A stretch of 38,062 nucleotides of DNA, taken from positions 1-38,062 of the forward strand of contig JAGXFI010000169.1 of NCBI GenBank assembly GCA_024637305.1, in the 5' to 3' direction. Each line of letters starts with the position of its first letter. The stretch's first letter is position 1. Below the pieces are notes generated by a model. It made no database searches. It saw nothing but the letters and a program-made list of their open reading frames with translations, and was not told the origin of the DNA. This stretch comes from Sulfitobacter sp. Lineage in GTDB: Bacteria; Pseudomonadota; Alphaproteobacteria; Rhodobacterales; Rhodobacteraceae. The position numbers and the translations under genes were made by a program. Below are positions 1 through 38,062 of this stretch, piece after piece.

Positions 1-117
1 GCGTTTCGCGTCGACAAATACTGGCCCCCAGTCAATCGGGTGGACAATGTGCATGGCGACCGCAACCTGATCTGCACCTGCCCGCCGATGGAGGATTACG
101 CCGAAGCGGCAGAGTAA
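1..117 (+). CDS. gcvP: Glycine dehydrogenase (decarboxylating), P-protein, C-terminal fragment
   Basis: The window opens inside a reading frame that continues for 38 codons to a TAA at 115-117. The residues include [16 protein letters not shown] and a [11 protein letters not shown] ending, which match the conserved C-terminus of the PLP-dependent P-protein of the glycine cleavage system. That enzyme decarboxylates glycine and passes the aminomethyl group to lipoylated GcvH. Only the tail is present, so the catalytic lysine and the rest of the gcv operon lie upstream of the window. The gene converges on ybbP, and I see no convincing terminator in the 162 bases between them. The family call is from sequence recognition and is confident despite the short length. 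Confidence 0.9.
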
Positions 118-279
118 ATTCAGCGGCGGCGGGGATTGCTCGGCCGCACCACGATCCTCGCAAGAACCTCTATGCGATGGAGTTTCGACGTCATTTTGGC
201 AGGTGCCGCAAGCAGATGACCCGCACAAGGGACCACGTTTCGAAGATCTGGCGTGTTGATCCTCTTCGTAGGGGCAGGT

Positions 280-2796
280 TCATTCGCGGGCACGCAGCAC
301 CTGCGCGGGGCGGGCACCCAGAGCGCGGTAGGTGAACCCCAACCCGGCCAGAACCGTGGCGAGGACACCGCCGGCGATGATCGCCAAGGCAGAGGGCCAG
401 ATCACGGTGAAGTCCGTTTCCATCACATAATGACTGACGGCCCAGCCGCCGATCACGCCGGCCAGCAAGGCGACGGCCCCGGCGCACAAACCAAGCAGCA
501 TCGCGCGCAGGATGAAACTTACCGCTATCGCCTGGCGAGATGCTCCCATCGTTTTGAGCAAGGCCGCTTCGTAGGTGCGCGCATCCGCGCCTGCGGCCGC
601 CGCCCCGATCAGGACCAGAAACCCCGTCAGTAGCGTGGCGGCAGCACCATAGGACGTGGCCGCCGCAAGCCCTGCCAGCACGCCTGCGACACGGTCGATC
701 GCGTCCCGGACGCGGATCGCGGTGATGTTGGGATAAGCGCTTGCCAGATCGCGAAGGATCGCGGCTTCGGCGTGTTCCTCGGCATACACGGTTGAGATGA
801 ATGTATGCGGCGCGCCTTGCAGCGCACCGGGGTTCATCGTCAGGATGAACCCGATCCCAGCGGTGGAAAAATCCACTTCCTGAAAGCTTGTGATGGTCCC
901 GGTGATGTCGCGGCCCAGCACGTTGACGGTCAGCGTATCGCCAAGTGCAAGACCCATCTCGGCGGCCTCTTCGGCGGCAAAGCTGATCTGGGGTGGGCCG
1001 TCATAATTTGGCGGCCACCATGCGCCCGCCGTGATGATAGCGTCCGGATCAGCGTTCGCAGCATAGGTCACGCCACGATCGCCGCGCAAAACCCAGTGGT
1101 CGCCTGCGGCATCGCGGGCTGGCCTGCCGTTGATCTGGGTAATGACGCCGCGCAGCATCGGTGCGCTGTCGACTTTCTTGACGGCAGGGTCGTCCGACAG
1201 CCGTTGCGTATACCCCGCCATCTGATCCTTCTGAATGTCGACAAAGAAATACGACGGTGCCACGTCCGGCAGGTTGCCGTTGATCGCCTGTCGTAAGTTG
1301 CCGTCGATCTGACCGACAGCGGCCAGCACGGACAGGCCGAGGCCCAGCGACAGGACGACTGCGCCGGCACCTTCGCCAGTGCCGCTGATTGCCGCCAACG
1401 CCCAGCGCAGGCGGGGTCGCCCGCGCGCACGTGTCTTGCCCCAGCGGGCGGCAAGCCGGATCAGAACCGATGTGCATACCAGCAGCAACAGCGCGCCCGC
1501 GATGCCACCGAGCGTCCACAGTGTCAGGCTCCAGCTGCCGTTGAACGACCCGGCGAGACCAACGAGAATTGCAATCGCGACGCCGGTCGCCACGATATAG
1601 CGCGCCGCAGGCCAGCGCGCAGCCCCGTCCCATGCATCACGAAACAGGGTTGCCGCCCGCACCTGTTCGGTTCGGGCGAGGGGCCAGAGGGTGAAGATGA
1701 AGGCAGTCAGCAAACCATAAGCCGCAGCCTCGACCAGTGGACCGGCGTAAATAGTAAAGGTTGCCGGTATCGGCAATCGCGCTTCGATCAGGGGGGCCAG
1801 CAAAAGCGGGCTCAGCGCGCCCAGAACGACGCCGATGCCGACGCCAAGCAGGGATAACGCCCCGATCTGTAAGAAATAGGTAAGAAATATGAGGCGGCGA
1901 TCCGCACCGAGGGCGCGCAGGGTGGCGATAACTTCGGTCTTGCGCGCAAGATAGCTGCGCACGGCGGCGGATACACCGACACCACCCACCGCAAGGCCCG
2001 ATAGTCCTACAAGGATCAGGAAAGCTCCCAACCTGTCGACAAAGAGCGCGACACCCGGCGCGCCGTTGCGCGCGTCGCGCCAGCGGATCCCACTATCGCG
2101 GAAATGCGTTTCGGCCTCGGCCTTCAGCTGGTCCAGTGCGGCACCCTGGGGCAGATCCATCCGGTATTTGGTGTTGAACAGCGTCCCCGGAGCTAACAGG
2201 CCGGATGCGCCCAGACTGTCGATCCGCACCAATGTGCGCGGCCCGAGCGCGAAACCGCTCGCGGCTGAATCAGGCTCTCGCAGGATCCGCGCGCTTAACC
2301 GGAAGGCTTGCGTACCCAAGGTGAACCTGTCGCCGATCTCAAGGCCCAACCGGTCGATCAGCGCGGTCTCCATCGCGGCACCCGGAATTCCGTCGAGCGG
2401 TGCCAGCGCGGTTCCTAACTGGATATCAGGTTCCAGCAGGACGGAACCGATCAGCGGATAGGCGGAGTCCACCGCTTTTACCTGCGTCAGTGCGCGCGCG
2501 TCGCCGACCACGGCCATCGACCGGAATTCAGCAACTTCTGACGTCGCATCGGCCAGTTCGTCAATCCAGGCGCGTTCAGCGGGTGTGGCAAACCGGTAGG
2601 TCAGCTCAAGCTCCGCGTCCCCACCAAGCAGCGCAGCTCCTTCGCGCGCCAGCCCTGCTTCAATCGCTGCGCGGACGGACCCCACTGCGGCAATCGCCGC
2701 AACGCCCAGCGCCAGACACGCCAGAAACAGCCGGAACCCCCGCAGGCCGCCACGCAGTTCCCGCCGCGCGAACCGAAACGCCAGTGACAAGCTCAT
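280..2796 (-). CDS. ybbP: FtsX-family ABC transporter permease (YbbP-like)
   Basis: This 838-aa membrane protein has a single N-terminal helix near residues 20-42. A large periplasmic domain follows, then two clusters of transmembrane segments (about 255-490 and 715-830), the layout of the long FtsX/MacB-type permeases called YbbP. It would pair with the ATPase encoded immediately upstream. The ATPase stop overlaps this start (ATGA at 2793-2796), indicating translational coupling. The family includes lipoprotein-release and mechanotransmission exporters, and the substrate of YbbAP is not settled. The gene order ybbP-ybbA with divergent tesA is the same as in Escherichia coli. A role in envelope lipid or lipoprotein handling is an inference. 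Confidence 0.93.
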   Translation of the reverse strand: MSLSLAFRFARRELRGGLRGFRLFLACLALGVAAIAAVGSVRAAIEAGLAREGAALLGGDAELELTYRFATPAERAWIDELADATSEVAEFRSMAVVGDARALTQVKAVDSAYPLIGSVLLEPDIQLGTALAPLDGIPGAAMETALIDRLGLEIGDRFTLGTQAFRLSARILREPDSAASGFALGPRTLVRIDSLGASGLLAPGTLFNTKYRMDLPQGAALDQLKAEAETHFRDSGIRWRDARNGAPGVALFVDRLGAFLILVGLSGLAVGGVGVSAAVRSYLARKTEVIATLRALGADRRLIFLTYFLQIGALSLLGVGIGVVLGALSPLLLAPLIEARLPIPATFTIYAGPLVEAAAYGLLTAFIFTLWPLARTEQVRAATLFRDAWDGAARWPAARYIVATGVAIAILVGLAGSFNGSWSLTLWTLGGIAGALLLLVCTSVLIRLAARWGKTRARGRPRLRWALAAISGTGEGAGAVVLSLGLGLSVLAAVGQIDGNLRQAINGNLPDVAPSYFFVDIQKDQMAGYTQRLSDDPAVKKVDSAPMLRGVITQINGRPARDAAGDHWVLRGDRGVTYAANADPDAIITAGAWWPPNYDGPPQISFAAEEAAEMGLALGDTLTVNVLGRDITGTITSFQEVDFSTAGIGFILTMNPGALQGAPHTFISTVYAEEHAEAAILRDLASAYPNITAIRVRDAIDRVAGVLAGLAAATSYGAAATLLTGFLVLIGAAAAGADARTYEAALLKTMGASRQAIAVSFILRAMLLGLCAGAVALLAGVIGGWAVSHYVMETDFTVIWPSALAIIAGGVLATVLAGLGFTYRALGARPAQVLRARE

Positions 2797-3461
2797 TCAA
2801 TGCGCCCGTCACGAAGCCGGATGACCCGGTCGCACCGTTCTGCCAGTCTCGCGGAATGCGTTACCAGCACCAGTGTTGCTCCATACCTGTCGCGCAGATC
2901 GAACAGCAGATCCATGATCGCCGCGCCGTTTTCGCTGTCGAGGTTCCCTGTCGGTTCATCTGCCAGCAGGATGGCGGGCCTTGGAGCCGTCGCGCGCGCC
3001 AGCGCCACACGCTGTTGCTCGCCGCCCGACAATTGCGCCGGATAATGCCCCGACCGCGCCGCCAGTCCCACTGCGGCCAATGCATCCGCCGCCTGATCAT
3101 ACGCATCCGCGATCCCGGCCAGTTCGAGCGGTGTTGCCACGTTCTCCAACGCTGTCATCGTCGGGATCAAATGAAACGACTGAAACACGATACCCATGCG
3201 CCCGCGCCGGAAAGCGGCCAGCGCATCCTCGTCCATTGCGGTCAGATCATGCCCCATCGCGACAACGCTGCCGCCTGTCGCCTGCTCCAACCCGCCCATC
3301 ACCATCAGCAGCGACGATTTGCCCGAACCTGAAGGACCGACCAGCCCCACAGTCTCGCCCGAGTGGATTTCCAATGACACGCCGCGCAAGATATCGACGA
3401 CCCCGGCATTGCCATTCAGGCTCAACGCTGCATCTTTGAGGGTAAATACGGGATCACTCAT
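2793..3461 (-). CDS. ybbA: ABC transporter ATP-binding protein (YbbA-like, LolD/MacB class)
   Basis: This 222-aa ATPase shows a Walker A motif GPSGSGKSS, the ABC signature LSGGEQQRV and a Walker B region AILLADEPTGNLD. These are typical of the LolD/FtsE/MacB group that partners FtsX-type permeases. The ORF track extends to 3539, but the start at 3461 (MSDPVFTLKD) fits homologues and has an AAAGG-type ribosome site just upstream. The longer N-terminus would run into the divergent tesA leader. It overlaps ybbP by four bases and sits 49 bases from the divergently transcribed esterase. The ATPase should energise YbbP at the inner membrane; the cargo is unknown. Confidence 0.93.
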   Translation of the reverse strand: MSDPVFTLKDAALSLNGNAGVVDILRGVSLEIHSGETVGLVGPSGSGKSSLLMVMGGLEQATGGSVVAMGHDLTAMDEDALAAFRRGRMGIVFQSFHLIPTMTALENVATPLELAGIADAYDQAADALAAVGLAARSGHYPAQLSGGEQQRVALARATAPRPAILLADEPTGNLDSENGAAIMDLLFDLRDRYGATLVLVTHSARLAERCDRVIRLRDGRIE

Positions 3462-3510
3462 GGGGCCGCCTTTGTGTGGATACCCCCTGCCATATGGAGG
3501 GCTAGGCGCA

Positions 3511-4152
3511 ATGCGCAAGGTAATCATCGGCATCTTCACAATTTTCCCTGCATTGGCGCAAGGCGAGACGGTTATTGCCGCGCTGGGCGACAGCCTGACC
3601 CAAGGTTACGGACTACCAGCCGAGGACGGCTTTGTTTCGCAGCTTGGCAACTGGCTCTCGTCGCAGGGGGTGGAGGTGCGCCTGATAAACGCAGGCGTAT
3701 CGGGCGATACGACGGCGGGCGGTCTTGCTCGGGTGGATTGGACCCTGACGCCCGAAGTTGACGCCATGATCGTCACGCTGGGGGGGAACGATCTCTTGCG
3801 GGGGCTGGACCCGCAGCAGGCCCGCGCAAACATCGACGGCATTCTTAACGCCGCGAAAGACGCCGACGTCGAGGTGCTGCTGGTCGGGATGCAGGCACCG
3901 GGTAACTTCGGTGCCGACTATAAAGCCCAATTCGACACGCTCTATCCTGACCTCGCTGAAAAATACGGCACGCTTTATCTGCCGAGTTTCTTCAGCGGCT
4001 TGATGGAGGAGGGTGTGTTGCCGGATCCGGCAGGCCTGCGGGCTTGGTTTCAGCCCGACGGCATCCATCCGAACGCGAAGGGCGTTGCGCGTATCGTCGA
4101 AGGCATCGGCCCCTCTGTGCTTGCCTTGATCGAGGAAGCGCAGAGCGATTGA
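3511..4152 (+). CDS. tesA: Arylesterase / lysophospholipase, SGNH (GDSL) hydrolase, TesA-like
   Basis: This 213-aa protein begins with a short hydrophobic signal-like segment (MRKVIIGIFTIFPALAQG) and then carries the SGNH blocks. GDSLTQGYG has nucleophile Ser28, NAGVSGDTT has Gly62, LGGND has Asn93, and DGIHPN lies near the C-terminus with the catalytic Asp and His. TesA-type enzymes hydrolyse acyl-CoA thioesters, aryl esters and lysophospholipids in the periplasm. The start at 3511 is chosen because GGAGG lies about ten bases upstream and the product then begins with the signal segment. The longer ORF from 3196 runs antisense through ybbA. Divergence from ybbAP conserves the E. coli arrangement and hints at a joint envelope-lipid role, which is an inference. 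Confidence 0.93.
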   Translation: MRKVIIGIFTIFPALAQGETVIAALGDSLTQGYGLPAEDGFVSQLGNWLSSQGVEVRLINAGVSGDTTAGGLARVDWTLTPEVDAMIVTLGGNDLLRGLDPQQARANIDGILNAAKDADVEVLLVGMQAPGNFGADYKAQFDTLYPDLAEKYGTLYLPSFFSGLMEEGVLPDPAGLRAWFQPDGIHPNAKGVARIVEGIGPSVLALIEEAQSD

Positions 4153-4154
4153 AA

Positions 4155-4176
4155 CGGGGCAAAACCGATCGCCCCG
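4155..4176. terminator. Possible bidirectional hairpin between tesA and csp
   Basis: CGGGGC and GCCCCG form a six-base-pair stem with a ten-base loop in the gap between the convergent tesA and cold-shock genes. There is no strong T tract on either side, so this is only a weak terminator candidate. Confidence 0.3.
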
Positions 4177-4194
4177 CTTGAGTTCATGATCGCG

Positions 4195-4401
4195 TCAGGC
4201 CAGTGCGATATTCGTTGCGCTTTCGCGGCCGTCGCGGCCCGGTTCGATGTCGAAGGTGACCTTCTGATCATCTGCCAACCCTGTAAGGCCGGCACGCTCT
4301 ACCGCCGAGATGTGAACGAACACATCCTTGCCGCCCGAATCCGGCGCGATAAAGCCAAAACCTTTAGTTGTATTGAACCATTTTACGGTACCCGTAGCCA
4401 T
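4195..4401 (-). CDS. Cold-shock domain protein (CspA family), copy 1
   Basis: This 68-aa protein is a single cold-shock OB-fold domain with RNP1 (KGFGFIAPD) and RNP2 (DVFVHISAV). It would bind single-stranded RNA or DNA as an RNA chaperone. It differs from the second copy at 23775-23981 at only a few positions (for example DSGGKD versus DGGSKD, and DDQ versus DNQ). A strong AAGGAG ribosome site lies ten bases before the start, and a leader that may exceed 100 bases contains a CTCCTT complementary to it. Cold-shock domain proteins are often, but not always, temperature regulated, and nothing here shows cold induction directly. Confidence 0.95.
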   Translation of the reverse strand: MATGTVKWFNTTKGFGFIAPDSGGKDVFVHISAVERAGLTGLADDQKVTFDIEPGRDGRESATNIALA

Positions 4402-4853
4402 GAGCCCAGTCTCCTTTACTAATACTGCCCGCAGAATGCGGCAGCGCGGCTCGGTCTGTCCAGAATCGTACTGAGCCTTAAGGAGCAGTTCTCGTTCAGG
4501 TCTTCACTTGCCCTCAAAATTAATGCGGCCCATCTGCGAAAAATCAAGTATTTTGCGCGTAAATGACGCGATGAGCGAAGCCTTGCCGGATAATTTCACA
4601 AGATTGAAACATTAACAGGCTCTTCAACCCCCGGATGAGGGCTAAACAAGCCAATAGACTCAGGAAAATGCCGTCTTTGACGCAATTCTCCGCCGTACCG
4701 GAGGGACTATCGGTAATCATGCTGATTCCCTTCATTGCCCAAGCTGTATCATCGAAACCGGAGGAAACCGTGAAAGGGGCATCTGATCGCAAGTCGCTGC
4801 CCCAAAACCGTCCAAAACGGCTTGAGCCATCAAAAGCCGCCATCTGCAATAAT
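4402..4853. other. Non-coding gap: csp leader and upstream region of preT
   Basis: About 450 bases without a credible gene. The left part reads on the minus strand as the leader of the cold-shock gene, with SD AAGGAG at 4411-4416 and a complementary CTCCTT from 4485 to 4480. The right part leads to the preT promoter. A possible -10 AATAAT lies at 4848-4853, with a TTGAGC 20 bases further upstream. ORF 4544-4990 on the minus strand has no recognisable domain and would cover the preT operator and start, so I treat it as chance. Confidence 0.5.
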
Positions 4854-4869
4854 TTTACCAGTTGATAAA
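4854..4869. promoter_or_regulatory. RutR/PydR-like operator before preT
   Basis: TTTACCAGTTGATAAA is a 7-2-7 dyad with one mismatch between arms. It agrees with the E. coli RutR consensus TTGACCANNTGGTCAA at 11 of 14 defined positions. It lies directly after a possible -10 element and 54 bases before the preT start, a position suited to repression. A near twin lies at 8914-8929 next to the regulator gene. Binding by the local RutR-like protein is an inference. Confidence 0.65.
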
Positions 4870-4923
4870 AAAATAGACCTGTGCCAGCGTTTCCCGACAA
4901 GCCGCATGGGAGCCGGAGGAAAG

Positions 4924-6246
4924 ATGTCTGACAAAATTTTCGAGGCCGGGATTGTCCCCGGTCGGTTGCCCACAGAGGCATATGGTACACAGTTCGCCGA
5001 CCTGCATGCGCCGCTCGACGCGCATGAGGCGCTGGTCGCGGCGGATCGTTGCTATTTTTGCTATGACGCGCCCTGCATTACGGCATGCCCTACGGATATC
5101 GACATTCCGTTGTTCATCCGCCAGATAGCGACCGGAACGCCGGATGCCGCGGCCAAGACGATCCTGACCCAGAATATTCTGGGTGGCATGTGCGCCCGTG
5201 TCTGTCCCACCGAGACCCTCTGCGAGGAGGCTTGCGTCCGTGAGGCGGCGGAGGGCAAGCCGGTGCTGATCGGCCAGTTGCAACGCTATGCCACCGACCA
5301 CCTTCAGGCACAGGGCAAACATCCTTTTACACGCGCTGCATCCACTGGCAAATCCGTGGGCGTGGTCGGTGCAGGGCCTGCGGGGCTTTCGGCCGCGCAC
5401 CGGCTGGCAATGCTGGGCCATGACGTCGTGATCTACGACGCCCGCGCCAAACCCGGCGGGCTCAATGAATACGGTATCGCCGCTTATAAAACCGTTGATG
5501 GCTTCGCCCAGGCCGAGGTTGACTGGCTGATGCAGATCGGCGGCATCGAATTTCGCCACAATACCGCCCTAGGGCGGGAAATCACGCTGGACGGACTGAA
5601 AGAACAGCATGACGCGGTGTTCCTCGGCATGGGGCTCGGCGGTGTCAATGCGCTGGGTGCGCCGGGGGATGACAAGCAAGGGGTCGCGCATGCGGTCGAT
5701 TTCATCGCTGAACTGCGCCAGTCCAGCGATCTGTCCAGCCTTCCCATTGGCCGCGACGTGGTCGTGATCGGCGGTGGCATGACAGCGGTAGATGCCGCCG
5801 TGCAGGCCAAGCTGCTGGGAGCCTTGAACGTCACGCTGGTCTACCGGAGGGGCCGTGACAGGATGAACGCCAGCGTCTTCGAGCAGGATCTGGCCGCCAG
5901 CAAGGGCGTGCGTATCGTGACCCACGCTGTGCCTCGGGAGGTCCACGGGAACGGTTCTGTCAGAGAGATAGAGTTCGAATATGTGGACGATCAGATGCAG
6001 CCCACCGGCGAGACATTGCGCCTGCCTGCGGATCAGGTGTTTCGCGCGATCGGACAGACCCTGACGGGCGATGGCCTGCCTGATCTGGACGGTCGCAAGA
6101 TCAAGGTGGATGCGATGGGCCGGACATCCGTCGAGCGGGTCTGGGCCGGCGGCGACTGCGCGGCGGGTGGCGAAGATCTGACCGTCACGGCGGTGGCAGA
6201 GGGACGCGATGCCGCGATGGACATGCACAAGGTCCTGTCGACATGA
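4924..6246 (+). CDS. preT: NAD-dependent dihydropyrimidine dehydrogenase, PreT subunit
   Basis: This 440-aa protein has an N-terminal iron-sulfur domain with cysteines in CYFCYDAPCITACP (from residue 43) and CARVCPTETLCEEAC. A GltD-like flavoprotein domain follows, with an FAD-binding GAGPAGLSAA near residue 148 and a second dinucleotide motif, VVVIGGGMTAVDAA, near 280. PreT takes electrons from NADH and passes them through FeS clusters to PreA for reduction of uracil or thymine. The start at 4924 follows GGAGGA by a few bases, and the longer ORF form from 4822 would cross the operator. It is followed after 107 bases by preA in the same direction. It is also called PydX in Pseudomonas-type nomenclature. 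Confidence 0.94.
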   Translation: MSDKIFEAGIVPGRLPTEAYGTQFADLHAPLDAHEALVAADRCYFCYDAPCITACPTDIDIPLFIRQIATGTPDAAAKTILTQNILGGMCARVCPTETLCEEACVREAAEGKPVLIGQLQRYATDHLQAQGKHPFTRAASTGKSVGVVGAGPAGLSAAHRLAMLGHDVVIYDARAKPGGLNEYGIAAYKTVDGFAQAEVDWLMQIGGIEFRHNTALGREITLDGLKEQHDAVFLGMGLGGVNALGAPGDDKQGVAHAVDFIAELRQSSDLSSLPIGRDVVVIGGGMTAVDAAVQAKLLGALNVTLVYRRGRDRMNASVFEQDLAASKGVRIVTHAVPREVHGNGSVREIEFEYVDDQMQPTGETLRLPADQVFRAIGQTLTGDGLPDLDGRKIKVDAMGRTSVERVWAGGDCAAGGEDLTVTAVAEGRDAAMDMHKVLST

Positions 6247-6319
6247 CGCCGAATGAAAGGGCGTCGTTGCTTGCTGATGGGCTAAGAATGACGCGCGGTG
6301 CCTTGTGCAGTTAGGGATA

Positions 6320-6337
6320 GGCAGGATGAATCCTGCC
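6320..6337. repeat. Short palindrome between preT and preA
   Basis: GGCAGGATGAATCCTGCC is a near-perfect palindrome able to form a seven-base-pair stem with a TGAA loop. It lies 17 bases before the preA start in a 107-base gap and carries no T tract. It may be a REP-like unit or an mRNA processing or stability hairpin. Confidence 0.5.
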
Positions 6338-6353
6338 CTACGGGAGAAGAATA

Positions 6354-7652
6354 ATGGCTGATCTGACGAGCAATTTCATCGGGATCAAATCCCCAAACCC
6401 ATTCTGGCTCGCCAGTGCGCCGCCGACGGACAAGGAATACAATGTCCGCCGCGCTTTCGAGGCGGGTTGGGGCGGGGTCGTCTGGAAGACATTGGGTCTC
6501 GATCCGCATATCGTGAACGTCAACGGCCCGCGATACGGTGCGATTTACGGGGCGGACAGGCGGTTGCTTGGTCTCAATAATATCGAGCTGATTACCGACC
6601 GTCCGCTTCAGACCAATCTGGACGAGATCAAGGTGGTCAAACGCGATTATCCGGACCGCGCTATGATCGTTTCGCTGATGGTGCCTTGCGAGGAAGAACC
6701 GTGGAAGATGATCTTGCCTCTGGTCGAGGAGACCGGCGCGGACGGTGTCGAGCTGAATTTCGGCTGCCCGCACGGAATGTCGGAGCGTGGCATGGGGTCC
6801 GCCGTGGGGCAGGTGCCGGAATACATCGAAATGGTAACGCGCTGGGTCAAGGCCAACACGCGGATGCCCGTCATCGTGAAACTGACCCCCAACATCACCG
6901 ATGTCCGCAAACCGGCGGCGGCGGCGCTGTCAGGCGGAGCGGACGCTGTAAGTCTCATCAACACCATCAATTCGATCACGAGTGTTGATCTCGACCTCTT
7001 TGCGCCTGAGCCCACGATCGACGGCAAGGGCGCGCATGGCGGCTATTGCGGCCCTGCGGTCAAACCCATCGCGATGAACATGGTGGCCGAAATCGCGCGC
7101 GATGCAGATCTGCGCGGTTTGCCGATCAGCGGCATCGGCGGCATTACCACGTGGCGCGATGCAGCGGAGTTTCTGGCGCTGGGCGCTGGCAACGTGCAGG
7201 TGTGTACGGCGGCGATGACCTATGGTTTCAAGATCGTGCAGGAGATGATCTCAGGGCTGAGCGAGTATCTGGACGAAAAGGATATCACGCTGGACGATCT
7301 GGTCGGCCGTGCGGTGCCGAACGTAACGGACTGGAACCAGCTGAACCTAAACTATGTGGCCAAGGCGAAGATCGACCAAGACCTTTGCATTTCGTGCGGA
7401 CGGTGTTTCGCCGCTTGCGAAGACACATCGCATCAGGCGATTGCGATGTCCGAAGACCGCACCTTTACTGTCATCGACGAGGAATGTGTCGCGTGCAACC
7501 TGTGCGTCAACGTCTGCCCAGTCGAAGACTGCATCGACATGGTGCCGATGCAGGCGGGGGCGACGGATCCGCGAACGGGCAAGGTGGTCCAGCCGACCTA
7601 TGCGAACTGGACCACGCATCCGAATAACCCGAGCGCGAAGGCGGCAGAATAG
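6354..7652 (+). CDS. preA: NAD-dependent dihydropyrimidine dehydrogenase, PreA subunit
   Basis: This 432-aa protein has an FMN-binding dihydroorotate-dehydrogenase-like barrel over roughly residues 1-320 and a C-terminal double ferredoxin domain. The active-site loop reads FGCPHGMSERGMGSAVGQ, matching the cysteine-containing loop of mammalian dihydropyrimidine dehydrogenase. Two four-cysteine motifs, CISCGRCFAAC and CVACNLCVNVC, would each hold a 4Fe-4S cluster. With PreT it reduces uracil or thymine to the 5,6-dihydro base, the first step of the reductive pathway. GGGAGAAGAATA supplies the ribosome site. It ends 24 bases before the convergent unknown gene. Equivalent to PydA. Confidence 0.95.
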   Translation: MADLTSNFIGIKSPNPFWLASAPPTDKEYNVRRAFEAGWGGVVWKTLGLDPHIVNVNGPRYGAIYGADRRLLGLNNIELITDRPLQTNLDEIKVVKRDYPDRAMIVSLMVPCEEEPWKMILPLVEETGADGVELNFGCPHGMSERGMGSAVGQVPEYIEMVTRWVKANTRMPVIVKLTPNITDVRKPAAAALSGGADAVSLINTINSITSVDLDLFAPEPTIDGKGAHGGYCGPAVKPIAMNMVAEIARDADLRGLPISGIGGITTWRDAAEFLALGAGNVQVCTAAMTYGFKIVQEMISGLSEYLDEKDITLDDLVGRAVPNVTDWNQLNLNYVAKAKIDQDLCISCGRCFAACEDTSHQAIAMSEDRTFTVIDEECVACNLCVNVCPVEDCIDMVPMQAGATDPRTGKVVQPTYANWTTHPNNPSAKAAE

Positions 7653-7676
7653 GCGCGCAGGCGTCCTGTCCCTGCG

Positions 7677-8084
7677 TCAGCTGGCTTGCGCACCGGCCTT
7701 CTGTGACAGTTGCAGAAGGAACGGCGATGTCGGAAGCGGGTCCGGCATGGCGACAGCCGGAAGGTCGGGGCCAAGCGTGAGCGATTTGCTGGCGTCTGCC
7801 TGCGCGCGGTCTCTTGTTTGCGCGTTTACGATTGAATCGCCGGTCGGCTTTGCCGGCCGCTGCGGTTCGCGCTCCAGCGCCTTGGCAAGAAACGCCAGCG
7901 GCCCTTGCTTGCCTGCCCCGTAGCCGCCGCCGGAATTCCCGAAAGAAGTGGAACTTCCTGCGCCATTGCCTCCCGGGGCAGCTTGCGGGGCCGCGATGAT
8001 CTGTGTGTTCGCTGTCACTGCCGGAGCGCTGATTGAGGGCGGCGGCTGGGACGCAAACGGACTGCTTAGTAAAATCGAACTCAT
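7677..8084 (-). CDS. Uncharacterised low-complexity protein with CtrA-type box upstream
   Basis: I do not recognise this 135-aa protein. It begins MSSILLSSPFAS and is rich in Pro, Ala, Gly and Ser over its first half (for example GGNGAGSSTSFGNSGGGYG). A charged middle (LAKALEREPQRPAKP) and a short leucine-containing tail follow. It has no clear signal peptide or membrane helix. The start at 8084 has GGAG upstream (AGGACGGAGCAGAACA); the ORF track's 8126 is an extension. A full TTAA-N7-TTAA box lies 64 bases upstream, suggesting CtrA control. CtrA drives motility, cell-cycle and gene-transfer-agent genes in this family, so a motility-linked role is possible but unproven. It is oddly placed between preA and the pyrimidine regulator. 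Confidence 0.65.
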   Translation of the reverse strand: MSSILLSSPFASQPPPSISAPAVTANTQIIAAPQAAPGGNGAGSSTSFGNSGGGYGAGKQGPLAFLAKALEREPQRPAKPTGDSIVNAQTRDRAQADASKSLTLGPDLPAVAMPDPLPTSPFLLQLSQKAGAQAS

Positions 8085-8147
8085 TGTTCTGCTCCGTCCT
8101 ATAAACAAAGAGGAGCCCACACCCACTTACAATTTGCGCCTTGAGTC

Positions 8148-8162
8148 TTAACGGTTCGTTAA
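8148..8162. promoter_or_regulatory. CtrA-type box (TTAA-N7-TTAA)
   Basis: TTAACGGTTCGTTAA is an exact match to the TTAA-N7-TTAA spacing recognised by the response regulator CtrA in alphaproteobacteria. It lies 64-78 bases upstream of the start of the unknown 135-aa gene and downstream of the regulator gene's stop codon. The assignment rests on the motif alone. Confidence 0.6.
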
Positions 8163-8187
8163 TCCGAGCAGATATTGGTAACTTTGG

Positions 8188-8811
8188 TTAACGCGCAGGG
8201 GCCAGAAACGCGCGAAACATCGCTGCCAGATGATTGGAGGCGCGGACATGCGGGTCTTCGCCTCGCGCAAGCAGGACTGCGACCTGCGACCCGAAATCGG
8301 CGTAGTGCTGGGTCGTCGCCCAGATCGAGAAGATAAGATGCTGCGGATCAACCGGTGCCAGTCGTCCCGCATCCACCCATGTCTGGATTACCGCGCATTT
8401 CTCATCGAAAAGCGGTTTCAGGCCGGTCTCAAGGTGCGGCCCTATGCGCGGTGCGCCTTGCAGGATTTCGCCGGCGAAGAGACGGCTTTCGCGCGGCAAA
8501 TCACGGGCCATGTCGAGTTTGCGCTGCACATAATCCAGCAGTTCCGCCACCGGATCACCAGCAGGATCGAGCGCCGCCAGCGGGTCGAGCCATGTTTCTA
8601 TCAACTGGTTGAGCAAGGTCACGTGAATGGCTTCCTTGCCGTCGAAATAATACAGGATGTTGGGTTTGGAGATGCCCGCCTGCTCGGCTATCTGGTCCAG
8701 CGTGGCACCACGGTAGCCATGCATGGAGAACACGTCCAGTGCCGCATCCAGGATCAGTCCACGGTTGCGCATCTGGATGCGGCTGGGCTTCTTGATGGGG
8801 GCTGGGGACAC
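8188..8811 (-). CDS. TetR-family transcriptional regulator, RutR/PydR-like
   Basis: This 207-aa protein has an N-terminal TetR helix-turn-helix (ATLDQIAEQAGISKPNILYY, about residues 36-55). Its C-terminal half reads like the YcdC/RutR ligand domain (LPRESRLFAGEILQGAP, SIWATTQHYADF). RutR binds uracil or thymine and releases DNA, and relatives called PydR control the reductive pyrimidine pathway in other proteobacteria. The start is GTG at 8811 with GGAG eight bases upstream. It is divergent from the ureidopropionase gene, and the RutR-like dyad at 8914-8929 lies in the 149-base gap, so autoregulation is possible. RutR subfamily membership is strongly supported by context, but the exact ligand is inferred. 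Confidence 0.88.
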   Translation of the reverse strand: MSPAPIKKPSRIQMRNRGLILDAALDVFSMHGYRGATLDQIAEQAGISKPNILYYFDGKEAIHVTLLNQLIETWLDPLAALDPAGDPVAELLDYVQRKLDMARDLPRESRLFAGEILQGAPRIGPHLETGLKPLFDEKCAVIQTWVDAGRLAPVDPQHLIFSIWATTQHYADFGSQVAVLLARGEDPHVRASNHLAAMFRAFLAPAR

Positions 8812-8881
8812 GGGGTTTCTCCGGGAATGCTGTGAAAACAGGCAGGGGTGCAGTCGCTTGGATGTGTCCTAAAACCAGTTC

Positions 8882-8910
8882 TTGACAGTTACCAGCCTAA
8901 CCGCAATCGT
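8882..8910 (+). promoter_or_regulatory. Possible promoter of the ureidopropionase operon
   Basis: A perfect -35 hexamer TTGACA at 8882-8887 is followed after 17 bases by a poor -10 (AATCGT). The predicted start of transcription would fall inside the RutR-like dyad that begins at 8914. The -35 match and the geometry are the only support. Confidence 0.4.
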
Positions 8911-8913
8911 AGC

Positions 8914-8929
8914 TTTACCAAATGGTAAA
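8914..8929. promoter_or_regulatory. RutR/PydR-like operator between regulator and ureidopropionase genes
   Basis: TTTACCAAATGGTAAA has two perfectly complementary 7-base arms separated by two bases. It matches the E. coli RutR box TTGACCANNTGGTCAA at 12 of 14 defined positions, with symmetrical differences. It lies 31 bases before the ureidopropionase start and 102 bases from the divergent regulator start. Its close twin at 4854-4869 supports a real regulon. Confidence 0.75.
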
Positions 8930-8960
8930 AATTCGCAGACCAGCCTGAAGGAGCCAGCCA

Positions 8961-10211
8961 ATGCCAGCCCCCGGAGAGAACCTGAAGATCAACCCTGATC
9001 GGTTGTGGGACAGTCTTATGGAGATGGCCGCGATCGGGCCCGGTGTGGCGGGGGGCAACAACCGTCAGACGTTGACAGATGAGGATGCCGAAGGCCGTGC
9101 CCTGTTCCAGAAGTGGTGCGAGGCGGCGGGCTGTTCGATGGGTCTGGACCAGATGGGCAACATGTTCGCGCGACGCGAGGGGACGGACCCCGAGGCCTTG
9201 CCGGTCTATGTTGGCAGCCATCTAGATACCCAACCGACAGGCGGCAAATATGACGGTGTTCTGGGGGTGCTGGGCGGACTGGAGATCGTGCGGACGTTGA
9301 ACGATCTCGGGATCAAGACAAGACATCCCATCGTGGTGGTGAACTTCACCAACGAGGAAGGCACGCGGTACGCGCCGGCGATGTTGTCCTCGGGGGTGTT
9401 CGCCGGGGTGCATACGCAGGACTGGGCCTACGGGAGGGTCGATGCCGAAGGCAAGACTTTCGGTGATGAGTTGAGCCGCATCGGCTGGCGTGGCGAGGAA
9501 GAGGTCGGCGCGCGCAAGATGCGGGCATTTTTCGAATTGCATATCGAGCAAGGACCGATTCTGGAGGCAGAGGAACGTGACATCGGCGTTGTCACGCACG
9601 GTCAGGGGCTGTCGTGGACGCAGGTGACCATCACGGGAAAGGATTCTCATACCGGCAGCACGCCAATGCCAATGCGGCATGACGCAGGGCTGGGGATGGC
9701 CCGGGTCCTCGAAAAGGTCAACGAAATCGCGCTGTCCCATGCGCCCCATGCGGTGGGTGCGGCGGGTCATATCGATGTGTTCCCCAATTCGCGCAATGTG
9801 ATCCCCGGCAAGGTGGTGTTTACCGTTGATTTCCGGTCGCCGGATCTCAGCGTAATTGAAGATATGGAGAAACGGCTGCGCAGCGAAGGCTCGGCAATTG
9901 CCGAAGAGATGGGACTTGGAATCGAGTTCGAGAAGGTCGGCGGGTTTGATCCGGTGACCTTTGACGAAGATTGCGTTGCGGCTGTGCGTGCAGCCGCTGA
10001 GCGGTTGGGGTATAGTCACATGGACCTCATTTCGGGTGCCGGACATGATGCGTGCTGGATAAACCGCGTGGCCCCGACGGCGATGGTGATGTGTCCATGC
10101 GTGGACGGGTTGAGCCACAACGAGGCTGAGGATATCTCCAGGGAGTGGGCGCAGGCGGGCGTGGATGTGCTGATGCACGCGGTAGTGGAAACGGCGGAGG
10201 TCATCGGGTGA
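8961..10211 (+). CDS. Beta-ureidopropionase / N-carbamoyl amino acid hydrolase (M20 family)
   Basis: This 416-aa enzyme carries the dinuclear-metal motifs of the AmaB/HyuC/PydC group: GSHLDTQ near residue 86, FTNEEGTR near 130, ELHIEQGP near 193, GAGHDA near 354 and SHNEAED near 384. In this operon the likely substrate is N-carbamoyl-beta-alanine or N-carbamoyl-beta-aminoisobutyrate, cleaved to the beta-amino acid, CO2 and ammonia, the last step of reductive pyrimidine breakdown. Relatives act on N-carbamoyl-L-amino acids or allantoate, so the exact substrate is inferred from neighbours. The start at 8961 has GGAG about eight bases upstream. It is the first gene of the unit that contains the dihydropyrimidinase. 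The usual symbols would be pydC or hyuC. Confidence 0.9.
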   Translation: MPAPGENLKINPDRLWDSLMEMAAIGPGVAGGNNRQTLTDEDAEGRALFQKWCEAAGCSMGLDQMGNMFARREGTDPEALPVYVGSHLDTQPTGGKYDGVLGVLGGLEIVRTLNDLGIKTRHPIVVVNFTNEEGTRYAPAMLSSGVFAGVHTQDWAYGRVDAEGKTFGDELSRIGWRGEEEVGARKMRAFFELHIEQGPILEAEERDIGVVTHGQGLSWTQVTITGKDSHTGSTPMPMRHDAGLGMARVLEKVNEIALSHAPHAVGAAGHIDVFPNSRNVIPGKVVFTVDFRSPDLSVIEDMEKRLRSEGSAIAEEMGLGIEFEKVGGFDPVTFDEDCVAAVRAAAERLGYSHMDLISGAGHDACWINRVAPTAMVMCPCVDGLSHNEAEDISREWAQAGVDVLMHAVVETAEVIG

Positions 10212-10220
10212 AGCAAGCAC

Positions 10221-10264
10221 CGATTTTTTTGAAAATATCGGGCCGGAATTCTCGAAAATTCCGG
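10221..10264. repeat. Tandem AT-rich hairpins
   Basis: Two adjacent inverted repeats fill the 61-base gap after the ureidopropionase gene. The first (10221-10240) pairs CGATTTTT with AAAATATCG with one bulge. The second (10243-10264) pairs CCGGAATT with AATTCCGG around a six-base loop. They resemble a dispersed palindromic unit and may also attenuate or stabilise the transcript. Confidence 0.55.
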
Positions 10265-10272
10265 GGTGTCGC

Positions 10273-10596
10273 GTGATCGAACCAGACCTTTCCATTGCTG
10301 AGCGGATTGACGCTTTGCTGGATGCGGAGATCGCAGAAGCGATGCAAAGTCATGACAGGGTCTTTCGCCGCACGGCGGCGGCATTCACAAAGGCGCGGCG
10401 GGAGCCGAGGGAAGTCACGGTGAATTTCTCAGGCGGTATCACCCAGCGGTGCTGGTCGGTGTCGAGGGGCGACGGAACGTATCGCGTCGTGTTTTTGCCT
10501 ACGGCGGGGTATTTCTCGCTATGCGTCGAGAGCGATTTCGGCCCGCTGGACATCGGGGTGCATGGGCCGGCCTTGGGGTGTTTTGGGTCAGTCTGA
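10273..10596 (+). CDS. Small conserved-looking protein in the pyrimidine operon
   Basis: I do not recognise this 107-aa protein as a named family. It starts with GTG, has a charged N-terminal helix-like half (IAERIDALLDAEIAEAMQ), and ends in an aromatic and glycine-rich segment (YRVVFLPTAGYFSLCVES, GPLDIGVHGPALGCFG). There is no signal peptide or transmembrane helix. It sits between the ureidopropionase and dihydropyrimidinase genes in the same direction. The Shine-Dalgarno sequence is weak and a hairpin ends nine bases before the start, so translation may be low or controlled. Codon pattern and operon placement argue that it is real. An accessory role in pyrimidine catabolism is only guilt by association. 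Confidence 0.65.
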   Translation: MIEPDLSIAERIDALLDAEIAEAMQSHDRVFRRTAAAFTKARREPREVTVNFSGGITQRCWSVSRGDGTYRVVFLPTAGYFSLCVESDFGPLDIGVHGPALGCFGSV

Positions 10597-10660
10597 GCCG
10601 GGGGCTAGCCCCTCACAGCCCGAAAATGGTCGGGCCAATGAAGGAACAGGGAGAATTGAT

Positions 10661-12121
10661 ATGTCCAAGGTAATCAAAGGCGGCACGGTCTGCACGGCAG
10701 ACCGGACATGGAAAGCCGACGTGCTGATTGAGGGCGAGAAGATCGTTCGGATCGGCGAGGACCTGAAGGGCGACGAATACATCGACGCGGAAGGCGCTTA
10801 TGTCATCCCCGGCGGCATTGATCCGCATACCCACCTGGAAATGCCCTTCATGGGCACGACTGCCGCCGAAACTTTCGAGAGCGGCACATGGGCCGCAGCC
10901 GTTGGCGGGACCACGATGGTCGTGGACTTCTGCCTGCCCGGTGCGGACGGATCCATCAAGAACGCGATCAATGAGTGGCACCGCAAGTCGGCTCCACAGA
11001 TCTGCAGCGACGTCGGCTATCATATGGCGATCACGGGTTGGAACGAGACCGTTTTCAACGAGATGAAAGACGCCGTCGATATGGGCGTCAATTCATTCAA
11101 GCACTTCATGGCCTACAAGGGAGCCTTGATGATCGAGGACGACGAAATGTTCGCGTCCTTCAAGCGCTGCGCCGAGCTGGGCGCGTTGCCGATGGTCCAC
11201 GCCGAAAACGGTGATCTGGTCGCTGAGCTGCAACAGAAATATTTCGATCAGGGGATCACCGGGCCGGAAGGTCATGCCTATAGCCGCCCGCCGGAGCTGG
11301 AAGGCGAAGCGGCGAACCGGGCGATCACCATCGCTGATACCGCTGGAGTGCCGCTCTATATCGTGCATGTATCCTGCGAGCAGACACATGAGGCGATCCG
11401 CCGGGCGCGGCAAAAGGGAATGCGCGTCTATGGCGAGCCGCTGATCCAGTTTCTGACGCTGGACGAGAGCGTCTATTTCAATACAGACTGGGACTATGCC
11501 GCGCGCCGCGTGATGAGCCCGCCGTTCCGCAGCAAGGACCATCAGGATTCGCTCTGGGCGGGTTTGCAATCGGGGTCATTGCAGGTGGTAGCGACGGATC
11601 ACGCCGCCTTCAACACGGAACAGAAGCGCGCCGGAAGGGATGATTTCCGCATCATCCCCAACGGGTCCAACGGGCTTGAGGAACGCTTGGCCGTGTTGTG
11701 GACCGAAGGTGTTGAAACGGGGCGCCTGACGCCGAACGAATTTGTCGCGGTGACCTCGACAAATGTGGCGAAGATCCTGAATATCTATCCGCGCAAAGGT
11801 GCTATCGTCGAAGGGGCGGATGCGGATATCGTCGTATGGGACCCCAAGATCGCCAAGACTATTTCACCAAGCAATCACCATTCGGTATTGGATTCCAACG
11901 TGTTCGAAGGTTTTGAGGTCAAGGCGCAGTCGCGATATACCCTGAGCCGGGGCGAAGTGATCTGGGCATGGGGGCAGAATTCGCAACCCAATCCGGGACG
12001 CGGCCGGTTCATTCCACGCCCTGCGTTTCCTTCGGCCAACGTGGCGCTGAGCAAGTGGAAGGAGCTGACCAGCCCGAAAATGATCAAGCGTGATCCGCTG
12101 AACATTCCGGCGGGGATCTGA
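10661..12121 (+). CDS. Dihydropyrimidinase (D-hydantoinase)
   Basis: This 486-aa cyclic amidohydrolase has DPHTHLEM with the two metal-binding histidines near residues 58-60 and HFMAYKG with the lysine expected to be carbamylated near 150. Further metal ligands lie in VHAEN and YIVHVS, and the catalytic Asp is in ATDHAAF near 316. It hydrolyses 5,6-dihydrouracil or dihydrothymine to the N-carbamoyl beta-amino acid, linking PreTA to the ureidopropionase. The length matches the family. The start at 10661 (MSKVIKGG) is preceded by AACAGGGAGAATT; the ORF extension to 10562 overlaps the previous gene. Usual symbols would be pydB, hydA or dht. Confidence 0.95.
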   Translation: MSKVIKGGTVCTADRTWKADVLIEGEKIVRIGEDLKGDEYIDAEGAYVIPGGIDPHTHLEMPFMGTTAAETFESGTWAAAVGGTTMVVDFCLPGADGSIKNAINEWHRKSAPQICSDVGYHMAITGWNETVFNEMKDAVDMGVNSFKHFMAYKGALMIEDDEMFASFKRCAELGALPMVHAENGDLVAELQQKYFDQGITGPEGHAYSRPPELEGEAANRAITIADTAGVPLYIVHVSCEQTHEAIRRARQKGMRVYGEPLIQFLTLDESVYFNTDWDYAARRVMSPPFRSKDHQDSLWAGLQSGSLQVVATDHAAFNTEQKRAGRDDFRIIPNGSNGLEERLAVLWTEGVETGRLTPNEFVAVTSTNVAKILNIYPRKGAIVEGADADIVVWDPKIAKTISPSNHHSVLDSNVFEGFEVKAQSRYTLSRGEVIWAWGQNSQPNPGRGRFIPRPAFPSANVALSKWKELTSPKMIKRDPLNIPAGI

Positions 12122-12130
12122 TTGGGATTT

Positions 12131-12484
12131 ATGAAGGTGCAGAAAGAAAACAGTTTGGCACGCTTGCGCTTTACCGGTGGCATCATCGGATTGCTGGCCG
12201 GTAGCCAGTTTGTGAGACTGCAAAAGGTTATTGCGGTAAAGAATTCGGCTGGATGGAACGTGGTTGAAGTCCTCCCTGAAGACCGCAACCTGATCGTCTG
12301 GGTTTTCCGGATCGTCCTGCTGGTACTGACGCTTGGTCTGTGGACGCTCTCAACCGGCTACATCCTCATTTTCGAGCGCCCGTCGGGCGCAGGCCAAACA
12401 CCTCTCGTGAAGACGTCAAACTCGCTGGTTCCAGCCAATGCCCGGCGTGAACCTGTCCTTTCGGCACCGGGGAGACCAGCATGA
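12131..12484 (+). CDS. Small membrane protein of the pyrimidine operon, unknown function
   Basis: This product of about 117 residues has a weakly hydrophobic stretch (TGGIIGLLAGSQFV) and one clear transmembrane helix (LIVWVFRIVLLVLTLGLWTL). A hydrophilic tail of about 35 residues follows. I recognise no family. It starts nine bases after the dihydropyrimidinase stop (a TTG at 12122 is an alternative). Its TGA overlaps the ATG of the ABC ATPase gene (ATGA at 12481-12484), implying translational coupling. The placement suggests an accessory membrane component for uptake or for anchoring the pathway, but nothing in the sequence shows this. Confidence 0.65.
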   Translation: MKVQKENSLARLRFTGGIIGLLAGSQFVRLQKVIAVKNSAGWNVVEVLPEDRNLIVWVFRIVLLVLTLGLWTLSTGYILIFERPSGAGQTPLVKTSNSLVPANARREPVLSAPGRPA

Positions 12485-13257
12485 GCGCCGTCATCTCGGC
12501 TAGGGATCTTGACCTCACTTTCCAGACGAACGATGGCCCTATCCACGCGCTCAAGGGGGTAAGCCTCGACATCACCAAGGGCGAATTTGTCAGCTTCATC
12601 GGCCCTTCCGGCTGCGGCAAAACGACATTCCTGCGGGTGATGGCGGATCTTGAACAACCCACGGGCGGAACCATCGCCGTCAACGGCATGACGCCGGAGG
12701 AAGCGCGAAAGCAGCGGGCATATGGCTACGTCTTTCAGGCAGCAGGGCTGTATCCATGGCGGACCATCGGTGGAAATATTCGCCTGCCCCTTGAAATCAT
12801 GGGCGTGCCCAAAGCAGAGCAGGCGGAACGGGTCGCGCGGGTACTGGACCTCGTCGAGTTGAGCGGTTTCGAGAAGAAATTCCCATGGCAGCTATCGGGC
12901 GGCATGCAGCAGCGGGCGAGTATCGCGCGGGCTTTGTCGTTTGATGCCGATATCTTGCTGATGGACGAACCATTTGGAGCGTTGGACGAGATCGTACGAG
13001 ACCACCTGAACGAACAGTTGCTACGGCTGTGGGACCGGACCGGCAAGACGATTGCGTTTGTGACCCATTCCATCCCCGAGGCGGTGTATCTCAGTACTAA
13101 GATCGTCGTGATGTCACCGCGCCCCGGCCGGATCAGCGATGTCATCGAGAGCCCACTCCCGCGAGAGCGTCCGTTGGATATTCGTGACACGCCGGAGTTT
13201 CTGGAGGTAGCACATCGGGTTCGCGAAGGATTGAGGGCAGGTCATGCTGATACCTGA
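12481..13257 (+). CDS. ABC transporter ATP-binding protein (nitrate/taurine/ThiZ-like class)
   Basis: This 258-aa ATPase has Walker A GPSGCGKTT near residue 40, a Q-loop (VFQAAGLYPW), the signature LSGGMQQRAS and Walker B ILLMDEPFGALD. It belongs to the NrtD/SsuB/TauB/ThiZ-type group that drives importers with NMT1/THI5-like binding proteins. It would power the permease pair encoded 234 bases downstream. It is coupled to the preceding small membrane protein by a four-base overlap. A pyrimidine base or a breakdown intermediate is the likely cargo because of the operon, but the family alone does not fix this. The unusual feature is the gap that follows, which breaks an otherwise tight operon. 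Confidence 0.92.
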   Translation: MSAVISARDLDLTFQTNDGPIHALKGVSLDITKGEFVSFIGPSGCGKTTFLRVMADLEQPTGGTIAVNGMTPEEARKQRAYGYVFQAAGLYPWRTIGGNIRLPLEIMGVPKAEQAERVARVLDLVELSGFEKKFPWQLSGGMQQRASIARALSFDADILLMDEPFGALDEIVRDHLNEQLLRLWDRTGKTIAFVTHSIPEAVYLSTKIVVMSPRPGRISDVIESPLPRERPLDIRDTPEFLEVAHRVREGLRAGHADT

Positions 13258-13491
13258 GGTCAAAGCGGCCCGGCGGCCAAAGGTTCTCTCCGATACGCCG
13301 GGTCCGCTCCGCTGTTTGGTTGAGGAGGCGGGGTCCTCTTTCATCGTTCACGGTCATCGGCTTCCCAGCCTGTACCGCCGATGTATCAGACCACCTAGAG
13401 GTTTCATTGTTCCTAAAATATCCAAAGATCAGGATTTGCATCAGGGAGTAGCGCCGGGATATTTGCAGAACAATGAAACAGGGGGCGCGGG
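13258..13491. other. 234-base interruption within the transporter operon
   Basis: Neighbouring genes in this operon overlap or nearly touch, but here the ATPase and first permease genes are separated by 234 bases without a credible ORF. The right part holds the inverted repeat at 13401-13479. The left part holds a CATCGGC/GCCGATG dyad with a 15-base loop. A small mobile or REP-like insertion, or an internal promoter region, would explain it. Confidence 0.5.
13401..13479. repeat. 23-bp imperfect inverted repeat
   Basis: The arms at 13401-13423 and 13457-13479 pair at 20 of 23 positions. The outer 12 (GTTTCATTGTTC) and inner 8 (AAATATCC) match, around a three-base mismatch. The spacer is 33 bases. 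The right arm ends 12 bases before the permease start. It has the size of a small palindromic repeat unit, and I see no second copy in this window. Confidence 0.7.
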
Positions 13492-14355
13492 ATGAGACAG
13501 AGCTTCGTACCTGTGGTGACGGTGGTCGGATTCCTGTTTGTACTTTGGTACGCGGCTGCAGTCTGGCTGAACGCGCCATGGACCTACGACAAGGCAACCC
13601 GCAGTGGCGAGGAGATCACGTTTTCCGTTCTGTTGAGCGATACGTGGTCTCAGGAAAAGCCCAAGTTGCCCGCGCCGCATCAGGTTGCTGTTGAACTTTG
13701 GCAGACGACCGTGGAGAAAAAGATAACCTCCAAGCGGTCGCTGATCTATCACAGTTGGGTCACGCTCAGCGCAACGTTGCTGGGATTTGTGCTGGGTACC
13801 GGCTTGGGCGTGCTTCTCGCCGTGGGTATCGTGTTCAACAGGGTCATGGACATGAGTGTGATGCCATGGGTCATTGCCAGCCAGACGATACCGATCCTGG
13901 CGATTGCACCGATGATTATCGTGGTGCTCAACGCTGTGGGGATCTCCGGACTTCTGCCCAAGGCGATGATCAGCATGTACCTCAGTTTTTTTCCCGTTGT
14001 GGTCGGAATGGTAAAGGGACTGCGCAGTCCGGAAGCGATGCAATTGGATCAGATGCGGACGTGGTATGCCAGCCGGACGCAGACGTTTTGGAAGTTGCGA
14101 TTGCCTGCATCAATGCCATATTTCTTTACCTCGCTCAAAATCGCGATGGCGGCGTCCCTGGTCGGTGCCATTGTCGGTGAGTTGCCGACCGGCGCAGTGG
14201 CGGGTCTTGGCGCGCGGTTGCTGGCGGGGAGTTATTACGGGCAGACCATCCAGATCTGGAGCGCACTGATCATGGCGGCGGTATTGGCCGCGGCATTGGT
14301 CGGATTCATCGGACTTCTCCAGCGCGCCACGCTGAAACGGATGGGGATGGTGTGA
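13492..14355 (+). CDS. ABC transporter permease 1 (pyrimidine-cluster importer)
   Basis: This 287-aa inner-membrane protein has about six transmembrane segments, with the first at VVTVVGFLFVLWYAAAVW. The coupling loop sits in the region EAMQLDQMRTWYASRTQTFWKLRLPASMPYFF, the EAA-type motif that contacts the ATPase. It belongs to the BPD_transp_1 family as used by taurine, nitrate and ThiX-type importers. The start at 13492 follows GGGGGCGCGGG and lies just after the inverted repeat. It overlaps the second permease by one base (TGATG at 14353-14357). Substrate specificity comes from the binding protein at 15230, so cargo is inferred from the cluster. Confidence 0.91.
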   Translation: MRQSFVPVVTVVGFLFVLWYAAAVWLNAPWTYDKATRSGEEITFSVLLSDTWSQEKPKLPAPHQVAVELWQTTVEKKITSKRSLIYHSWVTLSATLLGFVLGTGLGVLLAVGIVFNRVMDMSVMPWVIASQTIPILAIAPMIIVVLNAVGISGLLPKAMISMYLSFFPVVVGMVKGLRSPEAMQLDQMRTWYASRTQTFWKLRLPASMPYFFTSLKIAMAASLVGAIVGELPTGAVAGLGARLLAGSYYGQTIQIWSALIMAAVLAAALVGFIGLLQRATLKRMGMV

Positions 14356-15194
14356 TGGGGTGGCTGCTTTTTGCAGTAGTGGCGTGGCTTGTCGGGATGT
14401 CGGTCAATATATGGCTGGCAAAACGGCGGGATGGCGCGCGTATCGGGATCCTGCCGCCGCTGGTGTTCGGACTGACATTGGTCGCGGTCTGGGAAGGTGT
14501 CGTGCGCGGTCTGGAGATAAGTCAGGTGCTGTTGCCGGCACCGAGTCTGATCGCCGTGCGCTTCGCATCTTCGCTCGATATCCTTTGGGTCGACTTCGTC
14601 CAGACCGTCGTGAAAGGGGCTTTGTCGGGGTATGTGATCGGTTGCGGGGCGGCGTTTCTCATCGCACTTGCGATCGACCGCTATCCGTTTTTGCAAAGAG
14701 GGCTATTGCCTGTTGGCAATTTCGTGGCTGCGTTGCCCGTGATCGGGATGGCCCCCATTCTCGTCATGTGGTTCGGATTTGACTGGCAGTCGAAAGCGGC
14801 TGTCGTGGTGGTGATGGTGTTTTTTCCCATGCTGGTCAACACCGTGCAGGGATTGCAGGCCACCGAAGCCATGCAGCGCGATCTGATGCGGACCTATGCC
14901 GCAAGCTACTGGCAGACGCTTGTGCGCCTGCGGTTGCCTGCGGCGATGCCGTTTGTCTTCAACGGCCTCAAGATCGGAACGACGCTGGCACTGATCGGTG
15001 CCATTGTTGCCGAATTTTTTGGCTCTCCGGTCAAGGGAATGGGATTTCGCATCTCCACCTCCGTGGGGCAGCTTGCGCTTGATCTGGTGTGGGCGGAGAT
15101 TGTGGTCGCGGCCCTTGCGGGCTCCGCGTTCTACGGGCTGATGTCGCTTGCCGAGCGTTCGGTCACATTCTGGCATCCAAGCCAGCGAAACTGA
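14355..15194 (+). CDS. ABC transporter permease 2 (pyrimidine-cluster importer)
   Basis: This 279-aa permease is homologous to its neighbour. It shares a corresponding EAA-like loop, TEAMQRDLMRTYAASYWQTLVRLRLPAAMPFVF written across residues about 170-202, and multiple hydrophobic segments starting with WLLFAVVAWLVGMSVNIWL. Two different permeases with one ATPase suggest a heterodimeric channel. The ATG at 14355 overlaps the previous stop; a GTG at 14352 is the other possible start. The binding-protein gene follows after 35 bases. Cargo is unproven but likely linked to uracil, thymine or their catabolites. Confidence 0.91.
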   Translation: MGWLLFAVVAWLVGMSVNIWLAKRRDGARIGILPPLVFGLTLVAVWEGVVRGLEISQVLLPAPSLIAVRFASSLDILWVDFVQTVVKGALSGYVIGCGAAFLIALAIDRYPFLQRGLLPVGNFVAALPVIGMAPILVMWFGFDWQSKAAVVVVMVFFPMLVNTVQGLQATEAMQRDLMRTYAASYWQTLVRLRLPAAMPFVFNGLKIGTTLALIGAIVAEFFGSPVKGMGFRISTSVGQLALDLVWAEIVVAALAGSAFYGLMSLAERSVTFWHPSQRN

Positions 15195-15229
15195 GATAAG
15201 ATAAACAAACCAACCGGGAGAAAACCAAA

Positions 15230-16219
15230 ATGAAAACGATAAAACAACTTGCTGCCGTTGCGGCTACCAGCCTTTGGGCGACACAGGGATTTGCCGCCGA
15301 CGAAGTCACGCTACAATTGAAATGGGTCACGCAGGCGCAATTCGCGGGCTATTACGTCGCGTTGGAAAAAGGCTTCTACGAAGAAGAGGGGCTCGATGTC
15401 ACGATCAAGCCCGGTGGGCCGGACATTGCGCCGACGCAGGTGTTGGCCGGTGGTGGCGCGGATGTGACCGTCGAATGGATGCCAGCGGCGCTTGCCGCTC
15501 GGGAAAAGGGTCTGCCGATGGTCAATATCGCCCAGCCATTCAAAAGCTCTGGCATGATGCTGACCTGCCGAAAAGACGCAGGCATCAGCAGCACCGATGA
15601 TTTCAAGGGCAAGACGCTGGGTGTCTGGTTCTTTGGCAACGAGTTTCCGTTCCTCAGCTATATGTCGCAGCTTGGCCTTTCCACAGATGGCGGCGAAGAC
15701 GGAGTGACCGTTCTCAAGCAAGGCTTCAATGTCGATCCTTTGCTGCAAAATCAGGCAGCGTGCGTTTCCACGATGACGTACAATGAATATTGGCAGGTGA
15801 TTGATGCCGGTCTGACAGATGACGATCTGGTGCTGTTCAAATACGAAGACGAGGGTGTCGCGACACTTGAAGACGGGCTTTATGTTCTGGAAGACCGTCT
15901 GGAAGACCCGGCGTTCGAGGACAAGATGGTGCGTTTCGTGCGCGCGTCGATGAAGGGCTGGAAATACGCTGAAGAAAACACTGAAGAAGCGGCGGATATC
16001 GTGCTGGAATACGATGCTTCCGGTGCACAGACCGAAAAGCATCAGCGTCGCATGATGAGTGAAATCGCCAAGCTGACTGCCGGATCCAATGGTGCTTTGG
16101 ACGAGGCTGATTATCAGCGCACGGTCGACTCGTTGTTGTCAGGCGGGTCCGATCCGGTGATCTCCAAACAGCCTGAAGGTGCCTGGACGCATGCTATCAC
16201 GGACAAGGCGCTGAACTGA
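15230..16219 (+). CDS. ABC transporter substrate-binding protein, NMT1/THI5-like (ThiY-like)
   Basis: This 329-aa protein has a cleavable signal peptide (MKTIKQLAAVAATSLWATQGFA). The mature part opens with VTLQLKWVTQAQFAGYYVALEKGFYEEEGLDV, the hallmark of the NMT1/THI5-like family. Members bind pyrimidine-ring thiamine precursors, riboflavin or related ring compounds in the periplasm. With a reductive pyrimidine pathway encoded in the same operon, uracil, thymine or a related base is the most natural ligand, but this is inference. A CGGGAG ribosome site precedes the start at 15230. It is the last gene of the unit, and a clear intrinsic terminator follows 25 bases after the stop. Confidence 0.92.
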   Translation: MKTIKQLAAVAATSLWATQGFAADEVTLQLKWVTQAQFAGYYVALEKGFYEEEGLDVTIKPGGPDIAPTQVLAGGGADVTVEWMPAALAAREKGLPMVNIAQPFKSSGMMLTCRKDAGISSTDDFKGKTLGVWFFGNEFPFLSYMSQLGLSTDGGEDGVTVLKQGFNVDPLLQNQAACVSTMTYNEYWQVIDAGLTDDDLVLFKYEDEGVATLEDGLYVLEDRLEDPAFEDKMVRFVRASMKGWKYAEENTEEAADIVLEYDASGAQTEKHQRRMMSEIAKLTAGSNGALDEADYQRTVDSLLSGGSDPVISKQPEGAWTHAITDKALN

Positions 16220-16244
16220 TAATTTCAGGTTTGCGAAAGGTGAG

Positions 16245-16270
16245 GGTCGGCGGAAACGCCGGCCTTTTTT
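16245..16270 (+). terminator. Rho-independent terminator after the transporter operon
   Basis: GGTCGGCG pairs with CGCCGGCC (eight pairs, one G-T) around a GAAA tetraloop and is followed by six T residues. It closes the pyrimidine catabolism and transport operon. The minus-strand reading lacks a T tract, so it does not look bidirectional. Confidence 0.9.
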
Positions 16271-16282
16271 GATCCTGAAACC

Positions 16283-17776
16283 TTATCCTGCATAGACCAG
16301 CGACCAGCGTTCTATGAGCGCCAGTTGCACGCGCTTGGCGCGGGCGTTCCAGCTGCGGCCGCCTCGGGGGGATTCTCGTTGGGCGCGGGTGAGGGTGGCG
16401 CGGATGTCCTCGTCAGCGGCGAATATCGCAAATGCCAATTCCCTGCCATCCGACGCTGTAATGTATCCGGCAAGGCATGACACGAAATTCAGCGTGCCAG
16501 TTTTCGCCAGAACCTTGACCGGATGGGTCTTATCCGGCCGCCCTTTGGCGTCCCGCATGGCGACAGGCTTGAGAATGGCGCGCAGGCCGGAACTTTCGGC
16601 CGTGACCAGCGCCCGCACCATGTCCCGTGTAGTCAGCGAGCTGGCGTCACCAAGTCCCGAATGATCGACCAGCGCAGGCGAGTTCATGCCCAGTTCCGCT
16701 TTTGCCCAGCGGCTCATTTCGGCGGCAGATGCCGCAAGGCTGGCAGGTTGCAACCCGCGCATCATGCTGGCCGAGAGGCCGAGCATTTCGGCGGTAAGAT
16801 TGGTAGAATACCTTAGCATATCCTTGAGAATGTCGCGAAGTGGCGCACTGCGTTGCGCCAGAACCAACTCGGATTCGGGCAGGCTGCTCACGGTCTTCGG
16901 CGCTTTGAGGCGGACGCCTTGCGCTGCGGCCAGAGTGGCAAAGACATCGCCCGCATAAAGCCCGGGCTTTCGCACCGGCAACCAACGCGCGCCTTCTTGT
17001 CCCAACGCGCCGCGTGCCACCGACCATTCGTCGCGCGCAGCGGTTTCGCGGTATGTATAGACCGGCATGGAACGATCCTCGACGCGCATGCTGGCCATTC
17101 CTACACCAGGCCGGTGCCTGGCTGACCGACCTTGCATCGTGACGGCATAACCGCTGCTGCCGCGCTTCCATTCGAAATGCACACGGTTGAAATTCAACGC
17201 GATTCCCGAGATGCCGGGGTTATAGCCGACATGATCGGGCTGTTCTGGATCAATGCGCGAGAGGACCGGCAGAGCAGCATCGTAAACGAGGAAATCGCCC
17301 TTGACCGAGGAGACGCCGGCGGTCTTGAGGGTCGCGGCCAATTCCGCAAGCCCATCCGTATCCAGAGTCGGGTCGCAGCCACCTGCGAGGATCAGGTCGC
17401 CCTGAATCGCGCCGTCCTTGATGCCGCCAGTTGCCATGATCCGCGTTTCGAAGCGGTGATCCGGGCCCAGCATGTCCAACGCATAGAGCGCGGTCAGCGC
17501 CTTGGTCACGCTGGCGGGCGGTTTACCGCGCAAGTCATCGCGACCCTCCAGCACATCGCCGGTTTGCGCGTCGGCCACCGTGAATGCCACCCGACCGAGC
17601 AATTGGGCACCGCCGAGAATGTCGTCAATGCTGTCAGCGGCGCGTTTGTGGTGACCTCCGGGTCGCAGAACCGGCCGCAGCGATGTGTCCGGCGGCGCAG
17701 CCTGACCCGCGCGCGCAGTCAAGAGCCCCGCAAGGGCGGCTGTGAGAATTGAGCGTCGGGAATATCTGACAGACAT
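16283..17776 (-). CDS. dacB: D-alanyl-D-alanine carboxypeptidase / endopeptidase (PBP4, peptidase S13)
   Basis: This 497-aa enzyme has the penicillin-binding signatures in order: SVTK (catalytic Ser and Lys) near residue 88, STN near 330, and KTGTLN near 430. The large insertion between the first two is typical of class C PBP4. The N-terminus MSVRYSRRSILTAALAGLLTARAGQA is a signal peptide with a twin-arginine-like RRSIL. It would trim or cleave peptidoglycan peptides in the periplasm. No strong ribosome site is visible before 17776, but the signal peptide fixes the start well. It is transcribed divergently from the EamA transporter gene. Confidence 0.93.
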   Translation of the reverse strand: MSVRYSRRSILTAALAGLLTARAGQAAPPDTSLRPVLRPGGHHKRAADSIDDILGGAQLLGRVAFTVADAQTGDVLEGRDDLRGKPPASVTKALTALYALDMLGPDHRFETRIMATGGIKDGAIQGDLILAGGCDPTLDTDGLAELAATLKTAGVSSVKGDFLVYDAALPVLSRIDPEQPDHVGYNPGISGIALNFNRVHFEWKRGSSGYAVTMQGRSARHRPGVGMASMRVEDRSMPVYTYRETAARDEWSVARGALGQEGARWLPVRKPGLYAGDVFATLAAAQGVRLKAPKTVSSLPESELVLAQRSAPLRDILKDMLRYSTNLTAEMLGLSASMMRGLQPASLAASAAEMSRWAKAELGMNSPALVDHSGLGDASSLTTRDMVRALVTAESSGLRAILKPVAMRDAKGRPDKTHPVKVLAKTGTLNFVSCLAGYITASDGRELAFAIFAADEDIRATLTRAQRESPRGGRSWNARAKRVQLALIERWSLVYAG

Positions 17777-17847
17777 GCTTTCGACATAACCAGAGGTTTG
17801 CGCCGCTCACAAGATGCCGCAATTCACATTTCCAACATGCCAGCGCC

Positions 17848-18690
17848 ATGCTACCGCCTCGGCGCATGCATCGCGCCGTTTTCATCATGTTTGTAGCCAT
17901 GTCCCTGATCCCCTTGGGCGACAGCGCGGGCAAGCTGTTGACGTCGCAGCATGGCGCGGCACCGGTGTTCGTTGCCTGGTCACGATTCGTCATCGGCGCG
18001 CTGGCACTGGCACCATTCCTGCCGCGCGGCAGCCTGTCCATCCTGCGCGACTGGCGGATATGGCTTCGCGCGGCGACGCTGGCAGCCGGGATCACTTCGA
18101 TCCAGACAGCGCTCCAGACCGAAGCGGTCGCGACCGTCTTTGCCGCGTTTTTTGTCGGCCCGCTGTTCAGCTATGCGCTTGCCGCCATTTTTCTGCGTGA
18201 ACCGGTAACTTATCTGCGCACGGCGCTGGTTGTGCTCGGATTTGTCGGTGTGCTGATCGTTGTGCGGCCCGGCGCGGGGATGACCGTCGGCACCGGTTGG
18301 GCGGTCGTCGCGGGTCTGTGTTATGGCGCGTTCCTGACGCAATCGCGCTGGCTCAGCCACCTTGCACCGCCGTTGCCTTTGACGTTCAGCCAGATGGCGA
18401 TCAGTGCGGTATTGCTGGCCCCCGTCGGGCTGATCTGGCTGCCTGCGCCAACCGCTGGCGTGGCGGGACTGACGCTGACCTCCGGGCTTTCGTCGATGCT
18501 GGGCAATCTGTTGCTGCTTTTTGCTTATCGCTTGTCACCTGCCACACGGCTTGCCCCGCTGATCTATTTTCAGCTGGTGGCGGCTGTGGCGCTTGGTTGG
18601 AGCATCTTTGGCAACCTGCCAGATGCGTGGACCTGGGTGGGGTTGGTCGTGATCCTCGGGGCAGGGATCGCGTCAACGCGGTTGAGGTGA
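17848..18690 (+). CDS. EamA/DMT-superfamily transporter
   Basis: This 280-aa polytopic protein has about ten hydrophobic helices in two repeated EamA halves. Examples are [21 protein letters not shown] at the start and [19 protein letters not shown] at the end. Drug/metabolite-superfamily members export amino acids, metabolites or drugs across the inner membrane, and no residue pattern here tells the substrate. The start may be ATG at 17848 or the second ATG at 17866 (MHRAVFIM), which would remove six basic residues. The 3' end overlaps the convergent nadD gene by 18 bases, so the two transcripts are antisense at their tails. Confidence 0.88.
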
Positions 18691-19290
18691 CGATTTCCAC
18701 TTCCCCGCCGCACGGATTGCAGACGAAGAGATATCCACCATCGGGACGTTGACAAAGCACCAGGCGGGCGGTGCCGCCCGGCCCAGCGTCTGGGACAGCC
18801 GCCCTGGTATCCGGTAGGGCGCGTAAAGCTTGGCAGCCCTGCTCATCCGGGCCGAAATGCGCTGACCGGGCCGGGCAAGCACGCCTACGGGCACCCGGTC
18901 CATGATGTTGCGCCAGTCCTGCCATTGATGGAGCTGCGAAAGGTTGTCAGCCCCCATGAGCCAAACGAAACGCACCCTTGGATAGTGACGTTGCAACGCC
19001 TTGAGCGTTTGCGCCGTGTATCTGGTTTGCAGCGCCGCCTCGATCCCTGTGACGTCGACGCGGGGGTCATGCATCACCGTGCGCGCGTGTTTCAACCGCT
19101 GTTGCAAAGGCGCGGGGCCGTGCGCTTTCAGAGGGTTTCCGGGGGTGACAAGCCACCATACCCGGTCCAGCCCGAACAGCTTGATCGCTTCGCGTGTGAT
19201 ATGCGCGTGTCCTGCATGGGCAGGATCGAACGATCCCCCCAACAGTCCGACGACCTGACCGGGGGCGGCGTATGGAAAACTATGGCGCAA
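18673..19290 (-). CDS. nadD: Nicotinate-nucleotide adenylyltransferase
   Basis: The protein of about 205 aa carries the nucleotidyltransferase motif [11 protein letters not shown] (HxGH) near the N-terminus, [18 protein letters not shown] and the C-terminal ISSSAIR. These identify NadD, which makes deamido-NAD from nicotinate mononucleotide and ATP. No ATG is available at the right place. I chose TTG at 19290 ([15 protein letters not shown]) because homologues begin a few residues before GLLGGSFDP and GGGGG lies upstream. The ORF track uses another TTG at 19335, adding 15 residues. Either way a rare TTG start would limit expression. It often neighbours rsfS and proA, but here it does not. Confidence 0.9.
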
Positions 19291-19358
19291 CGAACACGGC
19301 CCCCGAATTGCTTCAGGGGCCGAATGGACGGGCAATCGGCCCGCTTGTCAATCGCGCA

Positions 19359-20909
19359 TCAATTCACGTGTTTGACGATCTCGCCTGACTTGATGCGTGC
19401 GAAATAGCTGTTCATTTCACGCTTCACGATCGGCATCAGGAAGTAGAGTGCGGTAATGTTGACCACTGCCATCGCAAAGATCATCGCGTCGGAGAAGTCG
19501 ATCACCGCGCCAAGTTGCGCCGCCGCACCTACGATAATGAAGAAGCAGAAGATCAGCTTGAAAATCAGCTCCGTCGTCTTGCCCTCTCCGAACAGATAGG
19601 TCCACGCCTTGAGGCCATAGTAGGACCAGCTGATCATGGTCGAAAAAGCGAACAGGACCACCGCAAGGGCCAGCACATACGGAAACCAGCTGAACCCGGT
19701 GGCAAATGCCGCCGATGTCAGTCCGACGCCGCTCAGGTCTCCGACCGTCGAAATCGCCGTGCCGGCTTCGTTCAGCACGAAGTTGCCGGTTGCCGGATCC
19801 ATGATAAGAACGCCCGAAATGGTAATCACCAGCGCCGTCATGGTGCAGATCACCACCGTGTCGATGAACGGCTCCAGCAAGGATACGACGCCTTCCGTGA
19901 CTGGTTCGTTCGTACGCACGGCAGAGTGGGCGATGGCAGCCGAGCCGACACCCGCTTCGTTGGAGAACGCAGCCCGCTTGAACCCCTGGATCAACGCGCC
20001 GACAAAACCGCCTGCGACACCGAGCCCCGTGAAGGCACCTTCAAAGATCTGACCGAAGGCCCAGCCGATCTGGTCTGCATTGACGATCAGAATGACCAAC
20101 GCGGCCAGAACGTAAGTGATGCCCATGAAAGGGACGACCTTTTCCGTCACCTTCGCGATGGATTTAATGCCCCCGACGATAACCATGAACACCACGACAG
20201 CAAAGACGATGCCCGTGATCCAGCCCGGGAAATCACCCAGGACCCCGGAGATCTGCGCGTGCGCCTGATTGGCCTGAAACATGTTGCCGCCGCCTAATGC
20301 CCCGCCGATCGTGAAGACCGAGAAGATCACCGCCAATACCTTGCCGCCCGGCAGGCCACGTTCCTTGAAGCCTTTTGTCATGTAATACATCGGACCACCG
20401 GAAACATGGCCATCCGCATATTCGTTGCGGTATTTTACGCCCAGCGTACATTCGGTGAATTTTGACGCCATACCCAGAAGACCGGCAAGGATCATCCAGA
20501 ATGTCGCCCCCGGCCCGCCGATGCCCACGGCGACCGCCACACCGGCGATGTTGCCAAGGCCCACCGTGCCCGAAAGCGCCGTCGTCAGTGCCTGAAAGTG
20601 GCTGACCTCGCCCGCATCGTTCGGATCGGAGTAATCGCCCTTCACCAGCGAGATCGCGTGCCCGAAAGCGCGCAGCTGGATAAACCCGAAATAGATCGTG
20701 AAGATAGACGCCGCGACGACCAGCCATAGTACGATCCACGGAAATGACGTTCCGGGCAAGTTCATGAAGATCAAATTGACGAACCAGCCTGTTGAGCTGG
20801 CGAAGATATCATTGACGCGCTGATCGAAAGAGACGGCCTCTTGTGCCGCAGCCAACGACGGCAGGCTGAGCGCTGTAGCGACCAGCCCTGTGCTAAAGAA
20901 TTTGTTCAT
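19359..20909 (-). CDS. Alanine/glycine:cation (Na+) symporter, AGCS family
   Basis: This 516-aa transporter has a signal-like first segment (MNKFFSTGLVATALSLPSLAAA) and about ten more helices. It carries family stretches such as GTVGLGNIAGVAVAVGIGGP and GGNMFQANQ, and the segment AAFSNEAGVGSAAIAHS. AGCS proteins import alanine or glycine with sodium at the inner membrane. Start 20909 has an AGGTGAG site upstream; the ORF track's 21089 would run through the upstream gene. It lies 16 bases after the universal stress protein gene in the same direction, so the two are probably co-transcribed. Substrate preference cannot be read from the sequence. Confidence 0.92.
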   Translation of the reverse strand: MNKFFSTGLVATALSLPSLAAAQEAVSFDQRVNDIFASSTGWFVNLIFMNLPGTSFPWIVLWLVVAASIFTIYFGFIQLRAFGHAISLVKGDYSDPNDAGEVSHFQALTTALSGTVGLGNIAGVAVAVGIGGPGATFWMILAGLLGMASKFTECTLGVKYRNEYADGHVSGGPMYYMTKGFKERGLPGGKVLAVIFSVFTIGGALGGGNMFQANQAHAQISGVLGDFPGWITGIVFAVVVFMVIVGGIKSIAKVTEKVVPFMGITYVLAALVILIVNADQIGWAFGQIFEGAFTGLGVAGGFVGALIQGFKRAAFSNEAGVGSAAIAHSAVRTNEPVTEGVVSLLEPFIDTVVICTMTALVITISGVLIMDPATGNFVLNEAGTAISTVGDLSGVGLTSAAFATGFSWFPYVLALAVVLFAFSTMISWSYYGLKAWTYLFGEGKTTELIFKLIFCFFIIVGAAAQLGAVIDFSDAMIFAMAVVNITALYFLMPIVKREMNSYFARIKSGEIVKHVN

Positions 20910-20925
20910 TTTACTCACCTTCGTT

Positions 20926-21366
20926 TCAAGGAATGATCGTGACGGGCACCGACGACGCGGCAGCGAGCCGCCCTGTGACACCGCCGAACAGACGTTCTTT
21001 GATTCCGCGCGCCCCGACGCGGCCGACGACGATCTGGCTGGCCTTTTGCTTTTTGGCCAGCGCCTCCAGAATGTCCGACACGTCGCCATGCTTTACGATG
21101 CCCTCGACTTCGAGGCCCTCGGCCCGCGTTTCCTTGACGGCCGGATCGACGATGCGTTTATGCGCCATCGACAGCTCCTCTTCGCGGCGATTGTGGCGCT
21201 GTTCGTTTTCCTCAGCTGTCTGGAACGAAAAAGGCGACCATTCGATCACGTAGCAAATCGTGATCGCGCAATCGCCGATGAGTTTGGCCCGCTGTTTCGC
21301 GAAAGCAAGCGCGCGCGCGCCGGCCTCCGATCCGTCCAGGCCCACGATAATGGTGGTTTTCGACAT
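20926..21366 (-). CDS. Universal stress protein (UspA family)
   Basis: This 146-aa single-domain Usp begins TTIIVGLDGSEAGARAL. Near the C-terminus it has an ATP-binding-type loop, GRVGARGIKERLFGGVTG, close to the canonical G-x2-G-x9-G(S/T) pattern. This suggests the nucleotide-binding subclass. Start 21366 is preceded by AGGGAAAA at good spacing; the longer ORF to 21537 lacks family similarity in its extension. It is encoded just upstream of the AGCS symporter, a pairing that may couple symporter activity to energy or stress state, though nothing here proves it. The 307-base gap to ettA on the other side is AT-rich and should hold divergent promoters. Confidence 0.9.
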   Translation of the reverse strand: MSKTTIIVGLDGSEAGARALAFAKQRAKLIGDCAITICYVIEWSPFSFQTAEENEQRHNRREEELSMAHKRIVDPAVKETRAEGLEVEGIVKHGDVSDILEALAKKQKASQIVVGRVGARGIKERLFGGVTGRLAAASSVPVTIIP

Positions 21367-21673
21367 ATTGTTTTCCCTGCTGTTGTCGCAATCCCCGTGC
21401 CCATCTTGGTCGATGAAACACAGAGCCGGTACCGACCCCCGCAGCGGGTACCTGCCGCAGGGTAACGCAATAGTAACAAATACGTTAACAAAAATTTTCC
21501 TGCAATCATCTTGCATGCAGATAAATCGACCTGACATCGGGGTCTAAACAGTGAAATCGGCTGATCTTATGGGCATGCGCAAGACGGCACGCCTTTCAAA
21601 AGCGCGCCGTTGATCTTGTCCCGCGTGGACGATATTGCAGGGCGAAGCTCAGTCATCCCAAAGGATTCCGCAA
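21367..21673. other. Divergent intergenic region usp / ettA
   Basis: This 307-base gap has a strikingly AT-rich core around 21460-21510 (CAAATACGTTAACAAAAATT) that is a natural place for both promoters. Two GGTACC units flank a GC-rich centre near 21428-21452. I find no convincing operator or small gene here. Confidence 0.4.
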
Positions 21674-23329
21674 ATGGCCGCCTATCAATACGTCTACCAC
21701 ATGCAAGGTGTTTCCAAGACCTATCCAGGCGGCAAGAAGTGCTTTGAGAATATCCACCTCAATTTCCTGCCCGGTGTCAAGATCGGTGTCGTCGGTCCGA
21801 ACGGGGCCGGTAAATCCACCCTGATGAAGATCATGGCCGGGATCGACACCGACTTCACAGGCGAGGCATGGGTCGCCGAAGGGGCAAAGGTAGGTTATCT
21901 GCCGCAGGAGCCGAAGCTCGACCCGGCGCTCAGCGTGCGCGAGAACGTCATGCTGGGGGTTGCCAAAAAGAAGGCCAAGCTCGACCGCTTCAACGAACTG
22001 GCGATGAATTATTCAGACGAGACGGCGGACGAAATGGCGTCGCTGCAGGATCAGATCGACAGCGAGAACCTGTGGGATCTGGACAGCCAGATCGACGTCG
22101 CGATGGAGGCGTTGCGCTGTCCCCCCGACGATGCCGATGTCACGTCGCTGTCAGGCGGCGAAGCGCGTCGCGTGGCGCTGTGCAAACTGCTGCTTGAAGC
22201 GCCCGAAATGCTGCTTCTCGATGAGCCGACCAACCACCTTGATGCCGAAACCATCGCCTGGCTGCAACAGCATCTCATCGACTACAAAGGGACGATCCTG
22301 ATCGTCACCCATGACCGCTATTTCCTCGACGACATCACCGGCTGGATTCTCGAATTGGACCGCGGCCGCGGCATCCCCAACGAGGGCAACTATTCCGACT
22401 GGCTGGAACAGAAGGCCAAGCGCCTCAGCCAGGAAGCACGCGAAGACAAGTCAAAGCAAAAGACGCTGGAGCGCGAACTGGAATGGATGCGTCAAGGGGC
22501 CAAGGCACGGCAGGCGAAATCCAAGGCCCGCATCAAATCCTATAACGAAATGGCCGAAACCTCAGAGCGTGAAAAGCTCACCCGCGCGCAGATCGTCATC
22601 CCCAATGGTCCGCGTCTCGGATCCAAGGTGATCGAGGTCGAGGGGCTGAAAAAGCACATGGGCGACAAACTGTTGATCGAGGGGCTGGATTTCTCCCTCC
22701 CCCCCGGCGGTATCGTCGGCGTGATCGGCCCGAACGGCGCGGGTAAATCGACGCTGTTCAAGATGCTGACAGGTCAGGAAAAGCCCGACGAGGGGACGAT
22801 CGAATACGGCGATACTGTCGATCTGTCCTACGTCGACCAGTCCCGCGATGACCTGAACGCCGATGATAATGTCTGGGAAGCGATCTCGGGCGGGGCCGAG
22901 CTTATCAAGCTGGGGGACGCCGAGGTCAATTCGCGGGCATATTGTTCATCGTTCAACTTCAAGGGCGGCGACCAGCAGAAAAAGGTCGGGCAGCTTTCGG
23001 GCGGCGAACGCAACCGCGTCCACATGGCACGCCTGCTGAAAGAGGGCGGGAACGTCCTGCTGCTCGATGAACCGACCAATGATCTGGACGTGGAGACGTT
23101 GCGCGCCTTGGAAGATGCGCTCGTGGACTTCGCCGGTTGCGCTGTCGTCATCTCACACGACCGCTTTTTCCTCGATCGCATCTGCACGCATATCCTCGCA
23201 TTCGAAGGCGAGGCCCATGTTGAATGGTTCGAAGGCGGGTTTACCGATTACGAAGAGGACAAGAAGCGGCGCTTGGGGGCCGATGCGCTTGAGCCCAAGC
23301 GGTTGAAGCACAAGAAATTCGTCCGCTAG
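21674..23329 (+). CDS. ettA: Energy-dependent translational throttle protein EttA (ABC-F)
   Basis: This 551-aa protein has two ABC domains without membrane segments. Walker A motifs GPNGAGKST occur near residues 40 and 355, with signatures LSGGEARRV and LSGGERNRV and Walker B LLLDEPTNHLD and LLLDEPTNDLD. An Arg/Lys-rich linker (WMRQGAKARQAKSKARI) lies between them. This is the EttA pattern: a ribosome-binding ATPase that gates the first steps of elongation according to ATP level. Start 21674 (MAAYQYVYHMQGVSKTYP) fits homologues. Its stop codon lies inside a perfect 11-bp hairpin, which may protect or terminate the transcript. Confidence 0.94.
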   Translation: MAAYQYVYHMQGVSKTYPGGKKCFENIHLNFLPGVKIGVVGPNGAGKSTLMKIMAGIDTDFTGEAWVAEGAKVGYLPQEPKLDPALSVRENVMLGVAKKKAKLDRFNELAMNYSDETADEMASLQDQIDSENLWDLDSQIDVAMEALRCPPDDADVTSLSGGEARRVALCKLLLEAPEMLLLDEPTNHLDAETIAWLQQHLIDYKGTILIVTHDRYFLDDITGWILELDRGRGIPNEGNYSDWLEQKAKRLSQEAREDKSKQKTLERELEWMRQGAKARQAKSKARIKSYNEMAETSEREKLTRAQIVIPNGPRLGSKVIEVEGLKKHMGDKLLIEGLDFSLPPGGIVGVIGPNGAGKSTLFKMLTGQEKPDEGTIEYGDTVDLSYVDQSRDDLNADDNVWEAISGGAELIKLGDAEVNSRAYCSSFNFKGGDQQKKVGQLSGGERNRVHMARLLKEGGNVLLLDEPTNDLDVETLRALEDALVDFAGCAVVISHDRFFLDRICTHILAFEGEAHVEWFEGGFTDYEEDKKRRLGADALEPKRLKHKKFVR

Positions 23330-23339
23330 GACGAATTTC
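23314..23339 (+). terminator. Hairpin enclosing the ettA stop codon
   Basis: GAAATTCGTCC and GGACGAATTTC form a perfect 11-base-pair stem with a GCTA loop, and the TAG stop lies in the loop and right arm. The following ATGGGTTTT is a poor T tract. It may be a weak terminator or a 3'-end stability element. Confidence 0.45.
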
Positions 23340-23774
23340 ATGGGTTTTGCATTTGTGTTCAACGGCTTCGAGGTAGCGTTTTCTCAAGAGGCGCTCAGTG
23401 GAATTTATAAAGCCCTTGCAGGAAAGCGCTAGCGATCCTACATCTGAAAAACCGGTCAATGCGATAACCCGTCTGCCCAGATTAGCGGCGGGTCAGCCGC
23501 TAGGGCGGGCCGGTCATACCCTTTGCTGTTGCCATGACCGCTCCGCATCCAGGATCATGGCGACTTACCAATCCCCAGACAGCACGCCTTGCAGCGGCTT
23601 CCCGCCAATCTCTTGGCTTGCCCTTGATTTTAACAGCGTCTGGTGCCATATACCCGACTGCAGACGTTATCTATTTCGACCCACTGTCTCCCTTACGGCT
23701 TCAGTCACTCGAACTACGACCGACTACGCCAAGCTATCGCACACCGCGGATGGCACTACTAAGGAGACTACGGA
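23340..23774 (+). other. Long non-coding stretch, leader of csp copy 2
   Basis: About 435 bases separate ettA from the second cold-shock gene. A TAGCGGC/GCCGCTA stem lies at 23483-23502. Closer to the gene, GTCTCC at 23686-23691 is complementary to the GGAGAC of the ribosome site at 23763-23768. The small ORFs here overlap one another and show no domain. A long structured cold-shock leader plus promoter is the best explanation. Confidence 0.45.
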
Positions 23775-23981
23775 ATGGCTACTGGCACCGTAAAATGGTT
23801 CAACACTACCAAAGGCTTCGGCTTTATCGCACCCGATGGCGGCAGCAAAGACGTGTTTGTGCACATCTCTGCCGTTGAGCGCGCAGGCCTGACAGGTCTG
23901 GCCGACAACCAGAAAGTGACCTTCGACATCGAAGCAGGCCGTGATGGCCGCGAATCTGCGACCAACATCGCGCTCGCATAA
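23775..23981 (+). CDS. Cold-shock domain protein (CspA family), copy 2
   Basis: This 68-aa cold-shock domain protein is almost identical to the product of 4195-4401, with the same KGFGFIAPD and DVFVHISAV nucleic-acid-binding motifs. It should act as an RNA chaperone. TAAGGAGAC, eight bases before the ATG, is the same strong ribosome site as in copy 1. The upstream non-coding DNA is otherwise different in sequence, so the two copies are likely controlled separately. A strong terminator follows 26 bases after the stop. The ORF on the opposite strand (23724-24224) is a shadow. Confidence 0.95.
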   Translation: MATGTVKWFNTTKGFGFIAPDGGSKDVFVHISAVERAGLTGLADNQKVTFDIEAGRDGRESATNIALA

Positions 23982-24007
23982 GCTTTTGTCGCTTACACGA
24001 TATTTTG

Positions 24008-24040
24008 ACCGGCCATTCTGCAACGGATGGCCGGTTTTTT
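24008..24040 (+). terminator. Rho-independent terminator after csp copy 2
   Basis: ACCGGCCAT pairs perfectly with ATGGCCGGT over nine bases around a ten-base loop, followed by a run of T residues (GGTTTTTTG). It ends the monocistronic cold-shock transcript. Confidence 0.9.
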
Positions 24041-24114
24041 GTTGACTGAGGGTTGTCAAAACGGGCGCTTTTGACATTCTAGGCGGCAGTTCCAGTCTAG
24101 TTTGAGGTTTTTCA

Positions 24115-24666
24115 ATGTACCGCCGCACCTTTATCGCAGGCACTGTTGCCGCCGCTGCATTGCCGCAAGTCCTTCCCGCAGCCACTGCGGGTTTTGATCC
24201 CACGCCCCAGGAGGTGAAGATCAAAAAGGGTTACCAGCCGGGACAGCTTCTGATCTTGCCGCGCAGCTATTACCTCTATTACGTGACTTCTCCGCGTACC
24301 GCGATGCGTTATGGTGTTGGCGTGGGCAAGGCGGGCCTTGAATTCACCGGGACCGCGACAATTGCGGTCAAGAAGGAATGGCCGACATGGCGGCCGACGG
24401 ACGAGATGATCGAACGCGATCCGTCCGCCTACACGCGGTTTATAGGCAACACCGACGCCCAACCCGGAGGGCCGAAGAATCCACTGGGCGCGCGCGCGTT
24501 GTACCTTTTCCAGAATGGCAAAAATACATATTACGCTATCCATGGCACGATTGCCCCGAATTCAATCGGCCGCAATGTTTCCAGCGGGTGTATCCGGATG
24601 CTGAACGAGCATGTCATCGACCTTTACCAGCGCGTACCGATCGGGACCGTTGTAACGGTTCTCTGA
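24115..24666 (+). CDS. L,D-transpeptidase (YkuD domain)
   Basis: This 183-aa protein has a signal peptide with a twin-arginine-like start (MYRRTFIAGTVAAAALPQVLPA) and one YkuD catalytic domain. The catalytic motif is visible as YAIHGTIAPNSIG followed by SSGCIRM, giving His and the nucleophile Cys. Such enzymes make 3-3 cross-links in peptidoglycan or attach lipoproteins to it in the periplasm. The ATG at 24115 is fixed by the signal peptide; the ribosome site is weak. It stands alone between the cold-shock terminator and the convergent sulfur-permease genes. Confidence 0.93.
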   Translation: MYRRTFIAGTVAAAALPQVLPAATAGFDPTPQEVKIKKGYQPGQLLILPRSYYLYYVTSPRTAMRYGVGVGKAGLEFTGTATIAVKKEWPTWRPTDEMIERDPSAYTRFIGNTDAQPGGPKNPLGARALYLFQNGKNTYYAIHGTIAPNSIGRNVSSGCIRMLNEHVIDLYQRVPIGTVVTVL

Positions 24667-24725
24667 CTGCTGGGCAGGGAAAAGCCCGGCTATCGTGGCC
24701 GGGCTAGACGTTGATTTTGGGATGT

Positions 24726-25313
24726 CTATTCGGCAGGCACGGCGTGGCCACCGGTACGCAGTGACATCGGCAGGGCGAAAGCGATGACGACCAGCAAGGC
24801 TCCCAGAACGATGCCGATCACATCGCCAGACATCGCCGTCAGGCCGTCGTAAGGTGCGCCTGGAACTGTGCCGATCGTAACCTTGCCTCCCGCCAGATCC
24901 TCCAGCATGCCTGACGCCTTCCATGCGGGATAGGTCACCATGTAAGCTGCCGCCCCAAACAGACCACCCGCGATGAAAAAGAGCGCATCCTTGCGGCCGG
25001 ATGCTGCCGCGCAGACACCTGTTCCGGGGCAATAGCCGGACATGGCCCAACCGGTGCCGAGCAACAGTCCGCCGATAAAGACGCCGATATAGGCTGCCTT
25101 GACCGACATATGGCCCACATCGACAAGGCCGAGCATCTGACCGCCAAACATCAGAATGGAACCAGTGCCGATCGCCAGAAGGATGGTTTTCATCAGGTGC
25201 AGGTTCGTGACGTTCAGCATCCGCCCGATCAGGCTGGGGTTCGTAGCCCCCACACGGTCAAGCGTGGCACCGAAAGCGGCCCCGATGATGATTGCGAGTA
25301 TGATGGAAGTCAT
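24726..25313 (-). CDS. YeeE/YedE-family sulfur transport protein (half 2)
   Basis: This 195-aa membrane protein has about five hydrophobic helices and the conserved cysteine segment SGYCPGTGVCAAASGRKDALFF typical of the YeeE/YedE (PF04143) family. Full-length YeeE moves thiosulfate through a channel lined with cysteines. In many proteobacteria the protein is split in two, as here. The pair is sometimes called PmpA/PmpB and is linked to sulfide, polysulfide or sulfane sulfur handling. It starts three bases after the stop of the other half, so the two should be made together. The promoter at 25886-25940 points to sulfur- and oxygen-responsive control. Confidence 0.9.
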   Translation of the reverse strand: MTSIILAIIIGAAFGATLDRVGATNPSLIGRMLNVTNLHLMKTILLAIGTGSILMFGGQMLGLVDVGHMSVKAAYIGVFIGGLLLGTGWAMSGYCPGTGVCAAASGRKDALFFIAGGLFGAAAYMVTYPAWKASGMLEDLAGGKVTIGTVPGAPYDGLTAMSGDVIGIVLGALLVVIAFALPMSLRTGGHAVPAE

Positions 25314-25316
25314 GGC

Positions 25317-25865
25317 TCAAGCCTCCTTGTACATGAAGATTGCGACCGGGATCGCCGCAGCGAATGCGCCGGCGGCGAAGATGTAGCCGGAGAGCGCGGT
25401 TTGCATCATGCCCGACATCATATGTCCCGAAGTGCAGCCGCCCGCCAGCCGGGCACCGTAAAGCACGATAAACCCACCGATGAATGCGACCGCGTAACGC
25501 TTTGCCGTGCCGTCCCCGACGGTGTTGCGCCATAGTTCAGGGATGCTGCGTTCCTCGCGGGACAGTCCGCCGCGTGCGAAAACGGACAGGGCCGCTCCTG
25601 CCATCATCGCCAGAACGAAGACAAAGCTGTAGTTCCAAGGCTCGGCGACCGATTCTGCATACTTGCCGCCGGATTTGGCCAGATAGGCATTTGTCGAAGT
25701 AAAGCCATCGTCCGTCGCGGTCACGACATCCGGGTTGATAGCGTTCCAGAGTATCCCGTCCAGAATGACAAACTGTGTCGAGACCCCGATTGGTTTGACC
25801 AGCGCCACCGCGAGGAAGAACACCAGCCCCAGCAGCACGCCTCCGTATTTCCAGTTCAGTGCCAT
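25317..25865 (-). CDS. YeeE/YedE-family sulfur transport protein (half 1)
   Basis: This 182-aa membrane protein has hydrophobic helices starting with YGGVLLGLVFFLAVALV and the family motif GARLAGGCTSGHMMSGMMQ with its conserved cysteine. A periplasmic-looking loop of about 60 residues (WNAINPDVVTATDDGFTSTN) lies between the first and second helices. It is the first gene of the two-gene unit, with AAAGGA before the start at 25865. It probably forms one channel with the downstream half for a reduced sulfur species. The substrate (thiosulfate, sulfide or persulfide carrier) cannot be read from the sequence. No sulfide oxidoreductase or ArsR-type regulator gene is adjacent in this window. Confidence 0.9.
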   Translation of the reverse strand: MALNWKYGGVLLGLVFFLAVALVKPIGVSTQFVILDGILWNAINPDVVTATDDGFTSTNAYLAKSGGKYAESVAEPWNYSFVFVLAMMAGAALSVFARGGLSREERSIPELWRNTVGDGTAKRYAVAFIGGFIVLYGARLAGGCTSGHMMSGMMQTALSGYIFAAGAFAAAIPVAIFMYKEA

Positions 25866-25885
25866 GATTCGATCCTTTCAATCAC

Positions 25886-25901
25886 ATTCTATTATATGAA
25901 T
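25886..25901 (-). promoter_or_regulatory. ATTC-N8-GAAT operator over a TATAAT -10 element
   Basis: ATTCTATTATATGAAT fits ATTC-N8-GAAT, the pattern described for the sulfide/persulfide-responsive repressor SqrR (BigR family) of Rhodobacter. On the minus strand it encloses a perfect TATAAT (25896 to 25891). A repressor here would block RNA polymerase at the YeeE/YedE operon. The repressor gene is not in the window. Confidence 0.6.
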
Positions 25902-25926
25902 ATAATTGATTTAAGCACCGCGCTCC

Positions 25927-25940
25927 TTGACCCAGATCAA
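25927..25940. promoter_or_regulatory. FNR/CRP-type box
   Basis: TTGACCCAGATCAA matches the FNR consensus TTGAT-N4-ATCAA at nine of ten defined positions. It lies 61 bases before the YeeE/YedE start, centred about 49-50 bases upstream of the start site predicted from the TATAAT. The likely -35 region is poor, which suits activation by an FnrL/Dnr-type regulator. It could instead serve the divergent desaturase gene. Confidence 0.55.
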
Positions 25941-26110
25941 ATACTAGCTACTTCGAAGGTAAGGAAATGGCTGGGCCGTCGCTGGTCGAGGCAGAAAATG
26001 ACGCACCCCACTGGGTGATGAAAACAACATGTTAACTCGAGTGGCTTTAAGCATTGTTTGGCGGGCGCTTTCGTTTATCAAGATCGCCAACAACGAAAAT
26101 AAGCAGGCAC

Positions 26111-27142
26111 ATGGCACACAAAACCTCAGAAGATCGGGAAATCCCCGAAATCAGCAACGCGCGCGATTGGGTAAAGATCCTGTCCAACTACCGCGAACCA
26201 AGCGCGCTACGCAGCTCGTTCGAGCTTGCCGTCACCTTGGGACCATTCTTGGCGCTCTGGGCTTTGGCTTGGTGGGCGCTTTCGATCAGTGGGTGGCTGG
26301 CGCTTGCGATCTCGCTTTGCAACGCGGGATTTTTGCTGCGTTTGTTCGCCATCCAACATGATTGCGGACACAGTGCGTTCTTCAAGAACCGCGTGATGAG
26401 CGACTGGTTGGGGCGCTGCATCGGCGTTCTCACGCTTACGCCCTATGACGTCTGGCGGCGCACCCATTCGATGCATCACAGTTCGTCAGGCAATCTGGGA
26501 CGTCGGGGGATGGGGGATGTCTGTACCCTGACCCTCGAGGAGTATCAGCAGCTCACGCCGTTGGGGCGTCTGGGCTACCGGTTGTACCGGCATCCGATCG
26601 TCCTGTTTGGGCTTGGTCCGGGATACCTGTTTTTCCTCCAGAACCGGATACCGCTGGGGTTGATGGAAAAGACGAGATATTGGGTCAGCGCGATGGGTAC
26701 TAATGTGGCGATTTTCGCCGTGCTGATGGCTATTTTGTACTTTGGCGGTATCATGCCGATCTTGCTGATATTCCTGCCCTCAACCCTGCTGGCGGCAACC
26801 GCCGGGGTCTGGTTGTTTTACGTACAGCATCAGTTTGAAACGACACATTGGGCGGAGGATGAGGACTGGAACCTGCATGACGCTGCGCTGAAAGGCAGTT
26901 CCCATTATGTGTTGCCAGCCGCTTTGCAATGGATCAGCGCCAATATCGGCATCCATCATGTTCACCACCTCTATAGCCGAATCCCATTCTACCGGCTGCC
27001 GGAAGTGCTGCGTGATCATGCGGTGCTGGCCGACGGGAACCGCATGACCATTCGCGAAAGCTTTGCCAATGCGCGGTTGCACCTGTGGGACCCGCGAACG
27101 AAACGTCTGCTGTCCTTTGAACAGGCGAACGCGACAGCGTAA
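26111..27142 (+). CDS. Fatty acid desaturase (membrane di-iron)
   Basis: This 343-aa membrane protein carries the three histidine boxes of acyl-lipid desaturases: HDCGH near residue 85, HSMHH near 121, and HHVHH near 291. Hydrophobic segments surround them. It should introduce a double bond into membrane acyl chains with O2. The ORF track begins at 26054, but MAHKTSEDRE at 26111 is the sensible N-terminus. The ribosome site is weak (AAGCAGGCAC). It is divergent from the sulfur-permease operon, sharing a 245-base gap with the FNR-like box. Regiospecificity cannot be read from sequence. The 3' end is followed by the convergent TerB-like gene after 13 bases. Confidence 0.92.
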   Translation: MAHKTSEDREIPEISNARDWVKILSNYREPSALRSSFELAVTLGPFLALWALAWWALSISGWLALAISLCNAGFLLRLFAIQHDCGHSAFFKNRVMSDWLGRCIGVLTLTPYDVWRRTHSMHHSSSGNLGRRGMGDVCTLTLEEYQQLTPLGRLGYRLYRHPIVLFGLGPGYLFFLQNRIPLGLMEKTRYWVSAMGTNVAIFAVLMAILYFGGIMPILLIFLPSTLLAATAGVWLFYVQHQFETTHWAEDEDWNLHDAALKGSSHYVLPAALQWISANIGIHHVHHLYSRIPFYRLPEVLRDHAVLADGNRMTIRESFANARLHLWDPRTKRLLSFEQANATA

Positions 27143-27155
27143 CGGGCGTGTGGTC

Positions 27156-27578
27156 TCAGGTGAGGTGCCGCGCCCGTGCGCCGCGTTCGATCGCCGCAGC
27201 ATGCAGGCGGTCTATGTTCAGCTCGTAACGGATTTCTTCGAGCAGACGCAGTTCGGCCTCGTCAAGAGCACCATCGGCGGCTGCGACATCGCAGGCCAAC
27301 GCATAGGCCGTCTCAAACAATCGCTCCGGCAGGGATTCGCGGATCAGGCCGAATAGCGCGTCGAGCCCGTCTTCCTGCTCGAAAAGGTCGAACACAGTTT
27401 GACTGATCGGTGTGATGCGATCAATGTCGAAGGATCCGAAAACAGGCAGGTTGTTCACAGCCGACTGAATCTTGATCAGTTCCGGGGTGCGCATGTTCTC
27501 GTCGGACGCCGAGACAGCAATCATCAGGGCCACGAGCGCGTCCTGCGCGCTGAATGAATGGGTGGTGTCCTGAGCCAT
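27156..27578 (-). CDS. TerB-like (tellurite resistance-type) cytosolic protein
   Basis: This 140-aa protein is mostly helical. It reads ALVALMIAVSASDENMRTPELIKIQ in the first half and YALACDVAAADGALDEAELRLLEEI in the second, the twin acidic D-x-x-x-x-x-E helices typical of the TerB/DjlA superfamily. The ASDENMR and AADGALDEAE stretches are probable metal-binding sites. TerB-domain proteins occur in metal-stress and envelope complexes, but stand-alone copies like this have no assigned role. Start 27578 has CAAAGGACG upstream; the ORF track's 27788 is an extension into lysK. It diverges from lysK with a 119-base gap. Confidence 0.85.
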   Translation of the reverse strand: MAQDTTHSFSAQDALVALMIAVSASDENMRTPELIKIQSAVNNLPVFGSFDIDRITPISQTVFDLFEQEDGLDALFGLIRESLPERLFETAYALACDVAAADGALDEAELRLLEEIRYELNIDRLHAAAIERGARARHLT

Positions 27579-27697
27579 GGAGCGTCCTTTGCGACTGGTA
27601 TGTTGCAGTGCAGAATATTGACGCACCCCTTGGGACGCAATAGGTAGCGCGCAACCGCGCGCATTGGGCGCTGCCGGGTAGGTCGGGAAAATCGCAA

Positions 27698-29278
27698 ATG
27701 TCTGAGATGCGTGAAGCAGCGATGCAAAGCAAGGCGTGGCCCTTCGAAGAGGCGCGCCGCGTGCTGAAACGCTACGAGGCGAAGGCACCCGAAAAAGGAT
27801 TCGTGCTGTTCGAGACCGGCTATGGTCCCAGCGGTTTGCCGCACATCGGGACTTTCGGCGAGGTGTTGCGCACCACGATGGTGCGACGCGCCTTCGAGGC
27901 GATTAGCGACATTCCGACCAAGCTCATTTCGTTTTCGGACGATCTGGACGGTTTGCGCAAGGTGCCTGACAACGTGCCCAACCGCGAGATGATGGGCGAA
28001 CATTTGCAGCGCCCGTTGACCTCCGTGCCAGACCCTTTCGAATGTCACGAAAGCTTTGGGCATCACAACAACGCGATGCTGCAACGGTTTTTGGATACGT
28101 TTGGTTTCGACTACGAATTCCAGTCTGCGCGGGAATATTACCGTTCAGGAGCATTCGATCAGACGTTGCTGAAGGCATGCGAAAAGTATGACGAGTTGAT
28201 GGCTGTGATGCTGAAGTCCCTCCGGGACGAGCGGCGCGAGACCTATTCGATTTTCCTTCCGATCAGCCCGACGACGGGGCGGGTTCTGTATGTGCCGATC
28301 CGCGACGTGAACGCCGCCACTGGCGAGATCACGTTTGATGATGAAGACGGTACCGAAGTGACGATGTCCGTAACGGGCGGGAACGTGAAATTGCAGTGGA
28401 AGCCCGACTTTGGTGCCCGCTGGGCCGCGCTTGGTGTGGACTGGGAACCGTATGGCAAGGAACACGCTCCCAATACCGCGATCTATTCAAAAATTTGTTC
28501 GATCCTTGGCGGACGCCCGCCGGAGGTTTTCACCTATGAGCTGTTTCTGGATGACGAAGGCGGCAAGATTTCGAAGTCCAAGGGCAACGGCCTGACAATT
28601 GATGAATGGCTGACTTATGCGAGTACGGAATCGCTGGCCTACTTCATGTTTCAGAAGCCGAAGACCGCGAAGCGGCTGTTCTTTGACGTAATCCCCAAAG
28701 CGGTCGATGAATACCACCAGCAACTGAACGCTTTTCTCAATCAGGACATGACTGCCCAGTTGAACAATCCGGTGTGGCATATCCACGGGGGCGATGTGCC
28801 GAAGTCGGATATGGTGGTGCCGTATTCGATGCTTTTGAACCTTGCTTCCGTGTCAGGTGCCGAGGAAAAATCCCAGCTTTGGGGGTTCATCCAGCGATAT
28901 GCGCCGGAAACGACACCCGAGGGCAATCCGGGAATGGACGCGGCTGTTGGCCATGCGGTGCGGTATTACAATGATTTCGTAAAGCCGCAGAAGGTTTTCC
29001 GCGCGCCGAACGAGCTTGAGCGCGAGGCGCTGGAGGAATTGCGCGGCAATCTTGTGGACTGGGATGGCGGTCTGGATGCCGAAGCGCTGCAATCCATGGT
29101 TTTTGCCGTCGGCAAGGACCGCTTCGACCCGCTGCGCGATTGGTTCAAGGCTTTGTACGAGGTCTTGCTGGGCGCTTCGCAGGGGCCGCGGTTCGGTGGT
29201 TTTATCGCGCTCTACGGTGTGGATGAAACGGTCGCGCTGATCGACGACGCGCTGGCCGGTAAGCTCGTCAAAGCCTGA
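27698..29278 (+). CDS. lysK: Lysyl-tRNA synthetase, class I
   Basis: This 526-aa enzyme has the class I signatures PHIGTFGE (HIGH-like) near residue 49 and KISKSKGNG (KMSKS-like) near 290, with the helical anticodon-binding C-terminal region. It charges tRNA-Lys. Class I LysRS is the archaeal-type enzyme that also occurs in many alphaproteobacteria in place of the class II LysS, so it fits the inferred host. The start at 27698 ([19 protein letters not shown]) may be followed by a second usable ATG at 27722. Upstream, TTGACG at 27618 is a possible -35 element. The downstream gene begins 60 bases later in the same direction. Confidence 0.95.
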
Positions 29279-29283
29279 AACTC

Positions 29284-29314
29284 TTGCCATCGGTTGCGCG
29301 TGACTTACTATAGT
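29284..29314 (+). promoter_or_regulatory. Possible promoter of the DUF4864 gene
   Basis: TTGCCA at 29284-29289 and TATAGT at 29309-29314 form a sigma-70-like pair with a long 19-base spacer, about 25 bases before the ATG. The -10 is good and the spacing is not, so support is modest. Confidence 0.35.
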
Positions 29315-29338
29315 TCGCGCAGCTGAGGGAGAAGAGGC

Positions 29339-29740
29339 ATGCGAAAACTTGTTTATGTGGTCGCGTTCCTGACGTTTGGCGTCGGCAGCGCGGTGGCCCA
29401 GGGCGTCGAAATCAAGGGAATCATTTCCCAACAGTTCGAGGCGTTCAAGGTGGATGACTTTGCAAGCGCCTTCGAATTCGCCAGCCCCAATCTGCAAAGG
29501 CTATTCCAAACGCCCGAAAATTTCGGACGGATGGTCACGCAAGGGTATCCAATGGTTTGGCGACCCGCAGAGATGCGTTATCTGGACCTTCGCAAGGACG
29601 AAGGCACCTATCGGCAAAAGGTGTTGATCCGCGACGCGAAGGGCATCAGCCACGTGTTGGAATACCGCATGCAGCAGACCTCCGACGGCTGGCGGATCAA
29701 CGGCGTGCAGATCCTGAAAGATCCAGGAGCGACTGCGTAA
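29339..29740 (+). CDS. Periplasmic DUF4864-type protein
   Basis: This 133-aa protein has a signal peptide (MRKLVYVVAFLTFGVGSAVAQG). The small alpha/beta domain contains IISQQFEAFKVDDFASAFEFASPNLQRLF, PENFGRMVTQGYPMVWRP and a C-terminal YRMQQTSDGWRINGVQIL. This reads as the DUF4864 family, an NTF2-like fold common in Rhodobacteraceae. No catalytic residues are obvious and the function is unknown. GGGAGAAG before the ATG at 29339 supports the start. It follows lysK by 60 bases and probably has its own promoter. Confidence 0.85.
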   Translation: MRKLVYVVAFLTFGVGSAVAQGVEIKGIISQQFEAFKVDDFASAFEFASPNLQRLFQTPENFGRMVTQGYPMVWRPAEMRYLDLRKDEGTYRQKVLIRDAKGISHVLEYRMQQTSDGWRINGVQILKDPGATA

Positions 29741-29801
29741 CAGCCGGGGGCGGGATCAAAGCCTTCCAGATCAAGCAACGTCACGGTGGTGTAGGCGCGC
29801 C

Positions 29802-29816
29802 TTAACGGCTTGTTGA
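29802..29816. promoter_or_regulatory. Degenerate CtrA-type box
   Basis: TTAACGGCTTGTTGA fits TTAA-N7-TTAA with one mismatch. It lies 103 bases before the beta-helix gene in a 179-base gap. A single degenerate box is weak evidence by itself. Confidence 0.35.
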
Positions 29817-29919
29817 TATTTCCCTGTCTCGCGCCGGTGTGCTGCCGGAAAGCGGGATCAATCAAACGGTATGTTGCCGAAGCCTGTTCGGCTTTGGCCG
29901 GCTGCGGAAAGGGATTTTG

Positions 29920-32211
29920 ATGAACAAGGCGATAACCGACGGTGTGCTGCTGATGCCGCCTGCGTTTGCAGAGGGTCTGGATGTCTGGGCAAATGGTGAC
30001 GGAACGCCGGGGTCGGCGACATATGCAAATTCGACGACCGGAGCGTTTGTGCCTGCGGATCAGGATTTCGGCGGCGCGCTGGAGCTGGTCAAGACGGACG
30101 CCGTGCAGCGATTGCGCTATATGGGCGAAACGCCTCTGCTGCCAGGCTGCTACTTGCGGATCACGGTACGCATCAAGGCGATCAGTGGTAACCTGCCTTC
30201 GGTGCGCATCGCGGGTTATCCCGGTCGCGCCGGTGGCGGTGCAGTGCCGGGCGTTCCGCAATTTTCTGCTGCCGTGCCGCTCACTTCTTATGGTGAAGTG
30301 GTCGAAGTCAGCGCAATCGTTGGCGGTGGCTTGCGCAACGGTGTGGACCTCGTTTGGGGGCCGCAGGCGCTTTATGGTCACTTCGGGATCGATCTGACCG
30401 GGCAGAATGGCGGGATCGTCCGGGTGGACGATATTCAGATTGATGACGTCACATCGGTTTTCCTGCGGGATATGCTGGCGACTGTCGACGTGCGCGACTT
30501 TGGTGCGGTCGGCGATAATGTGACCGACGACACCGCAGCGTTCGAAGCTGCAAATGCGGCGTCCGACGGGCGCACGGTACTGATCCCTCGCGGTGTTTAC
30601 CGTTTGAACGGGGACGTCACCTTCGATGCGCCGACACGCTTTGAAGGGTCGGTGCGCATGGCTGACAGTGCGATGTTGCTGCTGCGCCAGAATTTCGATT
30701 TTTCGAGCTATGTCGATGCGTTCGATAATGAGGAGATGGCCTTCAAGAAAGCGTTTCAGGCATTGCTGAACAACGCAGATCACGAAGCGTTGGATCTGTG
30801 TGGTCGCAAGGTGGACATTACCGAACCCATCGACATGCAAGCGGCCGTGGGTAACCGCACCAGTTATGCAACACGCCGCGTAATCTGCAATGGTCAGCTG
30901 CAGGCGGCCCCTACAGGGAATTGGGATACCATCACGGTCACGGCAACCGCAACCTACAGCGCCAGCAATTCCCGCATGCTGACAGGTGTAAGTAATGTTG
31001 CCGCGATTCCGGTTGGCGCGCATGTCACAGGCGCGGGCGTCGGGCGAGAGATCTACGTGCGGTCCAAAAATATCACTACGGGCGAGATCACCCTGAGCGC
31101 ACCGTTGTACGATGCGGAAGGCACGCAGAATTTCACCTTCAATCGGTACAAGTACCTGCTGGATTTCAGCGGATTTCAGGCCCTGCACAAATTCGTGCTG
31201 CACAATATTGAATTCCAATGCTCAGCCGTTGCGAGTGGAATCATGCTGGCCCCAGCGGGCACGACATTTACGGTGCGCGATTGCTTCATCACGGCACCGC
31301 TGGACCGTGGGATCACGTCGATCGGCAGCGGCTGCCAGGGCATGTTCATCGAACGTTGCCAGTTCCTGTCCAACGAGGATGCGCTCGACGTGCCGCAGCG
31401 CAGGTCGATCGCGCTGAATGCCAATGCCAACGACGTCAAGCTGCGCAATAGCCGCGCGACCCGGTTCCGTCACTTTGCGCTGCTTGCGGGGCAGAACAAT
31501 ATCATCACCGGCAACCATTTTTTCCAGGGCGACAGTGTAGCTGCCGGCGTGCGGTCTGCCGGTCTCATCCTGGCGGCGCAGTACAATTCGTCTATCGTTG
31601 CGCAAAATTACATCGACAACTGCTTTGTCGAGTGGACTAACGAGCATGATCCACACCCTGAATATCAAAGCGAGTTCTCTTTCAGCTCGTTGGATATCAC
31701 CAGCAACATCTTCCTCACGGGAGAGGTCGCGCCATGGTTCAGCTATATCGTGATCCGCCCGCACGGTCCGGGGCATTTCGTCAACGGCCTGAACATCTCG
31801 GGCAACCGTTTCCGCAGTATCAACGGCAGTATTAATCGGGTGGAGCGCGTCGATACGAGCTTTGCCGATCTTACATATTTCCGGATGCGCAATATCACCT
31901 TCGAAGGAAATTCATTCCACGGGGTCAACACCGCGGTAAGCAACCCGAAGAAATTCAGCCATACCGAAGCCTCGGTGGAGCGGACCTGGGTGATCAATCT
32001 TGGCGACACTCTGCCGTTCAGCGGCTGGACATTGAATGTCGATGCGATTGTGGCCAAGGGCAATATCCGCAATGCGGCTGGGGCGACGATTCATACCCAG
32101 CCCTATGTGCGCACACAGCAGGGGCCGAACAACAATCAGATCCACCTCGTTTGGGAAGAGCCCGTTCGCGGTGAAGTGCAGCTGACGGTCCGAATGGACA
32201 ACGACGTATAA
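29920..32211 (+). CDS. Large right-handed parallel beta-helix protein (pectate-lyase-3-like)
   Basis: This 763-aa protein has an N-terminal beta-sandwich-like region of about 190 residues (ALELVKTDAVQRLRYMGETP), then VRDFGAVGDNVTDDTAAFEA near residue 190, the signature of the pectate-lyase-3 / GH28-related family. Repetitive beta-helix coils follow (ISGNRF, ITSNIF, ITGNHF, FEGNSF). A C-terminal domain has HTQPYVRTQQ. It has no classical signal peptide, so secretion may be by a type I system, or it may be a surface or spike protein. The start at 29920 has AAAGGGA upstream; the ORF extension from 29839 is not supported. Catalytic activity is unproven. The neighbouring gene encodes an outer-membrane barrel. 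A terminator follows the stop. Confidence 0.85.
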   Translation: MNKAITDGVLLMPPAFAEGLDVWANGDGTPGSATYANSTTGAFVPADQDFGGALELVKTDAVQRLRYMGETPLLPGCYLRITVRIKAISGNLPSVRIAGYPGRAGGGAVPGVPQFSAAVPLTSYGEVVEVSAIVGGGLRNGVDLVWGPQALYGHFGIDLTGQNGGIVRVDDIQIDDVTSVFLRDMLATVDVRDFGAVGDNVTDDTAAFEAANAASDGRTVLIPRGVYRLNGDVTFDAPTRFEGSVRMADSAMLLLRQNFDFSSYVDAFDNEEMAFKKAFQALLNNADHEALDLCGRKVDITEPIDMQAAVGNRTSYATRRVICNGQLQAAPTGNWDTITVTATATYSASNSRMLTGVSNVAAIPVGAHVTGAGVGREIYVRSKNITTGEITLSAPLYDAEGTQNFTFNRYKYLLDFSGFQALHKFVLHNIEFQCSAVASGIMLAPAGTTFTVRDCFITAPLDRGITSIGSGCQGMFIERCQFLSNEDALDVPQRRSIALNANANDVKLRNSRATRFRHFALLAGQNNIITGNHFFQGDSVAAGVRSAGLILAAQYNSSIVAQNYIDNCFVEWTNEHDPHPEYQSEFSFSSLDITSNIFLTGEVAPWFSYIVIRPHGPGHFVNGLNISGNRFRSINGSINRVERVDTSFADLTYFRMRNITFEGNSFHGVNTAVSNPKKFSHTEASVERTWVINLGDTLPFSGWTLNVDAIVAKGNIRNAAGATIHTQPYVRTQQGPNNNQIHLVWEEPVRGEVQLTVRMDNDV

Positions 32212-32228
32212 CAGGCAAGAAGCCAAGT

Positions 32229-32262
32229 CGGGTTCCGGTGCTATGTCATCGGGGCCCGTTTT
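32229..32262 (+). terminator. Rho-independent terminator after the beta-helix gene
   Basis: CGGGTTCCGGTG and CATCGGGGCCCG form a 12-pair stem including three G-T pairs, with a six-base loop, followed by TTTT. It separates the beta-helix gene from the convergent outer-membrane gene. Confidence 0.75.
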
Positions 32263-32266
32263 GCAT

Positions 32267-32950
32267 TCAGAACTCCCGCCAAAGACCAAATTTAATGGCT
32301 GTTCTGCGGCTGTCCCCTATCGGGTTTTCAAGACCGATTTGCCATTTGGATTTGCCTTTTGCTGGGGTGTATATCAGTGACGGTGCCACAATTGCAGCTG
32401 TATCGCCTTTGCTGTGCGAGACGTAGAGCTGAAACATACTTGCGAAACGGTCCGAAATGTTCAGGCCGACTGTCCCGTCGATCTTTACCAGATGCGCGGC
32501 ATATCCAAAATCCCATATGATCGACGCATCGACAGTCGTCCAGCCGCCTTTTCCACGTAACGTGATACCGCGCCCCCATGTCAGTGCAGTCTTGACATGC
32601 GGTGAAATCAATAACCCTTCCCAGCTGGCCCCCAAACCAAGGTCATAGGCCCAAAGGTTCTTACCTTCGCGGTTGCCAAAGGGTCTGCGCAAAAAAAGCG
32701 TTGCGGTTCCCGATGGCCCGATTGTGGAGTTGCGGAAGATGCCGATGTCGGCCCCGACGGTCATATCATCGCGCAGGCCATGCTCCACATAGGTGTTCGA
32801 ACCGGTCTCATAGAAATAATTGAGGGTGAAAGAGGTGGAGGTGAAGGTTGTCCCTTCTTCACGCAACCATGGTCCTGCCAGCGCAGACGTGGCGAGGCTC
32901 AGACAGAACAGAATAACAAGAAAACCGCGCAACAGGTGCCACTCCTTCAT
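32267..32950 (-). CDS. Small outer-membrane beta-barrel protein
   Basis: This 227-aa protein has a signal peptide (MKEWHLLRGFLVILFCLSLATSALA). The mature part has alternating amphipathic strands (VGADIGIFRN, GTATLFLRRPF, LWAYDLGLGASWEG, FASMFQLYVSHS) and ends in WREF with a C-terminal Phe, the usual barrel-assembly signal. Function is unknown; it may be a porin-like or surface-polymer protein. The ATG at 32950 is preferred over GTG at 32959, though neither has a clear ribosome site. It is convergent with the beta-helix gene, and a TTAA-N6-TTAA sequence lies 15 bases before its start. Confidence 0.8.
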   Translation of the reverse strand: MKEWHLLRGFLVILFCLSLATSALAGPWLREEGTTFTSTSFTLNYFYETGSNTYVEHGLRDDMTVGADIGIFRNSTIGPSGTATLFLRRPFGNREGKNLWAYDLGLGASWEGLLISPHVKTALTWGRGITLRGKGGWTTVDASIIWDFGYAAHLVKIDGTVGLNISDRFASMFQLYVSHSKGDTAAIVAPSLIYTPAKGKSKWQIGLENPIGDSRRTAIKFGLWREF

Positions 32951-33007
32951 GAAGGGCACTTTGATTAATCGAGGTTAACAAAGCCTTACGAAAGACACCG
33001 GAAACGT

Positions 33008-33035
33008 AAAAGACCCGGGCAGTCCCGGGTCTTTT
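33008..33035. terminator. Strong bidirectional Rho-independent terminator
   Basis: AAAAGACCCGGG and CCCGGGTCTTTT form a perfect 12-base-pair stem with a CAGT loop, with T residues in the stem ends on both strands. It lies just after the PLDc_N gene stop on the minus strand. Confidence 0.9.
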
Positions 33036-33041
33036 CGCTGT

Positions 33042-33227
33042 TCAAACGTGGGCTTTCGATCCGCGCGGCCCGGCGATGAGCCAGACAATGAAGCCGATCA
33101 CGGGGAAGATCAGGATCCCCAGCGTCCAGAGCACTTTGCTCCCCGTTGACGTGCTTGAGGTGAAGACCTGATAGATCGCATAAATATCTGCGATCAGGAT
33201 GATGAGGCCGAGTAACCCATATTCCAT
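33042..33227 (-). CDS. Small PLDc_N-type membrane protein
   Basis: This 61-aa protein is almost entirely two transmembrane helices (LLGLIILIADIYAIYQV and VLWTLGILIFPVIGFIVWLIAG) with a basic tail (GPRGSKAHV). This matches the phospholipase D N-terminal membrane-anchor family (PLDc_N), which also exists as stand-alone mini-proteins of unknown role. AAGGAA lies eight bases before the ATG at 33227. The region just upstream (CTTCAATCA ... TGATTGGAAG) can form a hairpin touching that ribosome site. A strong terminator follows, so it is likely monocistronic. Confidence 0.85.
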   Translation of the reverse strand: MEYGLLGLIILIADIYAIYQVFTSSTSTGSKVLWTLGILIFPVIGFIVWLIAGPRGSKAHV

Positions 33228-33341
33228 AACGTTTTTCCTTCAATCAGTTGTGATTGGAAGAAAAACGCCAAAGTGGCGGGAATGTTCCCGGACGGATTCC
33301 CGAGGGTCGAAAGTAGCTGTTTTTGCAGGCCGCGTCCCTTA

Positions 33342-35546
<2,205 letters not shown>

Positions 35547-35631
35547 GATCGGTGATCCTTTGGGGGCTTCCCATAGGTGTCATGTTTTGCGCCATGTTCA
35601 AGTAGGCTGCGGCCAGTTTCCAGACCTTAGC

Positions 35632-35916
35632 CTACTTCATCAGACGCTTGCGGTTTGCGCTGACTTTGCGGGCGAGTGGGCGGATCACGGCGCTCATGAC
35701 CATATCGGGGCTTTTTCCCGCCATCAGCGCCTCATTGCCCGCAGCGATCGCTTTTAGCATAGCGGGACCCTTTTCGGTCAGCATGACGTAGTTTTCATCC
35801 GCTTGCGCGGGGATGGCCCCGCTCATTCCCATCAGGCGCAAGGCCATGACGGTTTGTGTGTCAAACATCAGGCGGGCAGCCTGCGTTTGCAACGTGAAGT
35901 AGGCGAATGGATTCAT
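35632..35916 (-). CDS. Small unknown protein (phasin-like/'antifreeze protein'-labelled type)
   Basis: This 94-aa protein begins MNPFAYFTLQTQAARLMFDTQTVMALRLMGMSG. It has a helix-rich, methionine-rich first half and a basic tail (RPLARKVSANRKRLMK). I recall similar Rhodobacteraceae proteins being labelled antifreeze protein, which I regard as a database label rather than a function. The pattern looks more like a small amphipathic, phasin-like helical protein. GGAG lies about 11 bases before the ATG at 35916. It is upstream of uvrB on the same strand with an 85-base gap, and divergent from the NDUFS4-like gene. Confidence 0.7.
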   Translation of the reverse strand: MNPFAYFTLQTQAARLMFDTQTVMALRLMGMSGAIPAQADENYVMLTEKGPAMLKAIAAGNEALMAGKSPDMVMSAVIRPLARKVSANRKRLMK

Positions 35917-36075
35917 GAAAGAAGCTCCGAGGCGATAACGGCCAGACTAATCAGGTAGCGCGCAAATATGAAAGAACAATGCCCCCTCGGGCTGAGCCAT
36001 CCCCCGATGTCGCGTGTCTTGCACGGAACCGGCGGGCATGGCATATCTGGCGCAGTCCCAGCGAGAGGCCAATCC

Positions 36076-36387
36076 ATGCGCGCACGAATCTATCAACCGT
36101 CCAGAACTGCAATGTCGTCGGGAACGGCGAAAACGCGGTTATGGCTGTTGGAATTCGTCCCGGCCGAAGCGCGCAGCATTGATCCGCTGATGGGGTGGAC
36201 ATCGTCCGGTGACATGCAATCTCAGGTCCGTTTGCAATTCGAGACCAAGGAAGCTGCAATTGAATATGCGCGTGAGAATGCTATTGACGCGCAGGTTCAG
36301 GATCCCAACAAGCGCAAGCTGAACGTCCGCGTCGGCGGCTACGGCGAGAACTTCGCTACACGCCGCCGTGGTGCCTGGACGCACTGA
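36076..36387 (+). CDS. ETC complex I subunit, NDUFS4-like (18 kDa accessory)
   Basis: This 103-aa protein begins [25 protein letters not shown] and contains [20 protein letters not shown] and [16 protein letters not shown]. This matches the NDUFS4 (ETC_C1_NDUFA4/NDUFS4) family, the accessory complex I subunit that alphaproteobacteria share with mitochondria. It should sit at the peripheral arm of NADH:quinone oxidoreductase and support its assembly or stability. Start 36076 has GAGAGG upstream; the ORF track's 35968 extension ([10 protein letters not shown]) lacks family similarity. It stands alone, away from the main nuo operon, as is usual for this gene. Confidence 0.92.
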
Positions 36388-36538
36388 CTCCCTGCAAAGC
36401 CGGACTTATCGGATCTTAGGTCATCACGCGCATATGGCGATGTCGCATTCGTCGATATTTTTCGCCAAGGAGCATGGTAAGCCAACCAGAGTCTGAAAGG
36501 ATCTTGTGGAGCAGTCCGCTTCTGGAGATTGTAGTGCG

Positions 36539-37879
36539 ATGAAGTTCGAAGCTATTGCCGATTTCACACTGGGACGGCCTGATATTCCCGACAGCGCCCT
36601 GCGCATGGCCGCCACCCTTTTGATTGACACGCTCGGGGTGGCTGCGGGTGCCTCTGGAATGGCGGCGGGGCGGATTGCGGGGGATCACGCGGTTCGCTTT
36701 CACGCGGCGGGGCTGCCTGCGGATGCGGCGACGCTCATGTTTGACGGGCGCAAGGCGTCGATTGCAGGCGCGGCCTTTGCCGCCGCTACCCAGATAGACA
36801 ATCTGGACGCGCATGACGGCTACAACCCGACAAAGGGACATATCGGCTGCGCGGTCGTGCCGGCGCTATGTGCCTTTGCGGAAAACCGGCCCGAGCTCAC
36901 CGGACGGGACGCGTTGGCGGCACTGGTCATCGCCTACGAAGTTTCGGCGCGGGCGGGCATCGCGCTGCATGGCACCGTCAGCGACTATCACACTTCGGGT
37001 GCATGGAACGCGCTGGGGGTCGCAGCACTCGGCGCGCGCCTGCGCGATCTTTCGCGTCTGTCGCTGCGTCACGCCATGGGGATCGCCGAATACCACGGCC
37101 CGCGCAGCCAGATGATGCGCGAGATCGCCAGTCCGACGATGCTGCATGACGGTTCAGGCATGGGCGCGCTCGTGGGCGTGATGGCGGTATTGCTGGCTCA
37201 GGACGGCTTTGACGGAGCGCCCGCAATTACCGTCGAGGGGCCGGAGGCAGCGCCATATTGGCAGGATCTGGGGCAAAACTGGACGATTACGCAGAACTAT
37301 ATCAAGCCCTATCCGATCTGCCGCTGGGCGCATGCTGCACTCGACGCACTTGGCCTCGTGATGGACACCCACAATTTGACCGACGCCGACATAACCAGGA
37401 TCGAGGTCAACGCGTTTGCCCAGGCTGCGGCGCTTTATGCCGGACTGCCATCTACCACGTCGCAAGCACAATACTCGCTACCCTTTGCCCTCGCCGTGCG
37501 CCTTGTTCATGGCCGCATCGGACCGGAGCATATTACGGGGGATGGCCTGACCGACCATCGCGTCGTCTCCGCGCTGAACAGAATAGAGGTGCATGAAAAC
37601 GACCGCCATTCGACACGATTCCCCATCGGGCGCTGGTCGGACGTGCGGGTTCATACCACCGATGGGCGCGTGCTTGCGTCCGGCGATGTTCATGCGCGTG
37701 GCGGTCCCGAAGCGCCGATCTCCTCAGACGAGATCGAATCCAAATTCCACATTATGGCGGCGGCACTTTCTGCGGAACGCCGTGCGGCGCTCTGGTCGAT
37801 GCAAGGCCGATTGCTGGAATCCGAAGCCGTGTTTTCAGAGCTGTTGGCGCTGACCCATCCAAAAGTCGGCGACGCCTGA
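36539..37879 (+). CDS. MmgE/PrpD family protein
   Basis: This 446-aa protein belongs to the MmgE/PrpD fold. It has the N-terminal helical domain with QIDNLDAHDGYNPTKGHIGCAVVPA, the segment DYHTSGAWNALGVAALGARL, and IKPYPICRWAHAALDA near residue 260. Known relatives are 2-methylcitrate dehydratase, cis-aconitate decarboxylase and iminodisuccinate epimerase, so a small-acid dehydratase or isomerase is likely but the substrate is unknown. There is no prp operon around it. The ATG at 36539 has GGAG upstream; a GTG at 36506 with AAGGA is an alternative that would add 11 residues. It ends 145 bases before the tRNA gene. Confidence 0.9.
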   Translation: MKFEAIADFTLGRPDIPDSALRMAATLLIDTLGVAAGASGMAAGRIAGDHAVRFHAAGLPADAATLMFDGRKASIAGAAFAAATQIDNLDAHDGYNPTKGHIGCAVVPALCAFAENRPELTGRDALAALVIAYEVSARAGIALHGTVSDYHTSGAWNALGVAALGARLRDLSRLSLRHAMGIAEYHGPRSQMMREIASPTMLHDGSGMGALVGVMAVLLAQDGFDGAPAITVEGPEAAPYWQDLGQNWTITQNYIKPYPICRWAHAALDALGLVMDTHNLTDADITRIEVNAFAQAAALYAGLPSTTSQAQYSLPFALAVRLVHGRIGPEHITGDGLTDHRVVSALNRIEVHENDRHSTRFPIGRWSDVRVHTTDGRVLASGDVHARGGPEAPISSDEIESKFHIMAAALSAERRAALWSMQGRLLESEAVFSELLALTHPKVGDA

Positions 37880-38024
37880 ACGTATCACACGCCGATCAAT
37901 GCCGAGCGTTTGGTTGTCATGGACGGTGTCCGGCAAAATTCCTGCCGGTACAGTCATGCAGCGATTGAGTCCCGTCGCGTTTGCGATTAGAGAACTTTCG
38001 CAGGCTGCTTGGCAGCCCATCAGC

Positions 38025-38062
38025 GGTCCCGTAGCTCAACTGGATAGAGCACCTGACTTCTA
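38025..38062 (+). tRNA. tRNA-Arg(TCT), 5' part, cut by the window end
   Basis: The 5' acceptor strand GGTCCCG is followed by TA, a D-arm (GCTC AACTGGATA GAGC), and a 5' anticodon stem CCTGA with loop start CTTCTA. The anticodon at 38059-38061 is TCT, decoding AGA as arginine. The TpsiC arm and 3' acceptor lie outside the window. tRNA genes are frequent integration sites, but no element is visible here. Confidence 0.92.

Follow-up and report, generated by a model that had tools for sequence, protein, structure and literature searches.

The YeeE/YedE gene pair

The window analysed here, which is a stretch of 38,062 nucleotides from Sulfitobacter sp., carries on its minus strand two short, adjacent genes, a yeeE-like gene (25317–25865, 182 aa) and a yedE-like gene (24726–25313, 195 aa), which together make up the unit served by the promoter described below. 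The product of the first (P0001) is PmpA-like, has a cysteine in a GGCTSGH motif, and aligns to positions 177–308 of the 310 of the Pfam profile Sulf_transp, which is the C-terminal half; the product of the second (P0002) is PmpB-like, has the cysteines of an SGYCPGTGVC motif, and aligns to positions 8–130, which is the N-terminal half of Sulf_transp/DUF6691. This splitting of YeeE into a C-terminal and an N-terminal half is the arrangement reported for PmpA and PmpB (PMC11582611), although these proteins, at around 130 aa, are shorter than the two found here. With its conserved cysteines, the pair can be classed among the half-size PmpAB-type pairs and would, by homology, be a PmpAB-like two-gene operon for the import of a sulfur species. 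The divergent gene on the plus strand (26054–27142), which encodes a fatty-acid desaturase, likely lies outside the unit since, in relatives where the neighbours are different, the pair of sites described below stays with the yeeE gene.

Two sites upstream of yeeE

The features that the earlier note had pointed out are all present upstream of yeeE: an ATTC-N8-GAAT core, ATTCTATTATATGAAT, at 25886–25901, which encloses a perfect TATAAT on the minus strand (25896–25891); a poor −35; and an FNR-like box, TTGACCCAGATCAA, at 25927–25940 (TTGATCTGGGTCAA on the minus strand), which matches TTGAT-N4-ATCAA at 9 of 10 positions and has its centre between 25933 and 25934. The core has the half-sites of the published SqrR site (PMC9774250). 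On its own, it proves nothing, because shuffling the window gives 0.94 copies on average (at least one copy in 69 of 100 shuffles, as against the one observed) and because the 35 copies in the whole genome are near the density given by these shuffles; the genome-wide count was therefore dropped as evidence. The FNR-type box is rarer, with two in the window against 0.13 expected. The second, TTGATCCCGATCAA, lies at 33949–33962 and matches the consensus at 10 of 10 positions.

The case for the sites comes from relatives. In a first set, taken from 47 other genomes of the order and made up of the regions upstream of the orthologous first genes, a perfect core occurs in 28 (shuffle mean, 0.27) and an FNR-type box matching at 9 or more of 10 positions in 24 (shuffle mean, 0.47). 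The addition of 80 named loci and the removal of duplicates gave a second set of 110 unique regions besides the window, among which 72 have a perfect core, 87 a core matching at 7 or more of 8 positions, 80 an FNR-type box matching at 8 or more of 10 (to be set beside a shuffle level of about 5 in the 47-genome subset), and 67 both elements. From the centre of the box to ATTC, 37 cases have a distance of 30, and 9 have the 32 seen in the window; another peak, at 5 (26 cases), is due to an additional operator lying 25 bp upstream. When the regions were thinned for similarity to 33, hardly any conservation was seen in the DNA separating the elements (0.26 bits per base, 32% pairwise identity). 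These 33 regions had been selected for having a box and a core, so independent evidence comes only from the columns that were not counted in the selection, and in these, the conservation is high in the flanks of the operator and low in the N8. The conserved operator is thus longer than the core of the earlier note and takes the form of a 24-bp palindrome, TYAYATTC-N8-GAATRTRA, a consensus taken from the relatives, which in the window is TTATATTC-ATATAATA-GAATGTGA at 25882–25905, and this is the single zero-mismatch copy in the genome. Matches to the extended motif on contigs C75 and C57, considered as further targets, were ruled out, both being inside long open reading frames. Judged by their conservation across relatives, which makes ATTC-N8-GAAT credible, the two sites are real, and the fact that both recur, with constant spacing, in many related species suggests a joint reading of reduced sulfur and low oxygen.

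The candidate activator

The genome encodes an FNR-type regulator with cluster-binding cysteines, FnrL (L078, 240 aa), which has the FNR-like motif CX2CX7CX2C at its N-terminus. Sites bound by FnrL in R. sphaeroides in ChIP experiments, such as TTGACgcagATCAA and TTGATtcagGTCAA, are of the same form as the box in the window (PMC2908626). Another possibility is that the architecture is the same but that the activator is a nitric oxide sensor of the Dnr/NnrR type, or several Crp/Fnr proteins, in which case the signal would be nitric oxide or denitrification and not oxygen alone. Twelve Crp/Fnr-type HTH matches in the genome exceed the family cut-off, and the boxes for FNR and Dnr are indistinguishable by sequence (PMC5398030); however, the likeness to the ChIP sites and the fact that FnrL is the member with the FNR-like cysteine motif favour FnrL, so that a nitric oxide sensor, though a serious candidate, is unlikely to be the activator here.

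The candidate repressor

The repressor and the sulfide oxidation genes are indeed, as had been remarked, not adjacent to the pair: the only SqrR-like gene found, and the genome's sole match to SqrR at E ≤ 1e-15, encodes a 130-aa ArsR protein and lies on contig C44, within a sox cluster (L020:4642–5034). This protein matches R. capsulatus SqrR with E = 2e-38 and has the cysteine pair (ILC and LFC) expected of a cognate dithiol ArsR repressor, a pair that is absent from the three other ArsR genes found in the genome. Its neighbours are a SoxX-type cytochrome c, SoxY, SoxZ, a thioredoxin, a CcdA-type protein, and SoxT, on the basis of which it is identified as SoxR. The core motif is also present between the soxW- and soxX-type genes of this genome, and among 20 soxR loci from relatives, 19 contain it (139 kb with 20 sites, where the genome density would predict about 1.3). 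In relatives, linkage of a repressor gene to yeeE was ruled out, the retrieved yeeE loci containing no SoxR-like match.

The presence of the operator follows that of the repressor. Among 47 named genomes carrying the gene, with the operator scored as present at 7 or more of 8 positions, a SqrR/SoxR homologue is found in every one of the 34 genomes that have the operator and in 6 of the 13 that do not (Fisher p = 3e-5), a value that overstates the independence of the genomes because, of the 7 with neither operator nor repressor, 3 are close relatives and several are metagenome assemblies. Across the order as a whole, the presence of a SqrR homologue is uninformative, since 347 of 395 genomes have one. 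The operator is kept in genomes where the SoxR type is the sole homologue detected, namely L140, L143, L193, L206, and the genome of the window.

These observations bear on a further alternative, which is that the palindrome is bound by a repressor from outside the SqrR/SoxR family or by a SqrR paralogue that escaped detection. The flanks of the operator at yeeE (TYAY/RTRA) are unlike those at sox (often NNAA/TTNT), so a different repressor is possible in some species, and many relatives have a second SqrR-like paralogue with no sulfur genes beside it; this paralogue was not detected in the genome of the window, where the assembly, being 91.9% complete, could have missed it. Against this alternative are the tracking of SqrR/SoxR homologues by the operator, its retention where only the SoxR type is detected, and the lack of the dithiol pair in the other three ArsR proteins, all of which make it improbable. 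The repressor is, on these sequence comparisons, most likely the SoxR of the unlinked sox cluster, acting in trans. Of the proposal that the regulator is a persulfide sensor of the SqrR/BigR type responding to sulfide, the sensor type is thus retained, with SoxR as its best representative, whereas sulfide as the specific signal is not: with SoxR as the repressor, the signal is likely thiosulfate-derived or other sulfane sulfur.

Three observations can be added. Many Ruegeria-type genomes (L220, L221, L224, and L225) have a second, orphan dithiol ArsR that shares about 60% identity with SoxR. Elsewhere in the genome of the window, ATTCTAATAATAGAAT (L022:2944–2959; G000:C145:6943–6958), which has another PmpAB-like pair on one side and a metallo-beta-lactamase/SoxT-type cluster on the other, is likely to be a further target of SoxR. 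Finally, ATTCATTTTTATGAAT (L021:3006–3021; G000:C66:4505–4520), which precedes an apparent RND membrane-fusion gene by around 20 bp, is a possible further target.

Promoter geometry

The earlier note had taken the TATAAT within the palindrome (25891–25896, minus strand) as the −10 and had placed the FNR box at −49/−50. In the relatives, the conserved hexamer is a different one, TATATT or GATATT, which in the window is the TATATT at 25904–25899 on the minus strand, overlapping the upstream (left) arm of the operator. Among 77 primary operators, the left-arm hexamer is TATATT, the commonest, in 17 and GATATT in 10. At position −1 of the left arm, T is preferred over C by 51 to 20, whereas the figures for the right arm are 29 to 44, and this asymmetry of the arms toward the −10 consensus (p = 1e-4), which a homodimer alone would not explain, argues for an overlapping −10 at the left arm. 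A promoter search found no sigma-70-type promoter at the TATATT site, and there is no good −35 before it. Since this TATATT begins 22 bp after the end of the box, the centre of the box would lie at around −41.5, and transcription would start near 25892 (25890–25894, minus strand); the commoner spacing between box and operator in the relatives would place the centre of the box at around −39.5. Sites for FnrL/Dnr are found at −39.5 and −41.5 from the starts mapped by RNA-seq in Dinoroseobacter shibae (PMC5398030). The conserved −10 is, therefore, probably the TATATT that overlaps the left arm, with the FNR box in a class II position at about −41.5: a 9/10 box, a poor −35, and a distance of 22 bp to TATATT are what a class II FNR-dependent promoter would have, given the predicted start, while the lie of the ATTC-N8-GAAT core near the −10 and the start is that of a SqrR/SoxR/BigR-type operator.

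The other geometry, with TATAAT as the −10, a start near 25884, and the box at about −49.5, has in its favour that this hexamer is a perfect consensus present in the window and that the promoter could work with two overlapping −10 elements. However, TATAAT is found in only 4 of the 110 relatives (counted within their 120-bp upstream regions) and is missing from 106, the N8 is unconserved, and −49.5 would be unusual for FNR where TATATT gives −41.5. As a feature of the family, the interior TATAAT was ruled out, and for the window itself, this geometry is improbable. Of the regulation originally envisaged, the logic (SqrR/BigR-type repression in trans and FNR-type activation) is strongly supported by the conservation of the sites, the presence of genes for both regulators, and the co-occurrence of operator and repressor, but the promoter geometry is not. 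That the palindrome is an AT-rich product of chance with no function is hardly credible since, although a match to the core alone is expected about once in the window, conservation with a fixed spacing extends over tens of diverged promoters.

A proposed mechanism and its relation to known systems

Taken together, the evidence points, with a probability that we put at about 0.7, to a class II promoter of the FnrL type, with SoxR as its repressor in trans and sulfane sulfur as the signal that lifts the repression. An activator of the FNR family, most likely FnrL, would bind TTGATCTGGGTCAA at about −41.5 and would make up for the missing −35 by class II activation, while an ArsR dimer of the SqrR/SoxR type would bind the 24-bp palindrome over the −10 and the start (about −13 to +11) and so block RNA polymerase. 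Sulfane sulfur bridging the cysteine pair of SoxR would cause the repressor to let go of its operator, a ligand response carried over from studies of SqrR, SoxR, and YgaV (PMC9774250, PMC10451225). Expression of the operon would then be highest at low oxygen in the presence of sulfane sulfur derived from thiosulfate, polysulfide, or sulfide. With the unlinked SoxR as the most likely repressor in this genome, the importer would belong to the sox regulon.

The components of such a system are known. The operator of Rhodobacter capsulatus SqrR has the same core and overlaps the polymerase site, as does that of YgaV at ygaVP (PMC9774250), whereas here the palindrome is extended to 24 bp, is accompanied by an FNR box, and in some relatives occurs in tandem, 25 bp apart. 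In Acinetobacter, BigR represses yeeE-yedE-pdo2, and in Acinetobacter and Serratia alike, YeeE/YedE genes are under a dithiol ArsR repressor (PMC7315123); the pair here differs in being without a linked gene for a repressor or a persulfide dioxygenase and in having an FNR-type box in addition. The SoxR regulon of Hyphomicrobium, Paracoccus, and Pseudaminobacter likewise has SoxR in a sox cluster with soxT and a sulfane-sulfur-responsive repression (PMC10451225, PMC12423496, PMC11582611) that includes YeeE-type transporters, whose control by SoxR is thus already known (PMC12423496). The target here, in contrast, is an unlinked half-size pair, and it speaks against the SoxR reading that pmpAB in Hyphomicrobium do not respond to thiosulfate (PMC11582611). 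Finally, the class II promoters of FnrL in Rhodobacterales have the same box sequence and its placement at −39.5/−41.5 (PMC5398030, PMC2908626), but here the operator of a sulfur-responsive repressor would in addition lie over the −10. A literature search, confined mostly to papers available without subscription, found no report that joins YeeE and FnrL.

Whether this arrangement amounts to a two-input module in tens of Rhodobacteraceae species is, in our estimate, an evenly balanced question. In such a module, FnrL-type activation at low oxygen and SoxR/SqrR derepression would act on a single −10 region and would put a PmpAB-like importer unlinked to sox into the sox regulon, so that additional import of sulfur would be limited to times when sulfur is present but oxygen scarce. 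If true, this would be a compact, testable link between the sensing of oxygen and that of reduced sulfur in a dominant group of marine bacteria, and it would name an unlinked member of the SoxR regulon, with an extended operator consensus that helps to find others. Little is known about what half-size YeeE pairs do, and the promoter would tell when the cell wants this one.

Distribution and setting of the pair

Although the first gene of the pair has orthologs in 47 other genomes of the order, it is absent from all 16 of the same-genus genomes listed, because of which it has probably been gained or lost sporadically. In many relatives (L155:1–8543 and other loci), the pair lies inside a carbon-monoxide-dehydrogenase-like cluster in the order MoxR, VWA/CoxE, the pair, XdhC-like, CoxS, and CoxL (genes named by eye from the sequence); in the window, it stands alone, without such a cluster. 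A role for the pair in the supply of sulfur to molybdenum enzymes is conceivable.
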